Positions 1 to 64,000 of a DNA stretch of 64,000 nt are shown in pieces (positions within the stretch are counted from its first letter, which is position 1; each line of letters opens with the position of its first letter). Position numbers and translations under genes: made by a program. The notes beneath the pieces were generated by a model. That model searched no databases. It saw only the letters and a list, made by a program, of their open reading frames with translations, and was not told the origin of the DNA. The DNA is from Flavobacteriales bacterium. GTDB taxonomy: Bacteria; Bacteroidota; Bacteroidia; Flavobacteriales_F; PHOS-HE28. The stretch covers positions 567,964 to 631,963 of the forward strand of contig JAHCIA010000001.1 of assembly GCA_026129465.1 (NCBI GenBank), in the 5' to 3' direction.

Positions 1-2040
1 ATAGGTGCCCCGGCCTTGGGTGAGGCTGCGCAGCGTGGTGCTGTAGCGGTCCAGCTCGGCCAACGGGGTGTGGGCCTTGATCATCTGGTAGCGGCCACTG
101 CCCTCCATGCCCATCACGATGCTGCGGCGCCCCTGCAGGTCGGTCATCACATCGCCCATCAGGTCGGTGGGCACGCGCACCTCGACCTCCTGGATGGGCT
201 CCATCAGCTGCGGATCGGCGTTCTGGAATGCCTCCTTGAAGGCCATCATGCCCGCGATCTTGAAGCTGATGTCGTTGCTGTCCACCGTGTGCATCTTGCC
301 GTCGTACACCATCACCCGGATGTCCCGCGCGGGCGAACCGGTCAGCGGGCCGCGTTCCATCTTCTCCATGATGCCCTTGAGGATGCTGGGCATGAACTTG
401 TTGTCGATCACACCGCCCACGATGCAGTTGTAGAACACCAGCTTGCCGCCGGTGGGCAGGTCGTGCTCCTCCTTGCCACGCAAGCTCATGCCTTCAGGTT
501 CGGGGATGCCTTCGTACCAGGGCTCGATCTTCATGTGCACCTCGGCGAACTGGCCGCTGCCGCCCGTCTGCTTCTTGTGGCGGTAGCTGGCCTGCGCTGG
601 CTTGCGGATGGTCTCCCGGTAGGGGATCCTTGGACTGCCGAACACCGGCTCCACCTTGTAGTGGTGGTCCAGCTTCCACTTCAGCAGGTTCAGGTGCAAC
701 TCGCCCTGCGACCCGATCAGTTGCTCTCCCGTTTCGCGGTTGTATTTCAGCACGATGGTCGGGTCCTCCTTTTGGATCTCCACCAACGCGGCATGCAGCT
801 TCTCCTCCATCTTCTGGTCCGTGGCCTTCACCGTAAGCCACAAGCGAGGGCCGGGGAAGTCGATGGGACGCAGTTTCACCGACACGCCCGGTGAGTGGAG
901 GGTGTGCGCCGTGGCGGTGTCCTTCAACTTGATGGTGCCGCCGATGTCACCCGCGGCCAGCTGCTTCACCGGCTTGCGTTCCTTGCCGTCCACGATGAAG
1001 AGTTGATTGATGCGCTCGGTGGTGCCGGTGTTGTCGTTCACCAGGTCCTGGCCTTCTTTCAGTTGGCCGCTCATCACCTTGAAGAGCGTGATGTGGCCGG
1101 CGCGCGGCTCGATCACGGTCTTGAAGGTGAACAGTACGGTGGGTCCATCCGCCTTGCGTTCCAGGGTGCCACCGTCGGCCAGACGGGCGGGTGGCATGTC
1201 GATGGAGCAGGGGGCCACATTGTCGATGAAGCCCATGAGGCGGCCGCTGCCCATGTTGCGCAACGCGCTGAGGCAGAACACCGGGAAGCAGGTGCGGGCC
1301 ATCATGCCTTTGCGCAGGCCGAGGCGCATGTCGTTCTCATCCAGTTCGCCGTGCTCGAAGTATTTCTCCATGAGGGCCTCATCGTTCTCGGCGGCCTTCT
1401 CCACCAGTTCCTTGTGCAGGGTCTCGGCGCGCTCCTTCTCGTTCTCCGGGATATCCTGTTTCTCGGGCTTGCCGCCATCATCCTTGAAGACGTACATCTT
1501 CATCTTCAGCAGGTCGATGATGCGGTGGAAGCCCTCGCCCTGCTCCACGGGGTATTGCATCACGGTAACGGCGGGGCCGAAGATCTCCTTCGCCTGGGCC
1601 ACCGTACCGTCGAAGTCGGCGTTCGGGTGGTCCAGCGCGTTCACGCCCAGGATCACCGGGCGGTCGTATTGTGCGATGTGATCCCAGACGAGTTCGCTGC
1701 CCACCTCCACGCCGTGGTGCGCGCCCAGCAGCAGAACGCAGGTGTCGGCGGTACGCAGGGCGGGGATGGTCTCGCCCACAAGGTCGTCCAGCCCGGGGGT
1801 GTCGATGATATTGATCTTGTAGTTGCGCCACTCGGTGTGCAGCACGGTGCTGTAAACGCTGCTGCCGCGTTCGTGCTCCAGCGGGTGGTGGTCGCTTACG
1901 GTGTTCTTGTCCTCGATACGGCCGCGGCGTGTGATAAGACCCGCTTCGAAGAGCATGGTTTCGGCCAGCGTGGTCTTGCCGCTTCCGTGGGATCCCAGGA
2001 GGGCGATGTTCTTGATGTGTTTCGCATCGAAGGTGTTCAT
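1..2040 (-). CDS. EF-G-like translation factor (EF-G2-type paralogue), C-terminus cut by window edge
   Basis: Open reading frame from ATG at 2040 running off the left edge (680 codons present, probably a few tens missing). It has the five-domain EF-G layout: P-loop GSHGSGKTTL at residues 16-25, DTPG at 80-83, and EF-G domain IV/V sequence later (for example TGGSGQFAEV and MGDVMTDLQGRRSIVMG). GTPase motifs are unusual: the residue after DTPG is Leu84 where EF-G has the catalytic His, the G4 motif reads NALD (134-137) instead of NKxD, and the switch I ERGIT motif reads ERGSS. Such changes resemble the Bacteroides EF-G2 paralogue reported to translocate without GTP hydrolysis. Canonical fusA is presumably elsewhere. 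A possible -7 box (TACCTTCA) lies at 2137-2144 on this strand. Confidence 0.88.
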   Translation of the reverse strand, partial: MNTFDAKHIKNIALLGSHGSGKTTLAETMLFEAGLITRRGRIEDKNTVSDHHPLEHERGSSVYSTVLHTEWRNYKINIIDTPGLDDLVGETIPALRTADTCVLLLGAHHGVEVGSELVWDHIAQYDRPVILGVNALDHPNADFDGTVAQAKEIFGPAVTVMQYPVEQGEGFHRIIDLLKMKMYVFKDDGGKPEKQDIPENEKERAETLHKELVEKAAENDEALMEKYFEHGELDENDMRLGLRKGMMARTCFPVFCLSALRNMGSGRLMGFIDNVAPCSIDMPPARLADGGTLERKADGPTVLFTFKTVIEPRAGHITLFKVMSGQLKEGQDLVNDNTGTTERINQLFIVDGKERKPVKQLAAGDIGGTIKLKDTATAHTLHSPGVSVKLRPIDFPGPRLWLTVKATDQKMEEKLHAALVEIQKEDPTIVLKYNRETGEQLIGSQGELHLNLLKWKLDHHYKVEPVFGSPRIPYRETIRKPAQASYRHKKQTGGSGQFAEVHMKIEPWYEGIPEPEGMSLRGKEEHDLPTGGKLVFYNCIVGGVIDNKFMPSILKGIMEKMERGPLTGSPARDIRVMVYDGKMHTVDSNDISFKIAGMMAFKEAFQNADPQLMEPIQEVEVRVPTDLMGDVMTDLQGRRSIVMGMEGSGRYQMIKAHTPLAELDRYSTTLRSLTQGRGTY

Positions 2041-2136
2041 GGCAGGGCAGGGATTGGGTGGGACATGGGTTCATGCCACCGTGGAGGTCCCGGCCAGCCA
2101 CATACCGTTCTGAACACGGGACGCGCGGAGGAGCGC

Positions 2137-2144
2137 TGAAGGTA
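2137..2144 (-). promoter_or_regulatory. Possible -7 box for the EF-G-like gene
   Basis: Reads TACCTTCA on the minus strand, about 95 bases before the start codon, one base from the TAnnTTCG variant seen elsewhere in this window. No clear TTG -33 box was identified, so the call is weak. Confidence 0.25.
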
Positions 2145-2234
2145 AGCACGGAGCGCACCCGGGACAATGACCGGAACCGGGAACCCCGGAGGCCATTTCT
2201 CGTGAACAAGTAAAGTGGATCCGCCGTGTGGCGC

Positions 2235-2444
2235 TCAGTTGAGCACCTCCATGTCGCGGCAGCCCTTCAGCCTGCGCAGTCGCTCCAACACCTCGTCATA
2301 ACTGCCCGGCAGGTTCAGGTCCTTCAAGGGGTCCACATCGGCGGTGCGGTCCGCTTGCAGCGCCGCGTAGCCCTCCGTGTCGGCGCTTCGCGCCTTGTCA
2401 TTCGGGGATGACTTCTCCTGCTTGTCCTGGGGATGCTGTGCCAT
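2235..2444 (-). CDS. Small hypothetical protein
   Basis: 69 residues, very hydrophilic, with a charged disordered-looking N-terminus (MAQHPQDKQEKSSPNDKARS) and a likely helical C-terminus containing DEVLERLRRLKGC. It has no signal peptide or membrane segment and I do not recognise a family. It is preceded at 2492-2499 by a TACATTCG box on the same strand, which supports transcription. It is divergent from the outer-membrane protein gene at 2610. It could still be a chance ORF, but composition and the promoter box favour a real small gene. Confidence 0.5.
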   Translation of the reverse strand: MAQHPQDKQEKSSPNDKARSADTEGYAALQADRTADVDPLKDLNLPGSYDEVLERLRRLKGCRDMEVLN

Positions 2445-2491
2445 GCGAGGGGATGAACGGCCTGGAGCGAAGGTTGTTCACCGGAGCGGTG

Positions 2492-2499
2492 CGAATGTA
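2492..2499 (-). promoter_or_regulatory. Possible -7 promoter box (TACATTCG) for the small ORF
   Basis: Minus-strand TACATTCG lies 47 bases before the 2444 start codon and matches the TAnnTTYG pattern seen at many genes in the window. No convincing -33 TTG was found. Confidence 0.35.
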
Positions 2500-2609
2500 A
2501 TGGGAGCCGGGCCCGGTCCGTAAAGTCCCTTGGGGCGCATCATCGGAAGGCCGAATCGATCTTGGAACGAACTTTGGCCGGGCGCCGCCCATCTCCAACA
2601 CCAACGATC

Positions 2610-3257
2610 ATGCGCATCCTTCTGACGCTCTCCATCGCCCTTCTCCTGGGCGGCAGATCCGGCCTCCATGCCCAGTACAACGAGCGTGGCACCGTGCATC
2701 TCGGTCTGGGCATCGCCCTCGGAGCGTATGGCACCGAGTATGAGCAGACCATCACCCTCTTTGGCATCCCCTTTCTGACGCGTTCCACCGGTGGTGCGGC
2801 CACCATCACCGCGCCCCTGGAGTTCCACTACGGGCTGGCCGACATCTTCAGCCTGGGCGTGTACGCCGAAGGAGGCCGCTACATCGATTCGGTGGAGACC
2901 AAGCGCAACACCATCACCGCCTTCGGGCTGCAACCACGCTTCTACCTGGTGGACCGCGACCGGTTCTCCTGGATGGCCGGCCTGCAAATGGGCGCCACCA
3001 CCCTGCGGATCGATGATCCCGTAAGCACGGGCAGCCCCAAGAGTCTGCTGCGCGGCGGACACTTCGGGATCAACACCGGCGTGGGCTTCCGCTTCGGTGA
3101 GACCGTGGGCCTGCAGGTGATGCTGCGCTATCTCGCACACAACCTGCCCTTGCGCGAATATGAGTTCATGGGGCAGCAGTTGGACCTCGACCTGGTGGAC
3201 GCTGAGTTGCGCGCCCGTGGCGTGATGTTGCAGACCTCGCTCCACCTGCGTCTTTGA
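2610..3257 (+). CDS. Predicted outer-membrane beta-barrel protein
   Basis: 215 residues. The ATG at 2610 begins a clear signal peptide (MRILLTLSIALLLGG, cleavage near HAQ). The mature part consists of alternating short amphipathic beta strands with many Gly and aromatic residues (for example FGLQPRFYLVDRDRFSWMAG), typical of an 8-10-strand outer-membrane barrel of the Bacteroidota OMP_b-brl type. The upstream in-frame extension to 2562 lacks signal-peptide character and was rejected. It stands alone, ending just before the cobalamin riboswitch promoter. The specific function is unknown. Confidence 0.8.
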   Translation: MRILLTLSIALLLGGRSGLHAQYNERGTVHLGLGIALGAYGTEYEQTITLFGIPFLTRSTGGAATITAPLEFHYGLADIFSLGVYAEGGRYIDSVETKRNTITAFGLQPRFYLVDRDRFSWMAGLQMGATTLRIDDPVSTGSPKSLLRGGHFGINTGVGFRFGETVGLQVMLRYLAHNLPLREYEFMGQQLDLDLVDAELRARGVMLQTSLHLRL

Positions 3258-3279
3258 TCGATCGCCGCGTCTACATTTG
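3254..3279 (+). promoter_or_regulatory. Promoter for the riboswitch transcript
   Basis: A perfect -7 box TACATTTG at 3272-3279 with an upstream TTG at 3254-3256 (15-base spacer, slightly short of the usual 17-23). Transcription would start within about 10 bases, right where the riboswitch begins. Confidence 0.6.
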
Positions 3280-3286
3280 GACCCGC

Positions 3287-3482
3287 GTCAAGGTGCCGAA
3301 AGGCGATGGAAGGGACCCTTCACCGGGAGCCCGAAGCCGCCCCAGGAGAATAGGGAATCCCGTGTGAACCGGGAGCTGTTCCCGCAGCTGTGAACCACCG
3401 ATGACCGCCGCAGAAAGCCACTGTACGCCACCTGGTGTGCGGGAAGGCGTGGTGGGAGGGTGGTGAGCCAGAAGACCTGCCA
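3287..3482 (+). promoter_or_regulatory. Cobalamin (adenosylcobalamin) riboswitch
   Basis: All hallmark segments are present in order: AGGTGCC near 3290; AGGGAATCCCGTGTGAACC around 3351-3369; GGGAGCTGTTCCCGC and GCTGTGAA at about 3370-3394; the B12-box core AGCCACTG at 3416-3423; and the 3' closing segment GTGAGCCAGAAGACCTGCC at 3463-3481. Cobalamin riboswitches normally switch off expression when B12 is plentiful. The aptamer sits upstream of, and in the same direction as, the T9SS beta-propeller gene at 3607. This is the best-supported RNA regulator in the window. Confidence 0.95.
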
Positions 3483-3505
3483 GGGCGCGAAAGGACCACG
3501 GCCAC

Positions 3506-3550
3506 GGGAACATGGCCGTCCGCTTGCGGTACAGGCGGTCGGCCGTTCCC
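3506..3550 (+). promoter_or_regulatory. Hairpin in the riboswitch expression platform
   Basis: GGGAAC (3506-3511) plus GGCCG (3514-3518) can pair with CGGCCGTTCCC (3540-3550), with a two-base bulge. A second short hairpin, GCCGCG/CGCGGC, lies at 3570-3588 just before the start codon. Neither is followed by a T-run, so control at translation initiation is more likely than transcription termination. This is inference from pairing only. Confidence 0.45.
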
Positions 3551-3606
3551 ATGGTTTCACATCATACACGCCGCGCGGTGAACGCGGCAAGCAAAACCAC
3601 AGGACC

Positions 3607-4893
3607 ATGTACCGTTCATTCCTCATTTCCCTGGCAGTGGCCGCGGCGTTCCATGCGCAGGCCCAATCGGTGACGCACCGCGTGCTGGTGCTCAACGAAG
3701 GCTACTACGACTTCGGTGGCGGCGGGCAACTCGTACCCGTGTCGCTTGGTGCCTTTGATCCATCCACCGGAACCTACGGGACCGTGGCCGTGATCGAAGG
3801 GCCACGCTTCGGCAGCGATCTGCTGGTGCATGCGGGTTCCATCTATGTGGCCGCTGACGACCGGGTGCTGCGCTACGACCTGGAGAGCTATACGCTGCTG
3901 GCCAGTGCGGAGGTCATCGGTGTACGCAAGCTGGCGGTGTGGAACGATAGGCTGTTGCTGACCCGGGGCGAACTCGGCGGATTGCCGCACTACTTCGAAG
4001 CGCGCGAGATCGCTTCGCTGGACCTCGTGCAGGCGATCACCCCTGCGGATGGCTTGCCTTATGCGGTGGAAGACGTGCTGGTGGTGGGCGATCTGGCCTA
4101 CCTCGCCGTGGGCAACGCCTTCGAATGGGGCAATATGCAGGGCCGCATCGGCATTGTGGACCTGCCCACCATGTCCTACACCGGCGAGGTGGACCTCGGC
4201 CCCCAGGGTCTCAACCCCGAGAAACTCATGCTGCACGATGGGGACATCCTGGCCTTCAACAACAAGGATTTCAGCACCAGCAGCATCAGCCGCGTGAACA
4301 CTGTGGATGCTTCCCTGACCTATACCGTGGATGTGACGGTGAACTCCAGTTGTGCGGCATCGGCCCGTGTGGAAGCCAATGCTCTGGTCTACTTCATGGA
4401 GTACGCCCAGAACGAGCTGGCCCGCTTCGATCCCACGTCCGGCGCCGTGGCCGACACGCTCACCGGCAGCCCCGCCATCTACGGCCTGCTCGAGGACCCC
4501 ATCAACGGCGTGCTCTATGGCACCACCACCGATTTCTTCAGCACCGGTGCGTTGCATGTAATGAGCCTGCAAGGGGAGGTGCTCTCCACCGTGGCGGTGG
4601 GTGTGGCGCCCGGCAACCTGGCGCTGGATATCCGGCAGGCCACGTCCGTGCCCGATCGTGCCAGCGCAGCACCGCGGGTCTTCCCCAATCCGGCCACCGA
4701 TCTGGTCTCCGTGTCCGGAACAGCGGTGAAGGCCGGCCAGTGGATCGCCATCCACGATTCCATGGGCAGGCGGGTGATGGAGCAGCAGGTGCGCACCGAT
4801 GGCCAGCAGTCGCTGGAATTGACCGGCCTGGCGCAGGGCGCTTATGTACTGCGTGTGGGCGAAGGCCCCGGATCGCGCTTCATCAAACACTGA
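3607..4893 (+). CDS. Riboswitch-controlled secreted beta-propeller with T9SS sorting domain (BtuG-like B12 capture candidate)
   Basis: 428 residues. Start chosen at ATG 3607 because it opens a signal peptide (MYRSFLISLAVAAAFHAQAQ); the frame extends upstream only through the riboswitch. The central part (about 25-345) has repeated short beta-blade sequences such as GSIYVAADDRVLRYDLESYT and GVLYGTTTDFFSTGALHVMS, typical of YncE/DUF5074-type surface propellers. The last ~75 residues (FPNPATDLVSVSG onward, ending in FIKH) are a T9SS type-A sorting domain, so the protein should be exported and anchored at the surface. Bacteroides BtuG, a surface propeller that binds B12 very tightly, has a similar fold and cobalamin control, but it is a lipoprotein partnered with BtuB. 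Here no btuB is adjacent. B12 binding is inferred. Confidence 0.85.
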   Translation: MYRSFLISLAVAAAFHAQAQSVTHRVLVLNEGYYDFGGGGQLVPVSLGAFDPSTGTYGTVAVIEGPRFGSDLLVHAGSIYVAADDRVLRYDLESYTLLASAEVIGVRKLAVWNDRLLLTRGELGGLPHYFEAREIASLDLVQAITPADGLPYAVEDVLVVGDLAYLAVGNAFEWGNMQGRIGIVDLPTMSYTGEVDLGPQGLNPEKLMLHDGDILAFNNKDFSTSSISRVNTVDASLTYTVDVTVNSSCAASARVEANALVYFMEYAQNELARFDPTSGAVADTLTGSPAIYGLLEDPINGVLYGTTTDFFSTGALHVMSLQGEVLSTVAVGVAPGNLALDIRQATSVPDRASAAPRVFPNPATDLVSVSGTAVKAGQWIAIHDSMGRRVMEQQVRTDGQQSLELTGLAQGAYVLRVGEGPGSRFIKH

Positions 4894-4919
4894 CCCCGGC
4901 GGCGAACCTGGGCGGCCAT

Positions 4920-4927
4920 TACATTTG
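4920..4927 (+). promoter_or_regulatory. -7 promoter box for tRNA-Thr
   Basis: Exact TACATTTG 48 bases upstream of the tRNA 5' end. No TTG at the expected distance, so only half of the promoter is visible. Confidence 0.45.
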
Positions 4928-4974
4928 CGGCCCGCGTCCACCAACCACCCGGTGCGGTGGCGCGGGCCGTACCA

Positions 4975-5049
4975 GCCTCCTTAGCTCAGCGGTAGAGCAG
5001 CTCATTCGTAATGAGCAGGTCGTCAGTTCAAATCTGACAGGAGGCTCCA
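4975..5049 (+). tRNA. tRNA-Thr (anticodon CGT)
   Basis: Cloverleaf by eye: acceptor GCCTCCT (4975-4981) pairs with AGGAGGC (5039-5045), anticodon stem CTCAT/ATGAG with loop TTCGTAA giving anticodon CGT, T-arm GTCAG-TTCAAAT-CTGAC, discriminator T and an encoded CCA at 5047-5049. It is a stand-alone gene with its own promoter box and a downstream terminator. Confidence 0.96.
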
Positions 5050-5080
5050 AGAGGGACCATCTCGATCGGTCCCTCTTTCC
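5050..5080 (+). terminator. Rho-independent terminator after tRNA-Thr
   Basis: AGAGGGACC (5050-5058) pairs perfectly with GGTCCCTCT (5068-5076), followed by TTTCC. It begins directly after the CCA end of the tRNA. Confidence 0.8.
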
Positions 5081-5086
5081 ATTTGG

Positions 5087-5530
5087 ATGAGGATCTTCAA
5101 GGGATCGCATAAGTTAGGGTTGGTCATGATGGTGGCTTCGTGCTCGTCAGACCAGGACAACCGTTTCACCTCCACCGATGCGCATGCCATAAATGCCGTC
5201 CTGGCCAACCAAGAAGCCGCCTGGGACCGGGGCGACATCGAGGGCTTCATGCAGGGCTATGTGGACACCGTGTGCTTCGTGTCGCGCGGGCGCATGACCT
5301 GCGGGCGCGAAGCCGTTACCGCCAACTACCGGAAGAATTATCCGGACGGGGCCGCCATGGGGGACCTGACCTTCGGTGTGGACGAGATCGTGCCGGCGGG
5401 TGGGGCACACGCCTGGCTCACGGGTACCTGGCGGCTGGAACGCGTGGCCGACACACTTTCCGGAGGCTTCGCGCTGTTGTGGGCAAAGGGGCCGGAAGGC
5501 TGGCGCATCGCCCGCGACCTGAGCCATTGA
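5087..5530 (+). CDS. Putative lipoprotein with SnoaL/DUF4440-like (NTF2-fold) domain
   Basis: 147 residues. A short lipoprotein signal ends in VASC, with Cys19 as the predicted lipidated residue (MMVASCSSD). The rest reads like an NTF2-fold DUF4440 protein: a first helix INAVLANQEAAWDRGDIEGF, then WRL and GGFALLWAKGPEGWRIARDL at the end, matching the family's terminal strand pattern. Such domains are often small-molecule binding or of unknown role. It lies just downstream of the tRNA terminator and upstream of the rhomboid operon. Confidence 0.75.
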   Translation: MRIFKGSHKLGLVMMVASCSSDQDNRFTSTDAHAINAVLANQEAAWDRGDIEGFMQGYVDTVCFVSRGRMTCGREAVTANYRKNYPDGAAMGDLTFGVDEIVPAGGAHAWLTGTWRLERVADTLSGGFALLWAKGPEGWRIARDLSH

Positions 5531-5570
5531 CGCGCCGGGGATATCTTTCGCCACACCCCACCGCGGCCGC

Positions 5571-6197
5571 GTGATCGACAGCGTCACCCTCCTCCTCGTC
5601 ATCCTCAACGTGCTCGTGTCCCTCGCGGCCTTCAACGACCGCAGGCTCTTCACGGCGCTGCTCTTCGAACCCTTCGTGATCCGCGCGCGTGGCGGCTGGC
5701 ACCGCTTCATCACCCATGCCTTCATCCACGCCAACTGGCCGCACCTGCTGGTGAACATGTTCGTGCTGTACATGTTCGGCCGCAACGTGGAGATGTTGCT
5801 GCCCATGCTCACCCCACTGCCCGCCACACTGGTCTTCCTCGGCCTTTACCTGGGGGCCATCGTGGTGTCGTCCATTCCCGCCTACCGCCGCCACATGCAC
5901 GACCCCAACTACCGGGCGGTGGGGGCCAGCGGCGCGGTGAGCGCGGTGCTCTTCGCGCAGATCCTGATGATGCCCACCACCGAGGTGGCCTTCCTCTTCA
6001 TTCCCGTGCCCATGCCGGCCTGGGTCTTCGGCCTGCTCTACCTGGCCTATTCCTGGTACATGGACAAGCGTGGTGGCGACAACGTGGCGCACGACGCGCA
6101 CTTCTATGGAGCGGTCTACGGCGTACTGTACATGGGGCTGCTGGCGCCGCATCTGGTGCTCGACATCGGCGGCTTCCAACGCACACTCGGCATCTGA
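5571..6197 (+). CDS. Rhomboid-family intramembrane serine protease
   Basis: 208 residues, apparently starting at GTG 5571 after a TATCTTTC box at 5542-5549. About six hydrophobic segments. The active-site dyad is visible: GxSG serine at Ser120 (VGASGAVSAV) and the histidine in NVAHDAHFYGA (His177). The TM2 motif HAFIHANWPHLLVN, with the conserved His-Leu-x-x-Asn, is also present. Rhomboids cleave membrane-protein substrates within the bilayer; the substrate here is unknown. Its stop overlaps the gmhB start (TGATG), so the genes are probably translationally coupled. Confidence 0.9.
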   Translation: MIDSVTLLLVILNVLVSLAAFNDRRLFTALLFEPFVIRARGGWHRFITHAFIHANWPHLLVNMFVLYMFGRNVEMLLPMLTPLPATLVFLGLYLGAIVVSSIPAYRRHMHDPNYRAVGASGAVSAVLFAQILMMPTTEVAFLFIPVPMPAWVFGLLYLAYSWYMDKRGGDNVAHDAHFYGAVYGVLYMGLLAPHLVLDIGGFQRTLGI

Positions 6198-6691
6198 TGG
6201 CACGCAAGGCGATCTTTCTGGACCGCGATGGCGTGTTGAACCGCGAACGCGGCGAGCACACCTGGCGCCTGGAGGATTTCGAGGTGCTGCCTGATGTGCC
6301 CATGGCGCTGGCACGTGCACAGGCGGCCGGCTGGTCCCTGGTGGTGATCACCAACCAGAGCGGCATCGGCCTGGGTCTCTACGGCCACGCGGAGGTGGAG
6401 CGGCTTCATCGCTACCTTCACGCCATGCTCACGGAACAGGGCGTATCTCTGATGGACATCCTTTATTGTCCGCACCATCCGACCCGGGGGAAGTGCCTGT
6501 GCCGCAAGCCGGGTTCCCTGCTCCTGGAGCGCGCCATCGCGCGTCACGGCCTCGATCCCGGGGCGTCGGTCTTCATCGGCGATCGTGCGCGTGACCTGGA
6601 GGCGGCCTCTGGAGCCGGCGTACGCGGCATCCTGGTGGAGGCGAACGGACCACTCATGCCCGTGTTGGAGAAGCATGCGCTGATCCCATGA
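6197..6691 (+). CDS. gmhB: D-glycero-D-manno-heptose 1,7-bisphosphate 7-phosphatase (HAD superfamily)
   Basis: 164 residues. HAD nucleophile motif LDRDGVLN (Asp9 and Asp11), ITNQSGIGLG as motif II, and GDRARDLEAA (Asp129) as the Mg-binding motif IV. The zinc-binding loop typical of GmhB is present (Cys91, His93, Cys100, Cys102 in CPHHPTRGKCLC). GmhB dephosphorylates heptose bisphosphate on the way to ADP-heptose for lipopolysaccharide core. It overlaps genes on both sides (TGATG and ATGA), so it sits in the middle of a three-gene operon. A related histidinol-phosphatase role is the main alternative. Confidence 0.87.
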   Translation: MARKAIFLDRDGVLNRERGEHTWRLEDFEVLPDVPMALARAQAAGWSLVVITNQSGIGLGLYGHAEVERLHRYLHAMLTEQGVSLMDILYCPHHPTRGKCLCRKPGSLLLERAIARHGLDPGASVFIGDRARDLEAASGAGVRGILVEANGPLMPVLEKHALIP

Positions 6692-7530
6692 AGGACCTGG
6701 TGAACGTGAACGGCGAAGTGGTGCCGGGCGACAAGCCGGCGATCACGCTGGACAACCGCGCCTTCCACTATGGTGATGGGCTCTTCGAGAGCCTCCGCCT
6801 GGTGGATGGCAGGCCCTGCTTCGTGGACGCGCACTGGGCCAGGCTCACCACCGGTGCGGCCCTGCTGCGCATCACCCTGCCGCCCACCCTGGACCGCGCC
6901 AACTTCGAGCGCTGGATCGTGGAATTGTCCAAGCTCACGGGCCGCGACAGCGCGCGTTGCCGTTTCACCCTCTACCGGGGCGGTGGTGGCCACTACCGTC
7001 CCGAGAAGCATGAGGGCGCCTTCACCATCGAGGTGAAGCCCATGGAGGATCGTTACCACACCCTGAACGAACAGGGCCTGATGGTGGACATCTGGCCGGA
7101 GATGCGCAAGCCCATCAACGAGCTCTCCCGTCACAAGACGCTCAACTGCCAGTACTACATCATGGCCGCTTTGTGGAGCGAGCAGCGTGGGCTGGACGAT
7201 TGCCTGCTGCAGAATGAGCGCGGCAACATCATCGAGAGCAGCAGCGGCAACCTCTTCATCGTGAGCAACGGTGTGCTCTACACGCCATCGCTCAGTGATG
7301 GTTGCCTGGGCGGCGTGATGCGCGCGCAGGTCATCAACCTGGCGCTGGCCAACGGCATCAAGGTGTACGAGTGCTCCCTCAATCCGCAGAATCTGCTCGC
7401 CGCCGACGAGTTGTTCTTCACCAACGCCGTGCGTGGCATCCGCTGGGTGGGCACCTACCGCACCAAGCGCTACACCAACCGGCAGTCGAAGACGATCACC
7501 GATCTGCTGGTGGCCGCCACGCGCGGCTAA
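6688..7530 (+). CDS. PLP-dependent class IV aminotransferase (PabC/Dat/IlvE-like)
   Basis: 280 residues with the class IV fold type. The N-terminal motif HYGDGLFESLRL, the PLP lysine (Lys150 in SRHKTLNCQYYI), the glutamate in NIIESSSGNLF (Glu183) and the phosphate-binding stretch SDGCLGGVMRAQVI are all visible. Members act on D-amino acids, branched-chain amino acids or aminodeoxychorismate; sequence alone does not decide. A clearer IlvE is at 14149, so a 4-amino-4-deoxychorismate lyase or D-amino acid aminotransferase role is more likely. It overlaps gmhB by four bases and converges with the YqgE gene, overlapping it by four bases. Confidence 0.85.
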   Translation: MKDLVNVNGEVVPGDKPAITLDNRAFHYGDGLFESLRLVDGRPCFVDAHWARLTTGAALLRITLPPTLDRANFERWIVELSKLTGRDSARCRFTLYRGGGGHYRPEKHEGAFTIEVKPMEDRYHTLNEQGLMVDIWPEMRKPINELSRHKTLNCQYYIMAALWSEQRGLDDCLLQNERGNIIESSSGNLFIVSNGVLYTPSLSDGCLGGVMRAQVINLALANGIKVYECSLNPQNLLAADELFFTNAVRGIRWVGTYRTKRYTNRQSKTITDLLVAATRG

Positions 7531-8114
7531 TTCAAGGAAGGGTCTTCGGGGAAGTTGGCCAGCGGGGCGTACTCCCGGCCCATGGCGCGCAGCGTGTCCG
7601 CCCAAAGATCGTCCGTGGAGGTGTTCATGATGCGTCGCTTGTCCGCACGGGAGACCAGCCAGCTGCGCTGTTCCAGTTCCTGCTCCAGCTGCGAGCTGCC
7701 CCAGCCGCTATAGCCCACGAAGAAGCGCACATGCTTGGAGAGGCGCGGGTCGGTGGCGAGGATGGAACGCAACTGTTCATAGTCACCGCCCATGTGCACA
7801 CCGTCCACCACTTCCACACTGCCTTCGATGTGCGGTCCGAGGGTATGGAGGTAGTAGAGGTTGCCACTCTGCACCGGTCCGCCGATCCCCACGCGGGTGC
7901 CGATGGGAGGCATGTTCTCCATCAGGTCGTCCACATTCATGTCCATCTGCCGGTTCAGCACGAAGCCGAAGGAACCCTCGTGGTTGTGCTCGCACAGCAA
8001 CACCACCGTGCGCCGGAAGTAGGGGTCGGGGAGGAAGGGCTCGCTCACGAGCAGCCTGCCACGCGCCGGTTTGTGGCGGTTCCTGGGATCGAGATCGAGC
8101 GGGTCCTTCGCCAT
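7527..8114 (-). CDS. YqgE/AlgH family protein (UPF0301)
   Basis: 195 residues. Family signatures: GRLLVSEPFLPDPYFRRTVV at the N-terminus, HNHEGSFGFVLNR, the GGPVQSGNLYYLHT motif and FVGYSGWGSSQLEQEL. Length fits the family (about 185-195). Its biochemical role is not established; AlgH has been linked to alginate regulation in Pseudomonas. It is convergent with the aminotransferase gene and divergent from pdxH. Confidence 0.93.
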   Translation of the reverse strand: MAKDPLDLDPRNRHKPARGRLLVSEPFLPDPYFRRTVVLLCEHNHEGSFGFVLNRQMDMNVDDLMENMPPIGTRVGIGGPVQSGNLYYLHTLGPHIEGSVEVVDGVHMGGDYEQLRSILATDPRLSKHVRFFVGYSGWGSSQLEQELEQRSWLVSRADKRRIMNTSTDDLWADTLRAMGREYAPLANFPEDPSLN

Positions 8115-8192
8115 GGCGAGGGGAAGTTAATGGACCACCCTTCGAGCCTGCAAGACAAGACCGTTGTCAGGTGGATCGAGGCGGGCATCGGA

Positions 8193-8200
8193 TACCTTCG
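8193..8200 (+). promoter_or_regulatory. -7 promoter box for pdxH (TACCTTCG)
   Basis: TACCTTCG lies 19 bases upstream of the pdxH ATG at 8220, a variant of TAnnTTTG found repeatedly before genes in this window. A TTG at 8164 is rather far (26 bases). Confidence 0.4.
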
Positions 8201-8219
8201 CACGACCACCGTGAACGCC

Positions 8220-8867
8220 ATGGAAGATCCCCGACACCTCCCGCAACGCAAAGAATACGAGATGCACGAACTCACGGAGAGTGAGGCGGGCGACGACCCC
8301 ATCGTGTTGTTCGATCGTTGGATGCGTGATGCCGAGGCGGCGCCGGACATCCTGGAACCGCACGCGATGACGCTGGCCACGGTGGGCAGCGTGACACTCA
8401 GCTGCCGCATCGTACTGCTTCGCTCTTTCGACAAGCGCGGCTTCGTCTTCTTCACCAACTACAACAGCCGCAAGGCGATGGATCTGGAGCGTGACCATCG
8501 CGTGGCGCTGAACTTCTTCTGGCCCCAGCTCGAACGGCAGGTGCGTATCGAAGGGCGCGCAGAGCGGGCGGACGACCATGAATCCGACGCGTACTTCGCC
8601 TCACGTCCGCGGGAGAGCCGCATCGGTGCATGGAGCAGCGATCAGAGCCGGCCCGCGGAGAGCAGGGCGTCCATCGAAGAACGATTCGCGCGCTGGACGG
8701 AACGCTTCGCGGAAGGTGAGATCCCGCGTCCTCTTCACTGGGGCGGTTTCCGTGTGCGGCCGGTGCGCATCGAGTTCTGGCAGGGCAGACCGGGCCGGTT
8801 GCACGACCGTATCGCGTACGAGGCGATGAACGACGGCACCTGGTTGCGCACCAGGCTGCAACCGTGA
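8220..8867 (+). CDS. pdxH: Pyridoxamine 5'-phosphate oxidase
   Basis: 215 residues from ATG 8220 (the long upstream frame is the antisense of yqgE). Motifs: MTLATVG and SCRIVLLRSFDKRGFVFFTN (FMN binding), SRKAMDLERDHRVALNFFWP, SRPRESRIGAWSSDQS, and the C-terminal GGFRVRPVRIEFWQGRPGRL with RLHDR and the terminal RLQP. It oxidises pyridoxine or pyridoxamine 5'-phosphate to PLP using FMN and oxygen. Alternative GTG at 8211 would add three residues. A strong terminator follows at 8893. Confidence 0.95.
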   Translation: MEDPRHLPQRKEYEMHELTESEAGDDPIVLFDRWMRDAEAAPDILEPHAMTLATVGSVTLSCRIVLLRSFDKRGFVFFTNYNSRKAMDLERDHRVALNFFWPQLERQVRIEGRAERADDHESDAYFASRPRESRIGAWSSDQSRPAESRASIEERFARWTERFAEGEIPRPLHWGGFRVRPVRIEFWQGRPGRLHDRIAYEAMNDGTWLRTRLQP

Positions 8868-8892
8868 TCGGAATGGAAGGGTACCAATGCAG

Positions 8893-8922
8893 AAGACCCC
8901 GGCTTTCGCCGGGGTCTTTGCT
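8893..8922 (+). terminator. Bidirectional terminator between pdxH and the histone-like gene
   Basis: AAGACCCCGGC (8893-8903), TTTC loop, GCCGGGGTCTT (8908-8918), followed by TGCTTCT. On the opposite strand it sits 19 bases after the histone-like gene's stop, so it can serve both convergent genes. Confidence 0.85.
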
Positions 8923-8936
8923 TCTGTGGTCCGAGA

Positions 8937-9164
8937 TCACTTGCGCTTGGCGGCCTTCTTCGTGGCCTTCTTGGCGGCCTTCTTCGGAGCGGCCTTCTTG
9001 GTCGCCTTCTTCGCAGCCTTCTTCGGAGCTGCTTTCTTGGCGGCCTTCTTCGCAGTGGCCTTCTTGGCAGCGGCTACACGCGTCTTGCGCTTCGCAGGAC
9101 GGCTCTTGCCGGTGCTGCGAGCAGCACGTTTGCCTTTCTTCGTCTTCATGTCACCTTTTCCCAT
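8937..9164 (-). CDS. Histone H1-like Lys/Ala-rich DNA-binding protein
   Basis: 75 residues, almost entirely Lys, Ala, Arg, Pro and Thr, with tandem motifs of the KKAAKKAAPKKAAKKATK type that resemble bacterial histone H1-like tails (Hc2/AlgP/HU-tail style). The protein should be strongly basic and nucleic-acid binding. A second in-frame ATG at 9149 is preceded by AAAAGGTGAC, an unusually good Shine-Dalgarno for this genome, so the true start may be 9149 (70 residues). It is convergent with pdxH across a shared terminator. Confidence 0.8.
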   Translation of the reverse strand: MGKGDMKTKKGKRAARSTGKSRPAKRKTRVAAAKKATAKKAAKKAAPKKAAKKATKKAAPKKAAKKATKKAAKRK

Positions 9165-9398
9165 TGTAATGGAGTGTTAAGGGTTTGAGTCAAAAGTATC
9201 CGCGCTTGCATACGCCGGCATGATTTCATTGGTTCCATTTGTCAACGCGTGGATGTCAATAACCATGGCGTGCGATCGACGTCATCACGATGCGATCGGG
9301 ATCGCTTGATGATGGTGTGGAGCATGATGCGCACATCACGATGATGATCGCGCATCCTCGTGCATCGCCCGTTTGGCGCGGCATGCGTGATGATGCGA

Positions 9399-10085
9399 TC
9401 AAGCAGGTGAAGTGTCCTTTCCTTCAGCGTGCAAACGCGATTCGATGGCCTTCGCGTCGCGGATGGAAGCACGCAACCATCCAAGCTTGATGGAAGCCAG
9501 CGCCTGCGCATCGAGTCGCCAATCCACTCCACTCGCACGCAAGCGTTCGATCACGGTGTAGAGGACGATCGCCGCCGACACGGAAAGGTTGTAGCTCTCG
9601 GTGAAGCCGTACATCGGTATGCGCAGATGTTCGTCGGCCTCTTCGATCGCGGCGTCACTGAGTCCGTCCATCTCGGTGCCGAAGCAGATGGCCAGCGGCC
9701 GGTCGATGTCGATCGTGGCGGGTGTGACATCTTCGGCACGCGGCGATGTGGCGACGATGCGATAACCCTTCGCGCGCAGATCGGCGAAGCATTTCGTGCG
9801 GCCCTCCTCCGATCCTCCATGACGATGGACGTCCACCCACTTGGATGCGCCCAAGGCGATCTCGGGATCGACGCGGTAGCTGTTGCGGCGCTCGATCACA
9901 TGCACGTCCTGGATGCCGAGCAGGTCACAAGTGCGCACCACCGCGCTCATGTTGTGTGGCTGGTAGGGATCCTCCAGCACGGCCGTGACATGCCGAGTGC
10001 GCAATGGTGCGAGCCGCTCGAACAGGGCGTTGCGTTCATCCGTGACGAAGGCGGACAAGCGCCCGATCAGTTCCTGGTCGTTCAT
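9399..10085 (-). CDS. trmH: tRNA (guanosine-2'-O)-methyltransferase, SPOUT family (TrmH-like)
   Basis: 228 residues. SPOUT motifs are clear: motif 1 NMSAVVRTCDLLGIQDVHVI, motif 2 ICFGTEMDGLS, and motif 3 IPMYGFTESYNLSVSAAIVL, forming the trefoil-knot SAM site. Length and the C-terminal tail match TrmH, which methylates G18 in the tRNA D-loop. It starts 38 bases after the HU terminator, so it is probably transcribed separately. The 3' flank (9250-9400) is an unusual GATC/GATG-rich spacer. Confidence 0.9.
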   Translation of the reverse strand: MNDQELIGRLSAFVTDERNALFERLAPLRTRHVTAVLEDPYQPHNMSAVVRTCDLLGIQDVHVIERRNSYRVDPEIALGASKWVDVHRHGGSEEGRTKCFADLRAKGYRIVATSPRAEDVTPATIDIDRPLAICFGTEMDGLSDAAIEEADEHLRIPMYGFTESYNLSVSAAIVLYTVIERLRASGVDWRLDAQALASIKLGWLRASIRDAKAIESRLHAEGKDTSPA

Positions 10086-10124
10086 GGTGCCGGGGTGGGT
10101 GGGGTCGGTATGCCTGCAAAAGAA

Positions 10125-10150
10125 GATCCCCCGCCGTTGGGCGGGGGATC
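10125..10150 (-). terminator. Rho-independent terminator of the HU gene
   Basis: GATCCCCCGCC (10125-10135) pairs with GGCGGGGGATC (10140-10150) around a four-base loop. On the minus strand the hairpin is followed by TTCTTTT, and it lies 23 bases beyond the HU stop codon. Confidence 0.88.
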
Positions 10151-10173
10151 CTCTGTTCCGGTGATGTGACGGA

Positions 10174-10452
10174 TCACTTCACCTTGTTCTGCAGGTCGGC
10201 GCCGGCCTTGAACTTCACCACCTTCTTCGCGGCGATCTTGATCTCCTTGCCGGTCTGGGGGTTGCGGCCTTTGCGGGCGGCGCGCTTGGTAACGGAGAAG
10301 GTGCCGAAGCCCACGAGGGCCACGCGCTCACCCTTCTTCAGGGCCTTGGTGGTGCTGGTAACGAAGGCATCCAAGGCACGCTTGGCATCGGCCTTCGAGA
10401 TCTTGGCATCGGCTGCGATCGATTCGATCAGTTCGGCTTTGTTCAGACCCAT
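10174..10452 (-). CDS. HU family DNA-binding protein
   Basis: 92 residues from ATG 10452; the longer frame reaches back through the promoter and is rejected. HU signature: [40 protein letters not shown], and the DNA-binding arm [14 protein letters not shown], with a C-terminal [14 protein letters not shown]. It is a nucleoid-associated dimer that bends DNA. Its own strong promoter (10495-10524) and terminator (10125-10150) make it monocistronic. Confidence 0.96.
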
Positions 10453-10494
10453 GGTCGTAAGTTTTGTTGAGTTGTTGGTTTGGGAACTCGAGGG

Positions 10495-10524
10495 CAAATG
10501 TATCCGCGCAGCCACGTGTGTCAA
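10495..10524 (-). promoter_or_regulatory. Canonical Bacteroidota promoter of the HU gene
   Basis: On the minus strand: TTGACA (10524-10519), 16 bases, then a perfect TACATTTG (10502-10495), that is TTG-N19-TAnnTTTG, ending 42 bases before the HU start. This is the best promoter in the window. Confidence 0.85.
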
Positions 10525-10533
10525 GGGTTTCCG
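10519..10533. repeat. 15-base direct repeat, copy 1 (overlaps HU -33 box)
   Basis: TGTCAAGGGTTTCCG occurs here and again at 10600-10614, 81 bases apart. Read on the minus strand it is CGGAAACCCTTGACA, so each copy carries a TTGACA -33 hexamer with identical upstream bases; only this copy has a -7 box at the right distance. Confidence 0.7.
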
Positions 10534-10599
10534 ACGCGATGCCCGGAAAATGTTGAAAAAACAGGGGGTTTGTTCATAACTGCGCCTGTATCCCGCCCC

Positions 10600-10614
10600 T
10601 GTCAAGGGTTTCCG
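10600..10614. repeat. 15-base direct repeat, copy 2
   Basis: Identical to 10519-10533. It lies in the spacer between fmt (ending at 10640) and HU. No TAnnTTTG follows at promoter distance, so it may be a relic promoter, an UP-like protein-binding site, or chance duplication. On the minus strand an ACAGGGG/CCCCTGT pairing followed by TTTTTT nearby could also terminate fmt transcripts. Confidence 0.6.
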
Positions 10615-10639
10615 GAGGAGGGGGTGGAACGGAAAACGG

Positions 10640-11605
10640 TCAGTCGCCGATCCTCATGCCGGGCATCGCCCGGTGTGCTCCAGCGATGCCGCGCAGCAGT
10701 TCGGTGGCGCTCATGCGCCGCCTGCCCTCGGTCTGCACTTCAAGCAGTTCGAGCCAACCGTCGGAGCAGCGCAGGAGCAGCCGTCCATCCACGGGCAACA
10801 AGGTGCCCGCTTCCGCGCCGGCATCGTGTGCCGCATGGCGGGAGCGGAACAGTTTGAAGTGGACCGGTGGCCCTTCACCGATCCGCAACATGCACCAGGC
10901 GCCGGGTGCGGGGGACAGGCCTCGTATCCGATCGTGCGTTCGTGCGGCGCTCATGTCCGCGCTGATGCGGCAGGTCTCCGGGTCCAGTTTCGGAGCGGAT
11001 CGTTCCTGGCCGGAAGGGCGTTGTTGCCTGGGCTCGATCGATCCCTCGGCAAGCGCATGGACGGTGCGCCCAACGAGCGCGGCACCCATGACCATCATCC
11101 TATCATGCAGTTCACCGGCCGTCTCATCAGCGCCTATGGTCAAGGTCTCCTGCAGCAACACATCCCCGGTATCTATCTCCTCCCGGATGAGGAAGGTGGT
11201 GAGGCCCGTGGAGCGGTAGCCATGCATGACCGCCCATTGAATGGGCGCCGCTCCGCGCAGATCGGGCAGGAGGGAGGCGTGCAGATTGATGGTGCCCAGC
11301 CGGGGCCGCGACCATACCACCTGGGGCAACATGCGGAAGGCCACCACCACGTACAGGTCGGCGGCATGCGCATCGAGTGCGGCGAGGAAGTCCGGATCGC
11401 GCAGGCGCTCGGGTTGGAGAACGGGTATGCCCAGTTCCAGCGCACGGTCCTTCACCGGGGAAGTGCGGAGCTTCTTCCCCCTTCCAGCGGGACGGTCCGG
11501 GGCGGTGACCACGGCGGTCACCACATGGCCGGCCTCCACGAGCGCGTTCAGTGTCGGCACCGCGAAGAGCGGGGTGCCCATGAAGATGATGCGCGTACCG
11601 GCCAT
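10640..11605 (-). CDS. fmt: Methionyl-tRNA formyltransferase
   Basis: 321 residues. N-terminal formyltransferase domain: [20 protein letters not shown], the basic loop [15 protein letters not shown], the folate-site stretch [20 protein letters not shown] with Asn/His/Asp catalytic pattern, and [14 protein letters not shown]. The C-terminal tRNA-binding domain follows after about residue 205. It formylates initiator Met-tRNA. It starts 14 bases after the mpg stop, likely one operon with recQ and mpg. Confidence 0.96.
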
Positions 11606-11619
11606 GGTTCAGCGATGGT

Positions 11620-12219
11620 TCAGCGATGGTGCCGCCGCGAAGGTGCGACGCGGAACCGATAGGGAAGAAGCGCATCCTTGCCCGCGTAGTCCACACCTAC
11701 ACGTGGACCGGCGATGATCCGTGAGGAGGCGATGCGCATGCCGTGGTCCTCGATGCGGATCGGACCGGAGAGCAGGTCGCCGCCGCTATGCCTGGTCAGT
11801 ATGCCCAGCGCCTGGGACAAGGTTCCCGGTCCGTTCGTCGTGGGCGGTGATGGCGCGCGACGTTGGGCCATCAGACCATGACCTTCCAACGGATCGATCG
11901 CCCGGATGAGCACGGCGTGTGGCACCCCCTCGCGATGCGTGACCACGTTGAAGAGGTGATGGATGCCATAGCAGAGGTAGACATAGGCGGTGCCGCCGAC
12001 CGCGTACATGTGCGTGTTCCTTGGTGTGCGACGGCCACCGAAGGCGTGCGATGCGCGGTCGCCCACCCCGGCATAAGCCTCCGTCTCGGTGATCACACCC
12101 GCGGTCCGGCCGCCATCCAGATCCGTGACAATGACCTTGCCGAGCAGATCGCGCGCGATGCGTACGACATCGCTGCGCATATAGAAGGAACGATCGAGGA
12201 CCATCCGCATGCGGGTCAC
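11620..12219 (-). CDS. mpg: 3-methyladenine DNA glycosylase (AAG/MPG family)
   Basis: 199 residues with the AAG signatures: DLLGKVIVT, ITETEAYAGVGDRASHAFGG (the conserved catalytic ETEAY), NTHMYAVGGTAYVYLCYGIH, REGVPHAVLIRAIDP and NGPGTLSQALGI. It excises alkylated purines from DNA in base-excision repair. The frame starts at GTG 12219, overlapping the recQ stop by GTGA; ATG 12210 or 12204 are alternatives. Its position directly after recQ suggests a small DNA-repair operon continuing into fmt. Confidence 0.93.
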   Translation of the reverse strand: MTRMRMVLDRSFYMRSDVVRIARDLLGKVIVTDLDGGRTAGVITETEAYAGVGDRASHAFGGRRTPRNTHMYAVGGTAYVYLCYGIHHLFNVVTHREGVPHAVLIRAIDPLEGHGLMAQRRAPSPPTTNGPGTLSQALGILTRHSGGDLLSGPIRIEDHGMRIASSRIIAGPRVGVDYAGKDALLPYRFRVAPSRRHHR

Positions 12220-14048
12220 GAAGCCCCACTTCCGAACTCGTCCATGTCCAACCGGCGGTCGTGGGTGGTTCGTTCGTAGGGCGCGAGTGGTTCTTCGGCA
12301 GTGTTGTTCCCTGCAGTCGCTTCATAGGCGAATCGCCGCTTGCACAGGTCGCATTGTCCGCAGGGCACACCGGGAGGTTCATCGAAGTGGGCCAGCAGGA
12401 TCCTGGAGCGGCAGCCGGACTCGGCTTCGGCGTAGTGCAGCACCGCCTCCAGTCTTTCCATGGCGCGCTGCTTCCGTTGTTCCAAAGCGGCGGGATCGAG
12501 GGTCAGGCGCTGGGCATCCTGCCGGGGTTGGAGCAGGGTCACAAGCGGGGCGTCGTTCTGCGGGGTGTAGATGATCACCTGCTGGCGGTCCAATTCATGG
12601 AGGCGCTTGCGCACGGTCTCCACGCTCCATTCGCTCAACCGGGCGATGCGCAACTCATCGATCTGTGCGGCTTCCTCATAGAGCCCCCCATAGAGGCGGA
12701 GCAGGGCTTCGAGCAACGGTCCAAGCCGGCGATCGTTCACCCGCATGTGATGCACCACCCGGGGCGCTGCCCGCACGAATACGCGCGAAGGACTGTGTAC
12801 GCCATCAGATAGGGTGATGCGGCCATCCAGTTCCAGACTTCGCAGGGCATGGAGCGTGGTGTTGGGTGTTGCGCCGGCGCGTCGGGCCAGGTCCTCCAGA
12901 TCGAACGCATAGGCCTCCAGGAAGCCCGAACCCATGGCGATGCCGTGCCGATCGGCGAAGGACTGGTACACCCGCCGCACATCGGCCAGTGATGGAAAGG
13001 ACGCCAGGGTACGATCGCGCAACCGGTCCGCATCACCGGGACCATATAATAGGAAGGCTTGCGAGCGTTGACCATCGCGCCCGGCGCGCCCGGCCTCCTG
13101 GTAGTAGCTCTCCAGGTCCGGCGGCGGTTCCATGTGGACCACCGCGCGCACATCAGGCTTGTCGATGCCCATGCCGAAAGCGTTGGTGGCCACCACGCAG
13201 CGCAGGCTCCCTTCGGTCCATGCCCGTTGGATCGCTTCACGCTCCACATGCGGAAGCCCCGCGTGATAGGCCCTCGCCTCGATGCCATGGTGCTCCAGGA
13301 ATTGTGCGATGCGCAGTGTGCCCCGCCGCTGCCGCATGTACACGATGGACGACCCGGGTACATGCTCCATGATGCGCAGCAGGCGGCCATGCTTGTCCTC
13401 CCCGCGGCTCACCCAGAAGACCAGTTCATCGCGCTGGAAACCGCCCCGCAGCACATGGCGCTCCCGGAAGGCGAGATTCTCCATGATGTCATCGGCCACA
13501 CGAGCTGTGGCTGACGCGGTGAGCGCGAGCACCGGCACACCGGGAAGCTTTTCGCGCAACTCGCCCACCTTTCTGTACGCGGGCCTGAAATCATGTCCCC
13601 ATTGTGAGATGCAGTGGGCTTCATCCACGGCGATCATGCCGATGTCCATCCGGTCCAGCCGTGCGAGGAGGATGTCGGAGGCCAGACGCTCCGGGGCGAG
13701 GTAGAGGAAGGACAGTTCGCCCTGCGCCGCGTTCTCCAGCGCCGTGTCCACTTCCGCATGGCGCAGACCTGAGTGCACGGCCACCGCCGCGATCCCCTGG
13801 GCGCGCAATCGTTCCACCTGGTCCTTCATCAGGGCGATCAAGGGGGAGACCACCAGACAGAGCCGCCCCATGGCGAGCGCGGGCACCTGGAAACAGAGGC
13901 TCTTGCCGCCACCGGTGGGCAACAGGGCCAGCGTGTCGCGCCCGTTCAGCACGGCCCGTATGATGTCCTCCTGCAACGGGCGGAAGGTGCTGTAGCCCCA
14001 GTGCTGGCGCAGCACGGCGTGGATGTCCTTCACTTCACGCTTGCCCAT
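12216..14048 (-). CDS. recQ: ATP-dependent DNA helicase RecQ
   Basis: 610 residues. Helicase motifs: WGYSTFRPLQEDII (motif 0), LPTGGGKSLCFQVPAL (Walker A), AVDEAHCISQWGHDFRPAY (DEAH plus aromatic loop), LTASAT, NAFGMGIDKPDVR and SYYQEAGRAGRDG (motif VI). RecQ zinc cysteines are present (CRSR, then CGQCDLC at about 570-576). The usual HRDC domain appears absent: the protein ends about 35 residues beyond the zinc cysteines, while the winged-helix-like region precedes them. It is a 3'-5' helicase in recombination and fork repair, first gene of a recQ-mpg-fmt run. Confidence 0.94.
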   Translation of the reverse strand: MGKREVKDIHAVLRQHWGYSTFRPLQEDIIRAVLNGRDTLALLPTGGGKSLCFQVPALAMGRLCLVVSPLIALMKDQVERLRAQGIAAVAVHSGLRHAEVDTALENAAQGELSFLYLAPERLASDILLARLDRMDIGMIAVDEAHCISQWGHDFRPAYRKVGELREKLPGVPVLALTASATARVADDIMENLAFRERHVLRGGFQRDELVFWVSRGEDKHGRLLRIMEHVPGSSIVYMRQRRGTLRIAQFLEHHGIEARAYHAGLPHVEREAIQRAWTEGSLRCVVATNAFGMGIDKPDVRAVVHMEPPPDLESYYQEAGRAGRDGQRSQAFLLYGPGDADRLRDRTLASFPSLADVRRVYQSFADRHGIAMGSGFLEAYAFDLEDLARRAGATPNTTLHALRSLELDGRITLSDGVHSPSRVFVRAAPRVVHHMRVNDRRLGPLLEALLRLYGGLYEEAAQIDELRIARLSEWSVETVRKRLHELDRQQVIIYTPQNDAPLVTLLQPRQDAQRLTLDPAALEQRKQRAMERLEAVLHYAEAESGCRSRILLAHFDEPPGVPCGQCDLCKRRFAYEATAGNNTAEEPLAPYERTTHDRRLDMDEFGSGAS

Positions 14049-14095
14049 CGTTCACCATCGCTTCACATGCCCCACCGGCCATGACCATGTCATCC

Positions 14096-14124
14096 TTGTG
14101 GCGGAAGCCGATCGGCTACATTTG
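14096..14124 (+). promoter_or_regulatory. Promoter of ilvE
   Basis: TTG at 14096-14098, 18-base spacer, perfect TACATTTG at 14117-14124, then 24 bases to the ilvE ATG. Spacing and both boxes fit the Bacteroidota consensus. Confidence 0.8.
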
Positions 14125-14148
14125 TTCGCACCCCTTTAGCGTCATGGG

Positions 14149-15219
14149 ATGATCACCACAGGGCAAAAGATAGACATCCAACGCACCGCTGCTTCGCGGC
14201 TGCAGGACACCGACCTGGAGAACATCAAGTTCGGCCGGGTCTTCAGCGACCACATGTTCGCCATGGACTTCGAGGAGGGCGCCTGGCGGCGTCCACGGAT
14301 CGTGCCCTTCGCCGATCTGCGCATGAGTCCCGCGGCCGCCGTGCTCCATTACGGCCAGTCGATCTTCGAAGGGCTGAAGGCCTACCGTTCAGCCGAAGGT
14401 GGTGTCAACCTCTTCAGGCCACAGGCCAACATCGCGCGCATGAACCGGAGCGCACACCGCATGTGCATGCCGAAGCTCCCCGATGACCTCTTCTTGGAGG
14501 CCCTGTTGGAACTGGTGCATCAGGACATCGATTGGGTGCCCGGCGGCGCTGATGGGGCGCTCTACATCCGGCCCTTCCTCATCGCCGGTGACGAGTACAT
14601 CGGCATACGCCCGAGCGACACCTACCGCTTCATGATCTTCACCTGCCCGGTGCGAGGCTACTACGCCGAGCCTGTCCGCGTGCAGATCGAGATGGAGTAC
14701 AGCCGTGCTTTCCCCGGTGGCACCGGCGATACCAAGTGCGCCGGCAATTACGCCGCCGCGCTATACCCCGCCAAGCTCGCCCAGGACCGGGGCATCCACC
14801 AGCTGGTGTGGACCGATGGCATTGAGCACAAGTACATCGAGGAAAGCGGCACCATGAACATCTTCTTCCGGATCGGTGGCACGCTGATCACACCGGAGAC
14901 CGGCGGCACCATCCTCGAGGGCATCACGCGCGACAGCATCATTACGCTGGCCCGCGACATGGGCATGCCGATGGAGGTGCGCAAGGTGACCGTGGCCGAG
15001 GTGGTGGAGGCGGCGCGGAGCGGATCGCTGCAGGACGCTTTCGGCGCGGGAACCGCCGCCACCATCGCCCACATCGCCAGCATCAAGATCGGTGAGGAGG
15101 TGTACACGCTGCCGCCGGTGGATTCGCGCGATGCTTCCAGGTCGATCGGTGCGAAACTCGATGCCATTCGCCGCGGCGTGGAGCCTGACACCTATGGCTG
15201 GATGGTGCCGGTGCACTGA
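14149..15219 (+). CDS. ilvE: Branched-chain amino acid aminotransferase
   Basis: 356 residues, the length of the type II BCAT subfamily. Motifs: YGQSIFEGLKAYR, NRSAHRMCMP, LYIRPFLIA, GGTGDTKCAGNYAAALYPAK with the PLP lysine near residue 196, and IEESGTMNIFF, then GTILEGITRDSI. It transfers amino groups between glutamate and the keto acids of Leu, Ile and Val. It is a single gene with a strong promoter; the following gene converges. Confidence 0.95.
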   Translation: MITTGQKIDIQRTAASRLQDTDLENIKFGRVFSDHMFAMDFEEGAWRRPRIVPFADLRMSPAAAVLHYGQSIFEGLKAYRSAEGGVNLFRPQANIARMNRSAHRMCMPKLPDDLFLEALLELVHQDIDWVPGGADGALYIRPFLIAGDEYIGIRPSDTYRFMIFTCPVRGYYAEPVRVQIEMEYSRAFPGGTGDTKCAGNYAAALYPAKLAQDRGIHQLVWTDGIEHKYIEESGTMNIFFRIGGTLITPETGGTILEGITRDSIITLARDMGMPMEVRKVTVAEVVEAARSGSLQDAFGAGTAATIAHIASIKIGEEVYTLPPVDSRDASRSIGAKLDAIRRGVEPDTYGWMVPVH

Positions 15220-15230
15220 CCGGCGATCGA

Positions 15231-15734
15231 TCACGTTCCGCCCGTTCGCGACAGGCCCTCCAGGCTTGCGGGTATGGCCGCCAGCCCAGGCAGGGTGAAG
15301 AAAAGCAGGGGCGCCGGCCAGCCCAGAAAGGTGATGCTCACCAGGATGCCGGCCACCGACGAGACACCGAAGAGCAGGCCCGTGATGTGCAGGCCGATGA
15401 AGACCGACCGCTGGAAGCGCGTTGGGGGGACCTCCTCCTCTTCCGTGCCAGTTCGCACCTGTGGCCGCATGTATCTTCCGATGGGCTCCTCGGTGCGTGA
15501 CGCAGGCCGGTAGAAGCGCAGGCGTTCGTCGTACCGCGCCCGCAGTTCCTTGTCGCACAATACTTCATAGGCCTCGTGCACCGCGTGGAAGATGACCGCG
15601 GCATGTGGTGAGGCGTTGCGGTCCGGGTGGCAGTCCTTCACCCGCCGCCGATAGGCCTGCTTGATGTGCTTGGGCGAAGCATCGCGCGGCACACCGAGCA
15701 CCTTGTAATGATCGAAGCGGAGCATTCCTTCCAT
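15231..15734 (-). CDS. DnaJ-domain membrane protein
   Basis: 167 residues. The J domain occupies about 1-70: DHYKVLGVPRDASPKHIKQA, then the HPD motif at 36-38 (DCHPDRN) and HAVHEAYEVLCDKELRARYD. A charged linker follows, then two hydrophobic segments (about 108-160: VFIGLHITGLLFGVSSVAGI and GWPAPLLFFTLPGLAAI). It should recruit a DnaK-type Hsp70 to the membrane. It is not DnaJ itself (no Gly/Phe or zinc region). Confidence 0.88.
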   Translation of the reverse strand: MEGMLRFDHYKVLGVPRDASPKHIKQAYRRRVKDCHPDRNASPHAAVIFHAVHEAYEVLCDKELRARYDERLRFYRPASRTEEPIGRYMRPQVRTGTEEEEVPPTRFQRSVFIGLHITGLLFGVSSVAGILVSITFLGWPAPLLFFTLPGLAAIPASLEGLSRTGGT

Positions 15735-15807
15735 GCCGCGTCCTGTTCAAAGCGCACCGTTGCCCGTGGTATCCGTATGCGATCCGCGCCGCGCCGGTAT
15801 CTTATGC

Positions 15808-17160
15808 ATGCAACGGATGGTAAGCTCGTATCGCATGGCGCTGGTCATCGCCGGGGTGTTCTTCCAAAAGACGCTACCGGCCCAGGAAAGGTTGTTGCAC
15901 GGCCGTGTGCTCGATGCGGATGACCGGGTTCCGGTGGCCCGGGCGCATGTAACGGCACCACACACACAAGGCGGGGCGGTCACGGACGGGGAAGGTCGTT
16001 TCGCGTTGCGCTGGACCGGGGTGGAACCGGCAGCCTTGCGCGTCAGCCATGTGGCCTATGGCATGCAGGATGTGCCGATCGCCAAGCGAACGGAAAGCGA
16101 TGACGCGCCGTTCGTTCTTCTTGTTGCCCGCCGTGGCCATGAACTGGGCGGTGTCACCATCAGTCCCGGAGCTCCCGAGGTGGTGTACCAACACCCGGAC
16201 CTGCACGTGGGCGACTACGTGGTGGACGACCGGGGCATCTGGGTGCTGGCCTATGCGCGGCCGCAACTTTGGCACCACGCCGACCGGGCGGGTGAGCGGC
16301 TCTACCGCGAAGCGCGCCTGCACCTGCTGGACACCGCGTTCATCGAACTCGCCTCGTGCGCGATCCCCGGCAAAGCGGCAAGAATGCACCGGGACCATGC
16401 GGGAAGGATACTCGTGGAGGGGGAGGAGCGGGCTTGGACAGTGCGGATGGACCGCGGCGCCATCGTGCTGTCCGCGCTTTCCTTGGAAATGTTGCGCACC
16501 GCGGTGCTGCCCTGGACGGACAGCATCCCCGGCAAACTGCTGGGCAACGACCGCAACGACCACTGGCCCGCCTTCAGGCACTTCGCCCATTCCCCGGGTG
16601 CGTCGTCCATGGATGTGATCTGCGCCGTGGAGGACAAGCATGTGATGTCACTCTTCCGAAGCCAATACAAGTACATGAGCGGTGCCGACAAGGTGAAGGC
16701 GATGAACATGGAGCACCGGCTGGGAGTGGACCGGGAGATCATCGCCGGATTCATGACCGGCTTCCAACGCGATCCCTACTTCCGCGTGCCCTACGCGCCG
16801 CTATTCGTGGTGGGCGACACGCTTTGCGTATTCGACCATCCCGCGTCGCGCTTGAGGAAGTATGACATGGACCTGCGGCCCTGCGGTGATCGCGCGATCG
16901 CGCATCACATGGAGAAGGGCTGGCGCGAAGCCATGGAGCAGGACCGCGTGGATGGACGGGTGCATGTGCTGCTTCGGCGTGAAGGACTGGTCACGCTTCG
17001 CGCGATCGATACCGGAACGGGAGAACTCCAGGCGCCAAGCACCATCGCGCGCCGCTTTCCCGAGGAGGTGACCGTCCATGGCGGCCATGTCTACTATGTG
17101 CATCGGCCACCGGGTGGCACGGAGCGCCGGACCTTGTACCGTGAGGCGCTCGGACGCTGA
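15808..17160 (+). CDS. Secreted protein with carboxypeptidase-regulatory-like N-terminal domain
   Basis: About 450 residues. ATG 15808 is preferred (15817 and 15835 also possible) because it precedes the signal peptide MALVIAGVFFQKTLPAQE; further upstream sequence is not signal-like. Residues about 28-120 look like a CarboxypepD_reg_2-like beta domain (LLHGRVLDADDRVPVARAHV, VTDGEGRFALRW, LRVSHVAYG). The remainder, about 330 residues, is unrecognised; it reads like a beta-propeller (IWVLAYARPQLW, LFVVGDTLCVFD). No T9SS tail or lipobox is seen, so it is probably periplasmic or outer-membrane associated. Confidence 0.72.
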   Translation: MQRMVSSYRMALVIAGVFFQKTLPAQERLLHGRVLDADDRVPVARAHVTAPHTQGGAVTDGEGRFALRWTGVEPAALRVSHVAYGMQDVPIAKRTESDDAPFVLLVARRGHELGGVTISPGAPEVVYQHPDLHVGDYVVDDRGIWVLAYARPQLWHHADRAGERLYREARLHLLDTAFIELASCAIPGKAARMHRDHAGRILVEGEERAWTVRMDRGAIVLSALSLEMLRTAVLPWTDSIPGKLLGNDRNDHWPAFRHFAHSPGASSMDVICAVEDKHVMSLFRSQYKYMSGADKVKAMNMEHRLGVDREIIAGFMTGFQRDPYFRVPYAPLFVVGDTLCVFDHPASRLRKYDMDLRPCGDRAIAHHMEKGWREAMEQDRVDGRVHVLLRREGLVTLRAIDTGTGELQAPSTIARRFPEEVTVHGGHVYYVHRPPGGTERRTLYREALGR

Positions 17161-17167
17161 AGCACGA

Positions 17168-17701
17168 TCAGCCCTGGCCCGGATGGCGTTTGGGATGGTC
17201 GCGCCAGACGAGCATCCCCAGGTCGCGCGCGGCCATCTTCCAGCTGTCGATGGGGAAGTCGATGCGCACGATGCCACAGGTGGGCAGGTTGTCCAGGTCC
17301 TCATTGCCGAAATAGACCACGGCATCGGTGAAGCCGGGGTTGTGGCCGAAGAGCATCACATGGGACGTCGCATCCGGCAGACCATTCACCACACCCAGGA
17401 TGGTGCGTATGGAGGCGTGGTACAGATTGGCATCCAGCAGTAGTTGTGGACGCGGCGCCGAGGGGTCGAAGGCCGGCGTTTCCTTGGCACCGAGCTCCTG
17501 GGCGAAGAACCGCGCGGTGGCCAACGCGCGCGCCGCCGTGCTGGTCACCATCAGATCGAGCTTTTCACCGCGCTCCTTGAAGAGCCTGGCCATGAAGGGC
17601 GCATTGCGCAGGCCACGTTCGTTCAGCGGCCGGTCGAAATCATCCTGCCCGGGATCGGCCCAGCTGCTCTTGGCGTGGCGGCAGAGGTAAAGGGTGCGCA
17701 T
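17168..17701 (-). CDS. Histidine phosphatase family protein (SixA-like)
   Basis: 177 residues from ATG 17701. The branch-1 histidine phosphatase core is plain: LYLCRHAKSSWADPG with the RHA catalytic motif (His9), RPLNERGLRNAPFMARLF, TSTAARALATARFF, and the second catalytic His in MLFGHNPGFTD. These match SixA, which removes phosphate from histidine-phosphorylated proteins. The longer frame to 18025 is antisense to nothing useful and overlaps the next gene. Confidence 0.88.
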   Translation of the reverse strand: MRTLYLCRHAKSSWADPGQDDFDRPLNERGLRNAPFMARLFKERGEKLDLMVTSTAARALATARFFAQELGAKETPAFDPSAPRPQLLLDANLYHASIRTILGVVNGLPDATSHVMLFGHNPGFTDAVVYFGNEDLDNLPTCGIVRIDFPIDSWKMAARDLGMLVWRDHPKRHPGQG

Positions 17702-17733
17702 GGCGGAGACCGGATCGCACCCGAAGGTAAGCC

Positions 17734-18174
17734 CTACACGGTGACGTTGCGCAGGCTGTCCAGCAGGCTCATCAGCAGCACGTTCGGATCGGTGGTCAAA
17801 GGCAGCTCGAAGCGCACCTGGCGCGCGTCGCTGAATTGCTGCCCGTTGCGGAAACCTTTGCTGATGGTGAGGTACAGCGCCTGTGGATACGCTCCCGTGA
17901 AATGCAGCTGGCAGAGTGCGCCGCCCGCCATGCGAAGCACATAGCATGGGTAGTGTGCCCCGGCCGCGCGCCAGGATCCATCCTCCTCCAGCACGTGGCC
18001 CTGCTCGCGCAGGTCCTGCGCCCATTCGTCCATCACATACAGCAGCACGTCCTCCACGAAGATCTCGCGGTCGCGTGGCAATTGGTGTTGACTGAGGTCA
18101 AGTGGCGCCAGCAGGCGTGAGCGGGTAAGGCGCAGGGCGGTGGTCAGCCCGTCGATCTGTGCGTTGAAGGTCAT
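17734..18174 (-). CDS. Conserved hypothetical protein
   Basis: 146 residues from ATG 18174 (MTFNAQIDGLTTALRLTRSR). Soluble, mixed alpha/beta, no signal peptide; ends FELPLTTDPNVLLMSLLDSL. I do not recognise a family. It starts after a near-consensus TACTTTG box around 18202-18208 on this strand and is followed after about 30 bases by the SixA gene, so the two are probably co-transcribed. Confidence 0.65.
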   Translation of the reverse strand: MTFNAQIDGLTTALRLTRSRLLAPLDLSQHQLPRDREIFVEDVLLYVMDEWAQDLREQGHVLEEDGSWRAAGAHYPCYVLRMAGGALCQLHFTGAYPQALYLTISKGFRNGQQFSDARQVRFELPLTTDPNVLLMSLLDSLRNVTV

Positions 18175-18351
18175 CGTTCTTCCTCGTTCTATCCGGTGGG
18201 CAAAGTATCCAAGCGCGCCATGCCACGCCACCATGTGACCAGTGGGTTATGCACGATCGATCCCACGATCGGTATATGGCGGCCGGATCTGCCAATGGCC
18301 TCCAATAGATCATGGCAAGGCCAGGCTAGGCCTGCGAATGGTCCATTCTGA

Positions 18352-18359
18352 TATCTTTC
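18352..18359 (+). promoter_or_regulatory. Possible -7 box (TATCTTTC) before the giant beta-helix gene
   Basis: TATCTTTC lies 26 bases before ATG 18386 and equals the box before the rhomboid gene (5542-5549). No TTG is visible at -33. Confidence 0.4.
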
Positions 18360-18385
18360 GAGCCCGATCAGATAGCACCAAGCGC

Positions 18386-21300
18386 ATGCAGGACCCTGGA
18401 ACACCACCGAGCCCGCTGCTTGGTATCATCGACCCCTTCGAAACGAACGAGGCATGGGAACGCCTCGGCGATGAGGACGCTGCTCTTGTGATGAACGAGG
18501 TCATGCGCCACTGCCCGGCTGTTGGCGATGGATCTCTACTGTTGGAGGTGGAACGACTGGTGGATGTCCGGCCTCTGGAAGGCTCAGGTTACCGGCTCGT
18601 GCGCATTCCATGGCAGCAGCACCCTGGCAAATTCCTCGTCGGGTTCCATGCACCATACGATCTGAGGCCACTGGACCGCCTCGGGGAGTGCTTCGATCTG
18701 GTCGCTGGCCTCGCGCCCCTTCCAGATACGGACGCTGCACGGCAATGGTGGGCGACGCTGAAGAACCAATGGATCACGCATGCCTCAGCAACGGAGCCGG
18801 AGGTACCGCTCCGTCTGGCGGCGATCTCCCCGGTTACAAGATGGCGAGCGCTTCATTCGGACAACGACCAGGAGAGCAGGGAGGTCCAAGCGCTCAAGGC
18901 TGACCTGAAGCATCCATCCGGAAATGACTGGCAGGGTGATGAACTGTACAGGATCAGCATGGACCAGGACATCACATGCTATCCTGCGATGCGTTTGGTG
19001 GAGGTTGTGATGCCCAGCGACAACTGGACCAAAGCTTCAAGGGCCTACGCGCTCATCGGACCTTTCAAGGATGGTGCACTCATGGAGGACGGAATCATCG
19101 TGAGAGCCATTGACGGTACTTCATCGGCCTTGCACGATCTGAATGATGCGGAGAAGAATGGCGGCAAGAGCTTTCTCCAGCTGGATGGGAACGGTGCTCG
19201 GGATTACGTGCGATTCTTTTGCTGGGCCATCAATGGGGAAGAGGGCAGTTTCCAGATACCTCGGGATTGGCGGGAACTGGGCTGGCAGGTCGCTCCCGAT
19301 CGCGAGGTGTACCAGTTGCTCAGGGCAACAACGAATGAGCTGTCGAACATTACGGACACCAAGGAAATTGAGCGACTCGTTCCTGCTGAGCAATATGACC
19401 ACATGCTCAGCTCGGCAGTGGTGTATGGTGGTGCCGCTTTCAAAGCCTGCTTCGGACTGTTGGCGACAGGTGCTATCGCCATGCTCGAGGATACACCGAT
19501 CATCGGCGGACTGAAGATCGGATCTTCCATGATCGGCATGGAACCGACGCGGGTATTGATGACACCCGATCAGGTGGCCGACCGAAGACATCCTAGATCC
19601 CTGAACCACTACCTCTTGACCAAGCACGTGGGCAAGGACTTCCGATCGGCACAGCTACGGGTCAATGAACAAGATCCGAAGGAGTCTTCAGAACGGATCG
19701 ACCAAACATGCGTGACCGCTGACCAAGGCACTTTCGAGATCAAAGGGAAGACCTTCAGAACGCCAACAGAGAAGCCATTGGTCCTGAATCTTCTTGAACT
19801 GCTTGAGAATGGGCGATCGCTTCCTGCGGCTGTGGAATTCATCGATTGTGTCTTCGAAGCACCCTTGCACCTGGCCCATTGGTCGAAGGATGACCACAAG
19901 GTCGCTCTGCGCTTCCTGCGATGCGAGTTCCAGAATGGGCTCAAAGCGTCGAACATGCTGATCAACGGGTCACTCGACCTGATCGCTTGTGAGATCGGCA
20001 AGGGAAGGTCCTCCACCATCGCCTTGGAACTGGACAATACGGTGGTGAATGGAAGTCTCACCATATGGGAAACCCTGATGACAGGGAGATGCCATGCGCC
20101 GGGTATTCGCGTGGACGGGAGCTTGTCCTTGCGGGGCGTACGCATCGCCAACATCAATAGGGGAGCGATGGTGAGGTGGCTCCGTTTCAGAGATCTGGAT
20201 CAGGTCGAGATCAACAAGCATCACGTCAAGAAGGATGAACGCCAAGTGAAGGAGTATGACATGGCAGGCTTCAAAGCGGAACCGTTCGAATCGAGCCGTG
20301 CCCTGTGCCTTGATGGTGCTCAAGTTCAAGGCATCCTGTCCATCACATTGGCCATGGATGAAAGCGAAGAGATCTACAGACCATTCGACAAGACCAGATC
20401 GTCATATCCCATCCGTAGCTCGGTGAGCATCGTCTGTGGCGGTCTCAGTGCCAAAGCGATGAGCATCAAGGGCGAGACGGTACTGTACGGAACGATCTCG
20501 CTCGGAGACTGGGACATGTCCGGCTCGACCTTCGGAGGGGATGTGACCTACTACTACTGGGACGCTCATGTAGGCCGCAATTTCAGGGTGTTCGATGGCG
20601 ACCTCAATATGTCCTCCGGTGCTATACAGGGCGATCTGGACCTGCGGACCATGGAGGTCGCCGGGGATGTTCTGCTCTACGGCATGCGGGTCGCGGGCAA
20701 CATCGGGTTCTTGGGCCTTTCCGCCAAGGATCTCCACTTGCAGAGAACCAGCATTGGCATGCGGTTGACCGCCTGCATGTGGGACACCCAAGCGACGATG
20801 CTTTCAACTCATCTGAAGGGTGGCGTGTACCTCAATGGTGCGGACATCGGGGAGTTGATCTTTCAAGGCGTCCATATCGACGGACCGCTCTGGATGAGGG
20901 CCGGGTGTATCGGCCGGGTCATGATACGACCAGGATTGCACCGGGCGTCGGTCGTGGCAGAGGCTGAGAACGCTTCGCCAGCACCTGTCTTCAAGGTGGA
21001 GCCCACGCGATTGGGGGGATTCTACATGGCGTCGGTCCTGATAAAGGAGTCCATGATCTGTCCCGAATTGATCCTTGAACTGCCTGCGGATGAAAAGCTG
21101 CGGCAGACCGTTCGGGACGTTCAGGAACGCAGTGCATTCCAGCTCCGGCAGTCCAAGGTGGGTGGTGACCTACAGTTCTTTCAATCTGACGTCCCGGCCA
21201 GGCTGCGCCGGGACATGAGCGACCTGCCCGGGAACGTGGTGTACGATTCCGACCAACCGCTCCATACCACGGCCGCCTCAGAGGCCAGGTTCTGGGGAGG

Positions 21301-22723
21301 CATCGATCTGCGGGGATCGGAGATCGGCGGGGACCTGGACCTGCGTCATATCCATGTGGATGGTGATCTGCGACTGAATGACCTCCATGTCCGCTTGGAT
21401 CTGGTCGCCTCCGGACAGTATGAGCGACCAGAACGTGAAGGTTCATTCTCCACCGGATCGGTCAGGTTCCATGGCTTGCTGACCAAGGCGCATTCCATGC
21501 ACCTCGAAAAGCTGCAATGCGGGGGCGACCTGGATCTTTCGGGATTGGAACTTACGGAGGACCTTGCCGGCAGGGGCATGAAGGTGAGGGGCACCTGCGC
21601 CCTGGTCGACAAGGATGGCCATAAAGAGGTTTCGACCGGGAGATCACAGAAGAATGCGAAAACAGAGGTGATCCTTTCCGGGACATATCGACCCTATGCG
21701 CGGATCATTGGCAAAGCCGATCTGGCATCCCTCGAGGCGAACCATTTTCTGGTCTGTGGGCATGTCTTTCCAGCATTGACCAGACATTCGGACCACCGTG
21801 CTGCTGCGTCTGGGACCACTAGCGTCGATCTGGACTTGGAACGCAGTCGCCTGGGCGAACTCGAGATCCTGACACCCACACCCGACAACATCCGCTTGTC
21901 AAACATCCAGGTGGACCGTTGGCGCATCGGCACCAGCGATACACCAACGGCCAGTGGGTTCATTGGGGTACTCAGGAAGATGGTCCCCTTCGACCGGGCT
22001 GTGTGGTTGGATGTGGAGAAGTACTTCCGGAACCGCAACCAGAATTGGGACGCCAACAGGATATACCGAAGCATGGTGCGCGCCAGCCTTGAGAACCACC
22101 CCCAATGGGAGCTTGGCCTTGGCTTCTGGCTTCGTCTTGTGGGCTTTGTCGTGATCCTGGCATTGTTGGCATGGTCCTATCCGAGTGTCATCCGGGTCAT
22201 GCTGGAGCGCGGCTTACTGGAAGACCTGCTACATCTTGGAATGCTCATGGCCGGCGTTTGGCTGGTGCTATCCCTTTGGAGCCACCGGACCCGGCTATTG
22301 CTCAACGAGCTCTACGCCATACCCACCGCGCATGGTACACAGCCATGGCGCCCCATGATCGGCACGGTGATAAGCTTCGTGCTTGTCATGTCCATTCTTA
22401 CCGACGGGAACAAGGTGGCCGCGACCTTGAGCCATATGGAAGTGGTCGGCAAGGATGAGAAGGAGGGAATGGAGTACACTCCTTACGAGTTGGTCCACGA
22501 ATGGACTTGGCAGGACGCTATGGGCTTGTCGATCCGCTACGTCATCCCTTTGGCACCGCTGGTCACCCATGAGCGATGGGAGGCGGGTCGAACGGCGGCA
22601 TTCGAAGGTTCAAGGGTGACTGCGGAACAGGTGGCGATGTGGGTACAGCTCTACAACTGGATCGCCTGGCCGCTGTTCCTGATCTTCATGGCGGCTAGGG
22701 CCTTCAGAGGCAAGCAGACCTGA
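18386..22723 (+). CDS. Giant beta-helix-repeat protein with C-terminal membrane domain, unknown function
   Basis: 1,445 residues. Start placed at ATG 18386, just after the promoter box. Three parts are visible. Residues 1 to about 430: a soluble region I cannot assign (contains AVVYGGAAFKACFG near 345). About 450-1230: a long array of roughly 20-residue beta-strand units with patterns such as GDLDLRTMEVAGDVLLYGMR and GGDLDLRHIHVDGDLRLNDL, as in bactofilin- or pentapeptide-like right-handed helices. About 1245-1445: membrane segments (LVGFVVILALLAW near 1250, LGMLMAGVWLVLSLW near 1285, ISFVLVMSIL near 1330, IAWPLFLIFMAAR near 1430). Base composition is clearly more AT-rich than neighbours, and the gene stands alone between unrelated genes, suggesting horizontal acquisition. 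Function is not known; a membrane-tethered sensor or effector is only a guess. Confidence 0.85.
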   Translation: MQDPGTPPSPLLGIIDPFETNEAWERLGDEDAALVMNEVMRHCPAVGDGSLLLEVERLVDVRPLEGSGYRLVRIPWQQHPGKFLVGFHAPYDLRPLDRLGECFDLVAGLAPLPDTDAARQWWATLKNQWITHASATEPEVPLRLAAISPVTRWRALHSDNDQESREVQALKADLKHPSGNDWQGDELYRISMDQDITCYPAMRLVEVVMPSDNWTKASRAYALIGPFKDGALMEDGIIVRAIDGTSSALHDLNDAEKNGGKSFLQLDGNGARDYVRFFCWAINGEEGSFQIPRDWRELGWQVAPDREVYQLLRATTNELSNITDTKEIERLVPAEQYDHMLSSAVVYGGAAFKACFGLLATGAIAMLEDTPIIGGLKIGSSMIGMEPTRVLMTPDQVADRRHPRSLNHYLLTKHVGKDFRSAQLRVNEQDPKESSERIDQTCVTADQGTFEIKGKTFRTPTEKPLVLNLLELLENGRSLPAAVEFIDCVFEAPLHLAHWSKDDHKVALRFLRCEFQNGLKASNMLINGSLDLIACEIGKGRSSTIALELDNTVVNGSLTIWETLMTGRCHAPGIRVDGSLSLRGVRIANINRGAMVRWLRFRDLDQVEINKHHVKKDERQVKEYDMAGFKAEPFESSRALCLDGAQVQGILSITLAMDESEEIYRPFDKTRSSYPIRSSVSIVCGGLSAKAMSIKGETVLYGTISLGDWDMSGSTFGGDVTYYYWDAHVGRNFRVFDGDLNMSSGAIQGDLDLRTMEVAGDVLLYGMRVAGNIGFLGLSAKDLHLQRTSIGMRLTACMWDTQATMLSTHLKGGVYLNGADIGELIFQGVHIDGPLWMRAGCIGRVMIRPGLHRASVVAEAENASPAPVFKVEPTRLGGFYMASVLIKESMICPELILELPADEKLRQTVRDVQERSAFQLRQSKVGGDLQFFQSDVPARLRRDMSDLPGNVVYDSDQPLHTTAASEARFWGGIDLRGSEIGGDLDLRHIHVDGDLRLNDLHVRLDLVASGQYERPEREGSFSTGSVRFHGLLTKAHSMHLEKLQCGGDLDLSGLELTEDLAGRGMKVRGTCALVDKDGHKEVSTGRSQKNAKTEVILSGTYRPYARIIGKADLASLEANHFLVCGHVFPALTRHSDHRAAASGTTSVDLDLERSRLGELEILTPTPDNIRLSNIQVDRWRIGTSDTPTASGFIGVLRKMVPFDRAVWLDVEKYFRNRNQNWDANRIYRSMVRASLENHPQWELGLGFWLRLVGFVVILALLAWSYPSVIRVMLERGLLEDLLHLGMLMAGVWLVLSLWSHRTRLLLNELYAIPTAHGTQPWRPMIGTVISFVLVMSILTDGNKVAATLSHMEVVGKDEKEGMEYTPYELVHEWTWQDAMGLSIRYVIPLAPLVTHERWEAGRTAAFEGSRVTAEQVAMWVQLYNWIAWPLFLIFMAARAFRGKQT

Positions 22724-22728
22724 TACGC

Positions 22729-23484
22729 TTACTCCATCCTCCCCACCCGCATCATCAGCGGCCACACCACTTCGCGCGGCGAATCGCCCCACGCGGCCTG
22801 CAACGCTGAAGCATGTTCGACCAGAGGGTCGGAATCCAACGCCTTTCGTGCCTGGCGCACGGCGGACCAGGTGCCCAGATAAGCAAGCATCTGATCCGCG
22901 GTCCAATTCATCCGGCAAAGGAACTTGGGGGCATCATCCAGGTCCGCGAAGGGGAAGGGAAGGTCACGGTAACCGCTGTCGATGTGCGAACGCTCGATAG
23001 GCCAGAAGGGGGCCACATGTTCGAAGATGGCCTGGAGAACCCGATCCACATCCGGCGAAATGTGCGCGTAGCCATACGACCAGACCGCGAGCACGCCTCG
23101 GGGCCTCAGCACGCGGCTCACTTCCGCATGGAAGGCCGCATGGTCGAACCAATGCGCGGCGGTGGCGGCGGTGACCAGGTCCACACTGCCCGGCTCCATG
23201 CCGGTGGCGTGTGCCAAGGCCACCTTGTAAGTGATCCTGGGATGTCGCACCGCGTGCGCGACCTGCTCCGCGCTGGCGTCCGTGGCCACCACCCGATCGA
23301 AATGCGCCGCCAGGCCCAAGGCCGCCTGACCGCTTCCGGTGCCCGTGTCCAAAGCCAATGCGCGGCCCGGTGGGATGGAGGCGAGCCAGGCGAAAAGCTC
23401 CGCCGGGTAATGCGGCCGGTGCGCGGCATAGGCACTGGCCACATCGGAGAAATGGTCGGGGAAGGTCTCCGGTTCGGTTGACAT
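22729..23484 (-). CDS. Class I SAM-dependent methyltransferase
   Basis: 251 residues. Rossmann-fold motif I ALDTGTGSGQAALGLAAHF, acidic motif II VVATDASAEQ, and motif IV region SVDLVTAATAAHWFDHAAF followed by VLRPRGVLAVWSYG, typical of the Methyltransf_11/UbiE-like group. The substrate cannot be told from sequence; similar proteins act on small molecules. It is convergent with the giant beta-helix gene, with five bases between stops. Confidence 0.88.
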   Translation of the reverse strand: MSTEPETFPDHFSDVASAYAAHRPHYPAELFAWLASIPPGRALALDTGTGSGQAALGLAAHFDRVVATDASAEQVAHAVRHPRITYKVALAHATGMEPGSVDLVTAATAAHWFDHAAFHAEVSRVLRPRGVLAVWSYGYAHISPDVDRVLQAIFEHVAPFWPIERSHIDSGYRDLPFPFADLDDAPKFLCRMNWTADQMLAYLGTWSAVRQARKALDSDPLVEHASALQAAWGDSPREVVWPLMMRVGRME

Positions 23485-23614
23485 CTATCGCCTGGTCGCG
23501 GTCGACGACGAATGTAGGAGGAGGGTGGGCCAATGATGAGCGCTGAACACCCATGGATCCCATACTTTCGATCGCGTACGACATTGCTCCGGTCCTCCAG
23601 CTCCTTCCTTCACC

Positions 23615-24742
23615 ATGCGTCATCTACCATGCGCTTTGTTTGCCGTGCTTCTGTCTGCGCGACTCTTGGCGCAGCCCGTGGTCACCGGCAGTTTCCAGTT
23701 CGAGGGGATCCTGCGCGACTACCGCCTGTACATTCCCTCCAGCTATTCGCCTGGTACGCCCGCGCCTTTGGTCTTCAACCTGCATGGGTATGGCAGCAAC
23801 AACCTTCAGCAGGAATATTATGGCGACTTCCGGGCGATCGCGGATACGGCCGGCTTCATCATCGCCCACCCCAATGGCACCCTGAATGGTTCAGGTTCGC
23901 GCTTCTGGAACACCTTCGGCACTTCCAACGTGAATGACCTGGGCTTCCTCGCGGCCCTGATCGATACCATCAGTGCACAATACAGCATCGACGCGGATCG
24001 GGTCTACAGCACGGGCATGTCCAACGGAGGGTTCATGAGCCACGACCTGGCCTGCTTCCGCAGTGAGCGGTTCGCGGCGATCGCGTCGGTCACCGGAACC
24101 ATGATCACCGCACGCATGAACAGCTGTGCCGCTTCGCACCCCACCCCGGTGATGCAGATCCACGGCACCGCCGATGGTACCGTGCCGTACAATGGGGGCG
24201 GTGGCTTCGTACCCGTGGTGGACCTGATGACCCATTGGGCACAGGTGAACAATTGCAACACCACCGCTACCATCATGCCGGTGCCCGACATCGTTACGAC
24301 CGACGGCTGTACCGTGGAGCACCATGTGTATGAGGGCGGAGATGCGGGCAGTGTGGTGGAACTTTTCAAGGTCCTGGGCGGCGGGCATACCTGGCCTGGC
24401 GCGTCATTCATCACGGGCGTCACCAACCAGGACATCAACGCGAGTGTGGAGATCTGGCGCTTCTTCAGCCGGTACCGCCTCAGCGATCTGCAGACCACCA
24501 TCGCCGAACCGGTGCCCGTGTCCTTCACGGTGGGACCGAACCCATCCACGGATGTGTTCCACCTGCGCTTCACCGATCCGGTCCTTCGTACCATCACCGT
24601 ATTGAACGCCACCGGCCAGCGGGTTCGGGAGATCCGATCCACGGCTACGGAAGTATTGCTGGACCTGGATGGTCATGGTCTGTTCCTGGTCCAGGTGCAG
24701 GAAGGCGCATACCGCGCCACCCAGCGGATAGTGCGGATGTAG
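23615..24742 (+). CDS. Secreted PHB depolymerase/feruloyl-esterase-like hydrolase with T9SS sorting domain
   Basis: 375 residues. Signal peptide MRHLPCALFAVLLSARLLAQ. Alpha/beta-hydrolase of the LpqC/CE1 type: LVFNLHGYGSN (oxyanion region), nucleophile Ser136 in YSTGMSNGGF, Asp187 in IHGTADGTVPY and His258 in LGGGHTWPG. Residues about 300-375 (VGPNPSTDVFHLRF to RIVRM) are a T9SS type-A sorting domain, so it is secreted to the surface or medium. Likely cleaves polyester or hydroxycinnamate-type esters; substrate not determined. Confidence 0.88.
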   Translation: MRHLPCALFAVLLSARLLAQPVVTGSFQFEGILRDYRLYIPSSYSPGTPAPLVFNLHGYGSNNLQQEYYGDFRAIADTAGFIIAHPNGTLNGSGSRFWNTFGTSNVNDLGFLAALIDTISAQYSIDADRVYSTGMSNGGFMSHDLACFRSERFAAIASVTGTMITARMNSCAASHPTPVMQIHGTADGTVPYNGGGGFVPVVDLMTHWAQVNNCNTTATIMPVPDIVTTDGCTVEHHVYEGGDAGSVVELFKVLGGGHTWPGASFITGVTNQDINASVEIWRFFSRYRLSDLQTTIAEPVPVSFTVGPNPSTDVFHLRFTDPVLRTITVLNATGQRVREIRSTATEVLLDLDGHGLFLVQVQEGAYRATQRIVRM

Positions 24743-24933
24743 GCTGGTGGTGCGCTTGCTGCAAGGGCCACCGGATCCATCCGGCCGTGACGCGATCTGG
24801 TCCCACTCGGCTTAGAGAAGTTCCAACTGGGCGATCGTGGCATGGCCTGCGTCGAATTGCCGGCCTTCCTCCAGAACTCCTTGTTGTGGCGCTCGTAATC
24901 ATCCCGGCACGCAAGCCACCGATCCCATACACC

Positions 24934-25446
24934 ATGAAAAGGCGCACCCTCATCCCCCTGCACATTGGCATTTGCGCGGCCTTGTTGTCGCATACCGGTT
25001 CCGCAAAAGCTGGCAGCCCACCTCCGGCCCCCCCTTTGAATGAGGTCGTCCTCACTGGCTGGCTGCATGTGGATGATCTGGCGATGGACGACGTGACCGT
25101 GGAAGTGGAGGTGGATGGCCGCACTTGGCAGGCACAGCTTTCCGAGGGTGGACGCTTCACGGTGGCATTGCCGGCCGAAGCCGAGGCCATCCTGCGCTTC
25201 GAGAAGCCCGGCCACCTGACCAAGGAGGTGATGGTGGATACGCGCCATGCCCGCATCGGTGGCTTCCAGCGCCGCGATCGCCGGATCCGGTTCGCCGTGG
25301 TCCTGGAGCAGGAACGCCATATGGCGGGCCTTGACTACCGCGGGCCCGTGGGTACGCTCAGCTTCGAGGAAGGCGGTGGCTGCCTGGCCGTGGCGCACGA
25401 TCGCACCATGGTGCCTGCGCGCCGCGCGAAACAGATGGTGTTCTGA
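24934..25446 (+). CDS. Small exported hypothetical protein
   Basis: 170 residues from ATG 24934, which begins a probable signal peptide (MKRRTLIPLHIGICAALLSH, cleavage after a small-residue stretch AKA). The upstream frame lacks start context. The mature part resembles an Ig-like/carboxypeptidase-regulatory beta fold (LTGWLHVDDLAMDDVTVEVE, GGRFTVALPAEAEAILRFEK). No T9SS tail. Convergent with nhaD. Confidence 0.6.
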   Translation: MKRRTLIPLHIGICAALLSHTGSAKAGSPPPAPPLNEVVLTGWLHVDDLAMDDVTVEVEVDGRTWQAQLSEGGRFTVALPAEAEAILRFEKPGHLTKEVMVDTRHARIGGFQRRDRRIRFAVVLEQERHMAGLDYRGPVGTLSFEEGGGCLAVAHDRTMVPARRAKQMVF

Positions 25447-25476
25447 TGTGGCCTTTGGGGCCATGGTCCTGGAGCG

Positions 25477-25503
25477 TTTCACACATTGTGCTCGGGTGTG
25501 AAA
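25477..25503. terminator. Possible bidirectional terminator between the exported protein and nhaD
   Basis: TTTCACAC (25477-25484) pairs with GTGTGAAA (25496-25503) across an 11-base loop in the convergent spacer. No strong T-run, so termination is uncertain. Confidence 0.4.
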
Positions 25504-25544
25504 GGCCATGAGGAACGATGACCTGTGCGGACCGGATCGCTGCT

Positions 25545-26843
25545 TCAATTGTTGAGCAACCAGAACGTGAGGATCCCGCCGAAGTAGCCCAACGCTGCAG
25601 GCAATGCTACCCGGCGCAGGTACCAGAGAAAGTCGATCCCCAGGATGCCCATGGCCGCCACGCCCGAAGCCGAGCCGATGATGAGGATGCTGCCACCGGT
25701 TCCAGCACAGAGCGCCAGCAGCGACCAGAATGGACTGTCCGGCGTGAACTGGGTCAGGGGATACATGCCCATGGCGGCCGCCACCAGTGGCACATTGTCC
25801 ACGATGGCGCTGAGTACGCCTATCACGGTGTTCACAGCATAGATATTGCCCAGGCGTTGGTCCAGGAAATGGGCCGTATCGGTAAGGTGACCGGCCACCT
25901 GCAGGCCCGATACCGCCGTAAGGATGCCGAAGAAGAAGAGCACGCTGGGCACATCGATCCGGCGCAGCACACTGGTCACCTTCAGGTGCCCGGAATCCGA
26001 TCCGATCTTGTTGCGGTGCAATAGTTCCGTAATGATCCACATGACCCCCAGGCCCAGCAGGATACCCATGTAGGGTGGGAGGTGTGTGATCGTCTTGAAG
26101 ACCGGCACACCCAACAATGCGACCAGGCCCATCACGAAGATCAGGACCTGCTCCCCACGCGGAACGGCCGAATGGATGCTCTTCCCCGTTTCCTCGGCCG
26201 GCCATTCGATGGTGCCTTTGAAGGTGAGCGTGTACCAGACCAAGGGCAGGAGCAGGCACACGACGCTTGGCACGAACAGGACCTTCATGATGCTGGGCGC
26301 GGTGACCTGGCCGCCGATCCAGAGCATGATGGTGGTGACATCGCCGATGGGACTCCAGGCCCCCCCGGCATTGGCCGCGATCACCACGATGCCGGCCAGG
26401 ACCCACAGGTCGTTCCGGTCCTTCACCAATTTGCGCAGCAGGGCGCACATCACGATCGTGGTGGTCATGTTGTCCAGGGCGGCACTGAGGAAGAAGGTGA
26501 TCGCGCCCACCACCCAGATGAGCATGGACTTTTTCCGGCCGGTGATACGGTCCGTGATCACGCGGAAGCCCTCGTGCGCATCCACCAGTTCCACAATGGT
26601 CATGGCGCCCATCAGGAAGAACAGGATGCTCGCGATCTCGCCCAGGTGTTCCAGCAGTTGGTGGTTGATGTGTTCCGCGCCCTGTGCTTCGGGAGCCAGC
26701 AGGGTTCCCTGACCCACCACGATCAGCACCCAGACCAACACACCGGTCACCAGGGCCGATGCCGCCTTGTTGATGTGCAACGGGTGCTCCAGGGCTATGG
26801 CGAGATAGCCGATCACGAAGACCAGGGCGATGAGCGCGTACAT
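25545..26843 (-). CDS. nhaD: NhaD-type Na+/H+ antiporter
   Basis: 432 residues, about 11-13 membrane segments, ion-transporter superfamily. Signatures include the family region FFLSAALDNMTTTIVMCALL, GIVVIAANAGGAWSPIGDVT, and near the end SAIVDNVPLVAAAMGMYPLT and GTGGSILIIGSASGVAAMGI, all typical of NhaD. It exports sodium in exchange for protons and confers tolerance to salt or alkaline pH. It diverges from the terC gene across a 200-base spacer. Confidence 0.92.
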   Translation of the reverse strand: MYALIALVFVIGYLAIALEHPLHINKAASALVTGVLVWVLIVVGQGTLLAPEAQGAEHINHQLLEHLGEIASILFFLMGAMTIVELVDAHEGFRVITDRITGRKKSMLIWVVGAITFFLSAALDNMTTTIVMCALLRKLVKDRNDLWVLAGIVVIAANAGGAWSPIGDVTTIMLWIGGQVTAPSIMKVLFVPSVVCLLLPLVWYTLTFKGTIEWPAEETGKSIHSAVPRGEQVLIFVMGLVALLGVPVFKTITHLPPYMGILLGLGVMWIITELLHRNKIGSDSGHLKVTSVLRRIDVPSVLFFFGILTAVSGLQVAGHLTDTAHFLDQRLGNIYAVNTVIGVLSAIVDNVPLVAAAMGMYPLTQFTPDSPFWSLLALCAGTGGSILIIGSASGVAAMGILGIDFLWYLRRVALPAALGYFGGILTFWLLNN

Positions 26844-27022
26844 GGGGGTGGGGGTGGAAACGGGTCAAATGTGCATATACGCCGGGCCGATGTCGTTCCC
26901 ATGCCATACCCCAGATGTGAGCATACGATCGTGGGTTCGCAGGCAGGTTGGTCCGGGGGGCCAAGGCACCACCGGCGCGCGGAATTCCCGCCAACCTCCG
27001 CGCAAAGGGTTGGGCACCGAAT

Positions 27023-27030
27023 TACGTTTG
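27023..27030 (+). promoter_or_regulatory. -7 promoter box (TACGTTTG) for terC
   Basis: TACGTTTG fits TAnnTTTG exactly and ends 13 bases before the terC ATG at 27044. No TTG at the usual -33 distance. Confidence 0.5.
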
Positions 27031-27043
27031 TGGTCCGATCCGC

Positions 27044-27802
27044 ATGCTGCACCACTTCGAGGCCATCCTGGCCGACCCCGTTGGCAGCTTATTGGTCATT
27101 GGGAACCTCATCCTTATTGAGAGCCTGTTGTCCGTGGACAACGCCGCCGTGCTGGCCACCATGGTCATGGACCTGCCATCGCAGCAGCGCAACAAGGCAC
27201 TGAAGTATGGCATCATCGGAGCCTACTTCTTCAGGGGTCTTTGCCTGCTCTTCGCCTCGATCCTGGTCCAGATCTGGTGGCTGAAGCCCTTGGGCGGCTT
27301 CTACCTGCTGCTGATCTTCTGGAACTGGTTGAAGGGGAAGCGCACGCCCACCAGGACCGATGACATCCTCGACAAGCGCAGCAACTGGTTCTACAGGAAG
27401 ACCTCGGGGCTGTTCGGCGTTTTCTGGGCCACGGTCCTGTTGGTGGAACTCATGGACCTGGCTTTTTCCATCGACAATGTCTTCGCGGCCGTGGCCTTCA
27501 CCGACAACATCATCCTCATCTGGGTGGGCGTGTTCATCGGCATTCTCACCATGCGCTTCGTGGCCCAGGGCTTCGTGCGCCTGATGAGCCGCTTCCCCTA
27601 CCTGGAAAGTGCGGCCTTCATCGTGCTGGCGATCCTGGGCATCAAACTCAGTCTGTCGATCATGGACAAGTTCCTGCCCGACCATGGGTTCACGGCCTTC
27701 TTGAACAGCCACCAATTGGACCTGATCGTTTCGCTTCTGACGATCGCGATCTTCATACTGCCCATCCCCATCGGGTGGATGATCGGACGGTTCCAAAGGT
27801 GA
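27044..27802 (+). CDS. TerC/Alx family integral membrane protein
   Basis: 252 residues from ATG 27044. TerC-family hallmarks: two repeats of a membrane motif with conserved Asp (ESLLSVDNAAVLATMV with Asp32, and VELMDLAFSIDNVFAAVAF), seven to eight predicted membrane segments, ending GWMIGRFQR. Family members export manganese or act in metal and tellurite resistance and membrane-protein metalation. The upstream 200 bases show no yybP-ykoY manganese riboswitch that I can recognise. Divergent neighbour is nhaD. Confidence 0.9.
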   Translation: MLHHFEAILADPVGSLLVIGNLILIESLLSVDNAAVLATMVMDLPSQQRNKALKYGIIGAYFFRGLCLLFASILVQIWWLKPLGGFYLLLIFWNWLKGKRTPTRTDDILDKRSNWFYRKTSGLFGVFWATVLLVELMDLAFSIDNVFAAVAFTDNIILIWVGVFIGILTMRFVAQGFVRLMSRFPYLESAAFIVLAILGIKLSLSIMDKFLPDHGFTAFLNSHQLDLIVSLLTIAIFILPIPIGWMIGRFQR

Positions 27803-27839
27803 ACCACCGGTGCGGACCCGGTTGGACGTTGGAGGCTGT

Positions 27840-30356
27840 TCAGTATGTTCCCATACCCGGTCCCGCAGGAACCCCTTGGTTCAGGTGCGCCTCCAGCGCC
27901 GCTTCGTTGGGTATGAGCACCCGCCGTGCCTTGCTGCCCTCGAAGGGGCCCAGCACACCGGCGGCTTCCAGTTGGTCCACGATGCGGCCGGCGCGGTTGT
28001 AGCCCAGCTTCAGCTTGCGCTGGATGAGACTGGTGCTGCCTTGCTGGGTCATCACCACCAGGCGGGCGGCATCCTCGAACATGCTGTCGCGGTCGCCATC
28101 GTCCAGGTCCACGCCCTCGCCCTCCTCGGTGGGCACCTCGGGCAGGATCAGCGCTTCGGGGTAGCCGCGCTGGTTGCCGATGAAGGCCGTGATCTCGTCC
28201 ACCTCCGGGGTGTCCACGAAGGCGCACTGGATGCGGATCAGGTCGTTGCCGGTGCTGAGCAGCATGTCGCCACGGCCGATGAGTTGTTCGGCGCCGCCGC
28301 TGTCCAGGATGGTGCGGCTGTCGATCTTGCTCGTTACCCGGAAGGCGATGCGCGCCGGGAAGTTGGCCTTGATGGTGCCGGTGATGATGTTGACACTGGG
28401 CCGCTGGGTGGCGATGATGAGGTGGATGCCGATGGCACGTGCCAGCTGGGCCAGACGGGCGATGGGCGTTTCCACCTCGCGGCCCGCGGTCATGATCAGG
28501 TCGGCGAACTCGTCCACCACCAGCACGATGTAGGGGAGGAAGCGATGGCCATTCTCAGGATTCAGGCGACGCTTGATGAACTTGGCGTTGTACTCCTTGA
28601 TGTTGCGCACCTGGGCATCCTTGAGCAGCTCGTAGCGCTCGTCCATCTCGATGCACAGGCTGTTGAGCGTGGCCACCACCTTCTTGGTGTCGGTGATGAT
28701 GGCCTCCTCGCTGCCGGGCAGCTTGGCCAGGAAGTACCGCTCGATCTTGTTGAAGAGGGTGAGTTCCACCTTCTTGGGATCCACCAGCACGAACTTGATC
28801 TGGCTGGGGTGCTTCTTGTACAGCAGGCTGACGAGGATCGCGTTCAGGCCCACCGACTTGCCCTGGCCCGTGGCACCGGCCATGAGCAGGTGGGGCATCT
28901 TGGCCAGGTCGGTCACGAAGGTCTCGTTGCTGATGGTCTTGCCCAGCACGATGGGCAGGTCGAAACCGCTGTTCTGGAACTTCTCGCTGGCCACCACGGC
29001 GCGCATGCCCACCACCTGCGGCTTGCTGTTGGGCACTTCGATGCCGATGGTTCCCTTGCCGGGGATGGGCGCGATGATGCGGATGCCGAGGGCGGCGAGG
29101 CTCAGCGCGATATCATCCTCCAGGTTCTTGATCTTGCTGATCCGCACACCGGCCTTGGGGATGATCTCATAGAGTGTCACCGTGGGACCGATCGTCGCTT
29201 TGATCTTGTCGATGCCGATGTTGTAGTGGCCCAGCGTTTCGACGATGCGGTCCTTGTTCAGCTCCAGTTCCTCCTTGGTCACCGTCACTTCACCGGTACC
29301 GTGTTCCACGAGCAGGTCCAGCGGCGGCGGCTCGTAGCTGCTCAGGTCCAGCGTGGGGTCGTACTCACCGAACTCCTGCAGCCTGGCGTCGATCTCATCC
29401 TCACTCAATAACGCTTCCGTGGGCTTGGCCACCTGCACGCTGAAACCCTCGTCTTCGCTGTCCTCGGCCATTGCAGGTCTTTCCTCCTCGGCGGCGACAG
29501 GGGATGCGGGTTCCAGTTCCAGGTCGAGGGTCTCCTCCTCGTCCCCGGCTTCCTCAACGTCCTCTTCTTCCGCTTCGCCCACGGTCTCGAATTCTTCCTC
29601 CGCCACGACCGGTGGCAGGGGTGTTTCGCGTTGACGTACCCCAGTGAAGCCTTGCGCATCGGTCTCGGCCTCCGGGGTGACCGGTTCCTCTTCCTTCGGT
29701 TGGCGGAGCTTGGCCATCCACTCACCCACAAAGGCGAAGCTGGGGTTGAAGGTGACCACCACGAAGACCGCCAGGGCGAAGGCGATGAGGGCACCGGTGC
29801 CGAAGCCACCGAGCATGCCGGTCAGGTGGTGGTTGATCGCATGTCCTATCCCGCCCCCGAGAAAGCCGTACTCGCCGCGGAAGGTGAAGCCCAGCAGCAC
29901 AGGCAGCCACAGCATGGCCATGGCCGTCCAGCCCAAGGTGCGGCGCGGGGGCAGCACCCAAGAACCGAGCAGGACGCGCACCCCGCCGAGGAAGCACCAC
30001 AGCGGCACGGCGAAGGCCGCGATGCCGAACCAGAGGTGGATGAAACGATGCGCGGTGAGCGCGCCCACTTTGCCGAGCCAGTTCTCCACGCGCACCTCGG
30101 GGCTGAAGATCTCCCGCCATGGCCGGGCCATCAGGTCCTGGTCCATGCGCCAGGTGAAGAGAAAGGAAACGAAGGCCACCAGCAGGTAGGCCGAGGCCAG
30201 CACCAGGAACATGCCCAACACCTTGTGGGTGCGCTCATCGGCCCAGAATGCCTTGAAGCGCGCCCAGGCACCTGCCTCGTTGCCTTGGCGTCGGGCGCGG
30301 GACTTCTTGGGAGCGTCCCCCTCACCACGTACTCGGTTGCTGTTCTCCCTGGCCAA
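27840..30356 (-). CDS. ftsK: DNA translocase FtsK/SpoIIIE
   Basis: About 838 residues. The N-terminal membrane domain has about four segments (VLGMFLVLASAYLLVAFVSF onward), then an acidic Glu-rich linker, then the alpha/beta motor with Walker A GATGQGKSVGLNAI and Walker B YIVLVVDEFADLI, and a C-terminal winged-helix gamma domain (LIQRKLKLGYNRAGRIVDQL). It pumps DNA at the septum during division. The frame is open to ATG 30437, but the TACTTTTG box at 30418-30425 lies downstream of that ATG, so it cannot be the start. No in-frame ATG or GTG is nearby; TTG 30356 is the best candidate. Confidence 0.92.
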   Translation of the reverse strand: MARENSNRVRGEGDAPKKSRARRQGNEAGAWARFKAFWADERTHKVLGMFLVLASAYLLVAFVSFLFTWRMDQDLMARPWREIFSPEVRVENWLGKVGALTAHRFIHLWFGIAAFAVPLWCFLGGVRVLLGSWVLPPRRTLGWTAMAMLWLPVLLGFTFRGEYGFLGGGIGHAINHHLTGMLGGFGTGALIAFALAVFVVVTFNPSFAFVGEWMAKLRQPKEEEPVTPEAETDAQGFTGVRQRETPLPPVVAEEEFETVGEAEEEDVEEAGDEEETLDLELEPASPVAAEEERPAMAEDSEDEGFSVQVAKPTEALLSEDEIDARLQEFGEYDPTLDLSSYEPPPLDLLVEHGTGEVTVTKEELELNKDRIVETLGHYNIGIDKIKATIGPTVTLYEIIPKAGVRISKIKNLEDDIALSLAALGIRIIAPIPGKGTIGIEVPNSKPQVVGMRAVVASEKFQNSGFDLPIVLGKTISNETFVTDLAKMPHLLMAGATGQGKSVGLNAILVSLLYKKHPSQIKFVLVDPKKVELTLFNKIERYFLAKLPGSEEAIITDTKKVVATLNSLCIEMDERYELLKDAQVRNIKEYNAKFIKRRLNPENGHRFLPYIVLVVDEFADLIMTAGREVETPIARLAQLARAIGIHLIIATQRPSVNIITGTIKANFPARIAFRVTSKIDSRTILDSGGAEQLIGRGDMLLSTGNDLIRIQCAFVDTPEVDEITAFIGNQRGYPEALILPEVPTEEGEGVDLDDGDRDSMFEDAARLVVMTQQGSTSLIQRKLKLGYNRAGRIVDQLEAAGVLGPFEGSKARRVLIPNEAALEAHLNQGVPAGPGMGTY

Positions 30357-30417
30357 GTGGTCTCGGTTGATGGTCGTTGGAAATACCAGCCCGTCACGCG
30401 CGGGCAGGCGATGCGAC

Positions 30418-30444
30418 CAAAAGTATCGGGGTGCCAAAAGGCAA
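30418..30444 (-). promoter_or_regulatory. Promoter of ftsK
   Basis: Minus strand: TTG (30444-30442), 16 bases, TACTTTTG (30425-30418), a full match to TAnnTTTG. It implies that translation of ftsK begins inside the longer frame, probably at TTG 30356. Confidence 0.65.
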
Positions 30445-30523
30445 CGTTCGGCGTATCCCCGCTATTATCAACGGACCGGTGTTGGAGGTCGCCGGGCCCG
30501 TCTGCGGGCAGACAAGCTTCCGG

Positions 30524-31237
30524 CTACATGGAGAAAGTCCCAAGCACCTCGGCCATCTCGTGATGGAGTACTTCGGGAGGCACCTGCTGGTGCTCGGTGC
30601 TGGGGGCGAATTTGGCTAGATCCACCTTGCCCGGCTTCACGCTGATGGCGGTAAGTCGCATCCGCAATCCGTAGTGCTGCACCTCGTAGCACAGCAGCAC
30701 GCCCGGCACTTCAGCGAAGGGGTTGAACCAGTTGGGTTCCTTCAGGTCGATCCTGTCCGTGTACCAGAGTTCGATCTCCGGGTGGTCGATGCGGTCGAAG
30801 ATGGCGATGGCGCGGCGGCAGGGGTAGCCCGCGATGCTGTCCAGGTCGTTGGTGTAGATGATCGTGGGCTTGCCGCTCTCGGCCACAAAAACGTCCAGGT
30901 CGCGTGCCTTCATGTCCGCAGCGATGCGCTTGCCCATCATGCTCATGCGGTAATCCACCGTGCGGTGCTCATCATCGGTGATCATCGCCGTGCGGAACAG
31001 GCCCATACCGGCGCTGAGCTCGGCCAATTGCCGGCCTTCCCGAAAGGTGAGCTGGCTGCGCTCCGGCAGCATGCCGGCCATGATGCCGTTGGGGTCGTAG
31101 TCGGGGAAGGTGAGCGCGTATTCGATCACGCCCTCGTCCAGCCGGTTGAAAAAGCCTGTGGAGCCGCAGCCGTGGAAGAGCATCAGCAGGGCCGGGACCA
31201 GGGTGAACGGAAGGGGGGTTGAGCGTGCCATGGGCAT
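30524..31237 (-). CDS. Putative lipoprotein of unknown function
   Basis: 237 residues. A signal with lipobox-like end LLMLFHGCGS (Cys24) predicts lipidation. The body has features of DUF4412-type proteins that monitor or handle secreted material (EYALTFPDYDPNG near the start, VDYRMSMMGKRIAA, IYTNDLDSIAGYPCRRAIAI), but the assignment is tentative. It stands between ftsK and the divergently transcribed arginase. ATG 31231 is an alternative start. Confidence 0.7.
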   Translation of the reverse strand: MPMARSTPLPFTLVPALLMLFHGCGSTGFFNRLDEGVIEYALTFPDYDPNGIMAGMLPERSQLTFREGRQLAELSAGMGLFRTAMITDDEHRTVDYRMSMMGKRIAADMKARDLDVFVAESGKPTIIYTNDLDSIAGYPCRRAIAIFDRIDHPEIELWYTDRIDLKEPNWFNPFAEVPGVLLCYEVQHYGLRMRLTAISVKPGKVDLAKFAPSTEHQQVPPEVLHHEMAEVLGTFSM

Positions 31238-31323
31238 GGTTGGTCGAAGGATAGGATACGTTCGTACGGCATGGCGGCGGGTTTCGTTGCACCCGTTCCA
31301 GAATGGGCCTCAACGGCCGGGTG

Positions 31324-31331
31324 TACCTTCG
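31324..31331 (+). promoter_or_regulatory. -7 promoter box (TACCTTCG) for arginase
   Basis: TACCTTCG ends 25 bases before ATG 31357, like the pdxH and ffh boxes. Confidence 0.45.
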
Positions 31332-31356
31332 CCCCGCCTCGAATGAGGCCCATCCC

Positions 31357-32295
31357 ATGGAAGTCAGATTGATCGAAGCCGCTTCGGAGATCGGGGCAGG
31401 CACCCGGGGCACCAGCATGGGCATGGCGGCCCTGCGCGTGGCCGCTTGGAAGCTGGGCAGCGAGTTGTTCGGCCATGCCGAGGAAAGCATCCTGCGCGAC
31501 GAGAACGACGTGCTTTACGAGGACGACCGTTCACCCAACGCCCATCACATCGACGGACTCATCCGCTTTGAAAGCGACCTGGCCTATGAGGTTTACAAGT
31601 ACCTGAGGAACGGGGTGTTCCCCATCGTGGTCGGAGGTGATCATTCCATCGCCATCGGCTCGGTCTCGGGCACCAAGATGGCCTACCCCAAGGAGCGCCT
31701 TGGCGTGGTGTGGGTGGATGCCCATGCCGACCTGCACAGCCCCTGGACCACGCCCAGCGGCAACGTCCACGGCATGCCCCTGGCGCTGCTCATGCACATC
31801 GAGAAAAAGGGCCGCAACAAGCCGCAGATCTATACCATGGCCACCTGGGACAGGCTGCGGAAGATCGGTGTGAACAGCCCCAAGCTGCAGCCGCGCGACC
31901 TGGTCTTCATCGCCTTGCGCGACTACGAACCCGAGGAGGAAGCCATCATCAAGGAGCATGGCATCAAGATCATCCCGGTGGAGGAAGTGCGGAAGAAGGG
32001 CGCCGCCGCCGCTGTCAAGGACACGCTGACACACCTGGCCGATTGCCAGCGCATCCATGTGAGTTTCGATGTGGACAGTCTGGACCCCACGATCTCCGTG
32101 GGCACCGGCACCCCGGTGAAGAACGGACTCTTCGTGGAGGAGGCCCGTGCGTTGCTTACCGGGCTGTGCAGCGATCCGCGTACGGCCACCCTCGATGTGG
32201 TGGAGATCAACCCCGCGCTGGACGACAAGAACGCCATGGCCGAGGCGGCGCTGAGTATCATGGAGCCGCTGTTCCCCATTCTGCGGGCGCGTTAA
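31357..32295 (+). CDS. rocF: Arginase
   Basis: 312 residues from ATG 31357, following the promoter box; the 18 extra upstream residues are not conserved-looking. Ureohydrolase metal motifs are intact: GGDHSIAIGS, VVWVDAHADLHSP (DAHAD), and SFDVDSLDPTISVGTGTPV (DxD with the conserved GTGTP). It hydrolyses arginine to ornithine and urea with a dinuclear Mn centre. Agmatinase is less likely given the active-site loop, although not excluded. First of an arginine-related trio with ctlX and argS on the same strand. Confidence 0.9.
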   Translation: MEVRLIEAASEIGAGTRGTSMGMAALRVAAWKLGSELFGHAEESILRDENDVLYEDDRSPNAHHIDGLIRFESDLAYEVYKYLRNGVFPIVVGGDHSIAIGSVSGTKMAYPKERLGVVWVDAHADLHSPWTTPSGNVHGMPLALLMHIEKKGRNKPQIYTMATWDRLRKIGVNSPKLQPRDLVFIALRDYEPEEEAIIKEHGIKIIPVEEVRKKGAAAAVKDTLTHLADCQRIHVSFDVDSLDPTISVGTGTPVKNGLFVEEARALLTGLCSDPRTATLDVVEINPALDDKNAMAEAALSIMEPLFPILRAR

Positions 32296-32318
32296 CGGAA
32301 CACGCCGTGTGACCATGT

Positions 32319-32438
32319 GCGCTTTGACCCATGTGCCCATTGACCCCACGGGATCGATCGGACCTGGCGCCAGGTGCACGTGCCGCAAAGGCGCTGTGTG
32401 CGGCGCACATGCGCGCATGAGCACATGACCCAAAGCGC
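32319..32438. repeat. Inverted repeat flanking the arginase-ctlX spacer (CATGTGCCC family)
   Basis: Left arm 32319-32340 and right arm 32417-32438 match as inverted repeats at 18 of 22 positions (GCGCTTTG, then CATGTGC). The right arm contains the ctlX start codon (32425). The arms share the CATGTGCCCAT word with the element inside argS at 34938-34978, so they look like members of one dispersed family. Confidence 0.65.
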
Positions 32439-33384
32439 CTCCTCCGTCATACTCGTTCGTCCCAAGGGCTTCGGTTACGACCCGGAGACCGCCACGAGCA
32501 ATGCCTTCCAGCGTCGTATGGATGATCTGGAGGTGAAGCGCCTCGCCGCGGAAGAATTCGATGCCTTGTTGGATGCCCTTCGCCGGATAGGGGTCGCGGC
32601 CACCGTGCTGGACCCTGTGGACCCTGGGGCGCCCAACGCGGTCTTCCCCAACAACTGGTTCAGCACGCACGCCGACGGCACAGTGGTGATCTATCCCATG
32701 CTCACGCCCTCACGCCGCCGCGAGCGCGATCCGGATCTCAAGGCCACCATGGGCCGTGAGGGTTTCCATGTGCTGCAGGTGATGGATCTGGCACAATGGG
32801 AGGACCAGGAGCTGATCCTGGAAGGCACCGGCAGCCTGGTGCTGGACCGCATCCACCGCCGCGCCTACGCCTGCCTGTCGCCGCGCACTTCCGAAGCCGC
32901 GCTCAACGCCTGGTGCGAGCAACTGGGCTACACGCCCGTGCCCTTCACCGCCACCATGGACGGCACCCTCACCGGCCAGGCCGTTTACCACACCAATGTG
33001 GTGATGAGCATCGGCACCGCCTTCGCCGTGGTCTGCTTCGAGGCCATGCCATACCCCGGTGAACGCAGCGAGGTGCTCCGCGAACTGCAAGGCACCGGGC
33101 GTCAGGTCATTCCCATCACACTGGAGCAGATGCATCGCTATGTGGGGAATATGCTGGAACTCAGTTCTGCGTTGTCGGTTGTCGGCCCTGCCTCTGCCGG
33201 ACAACCGACAACTGCCAACCACATACTACTGAGCCAGACCGCCTTCGAAGCCCTCACCACCGACCAACGCCAGGCCTTGCAAAGTCACGCACGCTTGGTG
33301 CCGGTTTCCATTCCCACTATCGAGGCGGTTGGTGGGGGTAGCGTGCGCTGCATGTTGGCGGAGAATTTCTTGTCCAGGGCATAG
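32425..33384 (+). CDS. ctlX: CtlX-like amidinotransferase/citrulline hydrolase
   Basis: 319 residues from ATG 32425. Pentein-fold guanidine-modifying family: VRPKGFGYDPETATSNAFQ, PNAVFPNNWFSTHADGTVVI (substrate Asp region), ILEGTGSLVLDR, the catalytic His in VYHTNVVMSIG, and the catalytic Cys in GGSVRCMLAEN near the end. It resembles citrulline-utilisation hydrolase CtlX. A palindromic element of 42 bases (33171-33212) sits in frame and encodes ALSVVGPASAGQPTTA at about residues 248-264, in a variable region between otherwise conserved segments. Next to arginase and argS, it suggests arginine catabolism. Confidence 0.88.
   Translation: MTQSASSVILVRPKGFGYDPETATSNAFQRRMDDLEVKRLAAEEFDALLDALRRIGVAATVLDPVDPGAPNAVFPNNWFSTHADGTVVIYPMLTPSRRRERDPDLKATMGREGFHVLQVMDLAQWEDQELILEGTGSLVLDRIHRRAYACLSPRTSEAALNAWCEQLGYTPVPFTATMDGTLTGQAVYHTNVVMSIGTAFAVVCFEAMPYPGERSEVLRELQGTGRQVIPITLEQMHRYVGNMLELSSALSVVGPASAGQPTTANHILLSQTAFEALTTDQRQALQSHARLVPVSIPTIEAVGGGSVRCMLAENFLSRA
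33171..33212. repeat. Palindromic element (GTTGTCG family) inserted in frame in ctlX
   Basis: GTTGTCGGTTGTC begins the left arm (33171) and GACAACCGACAAC ends the right arm (33212), 13 bases perfectly complementary, with a short spacer. The left arm is itself a tandem of the 7-mer GTTGTCG. A second copy with identical 13-base arms lies at 33391-33432. Confidence 0.85.
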
Positions 33385-33390
33385 TTGACC

Positions 33391-33432
33391 GTTGTCGGTT
33401 GTCCGACGGACCGACATCTGACAACCGACAAC
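33391..33432. repeat. Palindromic element (GTTGTCG family) between ctlX and argS
   Basis: GTTGTCGGTTGTC (33391-33403) and GACAACCGACAAC (33420-33432) are perfect inverted arms, identical to those inside ctlX, with a different 16-base loop. It lacks a following T-run, so it is unlikely to be a plain terminator. It ends 22 bases before the argS start. Confidence 0.85.
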
Positions 33433-33454
33433 TACTTCCTTTGCACCCCAAGCC

Positions 33455-35245
33455 ATGCATCCGGATCCCCTCCATGCCAAGCTGTTGCCCCCGCTCCAAC
33501 GGGCCTTTCAGGAACTCTTCGGTCACGACCTGGACCCCAAGGCCATCGGATTCCAGCACACGCGTCCGGAGTTCGAGGGTGACATCACCATCAACGTCTT
33601 TCCCTTCCTGAAGGCGAGCGGCAAGGGCCCCGAACCCACCGCCACCGCCATTGGCGAATTCCTCGTTCGTGAATTGCCCGAGGTGGAGCGCTTCAACGTG
33701 GTGAAAGGCTTCCTCAACCTGGTGATCGCCGATGCCTACTGGACCGGCTTCCTCCACGAGGCCGTTGAGCGCGACATGCTCGCGTTCCCCGCCACCGGCC
33801 GACAGGTGATGGTGGAGTACAGCTCGCCCAACACCAACAAGCCGCTGCACCTGGGCCACCTGCGGAACAATTTCCTCGGGCACAGTGTGAGCCGCATCCT
33901 GCGGGCCGCTGGCAACGAGGTGGTGCGGGTGCAGGTGATCAACGACCGGGGCATCCACATCTGCAAGAGCATGGTGGCCTGGCAACGCTTCGGCAACGGA
34001 GAGACTCCGGAGAACAGCGGGTTGAAGGGCGACAAGCTGGTAGGGAAATATTATGTGGAATTCGACAAGGTGTACAAGCGGCAAGTGCAGGAACTGGAGG
34101 CAGGAGGCATGCCCAAGGAACAAGCCGAGAAGGAGGCCCCCATCCTGCAGGAAGCCCAGGACATGCTTCGTCGCTGGGAAGCCAGCGACCCGGATGTGCG
34201 CGCCTTGTGGCGGAGGATGAACGGCTGGGTCTATGCGGGCTTCAATGCCACCTACACCCGCATGGGCGTGGAATTCGACAAGCTCTACTACGAGAGCGAG
34301 ACCTACGTGCTGGGCAAGAACGATGTGCTCGAAGGCTTGAAGCGCGGTGTCTTCTATGAGAAGGATGGTGCGGTGTGGGTGGACAACACGCCGGAAGGCC
34401 TCGATGAAAAGGTGCTGCTGCGCCGCGATGGTACCAGCGTGTACATGACCCAGGACATCGGCACGGCGATCAAGCGCTTCGAGGAGTATCCCGGCCTGCG
34501 ACAGCTGATCTACGTGGTGGGCAACGAGCAGGACTACCACTTCAAGGTGCTGTTCATCATCCTGAAGAAGCTGGGCTTCACCTGGGCCGATGGCCTGCAC
34601 CACCTCAGCTACGGCATGGTGGACCTGCCCAGTGGGAAGATGAAGAGCCGGGAAGGCACCGTGGTGGACGCCGACGACCTGATCGAGGAAGTGGTGAACG
34701 AGGCGCGCAGCAAGGGCGAGGAGCTGAGCAAGCTGGATGACTTCACCACGGCCGAGAAGGACGCGCTCTTCGAGATGATCGGCCTGGCCGCGTTGAAGTA
34801 CTTCCTGCTGAAGGTGGATCCGAAGAAGCGCATGCTCTTCGACCCCGCCGCCAGCATCGATCTCCAGGGCCATACCGGGCCGTTCATCCAGTATACCTAC
34901 GCGCGGATCCAGTCGCTGCTTCGGAAAGCCGGTGATATGGGCTCATGTGCCCATGGGCACATGGGCACATGGGCTTTGCTTCCCGAGGAACGCACGGTCA
35001 TCAAACACCTGCACCACCTGCCGGCCGTTCTTCAGGATGCCGCTGAAAAGCTCGATCCGTCAGCGTTGGCCAACCATACCTACGAACTGGTGAAGGCCTA
35101 CAACTCCTTCTACCAGGCCGTTCCCGTGCTGAAGGAGGAGGATGAGGCGAGGCGCGGGTCCCGGCTGGCCTTGAGTGCCGCTGTGGCAAGGACTACGAAG
35201 AAGGCGATGTGGTGTTTGGGGATCGCGGTGCCCGAGCGGATGTGA
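33455..35245 (+). CDS. argS: Arginyl-tRNA synthetase
   Basis: 596 residues. N-terminal Arg_tRNA_synt_N domain, then class I HIGH motif as HLGHLRNN (about residues 130-137), VINDRGIHICKS, the anticodon-side KMSKS equivalent KMKSREGTVVDADD, and the C-terminal DALR domain starting GPFIQYTYARIQSLLRKA and ending in AVPERM. It charges tRNA-Arg. An in-frame palindromic element at 34938-34978 adds residues reading MGSCAHGHMGTWAL (about 495-508), at the linker just after the first DALR helix. This is an unusual insertion for an essential enzyme. Confidence 0.96.
   Translation: MHPDPLHAKLLPPLQRAFQELFGHDLDPKAIGFQHTRPEFEGDITINVFPFLKASGKGPEPTATAIGEFLVRELPEVERFNVVKGFLNLVIADAYWTGFLHEAVERDMLAFPATGRQVMVEYSSPNTNKPLHLGHLRNNFLGHSVSRILRAAGNEVVRVQVINDRGIHICKSMVAWQRFGNGETPENSGLKGDKLVGKYYVEFDKVYKRQVQELEAGGMPKEQAEKEAPILQEAQDMLRRWEASDPDVRALWRRMNGWVYAGFNATYTRMGVEFDKLYYESETYVLGKNDVLEGLKRGVFYEKDGAVWVDNTPEGLDEKVLLRRDGTSVYMTQDIGTAIKRFEEYPGLRQLIYVVGNEQDYHFKVLFIILKKLGFTWADGLHHLSYGMVDLPSGKMKSREGTVVDADDLIEEVVNEARSKGEELSKLDDFTTAEKDALFEMIGLAALKYFLLKVDPKKRMLFDPAASIDLQGHTGPFIQYTYARIQSLLRKAGDMGSCAHGHMGTWALLPEERTVIKHLHHLPAVLQDAAEKLDPSALANHTYELVKAYNSFYQAVPVLKEEDEARRGSRLALSAAVARTTKKAMWCLGIAVPERM
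34938..34978. repeat. Palindromic element (CATGTGCCC family) inserted in frame in argS
   Basis: Contains the perfect 20-base palindrome CATGTGCCCATGGGCACATG at 34944-34963, followed by a tandem GGGCACAT unit and GGGCTTTG. The reverse complement shares CAAAGC/ATGTGCCCAT words with the repeat at 32319-32438. Confidence 0.85.
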
Positions 35246-35290
35246 GCACCGCCGGACCGCGTTCTTCGCACGATGCGGAGAAGTCGCCGA

Positions 35291-36295
35291 TCAGAACTTC
35301 GGGCAGGGCACGATGCGCACCCGCCGATTCTTGGTATGGCGCGGCCATTCGTAGCTGAGGCTGATCTCGTGCGCGCCACCACTGGCCATGGTGAGCCTGC
35401 TGATGGTGATGTCGTAGCTGTAGGTGATCCGCAGTTGCTGCTCGGTCTCGAAGCCCACCAGCAGGATCACCGCCTCGCTGTTGGGGTAGCCGGGCGCATA
35501 GCTCTTCAGAATGGGCAGCCCCCGATACCACAGGCCGCCGATCATCCGGTGCCGCTCGATGTAGCCGCCCAGGTCCAGTTGGTCCCATTTGCCCTGCGCC
35601 TTGTAGTGTGTGGCCAGGGTCATGCGCGTTTTGCTGCGGTCGAAGCGCATGCCGTCAAGCGCGAAGAGGTAGCCCCCATGCAGACTGACCCGCATCGGCA
35701 GACGCGCGTCACGCTCGAGGAACAGGCTCTGGTTGGGCCGGTTGAGGTGGGTGAGTGAAATGCCGACCCAGTAGCGCTCGGAGAAGTACAGGCCGCCGGC
35801 CGCGAGGTCCAGGTAGCTGATCTGCTCCACCAAGCCGGTCTCGATGGTGCGTGGCGCGCCGTCGCGGATGATCTGGTCGGCGAAGAGGTAGCCACTGGGG
35901 TCGATGCCCCGCATGGTATAGCCCATGCGCAACCCGAAGCGGAAGGCGCGTTTGTGGTCCAGCCGGGCCTCATAGCTGTAGGCCATGGCGATGGTGGTGA
36001 AGTGCAGGCCAAGTGTGCCCGCCTTGTCGCGGAGCACATAGCCGCCCAGGCCGCTGTTCGCATCAGCGAAACGGTGGTCGTAGGCGAAGGCGTAGGTCTC
36101 GAAACCGGGCTGGATGCCGGGCCATTGCAGGCGGTAGTTCAGCGCGATGCGGTCCTGCTGCGTGTTGCCGGTGAGCGCCGGGTTGAGGTATTGCGGGGCG
36201 GCGTAGAACTGCGAGAACTGCGGGTCCTGTGCGGATACGGACCACATCATGGCAAGCGTGGCGAACAGGGCGATATGGCGCCTGGCGGTCCTCAT
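35291..36295 (-). CDS. PorP/SprF family T9SS-associated outer-membrane protein
   Basis: 334 residues from ATG 36295, which opens the signal peptide (ALFATLAMMWSVSAQ). The N-terminus after cleavage reads QDPQFSQFYAAPQYLNPALT, the family signature, and the rest is a beta-barrel (YSYEARLDHKRAFRFGLRMG, ending RIVPCPKF). SprF and relatives are needed for export of partner adhesins with CHU_C-type C-termini. The start overlaps the stop of the large adhesin gene (ATGA), so it is the last gene of that operon, matching the sprB-sprF arrangement. Confidence 0.93.
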   Translation of the reverse strand: MRTARRHIALFATLAMMWSVSAQDPQFSQFYAAPQYLNPALTGNTQQDRIALNYRLQWPGIQPGFETYAFAYDHRFADANSGLGGYVLRDKAGTLGLHFTTIAMAYSYEARLDHKRAFRFGLRMGYTMRGIDPSGYLFADQIIRDGAPRTIETGLVEQISYLDLAAGGLYFSERYWVGISLTHLNRPNQSLFLERDARLPMRVSLHGGYLFALDGMRFDRSKTRMTLATHYKAQGKWDQLDLGGYIERHRMIGGLWYRGLPILKSYAPGYPNSEAVILLVGFETEQQLRITYSYDITISRLTMASGGAHEISLSYEWPRHTKNRRVRIVPCPKF

Positions 36296-39200
36296 CGCAG
36301 AAGGGTCAGATCCGTGGTACGCACCAGTTCCTTGCCGTCCGTGAAGCGGAACCAGGCACGGACCACATACACGTCCTGCGGACACAATTGGCCGCGGTAC
36401 CAGCCATCCCAGCCGCGCTTCAACTCGTCACTCTCGAACACGAGTTCGCCCCACCGGTTGAAGATCCTCATCCGGAAATCGGCCACGTCCTTGGCGAAGG
36501 GGTAGAACACGTCGTTGCTCAGATCGTAGGGGTCATACGCACCGCCGCCGGATCCGTTCGGGTCGGGCGTGAACACGTTGGGTATGACCACCTCATGAAC
36601 CGGGTCCACGGTGACCGCCAGGCTGGTGGCATCCACACAACCATGCACATCGCTCACCCAGAGCTCCACGGCGTGCATGGCGGCCCATCCGTAGGTATGT
36701 GCCGGGTGTTGGGCGTTGGAGGTGCCACCGTCGCCGAAGTCCCAGGCCCATTGGGCGATCTGCCCGGTGGACATATCCGTGAACTGGATGGTGGGCGAAC
36801 CCATGTCCGTGTGCCAGGGATCCGCGGTGAAGGCCGCGGTGGGGGGCTGATGCGCCACCACGGCACCACTTGCCGACGCGGAAGCGGAGCAGCCCAGTGG
36901 CGATGTGGCCGTGAGCGTCACCGTCCAGGTACCCGCTCCGAAGGTGATGGTGGGGGTGGGGGTGAAGGCTTGGGTGCCGTTGCCGAAGTTCCAATGCAGG
37001 AGTGTGCCCGCAGGTGCACCCGCGGTCGGCATGGTCACGGTCATTGGTGCGCATCCTTCGGCGATGAGCATTGGCAGGGTGATCGGCGGTGGTGCGTCGA
37101 TCGCGAGGGCGATCAGTCCATTCAATTGATGGCCGCAGACATTGCTCGCTGTCACGCCGATCTGCATGCTCTGGTCCACCACCAGCGCGTGCGGACCCGG
37201 TCCGCTCAGGTCACTGATGGACCATTGCAGCGCGTAGGGCGCAGGGTAGCCGATCACCATGGCACTGACAGTCGCCATGCCGCCCGGGCAGACCGTGGTG
37301 TCACCATGGGTGAGCAGCGTGGCGCTTGGGAGATCGAGCACAGCGATGGGCACTTGCAGGGAAGGACCCGAGCAACCGAGCGCGTCCATCACCGATACCG
37401 TGATCGTCTGTGAGGTGCTGAAACCAGCCTCGATCGGCGATCCAGTGCCGAGGCCTGCCCAAGTGATCACATGGCCACCGTTGCCTCCCGATGCCACCGC
37501 GTTGAGTTGCACCGCGGCACCCACACAGACCGTGTCCGGCACCTCGACCGCCAGGGTTATCGGCTCCGGCGCTTGCACCAGGATCTCCAATGTAGCGCTG
37601 CATCCATGGGCATCCACCGCCGTCACGGCCACGGTTCCCGAAGCCAACGCCGAGGCGAAGGCACCGGATTGGCCATCGCTCCAGGTGATGTTGCTAGCGC
37701 CGCTTCCACCGCTGGCGAACACTTCCGCCGATCCGTCCTGTCCGCCTGCGCAGGTCACAGGGGTCAGTTGCACCAAAGCGATGGTCAGTGCTTCCGGTTC
37801 GATGATCGTTGCGCTCATGGTGCTGTCACAGCCCAGCGCATCGGTCACCAGCACGGTGTATGTGCCAGCGTCGAGTCCCATGGCGATGGCCGTCGTTTGT
37901 GCCTGTGGATCGTCCCATTGGTAGACCATGCCCGGCTGGGCGGGAGTGAAAGTGATGGTGCCATCCACCGACCCATGGCAGGTGATGTCGTTGGCCAGCA
38001 AGGCGGCCTGGATGAAGCTGTTCGAGATGGCGATGTGGACGGTATCGTGGTGTGGCGGGCAGGATGTATCGCCGACCGCCGTGAGCACGAGATCCACTCC
38101 ACCGGCGGCGATCTCTTCCGGGGAGGGCGTGTAGATCACGTTCATGCCCGTTCCCAAGAACGAACCGGACCCACCGCTCCAATAGCCATCCGTGGCGTTC
38201 ACCACCTGGCCATCGAGTTGCACGGCGGTCATGCCGGGGCAGATCACCAGGTCGGGACCCGCATCGGCCAGGACTGGCGTTCCAAAATGCTCGATCGTCA
38301 CATCAGCCGCGACCGGACCACAGCCGTTCGCATCGGACACCTGTACGCTATAGTCCCCGGCGGTGGCGATGAGGGTGCTGGCTTCACTGCCATTGCTCCA
38401 TATGAACTGGTAGGGTGCGGTTCCGCCGGCCACCTGGACCGTGGCGCTGCCATCATCCACGCATCCGGCAGGCATGGTGCTGATCGCTTCGATCGTCAAG
38501 GGCGCTGGTGCTTCCAGATCCGCGCTCAGCGTCACCGTGCAGCCGATCTCGTCGGTCACCGTCACTTGCCAAACGCCGGCCCCAAGGCCGGTGGCCGTGC
38601 TGGCCTGTTGGCCTTGCGGATCGTTCCATTGGTAGGTGATGCCATTCGAAGCGAACACCGTGGCGGATCCGTCCAGCGCATCGTGGCAGGAGGGTGGGTT
38701 GGTGGTCACGGAAGCGTCGCCGAGCAGATGTGGCACATCGATCCAGAGGCTGTCACTGGCGGCCGGGCAGGCATCGTTGCCCGTGGTGGTCAGCACCAGC
38801 CAGGCGCCCCCTTGGGCGGCATCCTCCAGTGAAGGCGTGTAGCTCACCACCGGCCCACTGCCGGTGAAAGAGCCTTGCCCGCCGCTCCACTGGCCTCCCG
38901 TGGCGTTGACCACCGTGCCGTTCAACTGGATGGCGACGCCCGCGCAGGCCTGGTCGTTCTCGCCGGCCATGGCGGCATTGGGCAGTCCCTGGGTGCCGAT
39001 CGTCGCGCTCATTGGTGGCAACGCACAGCCGGCCGCATCTTCGATCGTCACGCTGTAATCACCTGGGCCGCCTGTGATGGAGGCCTCGGACGATCCGTTG
39101 TTCCAAGTGAAGCTGTACGGTCCGCTGCCGCCGCTGACCACCGCTGTGATCACGCCATCGGCATTGCCCAGGCAGCTTTCATCGATCACTTCAAGCGTGG

Positions 39201-40356
39201 CGGTCATGCCACTCAGCACCGTCACGGCGTAGACATAGGTCTGGATGGCCGGAATGGGACAGGCACCGTCGTTGGCCGTGATGATGAAGGGGAACACGCC
39301 TGAAATGCCCGCCTGTCCCGGCCAGCAGACCATGGCGGTAATGGGGTTGGATCCGCTGTAGCTGAAGGTGGCTCCGGGCAGACTCAGCGTCACATTGCTG
39401 AAAGCCGTGAGCACATTGTTCGTGTTGGGGTCGGCGATCGTGGCCTCGAAGCAGAAGCCGTTCGCTGGGCACACTTCGATCGCGCGTGGACCGGTCAGCA
39501 CCGCACCACCCATGAGTTCCTCCACCAGGCCTGTGGACGGATCGGGTGGCTGGTTGTCGCAGGGGTAGGCCACGAACTGCATGTCGCGCATGATGGAACC
39601 TGTCCACACCCCATTGACATACTGGTCCACCCGGACAACCACCACCCAGTTGCCGATCAAATTCAAGGTGAACTGTACCTGGCCGGTGACAGGGTCGATC
39701 GTGAGACCGGGGATGGGCTCCTGCCCGGTATAGGGGGGCACATAGGCCAGTGGTGCGCCCAACAGCCCCATGGCGTCGATGAGTGTGTAGCTGAGCGAGT
39801 CGCTTTCCACATCGTAGGCGCCGAAGCTGTAGCCCATGGGGTAGCCGAGGCAGACGAAGGGGATGGCTACGTTGGTGAAGCGCGGCGAATCGTTGCAGGG
39901 CGCCGCCAGCGTGTTGATCACGGCCTTGATGTAGGTGCGCTGCTGGCCGGGATTCACCAGGTTCACGATGGCCGCGTTGCGGTAGATGTTCGTGTAGCTG
40001 ATCGTCCACGAGGCGCAGGGCGCCAGGGTGATCAGACCGGAATAGGTGTAGCGCTGGATGCCCGGCAGGGTGCCGCCGTTGCAGGTGCTGTTGGGCAGTT
40101 GGATGTCGCAGAGCTGTGATAGCTCCACGCCTTCCTCCATGTGCACGAGCAAGCTGGTGTTGCCGCAAGGGCTTTGCACCTGCAGGTTGTAGTAGGGGTC
40201 CACGTCGATGCCGAAGCAATCGCGGTAGATCACCATGGTGATCTTGTACTGGTTGGGCCCCGCGCAATCCCAGTAGATCTCGCCGCCCGACATGTGCGAG
40301 GCGCGTCCGATCAGGACGGACCCGGTGAAAAGGGCGATGAGTGCGGTACGGAGCAT
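36292..40356 (-). CDS. Giant T9SS type-B adhesin with SprB and PKD repeats
   Basis: 1,354 residues. Signal peptide MLRTALIALFTGSVLIGRAS. About 25-270 is a PKD-less N-terminal domain typical of these proteins (HMSGGEIYWDCAGPNQYKI, DPVTGQVQFT). From about 390 to 960 there are at least five SprB repeats (for example SCLGNADGVITAVVSGGSGP and TCHGSVDGTITFTPAQPG). A PKD domain (WAWDFGDGGTSNAQHPAHTY) follows. The last ~90 residues are the gliding-motility-associated C-terminal domain (VIPNVFTPDPNGSGGG, FRMRIFNRWGELVFES, DGKELVRTTDLTLLR), a T9SS type-B signal. Likely surface adhesin or gliding-type protein. Its downstream partner is the PorP/SprF gene. Confidence 0.94.
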   Translation of the reverse strand: MLRTALIALFTGSVLIGRASHMSGGEIYWDCAGPNQYKITMVIYRDCFGIDVDPYYNLQVQSPCGNTSLLVHMEEGVELSQLCDIQLPNSTCNGGTLPGIQRYTYSGLITLAPCASWTISYTNIYRNAAIVNLVNPGQQRTYIKAVINTLAAPCNDSPRFTNVAIPFVCLGYPMGYSFGAYDVESDSLSYTLIDAMGLLGAPLAYVPPYTGQEPIPGLTIDPVTGQVQFTLNLIGNWVVVVRVDQYVNGVWTGSIMRDMQFVAYPCDNQPPDPSTGLVEELMGGAVLTGPRAIEVCPANGFCFEATIADPNTNNVLTAFSNVTLSLPGATFSYSGSNPITAMVCWPGQAGISGVFPFIITANDGACPIPAIQTYVYAVTVLSGMTATLEVIDESCLGNADGVITAVVSGGSGPYSFTWNNGSSEASITGGPGDYSVTIEDAAGCALPPMSATIGTQGLPNAAMAGENDQACAGVAIQLNGTVVNATGGQWSGGQGSFTGSGPVVSYTPSLEDAAQGGAWLVLTTTGNDACPAASDSLWIDVPHLLGDASVTTNPPSCHDALDGSATVFASNGITYQWNDPQGQQASTATGLGAGVWQVTVTDEIGCTVTLSADLEAPAPLTIEAISTMPAGCVDDGSATVQVAGGTAPYQFIWSNGSEASTLIATAGDYSVQVSDANGCGPVAADVTIEHFGTPVLADAGPDLVICPGMTAVQLDGQVVNATDGYWSGGSGSFLGTGMNVIYTPSPEEIAAGGVDLVLTAVGDTSCPPHHDTVHIAISNSFIQAALLANDITCHGSVDGTITFTPAQPGMVYQWDDPQAQTTAIAMGLDAGTYTVLVTDALGCDSTMSATIIEPEALTIALVQLTPVTCAGGQDGSAEVFASGGSGASNITWSDGQSGAFASALASGTVAVTAVDAHGCSATLEILVQAPEPITLAVEVPDTVCVGAAVQLNAVASGGNGGHVITWAGLGTGSPIEAGFSTSQTITVSVMDALGCSGPSLQVPIAVLDLPSATLLTHGDTTVCPGGMATVSAMVIGYPAPYALQWSISDLSGPGPHALVVDQSMQIGVTASNVCGHQLNGLIALAIDAPPPITLPMLIAEGCAPMTVTMPTAGAPAGTLLHWNFGNGTQAFTPTPTITFGAGTWTVTLTATSPLGCSASASASGAVVAHQPPTAAFTADPWHTDMGSPTIQFTDMSTGQIAQWAWDFGDGGTSNAQHPAHTYGWAAMHAVELWVSDVHGCVDATSLAVTVDPVHEVVIPNVFTPDPNGSGGGAYDPYDLSNDVFYPFAKDVADFRMRIFNRWGELVFESDELKRGWDGWYRGQLCPQDVYVVRAWFRFTDGKELVRTTDLTLLR

Positions 40357-40429
40357 GGCGGAAGACTTGCTTCCCCTGGGTTTCGCGCCGCTGGTACGTG
40401 CTGAAGCGTGCAGGGTTGCGCGCGCCCCG

Positions 40430-43357
40430 TCAACGCAGGAGCGTCACATCGCCCATCAGGGCCCGCTCCGCGCCATCCACGAACCTCACCCACAATTGCC
40501 ACACATAGACATCCTGGGCGCAGGGCTGGCCCCGGTACCAGCCGTCCCATCCGATCGCCAGTTCATGGCTCTCGAAGATCTGCTCACCCCAGCGGTTGAA
40601 TATCCTGAAGCGGTAGTCCTGCACGAAGCGCACGAAGGGATAGAACACGTCGTTGCTCAGGTCCAGCGGGATCCATTGTCCACCGGCGCTCAACTGCGTA
40701 TTGGGCGTGAAGACGTTGGGCACGGTGATGTCGTACACCGGCGTGATGGTCACCGGCCGCACCACACTGGCCACGCAGCCGTGGACGCTGGTCACCTGGT
40801 GTTCCACCATGAAGGTGCCGATGTCATCGTACGTGTGCGTGGGGTGCTGCTGAAGACTCGTGGCCCCATCGCCGAAGCTCCAGGCATAGCCGTTGACCTG
40901 TCCGGTGGCGAGGCTCGTGAAGTCGATCGTCGCGTGGTCGATGTCCGTGACCCAGGGATCGGCGGTGAATTGCGCCACAGGCGGTGGATGCACGATGATG
41001 AGGCCGGTTGTGGAGGCCCCTGCCGTGCAACCGGCGGGCGTGTAAACGGTGAGCGTCAGACCGAACGTACCGGCCGGATAGGTCACGGTGGGTGTGGCTT
41101 GTTGCGAAGTGCCGCCATTGCCCAGGTTCCAATGATAGGTGAGGGGCTGGTTCGGTACAAGGGAAGGAAGTGTCAGCGTGAATGGCGCGCATCCCTCGGC
41201 GATCACCGGCGGCATCTGGATCACCGGTGGTGTTTCAAGGAGCAGTTGCACGGTGCCGGCCAATTGCTGGCCGCAGCCATCCGTGACGATCACATGCAAT
41301 AGGCTGTCACCGATCACCACCACACTGTGTGGGCCGGGTCCTGTGGAACCCAGTTGCGGCCAGCTCATGCTCCAATCGCCCGGGTAACCGGCAAGCGAGG
41401 CGGAAACGCTGGCCACGGCGCCGGGGCAGAAGGTGGCGCCACCAGCCGTGGTGAGTGTCGCGGATTGCAGGTCCAATACGGACACTGGGAAACTCAGTGT
41501 GGGACCCGCACACCCGGCGGCGTCCTGCACGGTCACGGTCACCGTCGTGTTGGACTGGAACAGATGCGTGATCGGGCTTCCGGTGCCGATACCGGCCCAG
41601 GTGATCACGTATCCGCCCGACCCTCCGCCGGCTTGCGCGGTGAGCGTCACCGGAACGTTCACACAAACGGTGTCGGGCACCTGGGCCGTGAGTGTCACAG
41701 GTGGCGGTGCTTGCAACGTGCCATCCAAGGTGATCGAACAGCCGTTCGCGTCGGTGATGGTCACACCGAAGGCACCACTCGGCATCCCCGTGGCCTGTGG
41801 CGTGCTTTGCCCTGCCGCAGTGCCCCACCAGGCGTAGGTGTAGGGCGCGGTACCGCCGGAAACATCGATGCCAGCGGATCCGTTGGCGTCGCCGGAGCAG
41901 ACAGGTGCCTCAAGCGCATTGAATGAGGCGTTCAGTGGCGCAGGTTCCGTGATCGTGATGGTGAGGCTGGTATCACACCCCAAGGCATCGGTGACGAACA
42001 CGGTGTATGCACCAGGTCCAAGGCCATTCGCCGTAGCGGTGGTCTGTCCTGCGGGATCGTTCCACAGGTAGCTGAGTTCCGGATCGGCGGGCGCAAAGGA
42101 GGCGGTACCATCAGCTGCGCCCTGGCAACTCACGTTCGTGGCTTCGATGGTGGCGCCGAAGAAGGGAACCCCGAAAAGGATGGTCAACACATCCGATCCT
42201 CCCGGGCAGGGGCCGTTGCCCGTGGTGGTGAGCGTCAATTGCACGAAGCCAGCAGCGATCTCCGCAGGGGTCGGCTGGTAGGTCGCACCAAGCGTTTCGG
42301 GAGATGGAAGAAATACGCCCTGTCCACCACTCCAAATACCTGTGGTCACCCCTGTGACGCTCCCGTTCAGTGGCACGCTGGTGGATTGTCCGCACACCAA
42401 AATGTCATCTCCAGCAGAGGCCGTGATGGGGTTGGCGAAGCCGTTCACCACCACTTGGGCCGTGGCTGGCGGGCAGTTGGACGCATCGTTGAGCGTCACC
42501 GTGTAGGTGCCTGGCCCCACGAATATGCTGGAGCTTGTTTCGCCCGTGCTCCACAGATAGCTGTAAGGAGGTGTTCCGCCATCTCCGACCACGGTGATGT
42601 CGATGCCTGGCGCGCCAAAGCATACCACCGGGTCTTCCGGCACGATCACCGCGGTGAGGGTTGGATTGAAATACACCCGCACGGTATCGCAATAGCTGTT
42701 GCTGCTGCAAGGGGCAATGGCGTTGCCACAGACCTGGTAGTCCACATAGGCGGGCGCGCCCGCCTGGCCGGTCACCTGCGTGTTGGCGCATGTCGGACAA
42801 GCGAGGTAACCGTTGTAGGCACCAGGCGGTCCGGGTTCGATGGAGGTCCATTGGATGGTGCCCGGGGCGAAACCGCTGCTGGTGAGCGTTCCGGTGCAAC
42901 CGTCATTGAGGACAAGGCCCGGTCCCGCGGATGGTGCGGGCACCGAGGTGATGCAGTACTGATTGGAATTGTTGCCGGGCTTGCAGAAGGTGAGCACATG
43001 GGGACCAGGGCCATCGAGGCAGATGGGCTGGCCGACCTGGATCGGCGGGCCACAGCCGATCTGGTAGAACAAGGCACCGGGTGGTACCGCTCCCGCGCAG
43101 ATGTCGAAGTGGATACCCTGCGCATCAGGGTGCAGGGTGATGATGAACTCCAGGCATTGATCGGGTGCGGTCACGCCGCAGCATTGCCCATTGCGCTGGA
43201 TGGAAGGACTCAGGAAGGTGGCATTCGGCGCACTGCTCAGGTCCACCACAAGGCTGGGCACGGTGGGTCCACATTGGCCCTGTGCGGAAGCCTCGAGCAA
43301 GCAGACCATGCCCATGGCAAGGAGTGTCAATAGCTGGATCCGGAACATGGTCTCCAT
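40430..43357 (-). CDS. Giant T9SS type-B adhesin, paralogue of its downstream neighbour
   Basis: 975 residues from ATG 43357 (ATG 43348 also possible), beginning a signal peptide (FRIQLLTLLAMGMVCLLEAS). The N-terminal part has a Cys-rich, lectin-like look (GQCGPTVPSLVVDLSSAPNA, NGQCCGVTAPDQCLEFII). Then SprB repeats (SCQGAADGTASFAPADPELS, VCSGDANGSAGIDVSGGTAP), a PKD domain (YAWSFGDGATSLQQHPTHTY) and a CHU_C-type tail (VPNVFTPNTQLSAGGQWIPL, FRIFNRWGEQIFESHELAIG). The last ~450 residues align closely with those of the next gene, so the pair arose by tandem duplication. 73 bases separate the two genes. Confidence 0.93.
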   Translation of the reverse strand: METMFRIQLLTLLAMGMVCLLEASAQGQCGPTVPSLVVDLSSAPNATFLSPSIQRNGQCCGVTAPDQCLEFIITLHPDAQGIHFDICAGAVPPGALFYQIGCGPPIQVGQPICLDGPGPHVLTFCKPGNNSNQYCITSVPAPSAGPGLVLNDGCTGTLTSSGFAPGTIQWTSIEPGPPGAYNGYLACPTCANTQVTGQAGAPAYVDYQVCGNAIAPCSSNSYCDTVRVYFNPTLTAVIVPEDPVVCFGAPGIDITVVGDGGTPPYSYLWSTGETSSSIFVGPGTYTVTLNDASNCPPATAQVVVNGFANPITASAGDDILVCGQSTSVPLNGSVTGVTTGIWSGGQGVFLPSPETLGATYQPTPAEIAAGFVQLTLTTTGNGPCPGGSDVLTILFGVPFFGATIEATNVSCQGAADGTASFAPADPELSYLWNDPAGQTTATANGLGPGAYTVFVTDALGCDTSLTITITEPAPLNASFNALEAPVCSGDANGSAGIDVSGGTAPYTYAWWGTAAGQSTPQATGMPSGAFGVTITDANGCSITLDGTLQAPPPVTLTAQVPDTVCVNVPVTLTAQAGGGSGGYVITWAGIGTGSPITHLFQSNTTVTVTVQDAAGCAGPTLSFPVSVLDLQSATLTTAGGATFCPGAVASVSASLAGYPGDWSMSWPQLGSTGPGPHSVVVIGDSLLHVIVTDGCGQQLAGTVQLLLETPPVIQMPPVIAEGCAPFTLTLPSLVPNQPLTYHWNLGNGGTSQQATPTVTYPAGTFGLTLTVYTPAGCTAGASTTGLIIVHPPPVAQFTADPWVTDIDHATIDFTSLATGQVNGYAWSFGDGATSLQQHPTHTYDDIGTFMVEHQVTSVHGCVASVVRPVTITPVYDITVPNVFTPNTQLSAGGQWIPLDLSNDVFYPFVRFVQDYRFRIFNRWGEQIFESHELAIGWDGWYRGQPCAQDVYVWQLWVRFVDGAERALMGDVTLLR

Positions 43358-43479
43358 GCGCGGTACTACGGTCAGGTGTTCCAAAAGATGCCCTAAATGG
43401 ATGGGAGGTGGCCCATCGTCGACGGATGCTTGAATAAGTCCGCCCAATGGTCGGCTTACCGGCCATCGCGTTCCCATCC

Positions 43480-43923
43480 ATGACCGTTGTCAAGGACCAG
43501 CCGCATTCCCCGTTGAACTTTGTGGTCATGTGGTGGAAGGTCCTCGCCATCTGGTTGCTGTGCATGGTCGGCGCCATCGCCAACGGCAGCCTGCGTCAGT
43601 TCGTCCTCAACCCCGCGATCGGCGCAGCCTGGGGCCATGTCCTCAGTACGTTTCTGTTGGCGATCATCATCCTCGGCATCACCTGGGCCACCATCCGGTG
43701 GATGGGGCCGGCCGATGCGCGGCAGGCATGGGCCATGGGCACCGCCTGGCTGCTCATGACGCTGGTCTTCGAGTTCGGCATGGGCCGTTTCATCAGCCAC
43801 CTGAGCTGGACCGAAATGTTCGCGGACTACAACCTGCTGAAGGGCCGGGTGTGGGTCTTCATCCCCATCATCACGTTCATGGCCCCCTGGTGGATGGCGC
43901 GGATGCGCGGTTTGTTCCATTGA
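43480..43923 (+). CDS. Small integral membrane protein, hypothetical
   Basis: 147 residues from ATG 43480. Four predicted membrane segments (VLAIWLLCMVGAIANGSLRQ, HVLSTFLLAIIILGITWATI, AMGTAWLLMTLVFEFGMGRF, VFIPIITFMAPWWMARM). The sequence is reminiscent of small uncharacterised Bacteroidota membrane proteins; no function is assigned. It is followed after five bases by another small membrane protein, so probably co-transcribed. Confidence 0.68.
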   Translation: MTVVKDQPHSPLNFVVMWWKVLAIWLLCMVGAIANGSLRQFVLNPAIGAAWGHVLSTFLLAIIILGITWATIRWMGPADARQAWAMGTAWLLMTLVFEFGMGRFISHLSWTEMFADYNLLKGRVWVFIPIITFMAPWWMARMRGLFH

Positions 43924-43928
43924 CCGCC

Positions 43929-44258
43929 ATGCGCGCGCTCACCGCGATCAAGCTGCTGCACACCGCCGTGTGGGTCTTCTTCAATGGGGTGATGCTCTAC
44001 CTGCTCTATGCCGTCATCACCGATCGCATCGACCACTGGGTGTGGATCGGCCTTGGGTTATTCGGGCTGGAATGCCTGGTGCTGCTGGTGTACCGGATGA
44101 GCTGTCCGCTCACCCTCGTCGCCCGCCGCTACTCGGACTCCGATAAACCCAACTTCGACATCTACCTGCCCGAATGGCTGGCGCGGCACAACCAGCTCAT
44201 CTACGGCAGCCTGCTGGGGCTGGTGGCCGCAGGGGTGATCTGGCGGGTGGTGGGGTGA
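43929..44258 (+). CDS. Small integral membrane protein, hypothetical
   Basis: 109 residues from ATG 43929. Three predicted membrane segments (LLHTAVWVFFNGVMLYLLYA, WIGLGLFGLECLVLLVYRM, LIYGSLLGLVAAGVIWRVVG) with a short soluble loop PLTLVARRYSDSDKPNFD. It is not recognised. Ends 21 bases before the ffh promoter begins. Confidence 0.68.
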   Translation: MRALTAIKLLHTAVWVFFNGVMLYLLYAVITDRIDHWVWIGLGLFGLECLVLLVYRMSCPLTLVARRYSDSDKPNFDIYLPEWLARHNQLIYGSLLGLVAAGVIWRVVG

Positions 44259-44279
44259 GGCACCTGAGGGGTCTTCGCT

Positions 44280-44313
44280 TTGAACCGACGGCGGATCCGT
44301 CCCGCTACCTTCG
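44280..44313 (+). promoter_or_regulatory. Promoter of ffh
   Basis: TTG at 44280-44282, 23-base spacer, TACCTTCG at 44306-44313, 20 bases before ATG 44334. Confidence 0.55.
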
Positions 44314-44333
44314 TGGCCCCATTGTCAACAAGG

Positions 44334-45674
44334 ATGTTCGAGAACCTCAACGACAAGCTCGAAAGAGCCTTCAAGGTCCTGAAGGGCCAGGGCAAGGTCA
44401 CGGAGATCAACGTGGCCGAGACCATGAAGGAGATCCGGCGCGCGCTGCTGGACGCCGACGTGAATTACAAGACCGCCAAGGATTTCACCGACCGGCTGAA
44501 GGAGAAGGCCCTGGGCGCGAACGTGATCAACGCCATCAGCCCAGGGCAGCTGCTCACCAAGCTGGCCCAGGACGAACTGGCCGAGTTGATGGGAGGCCGC
44601 AATGCGGGCATCAACCTGGGTGGCAACCCCACGGTGATCCTCATGAGCGGCCTGCAAGGCTCGGGCAAGACCACCTTCAGCGGCAAGCTGGCCGGGTACC
44701 TGCGCAAGAAGGGCAAGAAGCCCCTGCTGGTGGCCTGCGACGTGTACCGCCCCGCCGCCATCGATCAGCTGGAGACGCTGGGCAAGCAGCTGGACATCGC
44801 CGTGTTCAGCGACCGCGAGAGCAAGGACCCGGTGGCCATCGCGCAGAAGGCCATCGCCCACGCCAGGCTGCACGGCTACACGGCCGTGATCGTGGACACC
44901 GCCGGCCGCCTGGCGGTGGACGAGGCGATGATGGACGAGATCACCCGCGTGAAGAAGGCCATCCAGCCTCAGGAGACGCTCTTCGTGGTGGACAGCATGA
45001 CCGGCCAGGACGCCGTGAACACCGCCAAGGCCTTCAACGAACGGCTGGACATCGACGGCGTGGTGCTTACGAAACTGGACGGCGACACGCGCGGCGGTGC
45101 GGCGCTGAGCATCCGCAGCGTGGTGGACAAGCCGATCAAGTTCATCGGCACGGGCGAGAAGATGGAGGCGCTGGACGAGTTCCACCCGGACCGCATGGCC
45201 GGCCGCATCCTGGGCATGGGCGATGTGGTGAGCCTGGTGGAACGCGCCCAGGAGCAGTTCGATGAGAAACAGGCCCGCGAGCTGAACCGGAAGCTGCAGA
45301 AAGACCAGTTCGGTTTCGACGACTTCCTGGAGCAGATCGGGCAGATCAAGAAGATGGGCAACATGAAGGACCTCATGGGCATGATCCCCGGCGTGGGCAA
45401 GGCCATGAAGGACCTGGACATCCCGGACGACGCCTTCCGCCACATCGAAGCGATGATCGGCAGCATGACACCCGATGAGCGCCGCGAACCGAGCATCATC
45501 AATGGCAGCCGCCGGCAGCGCATCGCCCGGGGCAGCGGCCGCGACATCAGCGAGGTGAACAAGCTGATGAAGCAGTTCGAGGAGACCCGCAAGATGATGA
45601 AGATGATGGGCGACAAGACGAAGATGAAGGCGATGATGCAGCGGATGCAGCAGGCGCAGGGGATGAGGCGGTAG
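44334..45674 (+). CDS. ffh: Signal recognition particle GTPase Ffh (SRP54)
   Basis: 446 residues from ATG 44334. NG domain: helix bundle [21 protein letters not shown]-loop [22 protein letters not shown] ([16 protein letters not shown]), [13 protein letters not shown], and the GTPase insertion [15 protein letters not shown]. The C-terminal methionine-rich M domain runs from about 320 ([20 protein letters not shown], ending with [16 protein letters not shown]). It targets inner-membrane and secretory nascent chains with SRP RNA, which I did not find in this window. Confidence 0.97.
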
Positions 45675-45708
45675 ATGCCGGCCTCAGCATTCGTCTATCT
45701 TCGTCGGC

Positions 45709-46599
45709 ATGCCGGAAGTGACCACTTACCAATTGCTGGATGGCCGTGCGGCGTCAAAAGCCATACGCGCGGAGATCGCCTCGAAAGCGGCTGAAGTGAA
45801 GGCCCGGCGCGGCCATGCTCCCCATCTGGCCGCTGTGCTGGTGGGTGATGATGGTGCCAGCCGCACCTACGTGGAAAGCAAAGTGAAAGCCTGCGAGAGC
45901 GTGGGCTTCCGCAGCACATTGCTCCGCAAGCCTGCCGACATCACCGAAGCAGGCCTGCTGAAGCTCGTGGACGAGTTGAACAGCGATCCCGAGCTCGATG
46001 GCTTCATCGTACAACTGCCGCTGCCCAAGCACATCGATGCCGACCGCATCACGCTGGCCATTGATCCGCGCAAGGATGTGGATGGCTTCCACCCGGTGAA
46101 CGTGGGCAACATGGTGCTGGGGCTGCCCGGTTTCCTGCCAGCCACGCCGGCCGGCATCGTGGAATTGTTGAAGCACTACCAAGTGCCCACCAGCGGCAAG
46201 CATTGTGTGGTCATCGGCCGCAGCAACATCGTGGGCACGCCCATGAGCATCCTCATGAGCCGCAACAGCGAACCCGGTAACTGCACGGTGACACTCGCGC
46301 ACAGCCGCACCAAGGACCTGGCGGCCATCACCCGCCAGGCCGACATCCTGATCGTGGCACTGGGCAAGCCGGAGTTCGTATCGGCCGATATGGTGAAGGA
46401 AGGCGCCGTGGTGGTGGACGTTGGCATCCATCGTGTGGACGCCCCCGCGCGCAAGAGCGGCTTCCGCTTGCTGGGCGATGTGAAGTTCGATGAGGTGGCA
46501 CCCAAATGCAGCGCCATCAGCCCGGTACCTGGTGGGGTGGGGCCCATGACGATCACCAGTTTGCTGCTGAACACGCTGAAGGCAGCATCGTTGTCATGA
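45709..46599 (+). CDS. folD: Methylenetetrahydrofolate dehydrogenase / cyclohydrolase
   Basis: 296 residues. FolD signatures: the catalytic Lys region [46 protein letters not shown], the Rossmann turn [16 protein letters not shown], and [17 protein letters not shown]. It interconverts one-carbon folates using NADP. A TATCTTCG box at 45696-45703 ends only five bases before ATG, which would make the message leaderless or nearly so. Confidence 0.97.
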
Positions 46600-46653
46600 A
46601 GCGCCCCTGCTGACGTTCTTGTCGATCACATCAGGGTGTCGGTCTAATTGGCC

Positions 46654-46685
46654 TTGCCTGCCCTTAAATGGCGGGGATACCTTGG
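46654..46685 (+). promoter_or_regulatory. Promoter with near-leaderless start
   Basis: TTG at 46654-46656, 21-base spacer, TACCTTGG at 46678-46685, only four bases before ATG 46690. If functional, the message would have essentially no leader. Confidence 0.5.
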
Positions 46686-46689
46686 CAGC

Positions 46690-47430
46690 ATGAACACCCG
46701 GATCACCCTGCTGATCCCATGTCTCGCGACCGGCCTGGTGCTTTCAGGCCAATGTCTGGTGGATATCCCACAGGACACGGTGACGGTCTTCCACGGTTAC
46801 GAACCTCTGGCATGTGCAACGGTGGAAGCCTTGGTGGAGGAGGCTGTTGAACCCTACACCATGGAATGGAGTTCCGGCGTGAGCGGCACACAGATCACTG
46901 TTTGCGACACCATTCCGGGCTGGTACTTCGTCAACCTGCAGGATGCGGAAGGTTGTTCATACATCGATTCCGTGTTCGTGAACGTGGCGGATGTGCGCTG
47001 CGGTGCCAACAACCACAAGGTGCTGGTGTGCCACCTGCCCCCGGGCAATCCGGCCAATATGAAGCAGATCTGCATTGGAGCACCAGCGGTGGCGGCTCAC
47101 CTGGCCCACGGTTGCCTGCTTGGTCCCTGTGCTGTGGTTACTGATAGTGTCCAGACCGATGGGCTGCAACTGACCATCGCACCCAACCCCATGAGCAAGG
47201 TCGCCTCCGTCAACTTCTCCAGCACGACCGATGAGCGGGTGAGTCTTTCCGTGATCGATGCCAGTGGCCGGATGCTCAGCGTGCTGTACGAAGGCGATCT
47301 GGCCGCGGGTGATCCGCGTACGCTATACCTGGACGAAGCGGAGCTGCCGGCGAGCACACACTTGGTCTGGCTTAGGCTGCAAGGCTTATCGGGCGTGATG
47401 GTCCATCGCGCGCTGGTCATCGGCCGCTGA
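46690..47430 (+). CDS. Small secreted T9SS protein with conserved Cys/His motif
   Basis: 246 residues from ATG 46690 with signal peptide (LIPCLATGLVLSGQC). Middle part has a beta-sandwich look with YTMEWSSGVSGTQ and DAEGC. The stretch KVLVCHLPPGNPANMKQICI followed by HLAHGCLLGPC is a recurring Cys-His-rich motif in Bacteroidota surface proteins, possibly a metal or disulfide module. The end (IAPNPMSKVASVNFSST to RALVIGR) is a T9SS type-A sorting domain. Confidence 0.78.
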   Translation: MNTRITLLIPCLATGLVLSGQCLVDIPQDTVTVFHGYEPLACATVEALVEEAVEPYTMEWSSGVSGTQITVCDTIPGWYFVNLQDAEGCSYIDSVFVNVADVRCGANNHKVLVCHLPPGNPANMKQICIGAPAVAAHLAHGCLLGPCAVVTDSVQTDGLQLTIAPNPMSKVASVNFSSTTDERVSLSVIDASGRMLSVLYEGDLAAGDPRTLYLDEAELPASTHLVWLRLQGLSGVMVHRALVIGR

Positions 47431-47436
47431 TCCGGC

Positions 47437-47859
47437 TCAGTCCTCTTTGAAGGTCTCGATCGTCGCGCGGCGTTCCACCAGATCGGTGAACCTGCCGTTG
47501 TACCGAGTGGCCCGCACAATGTGGTTGTCGATCCAGTGGTAGTTGCCGCCGCGCGGCTTGCCGAACAGGCACGCGTGGTACTTGAAGCCATGCTTGCTCA
47601 ACCAAGCTTCGGTAACCGCGCGATGCTCCTCCAGGCGGCTGGTGAAGAAGGTAATGATGTGCCCTTCGTCGTACCACTTGTTGCAGATCTCCAGCGCGCC
47701 CTCGTATATCGCCGCCGTGGCCATGCGCTCGGGCTCCTCGTTGGGGATGTCCTCGCAGATGGTGCCGTCGATGTCGATCAGGAAGTTCTTCTTCCCCTCG
47801 GGCAGTTTGGGGCTGATGCGTTTGCCGTTGTCGAAGGCGTCGTGGAGGTGGTCGCTCAT
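47437..47859 (-). CDS. HAD-like phosphatase of unknown substrate
   Basis: 140 residues. HAD motif I as NFLIDIDGTICEDIPNEEPE (two Asp in DIDGT), motif II region IITFFTSRLEEHRAVTEAWL, and later GGNYHWIDNH and VERRATIETF. Short HAD proteins like this are often named phosphoheptose-isomerase-like in Bacteroidota. It may act on a sugar phosphate. Convergent with the T9SS protein gene, followed on the same strand by no other gene until the boundary; its upstream neighbour on that strand is acs, 13 bases away, likely co-transcribed. Confidence 0.78.
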   Translation of the reverse strand: MSDHLHDAFDNGKRISPKLPEGKKNFLIDIDGTICEDIPNEEPERMATAAIYEGALEICNKWYDEGHIITFFTSRLEEHRAVTEAWLSKHGFKYHACLFGKPRGGNYHWIDNHIVRATRYNGRFTDLVERRATIETFKED

Positions 47860-47872
47860 GGAACGAAGGTCG

Positions 47873-49789
<1,917 letters not shown>

Positions 49790-49989
49790 GCTTGAGGCTA
49801 GTTCACGACGAAGTTGGCGATCGGGGCCGGAACAGGAGCGACCGAACTGGCCAGCACGGCTGGCCATCTTGTGATCGACGATAGTTTTTCAACATTCATC
49901 GATATATTTTTCACATTCGTCTTGACAATGTGATCCGTCTTGGTGCAACTTGCGCCCACTCTTCAGGGAGGCCCAAACCCCTCTCTGAC

Positions 49990-50148
49990 ATGTGGCCGAT
50001 ACAAACCATTACGCTGTTGCTCTGTTTGACCGACGATGAACAACTGTTCGCCCAAGCCATTCCACCTGTGGATGCACTCCCGGCCGTGGAATGCCTGGCG
50101 CCAGAACCGAATGTGGAGGAGGATGCCTTGACGATCATGGTTGTCTGA
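49990..50148 (+). CDS. Possible small protein (52 residues), doubtful
   Basis: An ATG frame of 52 residues begins MWPIQTITLLLCLTDDEQLF and ends in an acidic stretch, PEPNVEEDALTIMVV. A strong terminator-like hairpin lies about 50 bases downstream. It could be a real small peptide, part of an untranslated RNA, or chance. The frame also runs upstream to 49930. Confidence 0.28.
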   Translation: MWPIQTITLLLCLTDDEQLFAQAIPPVDALPAVECLAPEPNVEEDALTIMVV

Positions 50149-50198
50149 GCGGCGGCGTTGCACCCGAAAGATCCCAGGCCGACAGGTCTGGTTCCCCA

Positions 50199-50238
50199 GA
50201 CCCCGGTACCACTGCCCTGGTGCCGGGGTCGCCTTTTC
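50199..50238 (+). terminator. Rho-independent terminator-like hairpin
   Basis: GACCCCGGTACCA (50199-50211) pairs with TGGTGCCGGGGTC (50218-50230), one wobble, six-base loop, then GCCTTTTC. It is well placed to end a short transcript from the acs-divergent promoter area. A second small hairpin, GGTCTG/CAGACC, precedes it at 50185-50202. Confidence 0.7.
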
Positions 50239-50301
50239 TGGGGTGTGGTCGTCCATGGTGATGGACCCATGCGGCCGCGAGGGGAGGCTGTGCTGAAGCC
50301 C

Positions 50302-50309
50302 TACTTTCG
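50302..50309 (+). promoter_or_regulatory. -7 promoter box (TACTTTCG) for the beta-helix gene
   Basis: TACTTTCG ends 19 bases before ATG 50329, a variant of the window's TAnnTTYG boxes. Confidence 0.4.
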
Positions 50310-50328
50310 CCGCCTCGAAACCAACGAC

Positions 50329-51558
50329 ATGAAGAACTACCTGATCATCGCATTGGCGCTGTGCTCGGCGCCTTGCCTGGCCGTGGACCGCATCGTGGAG
50401 GAATTCGGTGTTCCCCCGGCCTTTCCCAGCATCGCTTCGGCCATCACAGCGGCCAACGACGGCGACCGCATCATCATCAAGAACCGCGCGGGCGGTGTGC
50501 CTTGGATCGAAACCATCAACGTGGCCAAGAGCCTGGAGTTCCTCAGCTTCGATAACAACGGTTTCTTCAACGTGCAGGGGAACTGGACGCTCACGGCCGC
50601 CACCGGGCGGGTGATCCGGATCATCGGCATGTACAACACCAGCGGCTCCATCACCAGCTCGGGTACGGGCACGGTGGGCAGTGCGAGCGTGTCCATACTC
50701 GACAGCCGCTTGGTGAACGGGAACATGACCCTCACCACGGCGGTCTTCAAGAACGAAGTAGTGGGGTGCACATTGGAGAGCGGACGCATCCACCTGAACA
50801 TGGGGAGTGTGATCGGTTGCAACATCAACAACCAGGGTGTGGGCCACGCCATCTACATCAACTCGGCGGCGGCCTTCCAGAACGACACCAGCGCCGTGGT
50901 GGGCAACATCGTCGTGAGCACGGACTCCAGCCCCGCGATCTTCATGCTCACGCCGGCGCAGGTGGTGCATGTGCGCAACAACTACATCCGCCACAGCAAC
51001 GAGGGCATCCGGCTGAACAGCGGCAACACCCAGGCCGTGCCCAACCTGATCAGGAACAACACCATCGTGGCCTTGGCCGGCAGTGTCAACAACGGCATCA
51101 ACCTGGGCAGCTTGTCCTCCAACTCCGTTTGGGAGGTGATGAACAACGCGATACGTGCCAACACGGGCAATACGAAGCGCGGTGTGCACAACGGTGGTTC
51201 GCTCGGCAATGCCCAGGTCAACGTGTACTGGAACGTGTTCGATGCTTCGCTGACCGTTCCGGTCGCGACCGGTTTCACCTTCGTGGGGAACAATGTGGAG
51301 GGCGGCAATGTGAACGTGGACCTGGCCACAGGTGCGTTGGAGGCAGGCAGCTCGGGCATCGATCAAGCCAATCCCGCCGCGCCCTTCTTCGACCTGGACC
51401 TGAGCTTGGGCGATGCGGGCGCTTACGGCGGCAGCTATACGCTGGTGAACTTCCATCCGCTGCACACCGGCGCGGCCCGCGTTTTCCTGGCCGGGCATCC
51501 CTACAACATCCGCGAAGGCGCCACGCTGCGTGTGAAGGCCAAAGCTTGGGACCGCTAA
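50329..51558 (+). CDS. Secreted parallel beta-helix protein
   Basis: 409 residues from ATG 50329 with a clear signal peptide (MKNYLIIALALCSAPCLA). The body is rich in regularly spaced Asn/Ile/Val/Gly with ladders like GNMTLTTAVFKNEVVGCTLE and NNYIRHSNEGIRLNSGNTQA, characteristic of right-handed beta-helix (pectate-lyase-like or surface) proteins. No catalytic residues can be named. No T9SS tail is visible at the end. It precedes the triple-repeat T9SS gene by 10 bases; the pair is probably an operon. Confidence 0.8.
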   Translation: MKNYLIIALALCSAPCLAVDRIVEEFGVPPAFPSIASAITAANDGDRIIIKNRAGGVPWIETINVAKSLEFLSFDNNGFFNVQGNWTLTAATGRVIRIIGMYNTSGSITSSGTGTVGSASVSILDSRLVNGNMTLTTAVFKNEVVGCTLESGRIHLNMGSVIGCNINNQGVGHAIYINSAAAFQNDTSAVVGNIVVSTDSSPAIFMLTPAQVVHVRNNYIRHSNEGIRLNSGNTQAVPNLIRNNTIVALAGSVNNGINLGSLSSNSVWEVMNNAIRANTGNTKRGVHNGGSLGNAQVNVYWNVFDASLTVPVATGFTFVGNNVEGGNVNVDLATGALEAGSSGIDQANPAAPFFDLDLSLGDAGAYGGSYTLVNFHPLHTGAARVFLAGHPYNIREGATLRVKAKAWDR

Positions 51559-51568
51559 GCCCACTGCC

Positions 51569-52633
51569 ATGAGCTTGACCAAGTCCTTCCTGTTGCTGGC
51601 GGGCTGGCTGTTGGGCCTTTCGCTCGCCGCACAGCACATCACAGCCGCTGAATATTTCTGGGACACCGACCCTGGCGCGGGGAACGGCACGCCCATACCA
51701 GCCGTGGACGGCAACTTCAACGATGCGTTGGAAGCCATCCTGCTGGAGACCGCCACACTGCCCGCCGTGGGCCAACATACGCTGGGCATTCGTGCCCGTG
51801 ACCTGAACAACGCCTGGGGTCCGGTCTTCAGGAAAGTGATCGTGGTGGAGCCCTCCTTGCTGAGCCTGCCGGAGATCCGCATTTCACAGGCCGAGTATTT
51901 CTGGGACAATGACCCCGGCCCTGGCAACGGCCTGCCCATGCTCGCTTTCGATGGCGACTTCAACAGCGCACTGGAACAGGTGATGGTGGAGACCGCCGCG
52001 TTGCCCCCGGTGGGTGCCCATGTGCTGGGCATGCGCGCGCGCGATGCACAAGGCGGTTGGGGGCCTGTTTTCCGGGTGGTGGTGGACGTGCTGCCCAATG
52101 CGGTGAGTTTCCCCTCGATCCGCGTCTCATTGGCGGAATACTTCGTGAATGACGATCCCGGTCCGGGCCAGGCCATGCCCATGCTCGCCGTCGATGGTGA
52201 CTTCTCCAGCGCATTGGAGCGGATCCGGGGCGGGGAGATCCCCACGCCGGTCTACTCCGGTGTGAACGTGTTGTGGATGCGTGCCCGTGATGCCCTGGAC
52301 CAGTGGGGGCCGGTGTTCGGCATCGTGGTGAACATCGATACCACCATCGTGGGCACGGTGTCCATCCCGGAACCGGAGCCTCCGGCAAGAGAGGTCATAC
52401 TGCTGCCGAATCCTACCGACGCCGCCAGCGGTTTCATCATCCGCTTCAGCGATGCGCCTGGCGATGTGCGTGTGATGCTGTTGGATGCCGGAGGCAAACG
52501 GGTGGCCGAGCACCATTTCCTGGCGGACAACGAGGTGCGCGTGCCGTTGAATGGCATGGTGCGAGGCCTCTACCACGTGGGCATCTGGTTCCGCGAAGGA
52601 CTGCCCGAATGGCGCAGGCTTGTGGTGCACTGA
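51569..52633 (+). CDS. T9SS-exported protein with three tandem ~90-residue repeats
   Basis: 354 residues. Signal peptide MSLTKSFLLLAGWLLGLSLA. Three near-identical modules follow, each opening with AEYFWDTDPGAGNG or AEYFVNDDPGPGQA, then DGNFNDALE and ending RARDLNNAWGPVF. The acidic DxDPG loop hints at calcium binding, which is inferred. The last ~70 residues (LLPNPTDAASGFIIRF to WRRLVVH) are a T9SS type-A sorting domain. I recognise the repeat as recurring in Bacteroidota secreted proteins but cannot name its function. Confidence 0.82.
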   Translation: MSLTKSFLLLAGWLLGLSLAAQHITAAEYFWDTDPGAGNGTPIPAVDGNFNDALEAILLETATLPAVGQHTLGIRARDLNNAWGPVFRKVIVVEPSLLSLPEIRISQAEYFWDNDPGPGNGLPMLAFDGDFNSALEQVMVETAALPPVGAHVLGMRARDAQGGWGPVFRVVVDVLPNAVSFPSIRVSLAEYFVNDDPGPGQAMPMLAVDGDFSSALERIRGGEIPTPVYSGVNVLWMRARDALDQWGPVFGIVVNIDTTIVGTVSIPEPEPPAREVILLPNPTDAASGFIIRFSDAPGDVRVMLLDAGGKRVAEHHFLADNEVRVPLNGMVRGLYHVGIWFREGLPEWRRLVVH

Positions 52634-52774
52634 ACAAGAGCGGACCGCGTGCAGCTGGGCGGGCCACTGGGTACGCTTTATACTTTTTTCCTGCGCATGC
52701 CTTGGCTGGTACAGAATGGATCCATTCCTTTGGCTGCATTGGCCGCCATACCCACCTTAACACCTCTGTAACAA

Positions 52775-54361
52775 ATGAAGATCTTACTGCCTATCGCTCT
52801 CAGCCTGTGGCTGGGGGCCACACCCCTTATGTCCCAAAGCAAGACCGACCGCGCCTCCGTGAAATGGGGTGTGGAGATGAACGACAGCAAGGATGGCGCT
52901 TTCGAGGAGGTCGTTGGCTATACGGACGACCATGTGTACATGACCGTGTCCGTGAAGAAGGAGGTCTTCTTACGGAAGATGGACAGCAAGCACCGCACGG
53001 TGTACCAGAAGCTCATACCGCTGACCTTCGACAGGAACGACCACACCTTGAAGGAGGTGGTGTTGTTCGGCGACAAGCTGTTGGTGTTCACCACGTTCCT
53101 CGACAAGAAGGACAAGTCCACCTCGGTCTACCTGCGCACGTTCAGTGAAGCGGACATGAAGCCGCTCGGTCGCATCCGCAAACTCTCCACCATTGATGTG
53201 GCAAGCCGCAGGAACACCGGAGCCAGCCAGGTGCGTGTTTCGCCCGGTGACAAGGCCGTGCTGGTCAGCCAGTTGCTGCCATTTGACAAGGATGGGAGCG
53301 AACGCTTCGAACTAAAGGTGTTCGATACAGAGATGAACCCGATCTGGGAGCGAAGCGTGGAACTGCCATACGCCGACAAGGAATTCACAGTGGAGAACGT
53401 CCGTGTGGCCGATGATGGCTCCGTGCTCATGATCGGGATGAAGTATGCCGAAAAGCGGGAGGCCAAGGAGTTGAAGAAGGACGGGAAAGCCACGTACGAG
53501 TACCACCTGCTCGTGTTCCATGGGGACGGTTCACCGGTGGAGGACCATCCCATCACAGTACCGGATAAATTCTTCCAAGACCTCTCGTTGAACATCGGCA
53601 CGGATGGGGACATCCTTTGTGGCGGGTTCTACGGGAGCAAAGGCAGTTTCGCCATCAGTGGCACGTTCTTCCTTCGGCTCGACCGGGAAAGTATGGCGAT
53701 CATCCATTCCAGTTTCAAGGAATTCGAGAAGGACTTCATCACCTCCTACATGACCGAGAAGGAGGAGGCCAAGGCCACCAAAAAGGCAGAGAAAAAAGGG
53801 GAGGAACTGGAATTGCCCAACTACGAGTTGCGTGACATCATTCGTCGCGACGATGGTGGCGTGGTCATGGTGGCCGAGCAGTATCGTTACTATGTGACCA
53901 CCGTCACCACCACGGATGCCAATGGCCGCACGACGATGCGGTACGTCGACAACTATGTCTACAACGACATCATCGTGGTGAACGTGGATCCCAATGGCGA
54001 CATCGTCTGGGCGGCCAAGGTGCCCAAGCGACAGCACAGTGTGAACGATGGCGGCCGCTATTCCTCCTATGCCTTGGTGGTGAAGGACGACCACATCTAT
54101 GTGATGTTCAACGACAGCGGCAAGAACCTGATGCTGCTGCCCGGGGACAAGGTGGAGCCCTTCAAGTACGGCAAGGACATGCTGATCACCCTGGCCACCA
54201 TCAATGCCGATGGCAAGGTGTTCCGGGAGGCGCTGCTGCCGCAGGACAAACGCGATGCGATCACGCGGCCCAAGGCCGGTGTGCAGACCGGCGACGACCG
54301 GCTCTTCATCTACGCCAATTGGAAGAAGACCCACCGGTTCGGTACGGTCACGTTCAACTGA
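52775..54361 (+). CDS. Exported hypothetical protein, beta-propeller-like
   Basis: 528 residues. Signal peptide (MKILLPIALSLWLGATPLMS). The body contains repeated strand patterns such as NVRVADDGSVLMIGMKYAEK and DGDILCGGFYGSKGSFAISG, suggesting a beta-propeller. There is an internal Lys/Glu-rich insertion (EEAKATKKAEKKGEELELPN). No T9SS tail, so likely periplasmic. A TATACTTTTTT box near 52679-52689 may serve as promoter. Function unknown. Confidence 0.72.
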   Translation: MKILLPIALSLWLGATPLMSQSKTDRASVKWGVEMNDSKDGAFEEVVGYTDDHVYMTVSVKKEVFLRKMDSKHRTVYQKLIPLTFDRNDHTLKEVVLFGDKLLVFTTFLDKKDKSTSVYLRTFSEADMKPLGRIRKLSTIDVASRRNTGASQVRVSPGDKAVLVSQLLPFDKDGSERFELKVFDTEMNPIWERSVELPYADKEFTVENVRVADDGSVLMIGMKYAEKREAKELKKDGKATYEYHLLVFHGDGSPVEDHPITVPDKFFQDLSLNIGTDGDILCGGFYGSKGSFAISGTFFLRLDRESMAIIHSSFKEFEKDFITSYMTEKEEAKATKKAEKKGEELELPNYELRDIIRRDDGGVVMVAEQYRYYVTTVTTTDANGRTTMRYVDNYVYNDIIVVNVDPNGDIVWAAKVPKRQHSVNDGGRYSSYALVVKDDHIYVMFNDSGKNLMLLPGDKVEPFKYGKDMLITLATINADGKVFREALLPQDKRDAITRPKAGVQTGDDRLFIYANWKKTHRFGTVTFN

Positions 54362-54434
54362 TCGGGATCTTTCGGTAGTGTGCACCGCCAATTGTCGATC
54401 ATCGGCCAGTGGCGGTGTCGCATTTTTGCCGTCC

Positions 54435-56168
54435 ATGCGAACCGTGTTCCTGCTGCACCTCATGATGGTCCGAGCCTTGCTTAGCGCTCAACCAGGAACC
54501 GGTGCTTGGACCTTCACCGGCACCACCACGCCCACCTGGGCCGAAGCCATTGATGCGTTCCGGGACCTGGACCATGCGCACGCGGGCGCCACGCTTACGG
54601 TGATGGGGGCCGACGACGACGGCTCACCGATCCACCTCTTCATCCTGCACGACGGCACCGCGCCGCACCCGGACAGCCTGCGCGCGGCGGGCAAGCGCAT
54701 CCTGTGGATCACCAACGGCATCCACGCCGGCGAGCCCGATGGGGTCGACGCCAGCCTGCTACTGGCCAGCGCCCTGCTGCACAGCGACCAGTACATGGGC
54801 CTGCTGGCGAAGACCACCGTGTGCATCGTGCCGGTGTACAATGTGAGCGGTGCGCAGCAGCGCAACAGCCACAGCCGCGCCAACCAGATCGGCCCCGAGG
54901 AGTATGGCTTCCGTGCGAACGCCCGCAACCTGGACCTGAACCGCGACTTCATCAAGGCAGACAGCCGCAACACCCGCGACCTGCTGAAGACCTTGCGTCA
55001 CTGGGACCCGGACATCTACTTCGAGACGCATGTGAGCAACGGCGCCGATCACCAGTATGTGATGGAACTGCTCACCACGCACCCGGACCGCTTGGAACCC
55101 GCATTGCGCATGTACCTGGATGGCACTTTGAAGCCCGGACTGTACGAATGGATGGGGCAGCGCGGCATCCTCATGTGCCCCTACTTCGAGACCTTGAAGG
55201 ACTTCCCGGAGCAGGGGCTGCACGGCTTCCTCGATGGGCCGCGCTACAGTTCCGGTCACGCGGGTCTCTGCCAGCGCATCGGAATACTCTCCGAAACGCA
55301 CATGCTGAAGCCCTTCGCGGAACGCGTCAACGCCACCTTCCAGCTGATGCTGGCCACAATGGCCGTGATGGACCGTGATGGGGAGCGGCTGGCACGTGTG
55401 CGGGAACAGTCCAGGAGAAGCACCGCCTCGGCAGGCACCTTCGGGTTCAACTACACCTTGGACTCCACCCAAGTGGAATGGCTGGATTGGAAGGGCTATC
55501 GTGCGGGACACAGGAACAGCGCGGTGAGCGGACTTCCACGTCCGTACTACGACCGCGGCCAGCCCTTGGACACGCTGGTGCCATGGCTTGACCGCTATGC
55601 GCCTTCCTTCTTCATCACCAAACCCAAGGCCTACCTGATACCGCAGGCCTGGCGCGAGGTCATTACCAGGCTCAAACTGGACGAAGTGGCCATGGAAGTG
55701 GTGAAGGACCGGACCAGTTTCGCGGTGGAGGTCCAGCGCGTGCAGGATCTGAACACCGTGAAGACACCTTATGAAGGGCGCTACTTGCACCACGGCATCA
55801 CCACGGCCACTGAGAAGGGCAGGGTGGAGGCCATGCCCGGGGATGTCCTCGTACCCATGGGCCACGCCACCGACCGGCTTGTGATGGAGATCCTGGAGCC
55901 GCGCGCCAGCGACAGCTTCTTCGCCTGGGGCTTCTTCGACAGCGTGCTGCAGCAGAAGGAATACTTCAGCAGCTACGTCTTCGAGGATATAGCGACGGAC
56001 CTGCTGGCCAGGGATCCCGCCCTGCGCCGGGAATTGGAGAAGAAAAAGTCCTCCGACCCCGCTTTCGCCGCCGATGCGCATGCCCAGTTGCTCTGGATCT
56101 ACCGTCGTTCTCCCCATCATGAACCCGGCTACCGGCGGTATCCGATAACGCGGGTCACCGGCCCATGA
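54435..56168 (+). CDS. M14-family zinc carboxypeptidase, exported
   Basis: 577 residues from ATG 54435 with a short signal peptide (MRTVFLLHLMMVRALLSAQ). Peptidase M14 features: zinc ligands His97 and Glu100 in ITNGIHAGEPDG, a third His in IYFETHVSNG near residue 198, NARNLDLNRDFIKADSRNTR (Asn-Arg substrate site), and RIGILSETHMLKPF. It probably trims C-terminal amino acids or peptides in the periplasm. The C-terminal 250 residues are an additional unrecognised domain. No T9SS tail. Confidence 0.85.
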   Translation: MRTVFLLHLMMVRALLSAQPGTGAWTFTGTTTPTWAEAIDAFRDLDHAHAGATLTVMGADDDGSPIHLFILHDGTAPHPDSLRAAGKRILWITNGIHAGEPDGVDASLLLASALLHSDQYMGLLAKTTVCIVPVYNVSGAQQRNSHSRANQIGPEEYGFRANARNLDLNRDFIKADSRNTRDLLKTLRHWDPDIYFETHVSNGADHQYVMELLTTHPDRLEPALRMYLDGTLKPGLYEWMGQRGILMCPYFETLKDFPEQGLHGFLDGPRYSSGHAGLCQRIGILSETHMLKPFAERVNATFQLMLATMAVMDRDGERLARVREQSRRSTASAGTFGFNYTLDSTQVEWLDWKGYRAGHRNSAVSGLPRPYYDRGQPLDTLVPWLDRYAPSFFITKPKAYLIPQAWREVITRLKLDEVAMEVVKDRTSFAVEVQRVQDLNTVKTPYEGRYLHHGITTATEKGRVEAMPGDVLVPMGHATDRLVMEILEPRASDSFFAWGFFDSVLQQKEYFSSYVFEDIATDLLARDPALRRELEKKKSSDPAFAADAHAQLLWIYRRSPHHEPGYRRYPITRVTGP

Positions 56169-56222
56169 ACGGAACGGTCCCGTCCTGCTTACCTTGGCGC
56201 AATACCCCGAACATCACGGACC

Positions 56223-56681
56223 ATGGACCACACCGCGCTGAAACGCAGCGTGCTGAGATCGGCACGAGCCCGGCTGGACAACACCGCTGGCGAATTGCGG
56301 ACAAGGATCGAGGAATTGCGCGCCGTCACCATCGGAGATGACAACGCCGAGAGCGCCAGCCAGACGGAAAGCACCCGCGGCGGCGACCTCGAGTTGATGA
56401 ACTCACTGGGGGAGCAATTGGAGCATGTGCTGCTGGACATCGACCAACTGGCCAATATCGATCCGGAGGTGAAGTTGGACCAGGTGCAGTACGGCGCTGT
56501 GGTGCATACCGATCAACGCAATTTCCTCATCGCCGCCAGCCTGGAGGAGTTCGATTCCGGGGGAAAGCACTACCTCGGTGTGAGCACCAAGGCGCCCCTG
56601 ATCCAGGCCATGACCGGGAGACGGGTGGGGGATAAGGTCACCTTCAACGGCGTCACTTACGACATCCAGGACATCTGCTGA
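56223..56681 (+). CDS. GreA/GreB-like protein
   Basis: 152 residues. Coiled-coil N-terminus (SARARLDNTAGELRTRIEEL) and a GreA-GreB C-terminal domain pattern from about 85 (LDQVQYGAVVHTDQRNFLIA, APLIQAMTGRRVGDKVTFNG). Canonical GreA rescues backtracked RNA polymerase through two acidic residues at the coiled-coil tip. This shorter relative resembles the Bacteroidota GreA/B paralogues of unknown role. Followed after five bases by a second gene, which is probably co-transcribed. Confidence 0.78.
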   Translation: MDHTALKRSVLRSARARLDNTAGELRTRIEELRAVTIGDDNAESASQTESTRGGDLELMNSLGEQLEHVLLDIDQLANIDPEVKLDQVQYGAVVHTDQRNFLIAASLEEFDSGGKHYLGVSTKAPLIQAMTGRRVGDKVTFNGVTYDIQDIC

Positions 56682-56685
56682 ACGC

Positions 56686-57228
56686 ATGGAGCTGTACGCC
56701 ATCACCATTGGGGCGCGGGTGAAGCACCCCGCCATGGGCACGGGCGTGGTCCACGACATCGACGACCGGACCGTGCATGTCTTCTTCAAGGACCATGGCG
56801 AGCAGGCCATCAGCCGAAGCTTCCAGGGACTTGAAGTGACCGCGCCCGGACCGGAGCTGCCGGGTGCTGAACTGGACATGGAGGCCGTGGAGGAAGCCCT
56901 GCGGAATGTGCTGGAGCAAATGCAACTGCCCCAACGCCCGGTGGAGATGGCCAGCAAGTACGAAGGGGGTACGCTTGAAATGAAGCCGCGCGACGCCTCG
57001 TTGAAGAGCAAGGAACTGCCCATCGACGCCTTCTTCCACAAGATTGTGATGATCCGCGACCGCTTCCGCGTGCTGGAGCAGAAGATCAACGCGCACCCCA
57101 AGCTGAGCGAACAGGACAAGGTCGAGCTGCAGCAATACATCACCCGCTGCTACGGTTCGCTCACCACCTTCAACATCCTCTTCGAGGACAAGGAGGACCA
57201 CTTCGTGGGGCAAAAGGGGGAGGGGTAG
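56686..57228 (+). CDS. Conserved hypothetical protein (companion of the GreA-like gene)
   Basis: 180 residues. N-terminal 50 residues form a small beta domain (ARVKHPAMGTGVVHDIDDRT, VHVFFKDHGEQAISRSF), like a CarD/SH3-type RNA-polymerase-interacting fold by appearance only. A helical C-terminal half follows (MIRDRFRVLEQKINAHPKLS). I recognise it as a Bacteroidota-specific protein but not its job. Its pairing with a GreA-like gene hints at a link to transcription; that is inference. Confidence 0.7.
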   Translation: MELYAITIGARVKHPAMGTGVVHDIDDRTVHVFFKDHGEQAISRSFQGLEVTAPGPELPGAELDMEAVEEALRNVLEQMQLPQRPVEMASKYEGGTLEMKPRDASLKSKELPIDAFFHKIVMIRDRFRVLEQKINAHPKLSEQDKVELQQYITRCYGSLTTFNILFEDKEDHFVGQKGEG

Positions 57229-57293
57229 GCAGGTTCGCAGGGACGGCCTATCGGGTCGATCGTCGTTTCATCAATGGTACATGAGCGAGCGGG

Positions 57294-57324
57294 TTGCGAT
57301 CCGCGCATCACGGACTTACCTTGG
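57294..57324 (+). promoter_or_regulatory. Promoter driving the queE leader
   Basis: TTG at 57294-57296, 20-base spacer, TACCTTGG at 57317-57324: good spacing for the Bacteroidota consensus. Transcription from about 57331 would give a leader of about 240 bases before queE. Confidence 0.55.
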
Positions 57325-57330
57325 TACCCA

Positions 57331-57573
57331 CGCTCCGTTCTTTCTCAGCCGGCCGGCTGATCATCCCACAGCCCGCACAGGCCACACGTTCTCAAAACCA
57401 ACAGTATTGCCTCAGGGTCGGAAGATCCAAAGGGCTAGGGCGGGCCGCCTCCCTGCTTCGGCAGGGACCTCCCCGGAGGCGTGGCGGATTACCGAAACCT
57501 TTCTGTCCGATCCGCTCATGTGATCCATGGGTTTTTTGAACTCGGTCCTGTGCGGGCTTTCTTTTGCCCCAGC
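57331..57573 (+). ncRNA. Long structured leader (or small RNA) before queE, class unknown
   Basis: About 243 bases with strong hairpins: palindrome CAGCCGGCCGGCTG (57346-57359); CCCTGC-TTCG-GCAGGG (57451-57466) nested inside GCCTCC (about 57447) and GGAGGC (57475-57480). A T-run (GGGTTTTTTG) at about 57529-57538 could be a termination point. I looked for the preQ1 riboswitch signatures expected near queuosine genes and did not see them. It could be an unknown regulator or a separate small RNA. Confidence 0.4.
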
Positions 57574-58209
57574 GTGAACGCTCCAGATCATTCCTCCAAG
57601 ACCGCGACAGAGGCCCGCCTGCCCGTGATGGAGGCCTTCGCCACCATCCAGGGCGAAGGGCTGTTCGCCGGGCAGGCCGCCTGGTTCATCCGCTTGGGCG
57701 GTTGCGATGTGGGCTGCGTGTGGTGCGATGTGAAGGAGAGCTGGCCCATGGACGCGCACCCGCTCAGAGGAGTGGACGACCTGGTGGCGCAAGCCGCACA
57801 GCATCCCGCCCGCATCGTGGTGATCACCGGCGGCGAACCCTTGATGCACGATCTCGGACCTCTGACGGCCGCGTTCACCGCAGCTGGGTTCCGCACCCAC
57901 CTGGAGACCTCCGGCGCGCATCCGCTCAGCGGCACATGGCACCATATCTGCCTCAGTCCGAAAAAATTCAAGGCGCCATGGCCCGGCATCCACAAGGCCG
58001 CGCATGAACTCAAGGTGGTGGTGTTCAACAAGCACGATCTGGCATGGGCCGAGGAACATGCCGCACTGGTATCCCCGACATGCGCGCTCTACCTGCAACC
58101 GGAATGGGCCCGCCGCGATACCATGACCCCCTTGATCGTGGACCACGTACGGACCCATCCACGCTGGCGCATCTCGCTGCAAACGCACAAGTATCTGGGG
58201 ATACCATGA
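57574..58209 (+). CDS. queE: 7-carboxy-7-deazaguanine synthase (radical SAM), queuosine pathway
   Basis: 211 residues if starting at GTG 57574; ATG 57628 is also possible. Bacteroidota QueE usually carries a short lead before LPVMEAFATIQGEG, favouring the earlier start. The radical SAM cluster motif CDVGCVWC (CX3CX2C) and ITGGEPLMHDLGPL with LETSGAHPLSG are present. It turns 6-carboxytetrahydropterin into CDG, a queuosine precursor. Its stop overlaps the next gene's ATG (ATGA), so the two may be coupled. Confidence 0.9.
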   Translation: MNAPDHSSKTATEARLPVMEAFATIQGEGLFAGQAAWFIRLGGCDVGCVWCDVKESWPMDAHPLRGVDDLVAQAAQHPARIVVITGGEPLMHDLGPLTAAFTAAGFRTHLETSGAHPLSGTWHHICLSPKKFKAPWPGIHKAAHELKVVVFNKHDLAWAEEHAALVSPTCALYLQPEWARRDTMTPLIVDHVRTHPRWRISLQTHKYLGIP

Positions 58210-60197
58210 AGTTGAATGCTGTTGAAGGTTGGCGTTTGAATGTTGGCTCGCGATGGAAGATCGTGTGGACGGCCATGATGTTGCTGTTCACGGCGCATGT
58301 CCAGGCCCAGCCGCAGCGTTACACCACCACGGACAAGAAGGCCATCAAGGCCTACGAATCGGGCTTGGAATGCATCCGGGCGCGTGATGCGGACTGCGCC
58401 CTTCGCGAATTCACCCGTGCGGCCCAAGCGGACGCCGCATTCCTGGAACCGCGTCTCATGCTCGCGGAACTCTTGTCCGACCGGGGCCGGGATGAGGAGG
58501 CCATCACACGCTACCGCGAGGTGGTGCAGGTGTCCACCCGATTCCATCCGCCCGCCATGCTGCACCTGGCCGACCTGGAGTTCCGCACCGGCCGGTTCGA
58601 CGATGCCGAGCGCCACTACAAGGCCTACATGGAACTGGAGCAGGACGGGCAGCGCCGGGCACGTGCAAGGCTTGGCTTGGACAATTGCGCCTTCGCACGC
58701 CACGCCATGAAACAGCCCGTACCCTTCGATCCGGTGAACCTGGGGCCCGGGGTCAACAGCGCAGCGCCCGAATATTATCCCTGCGTCACCGCCGACGACC
58801 GCACGCTGCTTTTCACCCGCCGTGTGAAGGCCGAGGATGCGCGGGTGGGGGAGCAGGAGGATTTCTTCGTGAGCCAACGCGGCAAGGATGGCCTATGGGG
58901 CTCCTCGCGCGGCGTGTCGTCCGTGAACACCGAGCGCAACGAAGGCGCGGGTACCTTGTCCCCCGATGGGCGCTTCATCATTTTCACCGCCTGCGCTTAT
59001 GTGGACGGTAGCTACGGGCCGGGGCGCAAGGGTCTGGGCAGCTGCGATCTCTTCATCAGCCGTCGCATCGGCGAACGATGGAGCCCGCCAGAGAACCTGG
59101 GACCACCGGTGAACTCCAAACATTGGGAAAGCCAGCCCAGTCTTGCCAGCGACGGCCGTACACTCTACTTCGTGCGTGGCATCCAGGCCCGCGACGGTGT
59201 GCGTGACACGGACATCCACATGACGGTGCTCGGCGACGACGGCCAATGGAGCACACCCGTGAAACTGGGACCGAACATCAACACGCCCTTTCAAGAGGAA
59301 AGTGTGCAGATCCATCCCGACGGCCGCACGCTGTATTTCAGCAGCAATGGCCATCCCGGCATGGGCGGACTGGACATCTATGTGAGCCGGAAAGAGCAGG
59401 ATGGTTCCTGGGGGCCGGCACTGAACCTGGGCTACCCGATCAACACCAGCGCCGACGAGAACAGCCTGCTGGTAAGCGCCGATGGGCGGGTGGCCTACTT
59501 CGCCAGCGACCGGCCCGGTGGCCATGGCGACCTGGACCTCTATGCCTTCGACCTGTACCCGGAAGCGCGGCCGCTGCCGGTGAGCTACATCCGGGGCCGG
59601 GTGTTCGACGCGGAAAGCAGGGACCCCCTCGAAGCGGATGTGGTGTTGTACGACCTCGCCAGTGGCGAGCTGGCCACAGCGGCCTACAGCGATCCGCGCA
59701 CCGGTGAGTTCCTCGTGTGCCTGCCCACCGGCCGGACCTACGCGCTCAATGCATCCAGCGAAGGCTATCTGTTCTTCTCACAGAACTACGACGTGCGGGG
59801 CGAGGACCCGGCCTTGACGCCCGTGGCCCTGGATGTGCCCATGGCCCGACTGAAGCCCGGTGCCACCATCGCGCTGCGCAACATCTTCTTCAACACCGCC
59901 AGCTACGATCTGCTGCCCGCCTCGGAACTGGAGATCGACAAACTGGCGGCCTTGCTGAAAGCGAACGCCACACTGCGGATCGAATTGGGCGGACATACGG
60001 ACAACGTGGGGCAGGACGCCGCCAACCAGAAGCTGAGCGAGCAGCGCGCCAACGCTGTGCGCGACAGACTTGTCGCCAAAGGCATCGAGGCCACGCGGCT
60101 GACGGCCAAAGGCCACGGCCGCATGAAGCCGATCGCGACCAACGACACCGAGGAGGGCCGTGCACTGAACCGCCGCACGGAGATGACCGTGCTCTGA
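58206..60197 (+). CDS. porE: PorE-like OmpA-family protein (TPR, PD40 propeller, CarboxypepD, OmpA)
   Basis: 663 residues from ATG 58206 (overlaps the queE stop). After a signal-like segment (TAMMLLFTAHVQAQ) come TPR-type helices (residues about 45-170: ESGLECIRARDADCALREFT). PD40/WD40-like strands follow (DGRTLYFSSNGHPGMGGLDI), then a CarboxypepD_reg-like beta domain (YIRGRVFDAESRDPLEADVV) and an OmpA C-terminal peptidoglycan-binding domain (LRIELGGHTDNVGQDAANQK, LNRRTEMTVL). This order matches the T9SS accessory PorE of Porphyromonas. It likely links the T9SS outer-membrane machinery to the cell wall; the identity is inferred from architecture. Confidence 0.8.
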   Translation: MKLNAVEGWRLNVGSRWKIVWTAMMLLFTAHVQAQPQRYTTTDKKAIKAYESGLECIRARDADCALREFTRAAQADAAFLEPRLMLAELLSDRGRDEEAITRYREVVQVSTRFHPPAMLHLADLEFRTGRFDDAERHYKAYMELEQDGQRRARARLGLDNCAFARHAMKQPVPFDPVNLGPGVNSAAPEYYPCVTADDRTLLFTRRVKAEDARVGEQEDFFVSQRGKDGLWGSSRGVSSVNTERNEGAGTLSPDGRFIIFTACAYVDGSYGPGRKGLGSCDLFISRRIGERWSPPENLGPPVNSKHWESQPSLASDGRTLYFVRGIQARDGVRDTDIHMTVLGDDGQWSTPVKLGPNINTPFQEESVQIHPDGRTLYFSSNGHPGMGGLDIYVSRKEQDGSWGPALNLGYPINTSADENSLLVSADGRVAYFASDRPGGHGDLDLYAFDLYPEARPLPVSYIRGRVFDAESRDPLEADVVLYDLASGELATAAYSDPRTGEFLVCLPTGRTYALNASSEGYLFFSQNYDVRGEDPALTPVALDVPMARLKPGATIALRNIFFNTASYDLLPASELEIDKLAALLKANATLRIELGGHTDNVGQDAANQKLSEQRANAVRDRLVAKGIEATRLTAKGHGRMKPIATNDTEEGRALNRRTEMTVL

Positions 60198-60268
60198 GCG
60201 CTGGAAGGCCAAGGTCCGCGACCCCTCTGGCGAAGCCGGTCCGCCACGCAAGGGATACCTTGGTCGTC

Positions 60269-62461
60269 ATGAAGCATTTCGGAATGAAATGGTTGTTGGC
60301 CGCGCTCGTGGCCATGGGCGCAGGTCAGGGCCTGGCGCAAGGTGTGATCGGCGTGGCAGCGCGATCGCTGCTGCGCGACATGGCCCAGGAAGGACGGCAG
60401 GAGGAGACCCGGTCCGTGCGGAACATGGCGGAGCGCTTCGGCCTGGAACGTCGCGCTGGCGTGTGGATGGTGCATGCCGTGGCGCTGGTCGACGAAGGGC
60501 TGTTCGATCCACGGGCTTTGGTGGAGGTCGGCGTGCAATTGCAGAGCGAACTGCCCGGTATACGCACGCTGCGGCTGCCCGTGGAGCGCCTTGCCATGGT
60601 GGCCTCGCTGCCCGGGGTCCATTACCTCGATACCGGCTGGCCGGCATCACCCGATCTGGAACACGCACGACCCGACACCCGCGCCGACAGTGTGCAGGCG
60701 GGTCTTGGCGGCTTGCCCATGGGCTACGATGGCGATGGCGTGGTGGTCGGCGTGATCGATTGGGGCTTCGACTACACCCATCCGGTGTTCCGCGATGCGG
60801 CGATGAATGGCCTGCGCCTTACCAAGGCCTGGGACCAGAACAAGACCTCCGGGCCGCCACCGGCAGGCTACAGCTATGGAGCGGAGTACGTGGGCATGGA
60901 CGAACTGCTTGCCGCAGGAGCGGACACCCTGTTCGTGTTCGGCCCCTTGTCGCATGGCACCCATGTGGCCGGCATCGCGGCTGGCAACGGGGCCGGCACC
61001 ACCCATGTGGGCATGGCCCCCGGCGCGGAGTTGGTCTTCGTTTCCTACCGGCGTGATCCGGCGGCCTTCATTGATGCCATCGCGTGGATCAGGGCGCACG
61101 CCGAAAGCCAGGGCAAACCCTTCGTGGTGAACATGAGTTTCGGGCGGCATACCGGCCCGCATGACGGCAGCTCGCTGGAGAACCAGGCCATGGACCTGAT
61201 GGCCGGCACGGGCAGGATCTTCGTGGGATCGGCCGGGAACAATGGCACCGGCAACTTCCATCTGAAGCACAGCTTCACCCCGCCAACGGATACGGTGAGC
61301 ACGGTGATCGGCTTCGCGAGTGGCGCCGAGTATTGGGGGCAGGGTCTTTCCATTTGGGGCACACCTGGGTCTCCATTCAGCCTGGGCCTGCGCATCACGT
61401 CACCGGTGAACAGCACGCTGGCCGAAACGGTCTTCTACCACAGTGGAGACAACCCCACCGTGGAGGACACCATCGTCACCGCCCCGGGCGATACGGTGAT
61501 CGTGCGGCTGGTAGGTGAAGCCGCCTCGCCTTTGAACGGCAAGCCGAACATGATCCTGGAAGTGCGGCGCACGGGTGGAAACAAAGTGTTGTTGCGCCTG
61601 GCCGGAACGGCAGGCGAGATCCATGTCTGGAATGTGCAGCGCTTGGTGAACCGATTCACCAACTGGGGCGTGTCGCTGGCCTCGAACTATCCGGGCGCCA
61701 CCAATGGCGACAACAACTATGCGGTGGGCGAACCGGCCGGCGTGGGCAACAGTGTCATCACCGTGGCCTCACACCGCGCGGAACAGTTCAATGCCCAGGG
61801 AGAAATGCTCTTCGGGGGCCGATCGTCCTTCTCCAGCAGGGGGCCCACGGTGGATGGCCGCGTGAAGCCTGATATCAGTGGCCCGGGCCAGCTGGTCCGC
61901 TCCAGCGTCAGCTCCTTCGACCCCAACACGGCAGGGGCGCCGCAATGGATCTCCTTTGAGGGGGTCCAATATCCTTTCGACACATACTCTGGCACCTCGA
62001 TGTCCGGCCCGGCCGTGGCTGGTGTGGTGGCCTTGATGCTGCAAGCGCATCCGCAATTGGATGCGGTGCAGGCCAAGGAGATCATCCGGCAGACGGCACG
62101 GTTGGACGAGCGCACGGGCGAGATCGGCCCGGAGGGCTCGCTGGAGTGGGGCTGGGGCAAGGTGGATGCGATGGGCGCCGTAAGGGCCGCCTTGATCGCG
62201 ACGGGCTGGACACGCGAAGCGGCCACGAACGTGCAAGTGACCGTGTTTCCGAATCCCAACGATGGGACTTTCAGGGTATTGGGGATTGAACTGAAGAGCT
62301 ACCGGGTACTCGATGCCCAAGGTCGTTTGGTCCGCGAAGGACCCGGTTCAGCCCGGGGTTGGGACCACAGCCTGACCTTGACCGGAATGAAGCCGGGGGT
62401 CTACCTGCTGGAGCTGGTGGGGGTGAGTGGCTTGGCTCGGTCTCGTATTGTGATCCAGTGA
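60269..62461 (+). CDS. Secreted subtilisin-like serine protease (S8) with T9SS sorting domain
   Basis: 730 residues from ATG 60269, with signal peptide (MKHFGMKWLLAALVAMGAGQ). The S8 triad is clear: Asp164 in GVIDWGFDYTHP, His229 in LSHGTHVAGIAAG and Ser577 in YSGTSMSGPAVAG, with the oxyanion Asn in SAGNNGTGNF. The end (VFPNPNDGTFRVLG to RSRIVIQ) is a T9SS type-A sorting domain, so it is surface-anchored or released. Its TACCTTGG box (60256-60263) lies only five bases before ATG, so the message may be leaderless. Follows the PorE-like gene. Confidence 0.93.
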   Translation: MKHFGMKWLLAALVAMGAGQGLAQGVIGVAARSLLRDMAQEGRQEETRSVRNMAERFGLERRAGVWMVHAVALVDEGLFDPRALVEVGVQLQSELPGIRTLRLPVERLAMVASLPGVHYLDTGWPASPDLEHARPDTRADSVQAGLGGLPMGYDGDGVVVGVIDWGFDYTHPVFRDAAMNGLRLTKAWDQNKTSGPPPAGYSYGAEYVGMDELLAAGADTLFVFGPLSHGTHVAGIAAGNGAGTTHVGMAPGAELVFVSYRRDPAAFIDAIAWIRAHAESQGKPFVVNMSFGRHTGPHDGSSLENQAMDLMAGTGRIFVGSAGNNGTGNFHLKHSFTPPTDTVSTVIGFASGAEYWGQGLSIWGTPGSPFSLGLRITSPVNSTLAETVFYHSGDNPTVEDTIVTAPGDTVIVRLVGEAASPLNGKPNMILEVRRTGGNKVLLRLAGTAGEIHVWNVQRLVNRFTNWGVSLASNYPGATNGDNNYAVGEPAGVGNSVITVASHRAEQFNAQGEMLFGGRSSFSSRGPTVDGRVKPDISGPGQLVRSSVSSFDPNTAGAPQWISFEGVQYPFDTYSGTSMSGPAVAGVVALMLQAHPQLDAVQAKEIIRQTARLDERTGEIGPEGSLEWGWGKVDAMGAVRAALIATGWTREAATNVQVTVFPNPNDGTFRVLGIELKSYRVLDAQGRLVREGPGSARGWDHSLTLTGMKPGVYLLELVGVSGLARSRIVIQ

Positions 62462-62518
62462 CGCGGAGCCAGGAGATTGGACTGATGTTGAGCGAAATAC
62501 AACTTAACATAATATAAA

Positions 62519-63571
62519 TTATGCGCCATTCGGATCAAACTCGATCGGCAAGGCCAAAGCCACGCCCTGGCCCTCGGGACCATCGATCCAGAGACCATCC
62601 TCACCCATTGCAAGACCTTGGAACGGATCATTGCCCAACAACCAGGGTCCATCCAGATCCACCAGATCGGCCATGCTCCGCAGTTGGGCCATCGCCGAAC
62701 AGCCGAGTGAACTCTCACTCATGCATCCCAGCATGATCCGCAGGTCATGGCGCTGCGCGCGATCGATCATCTCCATGGCACGATCGGTACCTCCGCACTT
62801 CACCAGCTTGATGTTGACCCCGCCATATTCCCCTGCATACCGTTCCACATCCGCCGCGTTCTGCATGCGCTCATCCGCATAGACCGCCACGCCGACACGT
62901 TCGGCCAATTCCTTGGACCACGCCATCCGGTCCTTGTGGAACGGCTGCTCGATCCCGACGATCCGCTGCACATCGGTAGCTTCCAGCACACGCATGGCCT
63001 GGTCAACGCTTGGCCAGCCTTGGTTGGCGTCCAGGAACAAGGGTCTTGCATCCAGGGCCATGACCGCCCTCAGGATCGCCGCATCCTCGGCACCACCCAG
63101 CTTCACCTTCAGCACTTGCGCCATGGGCAGATCGGCCAGTTTGGCGGGTATCTCTTCCAAGGTTCCCAGTCCAATGGTGGCCATGGCCGGTGTCTTCTTC
63201 CCCGTGCCGGCCACACCCAGCAGTTCCGCCACGGAACAGCCCCGCGACCGCGCCAATACATCGTGCACTGCCATCACCAAGGCGGCTCGTGCGGGGGGTG
63301 ATAGTCCCGGATCCGGATCGCTGAAAGGACCGGGAAACGACTTCAACCAGGTACTCACAAGTACCTGTATCCCAGGTCGGCGCAATTCGCGCTCGATTTC
63401 TTCGGCGGTCCGCTCAAGATATGGCGGCAAGGTGGCCTCACCATAGCCGGTAGCGCCCTGCCACTTCAGTCTGATGAAAACGGCGTCCGTTCCATCGCGC
63501 ACACCATGCGCCGTTCCGAAAGGCCGCTTGAACTGGAGCCTGTATCGTGCGATGCCCATTTCGGCGTCCAT
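62519..63571 (-). CDS. Dipeptide epimerase (enolase superfamily, L-Ala-D/L-Glu epimerase-like)
   Basis: 350 residues from ATG 63571 (ATG 63559 is also possible). Enolase-superfamily motifs: N-terminal capping domain, AVHDVLARSRG, the KxK catalytic lysines in VLKVKLGGAED, DANQGW, EQPFHKDRM and ADERMQ as metal ligands, and NIKLVKCGGTDRAM. These match muconate-cycloisomerase-related dipeptide epimerases that recycle cell-wall peptides. Substrate specificity is inferred. Convergent with the subtilase, separated by an AT-rich 57-base spacer. Confidence 0.87.
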   Translation of the reverse strand: MDAEMGIARYRLQFKRPFGTAHGVRDGTDAVFIRLKWQGATGYGEATLPPYLERTAEEIERELRRPGIQVLVSTWLKSFPGPFSDPDPGLSPPARAALVMAVHDVLARSRGCSVAELLGVAGTGKKTPAMATIGLGTLEEIPAKLADLPMAQVLKVKLGGAEDAAILRAVMALDARPLFLDANQGWPSVDQAMRVLEATDVQRIVGIEQPFHKDRMAWSKELAERVGVAVYADERMQNAADVERYAGEYGGVNIKLVKCGGTDRAMEMIDRAQRHDLRIMLGCMSESSLGCSAMAQLRSMADLVDLDGPWLLGNDPFQGLAMGEDGLWIDGPEGQGVALALPIEFDPNGA

Positions 63572-63585
63572 GACCCGCCGCCCGG

Positions 63586-64000
63586 TCAGCGGATCTGGTA
63601 GAGGATCACGGTCACCCACTTGCTGCTGTCCGGTTCGGCAGGTGCGGCCACCACGTATTCCTCGATCACATTGCCCAAGTGGACGAGTTCACGATTGCTC
63701 AGCATCTCATCAATGGCCGTGTGCGCTTCTCCAAGTTGACCATAGCCGCCCACCATTTCCAGCCGGAGCGCCTTGGAAGCTTCCACCACGTGGGTGTCCA
63801 AGCCGGGGAGCTTCGTATCCGCTGGAGCCTTCACCGGCAGCCCGGGCATGTGATCCGTGCGCTGGTTCTTCTCATCCCACAGGAAATACACGTGGCTGTA
63901 TGGACCATCGAGCTCCAACCCGGCCGCGGTGATCGCCGCGCCCGCCGCCTCCATGCTCGCTTGGGCATGCTTCTGCATATCCGCCCACTTCACAACAGCG
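63586..64000 (-). CDS. GyrI-like small-molecule-binding protein, N-terminus cut by window edge
   Basis: At least 138 codons; the frame stays open beyond 64000, so it is partial at its 5' end. It looks like an AraC effector-binding (GyrI-like) domain: PYSHVYFLWDEKNQRTD, MPGLPV, then LGEAHTAIDEMLSNRELVHL and a terminal IEEYVVAAPAEPDSSKW with WVTVILYQI. Such domains bind drugs or small metabolites. It is followed by the dipeptide epimerase gene after 14 bases. Confidence 0.78.
   Translation of the reverse strand, partial: AVVKWADMQKHAQASMEAAGAAITAAGLELDGPYSHVYFLWDEKNQRTDHMPGLPVKAPADTKLPGLDTHVVEASKALRLEMVGGYGQLGEAHTAIDEMLSNRELVHLGNVIEEYVVAAPAEPDSSKWVTVILYQIR

Follow-up and report, generated by a model that had tools for sequence, protein, structure and literature searches.

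BtuG of Bacteroides thetaiotaomicron (BT1954/BtuG2, BT2095/BtuG3 and BT1490/BtuG1; PDB 8bmx, 8bmy, 8okv and 8blw) is the closest structural match to the propeller protein described here. The btuG gene adjoins btuB in 106 of 109 btuB operons (PMC6143338), and in BtuG2 the loop from Asn54 to Thr64 grips the ligand while Tyr316, Trp194 and Trp272 narrow the cavity (PMC10404256). BtuH, BtuJ (DUF4465) and BtuK of the same species are surface proteins that bind B12, stand under riboswitch control and do not belong to the core btuBFCD system (PMC8941943, PMC12751083, PMC13398666); unlike the propeller, these are lipoproteins encoded in loci with btuB.

The window, that is, the whole 64,000-nucleotide stretch analysed here, originated from a Flavobacteriales genome (3.88 Mb, 99.7% complete) in which a single cobalamin riboswitch was found. 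A preliminary description of this DNA had proposed that a complete cobalamin riboswitch with its own promoter precedes a secreted propeller with a tail for the type IX secretion system (T9SS). The following features, given in window coordinates, were located.

3272–3279, plus strand: candidate -7 box (TACATTTG) for a Bacteroidota promoter of the sigma-A type, an exact motif match.
3329–3480, plus strand: cobalamin riboswitch aptamer RF00174 (84.6 bits, E 2.1e-19).
3506–3550, plus strand: hairpin 3' of the aptamer with the conserved loop UUGCGGUACA, from folding and leader alignment.
3570–3588, plus strand: covarying pre-start hairpin with the invariant loop CGGUGAA, from a 22-leader alignment (A5; the window and 21 genus leaders).
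3607–4893, plus strand: predicted T9SS-exported, BtuG-like propeller protein of 428 amino acids, from the invariant start of its orthologues and its fold.
3607–3666, plus strand: signal peptide (residues 1–20) without a lipobox cysteine, predicted by reading the sequence directly.
3670–4641, plus strand: propeller domain (residues 22–345; the VIA-align range to BtuG structures is 21–345).
4351–4353, plus strand: codon of Cys249, a residue shared by all 46 homologues and aligned with BtuG2 Trp272.
4678–4887, plus strand: T9SS type A sorting domain (residues 358–427), with PF18962 and TIGR04183 above cut-off.

The Rfam model search of the window scored the aptamer well above the curated gathering score of 31.5 bits. 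The riboswitch of the preliminary description is thus real, and only its boundaries had to be redrawn, with the aptamer proper at 3329–3480 inside a leader of about 3280–3606. The proposal that it has its own promoter also held, insofar as TACATTTG fits TAnnTTTG, the flavobacterial sigma-A -7 box consensus (PMC9723704); an exact TAnnTTTG was present upstream of the riboswitch in nine of 23 genus leaders. A predicted outer-membrane barrel protein of 215 amino acids is encoded at 2610–3257, 5' of the riboswitch, and similar proteins are likewise placed in several relatives. Being upstream, this gene lies outside riboswitch control.

Folding and leader alignment placed two hairpins between the aptamer and the start codon. 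The second ends 18 nucleotides 5' of the AUG and has no further copy in the window. Across the 22 leaders 99.2% of its cells were paired, compared with 85.4% in shuffles; four of the six pairs carried compensatory changes, and pairing was lost when the partner was slid. In outgroups, and in those sister genomes whose B12 locus is the other one (described below), the platform differs: the region that aligns here contains a TTTCAGGA or TTCGGGA hairpin. An idea formed by eye, that the loop of the pre-start hairpin pairs with an upstream TTTCAC, was dropped because the partner is missing in several leaders. A search for an intrinsic terminator 3' of the riboswitch found none, and the leader would act by controlling either translation start or its own folding. 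Judged from its sequence, the riboswitch would repress the propeller gene in the presence of B12.

The start codon at 3607 was assigned from 14 aligned orthologues, in which Met-Tyr-Arg-Ser is invariant, and the Ala-Gln at the end of the signal peptide is conserved among orthologues as well. The T9SS tail matched PF18962 (E 2.8e-8) and TIGR04183 (E 2.7e-8), both exceeding their curated cut-offs, and a type A sorting domain was present in all 14 orthologues. The T9SS outer-membrane channel SprA (PF14349) is encoded in the same genome (E 5.6e-159). The downstream neighbour of the propeller open reading frame is a tRNA-Thr gene (4975–5049), which makes it probable that the propeller transcript is monocistronic. 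Farther along the window, at 8946–9074, short tandem repeats of 12–39 bp would, if read on the minus strand, encode a tail rich in Lys and Ala and similar to histone H1.

Tails of type A generally go with attachment to the surface. This general expectation, rather than anything direct, argues against a B12-binding propeller that is released instead of anchored and scavenges cobamides in diffusible form or on vesicles. Such release appears quite improbable, even with the precedent that B12-binding lipoproteins of B. thetaiotaomicron are enriched in cobalamin-delivering vesicles (PMC12751083).

Searches against Pfam and NCBIfam, and with phmmer against the PDB, gave no name for the propeller, and matches to designed SAKe and Kelch proteins were set aside since they rested on one short repeated stretch. 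An AlphaFold2 model built from the 14 orthologues (pLDDT 85.5) showed a seven-bladed propeller followed by the sorting domain, so that the secreted, T9SS-tailed propeller of the preliminary description was borne out. The best 13 Foldseek matches in the PDB were chains of BtuG or its homologue 3dsm, and most had a cobamide bound. The best 11 matches in VIA-align were likewise BtuG, with Z of 31.6–34.4 and rmsd of 2.1–2.4 over about 300 residues, which agrees with the BtuG-like fold that had been suggested. BtuK1, also a propeller by structure match (VIA-align Z 26.6), is further from this protein than BtuG. The next fold in VIA-align was 1l0q (Z 30.8), and further propellers, among them lactonases and BamB, have the fold in common with Z of 28–31. 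With 1l0q and the lactonases scoring so near to BtuG, the fold alone is no proof of function. It could also belong to an enzyme, adhesin or scaffold that does not bind B12 and is needed under B12 scarcity, given that riboswitches are able to control functions besides uptake. The rank of BtuG at the top of both structural searches speaks against that reading, which we consider unlikely.

Sequence comparison with BtuG was closer to its limits. The propeller profile matched BtuG chains at E 0.001–0.002, a marginal similarity, and DUF5074 was matched in one of the 14 orthologues (E 0.0018); for the BtuG lipoprotein profile of sister genomes, the match to BtuG of solved structure had E 1e-86 or lower. 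An hhalign comparison of the propeller with BtuG lipoproteins gave 90% probability in a register that was off from the shared end motifs, and residue correspondences were for this reason based on a joint MAFFT alignment instead. Conservation was assessed over 46 homologues ranging from the genus to Saprospiraceae. Asn30, Glu31 and Gly32 (conserved in 42, 45 and 45 of the 46, respectively) align with Asn54-Glu55-Gly56 of BtuG2, and Tyr292 (46 of 46) aligns with Tyr316. A conserved Trp174 lies one alignment column away from BtuG2 Trp194, and BtuG2 Trp272 is replaced by Cys249. These pocket motifs in common with BtuG2 weigh further against a propeller that does not bind B12. In BtuM a conserved cysteine is the axial cobalt ligand for bound cobalamin (PMC6072759); by analogy, ligation of cobalt by the Cys249 thiolate may be offered as a guess.

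The propeller therefore shares with BtuG its seven blades, the Asn-Glu-Gly motif, the pocket tyrosine, a strongly negative domain (net charge -23, compared with -18 for BtuG2) and predicted control by a cobalamin riboswitch. It differs in having a T9SS tail instead of a lipid anchor, with no cysteine near the end of the signal peptide, in probably being alone in its transcript, and in the invariant cysteine at the pocket Trp272 site. The BtuG lipoproteins of sister genomes have the lipobox cysteine. Because it lacks two defining features of BtuG, the lipid anchor and the btuB partner, and has only marginal sequence similarity, the propeller is not BtuG in the strict sense and was not filed as such. 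Of the BtuG-type role in the preliminary description, the elements, the fold, the T9SS route and the solo arrangement stood; what did not stand is BtuG by its usual definition of a lipoprotein with a btuB partner and clear similarity. In line with that description, the propeller is probably a B12-binding protein, to go by sequence and model.

The genome encodes the B12-dependent enzymes MetH, methylmalonyl-CoA mutase and an IcmF-like mutase, and one FecCD permease for which BtuC was the best model, at a score below the BtuC cut-off. The absence of btuB beside the propeller, already remarked upon, extends to the whole genome: a profile search for Bacteroidota-type BtuB found none at E 1e-25. 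About 20 TonB-dependent receptors are present (20 plug domains), none of which was singled out for B12. One of them (L209:8623-11040; in the window's own genome, C1:2778625-2781039) is present in 44 of 44 genus genomes, irrespective of their B12 locus. Homologues of this receptor with about 40% identity lie directly upstream of a riboswitch-propeller pair in Crocinitomicaceae (L158:3286-5685 and L160:3247-5697). By sequence it may be named as an unproven candidate B12 receptor. It was not retained as a partner of the propeller since it occurs in all btuB genomes too, a distribution that is not specific to the propeller.

These receptors bear on the reading in which a divergent BtuB, unlinked and outside riboswitch control, is hidden among them, with the propeller as its detached, T9SS-anchored, BtuG-like partner. 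The 20 plug domains and the Crocinitomicaceae arrangement leave room for this. The profile, however, recovered BtuB1-3 of B. thetaiotaomicron at 1e-37 to 1e-100 and nothing here at its threshold, and the genus-wide receptor is no more tied to propeller genomes than to btuB genomes. We regard a divergent BtuB as a plausible competitor that falls somewhat short of even odds.

The propeller was found in 24 of the 45 genus genomes. A cobalamin riboswitch lay directly upstream of the gene in all 24 and was the sole one found in each, and the BtuB and BtuG lipoprotein profiles had no match in any of them. The same profiles gave strong matches in 16 (BtuB) and 15 (BtuG) sister genomes. The other riboswitch loci of the genus, read one by one, mostly consist of the riboswitch, a T9SS-tailed tandem protein, btuB and a BtuG lipoprotein. 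Of the 30 genomes with completeness of 90% or more, the propeller locus was present in 16 and the btuB locus in 13; one had neither and none had both. The genome with neither (G005; 99% complete, same genus) is without propeller, BtuB and cobalamin riboswitch and keeps a BtuC-like permease; this is due to a gap in the assembly or else marks a third state. Non-overlap of the two loci had a chance probability of 1e-8 with kinship ignored. On trees, two to three independent pairs were informative, all in the expected direction and too few for significance, so that the statistical case for exclusion is modest.

The two loci are interleaved across the genus, with at least four changes on the RpoB tree and at least three on the conserved-receptor tree. 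A single clade of btuB genomes was rejected (p-AU 8e-43, quick tree), and the window's genome is sister to the btuB genome G024. Insofar as repeated exchange is expected of functional equivalents, this pattern suggests that the propeller locus and the btuB-btuG locus have equivalent roles. That the propeller locus has been exchanged with one of a known B12-uptake type also counts against a propeller that does not bind B12.

In the btuB locus, the T9SS-tailed protein (A4) has two copies of one domain, in which no Pfam domain was found, and its model was of low confidence (pLDDT 61). The best 13 rows for this domain in VIA-align were beta-domains of intrinsic factor, transcobalamin and haptocorrin (Z 10.7–11.6). 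Members that are the first riboswitch-controlled gene include L081:480-1601, L082:534-1655, L086:8196-9305 and L088:514-1623, together with their orthologues. Like the propeller, this protein has a T9SS tail, a cobalamin riboswitch, first place in its locus and a fold related to B12 binders; unlike it, the domain is transcobalamin-like rather than a propeller, and btuB and btuG follow. Both alternative loci thus start with a T9SS-exported protein whose fold is related to known B12 binders.

Outside the genus, scanning named genomes returned 54 relatives. At 15 loci, in Chitinophagales, Crocinitomicaceae and other Bacteroidota, the riboswitch was directly upstream. No riboswitch was seen at many marine and Saprospiraceae homologues, and its absence from several of the marine ones is a point in favour of a propeller that serves some other function. 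No BtuB was found at E 1e-20 in 20 outgroup genomes, a weaker result insofar as this search of genomes lacked a positive-control genome.

Taken together, these observations are best read as a B12-repressed, T9SS-exported, BtuG-like B12 binder that works without BtuB, the vitamin passing through another TonB-dependent receptor. We assign this reading a probability of roughly 0.68. At low intracellular cobalamin the riboswitch would permit expression of the one-gene transcript. The signal peptide would then direct the product across the inner membrane and the T9SS across the outer membrane, where the tail would be removed and the protein probably anchored at the surface. The central pocket of the propeller would capture cobamides, as BtuG does, and supply the cell, with the vitamin passing a different TonB-dependent receptor and then the BtuC-like ABC permease. 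A different receptor is proposed because BtuB was undetectable both here and in the 23 relatives with the same locus. With BtuB undetected, the vitamin may enter by an undescribed route. A specific form of this, a BtuB-independent route in which the T9SS-anchored propeller passes cobamides to a TonB-dependent receptor that does not belong to the BtuB family, perhaps with Cys249 binding cobalt, is put forward tentatively and is rather doubtful as a whole.

More broadly, the analysis reveals a riboswitch-linked family of T9SS-exported, BtuG-like proteins encoded on their own, in genomes where BtuB is not detected, an arrangement that recurs in 24 members of the genus and in other orders of Bacteroidota. 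No description of such a family was found in the literature searched, and one may exist elsewhere. The Bacteroidota B12 systems in the literature cited here combine lipid-anchored binders with BtuB. In the present family the same RNA switch would control a protein with a different export route, in genomes that have B12 enzymes and a BtuC-like permease but no detectable BtuB. Which receptor replaces BtuB is now a directly testable question, and the propeller offers a specific gene through which many uncultured Bacteroidota of freshwater, activated sludge and soil may obtain B12.

Follow-up and report, generated by a model that had tools for sequence, protein, structure and literature searches.

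The window, a stretch of 64,000 nucleotides of DNA from a Bacteroidota bacterium, probably one of the Flavobacteriales, very probably carries a single-copy 6S RNA (ssrS) gene at 57330–57565 on the forward strand. This gene lies in the spacer between a gene encoding a 180-aa protein (end 57228) and queE (radical SAM; 57574–58209, forward strand), the start of which is probably the GTG at 57574, or else the ATG at 57627. 6S RNA is regarded as nearly universal; if the assignment is correct, an unannotated global regulator of transcription is placed beside queE, and three Rfam 6S-type families miss the 6S RNA of this genome.

As we picture it, the RNA would be transcribed from its own sigma-A-type promoter, and the transcript would begin with a short leader, in which a boxA-like GUUCUUU is followed by a small hairpin, and end at a U-run 3' of the closing stem of a long rod. 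The rod would imitate an open promoter and bind the primary-sigma RNA polymerase holoenzyme, thereby lowering transcription upon nutrient exhaustion; copying of part of the 5' strand of the central bubble by the polymerase would then yield a short pRNA and release the 6S RNA.

Promoter boxes, boundaries and fold of the RNA

Reading of the spacer revealed the two boxes of a Bacteroidota sigma-A-type promoter at 57294–57324 on the forward strand: TTGC at 57294–57297, corresponding to the -33 box, and, after 19 nt, TACCTTGG at 57317–57324, a -7 box of the TAnnTTTG type. Promoters of this phylum are described as having TAnnTTTG at -7 and TTTG near -33 (PMC7366714), and TAnnTTTG is reported to span -12 to -5 relative to the start (PMC9723704), from which we place the predicted transcription start at 57329–57330 (forward strand). 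On the two strands of the 64-kb window together, a relaxed form of the pattern (TTG-N17..20-TAnnTTnG) is found three times; among 2000 dinucleotide-shuffled versions of the spacer, 8 contain it. The promoter that the initial annotation had proposed for these positions is present, and it is of the Bacteroidota type. A sigma-70 scan found no promoter, as is expected in a phylum that uses another promoter type. In all 31 genus loci examined, own locus included, a TAnnTTnG box is present 50–92 nt 5' of the rod.

The alignment of genus sequences contains two conserved blocks: the -7 box followed by GTTCTTT, and an element of about 190 nt bounded by CAGCCC and GGGCTTT. For the genus, RNAalifold yields as consensus one long rod of 53 pairs, 23 of which show compensatory changes. 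In the window, this rod (the 6S RNA core) occupies 57369–57562 on the forward strand and folds with a z-score of -4.85, none of 200 shuffles being as good, so that a chance structure was rejected for these conserved boundaries. The hairpin-rich leader of about 240 bases described in the initial annotation is confirmed only in part: 57325–57540, which approximates that leader, is no more stable than expected by chance (z -0.84, a value equaled by 38 of 200 shuffles) because the 3' arm is cut off.

6S RNAs are described as rods of about 200 nt with a central bubble between the closing and apical stems (PMC8876501), and the same architecture is found here: a rod of about 200 nt with a closing stem, a central bubble with a hairpin on its 3' side, and an apical arm, all on the forward strand. 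The closing arm comprises 57370–57399 and 57530–57558 in the consensus; within it, the closing stem pairs 57370–57383 with 57544–57558 (99.4% of alignment cells paired, four pairs with two-sided changes), and the inner closing arm pairs 57390–57399 with 57530–57539. The 5' strand of the central bubble (57400–57414) is unpaired in the consensus and is the presumed pRNA template, while its 3' strand (57514–57529) contains the hairpin CAUG-UGAUC-CAUG at 57517–57529 (helix 10; 96.6% of cells paired). A small 3'-bubble hairpin has also been described for free B. subtilis 6S-1 RNA (PMC8876501), with which the comparison is by description only. The apical arm (57415–57513) is composed of consensus helices 4–9 and includes an internal loop in which GGCGGGCC (57439–57446) lies opposite GGATTAC (57486–57492), both strands being invariant in the genus alignment.

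The terminator-like T-run TTTCTTTT (57558–57565, forward strand) abuts the closing stem on its 3' side, 8 nt short of the start of queE; judging from sequence and alignment, it is the presumed 3' end of the RNA. The T-run that had been reported about 35 bases before queE does exist, as T6 at 57532–57537, 37 nt 5' of the GTG at 57574; however, its residues 57532–57535 pair with 57394–57397 inside the rod, and the terminator-like run is TTTCTTTT.

The single-sequence fold differs from the consensus in the apical arm: the unconstrained minimum free energy of the window RNA is -91.8 kcal/mol, compared with -77.3 kcal/mol when it is held to the consensus pairs, and the unconstrained structure keeps the closing arm while the apical arm is folded otherwise. 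When the presumed pRNA template is blocked, the closing stem stays and a short local hairpin is added. A pseudoknot of GGCGGG with CCCGCU across AAAGGG/CCCUUU, weighed by eye, was dropped because the nested consensus accounts for the covarying pairs. Open reading frames of 80–81 aa cross the region (57281–57523 and 57294–57539), and the frame of queE extends without a stop codon back to a GTG at 57481; we rejected protein-coding content and took these frames to be by-products, since conservation tracks the RNA pairs and congeners differ by length changes of one or two bases.

The initial annotation had suggested a covariance check in related genomes, and there the structure proved to be conserved. 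In the trimmed genus alignment (22 sequences), 97.6% of the cells are paired and 20 of 50 pairs show two-sided changes, compared with 7.0 in shuffles; among 13 outgroup sequences, such changes are found in 43 of 50 pairs. An alignment of 62 rows, composed of 60 outgroup loci from genomes outside the training set, the window and one antisense row (L197) that was counted, has two-sided changes in 45 of 47 pairs, amounting to 790 cells, compared with 249 after shuffling and no more than 216 when the partners are slid. For each of these three alignments, none of 500 shuffles reaches any of five measures and the slid versions are lower, the outgroup alignments having been fitted to the model structure. 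Furthermore, seven congeners that were unused in model building pair in 343 of 343 cells, in an alignment that was fitted to the model, in which most pairs are invariant and for which a single measure is matched by at most 2 of 500 shuffles.

The same boxes bear on the expression of queE. We found no TAnnTT[TCG]G box in 57100–57640 besides that of the 6S promoter, and thus no second box of this type between the RNA and queE, which makes read-through plausible. The 6S precursor may also carry queE, with read-through past the U-run as the main source of queE mRNA; such an arrangement would supplement the 6S assignment, not replace it. The short distance from the T-run to the queE start is consistent with this proposal, as is the reported transcription of E. 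coli 6S RNA together with ygfA (PMC2848244). However, promoters 5' of 57100 could also drive queE, and we regard the proposal as a serious possibility, though rather more apt to fail than to hold.

Homologs in other Bacteroidota and relation to known 6S families

At the DNA level, matches to the spacer are found in 25 of 98 related genomes: 24 of the 45 genomes of the genus (own included) and one other, where the match is a single stretch of about 30 nt in another family. Two models were built, R1 from 22 genus sequences and R2 from 13 sequences of other genera, the E-values of these home-made models being rough; the sequences of R2 were aligned with R1, so that the alignment, not the sequences, is genus-dependent. 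Both models match 57369–57561 in the window, and in our own genome the window locus is the sole R2 match at E ≤ 0.001 (E 4e-24). R2 matches 151 of 396 genomes of the class, 20 of them in the genus and 131 outside it; we picked the 60 outgroup loci across families from these 131. R1 matches 37 of the 45 genus genomes (two partially, G003 and G022) and has no match in the other eight, and in the same search it matches 5 of 152 genomes outside the genus.

At gathering thresholds, no Rfam family matches the region. Of five matches at E ≤ 10, the one of interest is RF01693 (Bacteroidales-1), an entry that carries the label '6S-Bacteroidales RNA suggested' in Rfam; it scores 13.6 bits in the middle of the rod (gathering 60; E 5.7), a chance-level value, and three families have lower E-values. 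The Rfam search that had been recommended earlier thus provided a lead but no membership. Own-genome searches with RF01693 and with RF00013 (6S; gathering 46.4; E ≤ 10) gave no match, nor did RF01685 (6S-Flavo; gathering 85) when run at E ≤ 1 against 35 genomes of the genus, this one among them. Across the class, RF01693 matched 13 of 149 genomes, with four over the cut-off, and RF01685 matched 5 of 58, with none over it. When Rfam was searched at E ≤ 0.1, RF01693 was found in five of ten loci (one over the cut-off) and RF01685 in one, and nothing was found in the genus locus L025.

The connection to these families is seen with our own model. Applied to 19 outgroup loci, R1 matches the four above-cut-off RF01693 members (L032–L035; 19–29 bits) at the same places, as well as 9 of the 15 other loci; the six missed are L026 (no RNA locus), L031, L041, L044, and L027 and L038, both of which denote the same place in G064. 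Scores of 19–40 bits with R1 are also reached by antisense strands of the rod, and therefore low scores alone carry little weight. The window RNA and RF01693 have in common the rod, the GGCGGGCC..GGATTAC internal loop and the closing stem followed by a T-run, and a TAnnTTnG box lies just 5' of all four above-cut-off members; the window RNA differs in its score, far below the cut-off of 60 bits, and in its longer leader with GTTCTTT. We judge it to be homologous to RF01693 but below the Rfam membership threshold.

In regard to 6S-Flavo, R1 matches three of the five weak RF01685 places (L028, L029 and L030, not L027 or L031), whereas RF01685 itself finds nothing in the 35 genus genomes. At one place in G064 (L027/L038; G064:C1:875172–875320), which R1 does not match, RF01685 and RF01693 overlap, both below cut-off, suggesting that a single family may underlie both models. 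R2 joins Bacteroidales-1 and some of the weak 6S-Flavo matches in one family, and this family shows an E. coli-like synteny with zapA.

In several Bacteroidota families (L238–L257), the 6S-like RNA is located between zapA and rny, which encodes RNase Y. Of 20 picked outgroup regions, 13 have zapA upstream on the strand of the RNA (8–248 nt between aligned ends) and 12 have rny downstream (11–179 nt), zapA having been identified by Pfam PF05164 on seven examples and rny by PF12072 on two. As these regions were picked from the 60 loci after ZapA-like protein ends had been noticed in some upstream sequences, 13 of 20 is no unbiased rate. Of the 13 outgroup loci examined first, two show the arrangement and eleven lack it, and neither gene is near the RNA in any of 12 genus loci tested. 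In E. coli the gene order is zapA-ssrS-fau, and ssrS is reported always to lie 3' of zapA in these operons of beta- and gamma-proteobacteria (PMC7641849). Adjacency to zapA is typical of 6S RNA, not defining. It is possible that zapA, the 6S RNA gene and rny form a unit in which cell division and RNA decay are combined with 6S RNA. Regarding other labels given to neighboring genes at RNA loci, M14 and OmpA have Pfam support, and GreA is without it.

Like E. coli 6S RNA (ssrS; RF00013), the window RNA is a rod with a central bubble, as described in PMC8876501, and its relatives share the zapA-RNA order with a protein gene downstream. It differs in that R2 has no match to the E. coli RNA, that its neighbor is queE, not fau, and that no GYTCTTT is seen, by eye, between E. 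coli zapA and ssrS. In the absence of a match between R2 and ssrS, it is architecture and synteny that connect the RNA to classical 6S RNA. A 6S RNA, which may be the RF01693 RNA, and evidence for its pRNAs have been reported in B. thetaiotaomicron (PMC7366714).

The lack of a detected model-level similarity to classical 6S RNA would also suit a polymerase-associated rod RNA of another class, convergent with 6S, such as Ms1, which is described as structurally related to 6S RNA (PMC9130861). We consider this highly unlikely: zapA synteny as in E. coli and homology to Bacteroidales-1, with its suggested 6S label, argue against it, and the title of the Ms1 paper concerns Actinobacteria (PMC9130861). 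A divergent RNase P, SRP RNA or tmRNA was ruled out because the genes for all three were located elsewhere in our own genome, as were those for 16S rRNA.

Association of the RNA with queE

Within the genus, the RNA and queE are neighbors: queE is in the same locus of about 3 kb in 30 of the 31 genus loci examined (L002–L025, L067–L070 and L072–L074; 37 genus genomes have an R1 match). In one congener (G040, L025), the 6S RNA is away from queE, between unrelated genes, and in the stretches examined around 13 outgroup RNA loci, queE was found in none. Conversely, of the queE loci from named genomes (the best 80 of 584 relatives), only three contain the RNA, all of them labeled Flavobacteriales; L076 and L079 have bit scores identical to those of genus genomes G042 and G035, and L075 is incomplete at its 5' end. 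R1 at E ≤ 1 has no match in the other 77 of these best 80 loci, less than 1 kb upstream of queE being covered in L095, L110 and L130.

The initial annotation had left the choice between an unknown regulator of the queuosine gene and an independent small RNA. These counts do not support the former; the latter is supported by the RNA's own promoter boxes, its closing stem and T-run, its covarying structure and its occurrence away from queE in one congener as well as in other genera. No preQ1 riboswitch had been recognized in the sequence, and riboswitch models, preQ1 included, are likewise absent both at gathering and among the five matches up to E 10; together with the 3 of 80 queE loci and the 0 of 13 outgroup loci, this led us to reject a riboswitch or queE attenuator. 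A cis-acting leader controlling queE, be it a riboswitch, an attenuator or a protein-binding site, would explain why queE is so regularly adjacent in the genus and why 57100–57640 has no other promoter box, but it is scarcely credible for an RNA that is so rare at queE loci, occurs between unrelated genes in G040 and without queE in the outgroup, has no riboswitch match, and is closed by its own ends before a T-run.

The boxA-like leader

Between the predicted start and the rod, GTTCTTT at 57337–57343 (forward strand) fits the seven-letter core GYTCTTT of boxA, with which the gamma-proteobacterial consensus GYTCTTTAANA (PMC5725501) begins. The window sequence GTTCTTTCTCA departs from the 3' part of this gamma-proteobacterial consensus, so that the full motif is absent from the window, and it precedes a 6S RNA, not rRNA. 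The motif is followed by a leader hairpin, UCAG..CUGA, at 57345–57360 (forward strand), in which all four pairs show two-sided changes and 88.5% of cells are paired among 22 sequences, rows L023 and L025 being misaligned there. Of 29 genus loci (own included), 27 have GTTCTTT 5' of the rod, and all 29 have GTTC[AT]T 5–13 nt past TAnnTTnG.

Outside the genus, no other 7-mer is as common as GTTCTTT within 100 nt upstream of the 60 outgroup loci (27 of 60, compared with 0.95 expected from shuffles and 0.6 from the background of 80 queE loci), and it is found in 0 of 60 on the antisense strand. The full GYTCTTTAANA is present in 6 of 60, with 0.02 expected. The motif is missing in some families, for example f2 and f19 (0 of 5 each), and in the 60 nt 5' of the four above-cut-off RF01693 members. 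A TAnnTTnG box is found within 100 nt upstream in only 18 of the 60 loci, so the zapA-linked RNA may belong to a longer transcript, in which the motif would lie where translation ends.

The rRNA locus of this genome (L163) contains three GTTCTTT motifs, at 1208, 1401 and 3341: the first behind a promoter-like TACCTTCG, the second about 100 nt 5' of 16S and the third some 0.3 kb past it. We read the leader motif as boxA-like because it fits the consensus core and has these copies in and around the rRNA genes. NusB and S10 are reported to bind boxA in rRNA leaders, this binding being required for antitermination (PMC10931766). By its resemblance, the 6S leader motif would be a putative site for NusB/S10.

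Tentatively, we propose that a large part of the Bacteroidota transcribes 6S RNA in the manner of rRNA, with a boxA in the leader, or after the zapA stop codon, that would load NusB/S10 and thereby shield the rod from Rho or aid its folding, coupling the 6S level to rRNA antitermination; by our estimate, this proposal falls just short of an even chance. If it is true, the level of a global polymerase inhibitor would be tied to the rRNA antitermination machinery. The boxA-like leader common to rRNA and 6S RNA, its growth-linked counter-regulator, suggests that both rely on one Nus machinery.

A related motif, GTTCATTGA, is present in the RNase P and tmRNA leaders of our own genome (L155, L157), and Nus-type leaders may thus be common to its stable RNAs. 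Elsewhere in the window, on the forward strand, we detected a cobalamin riboswitch (RF00174; 3329–3480; 84.6 bits) and a tRNA-Thr (cgt) gene (4975–5049).
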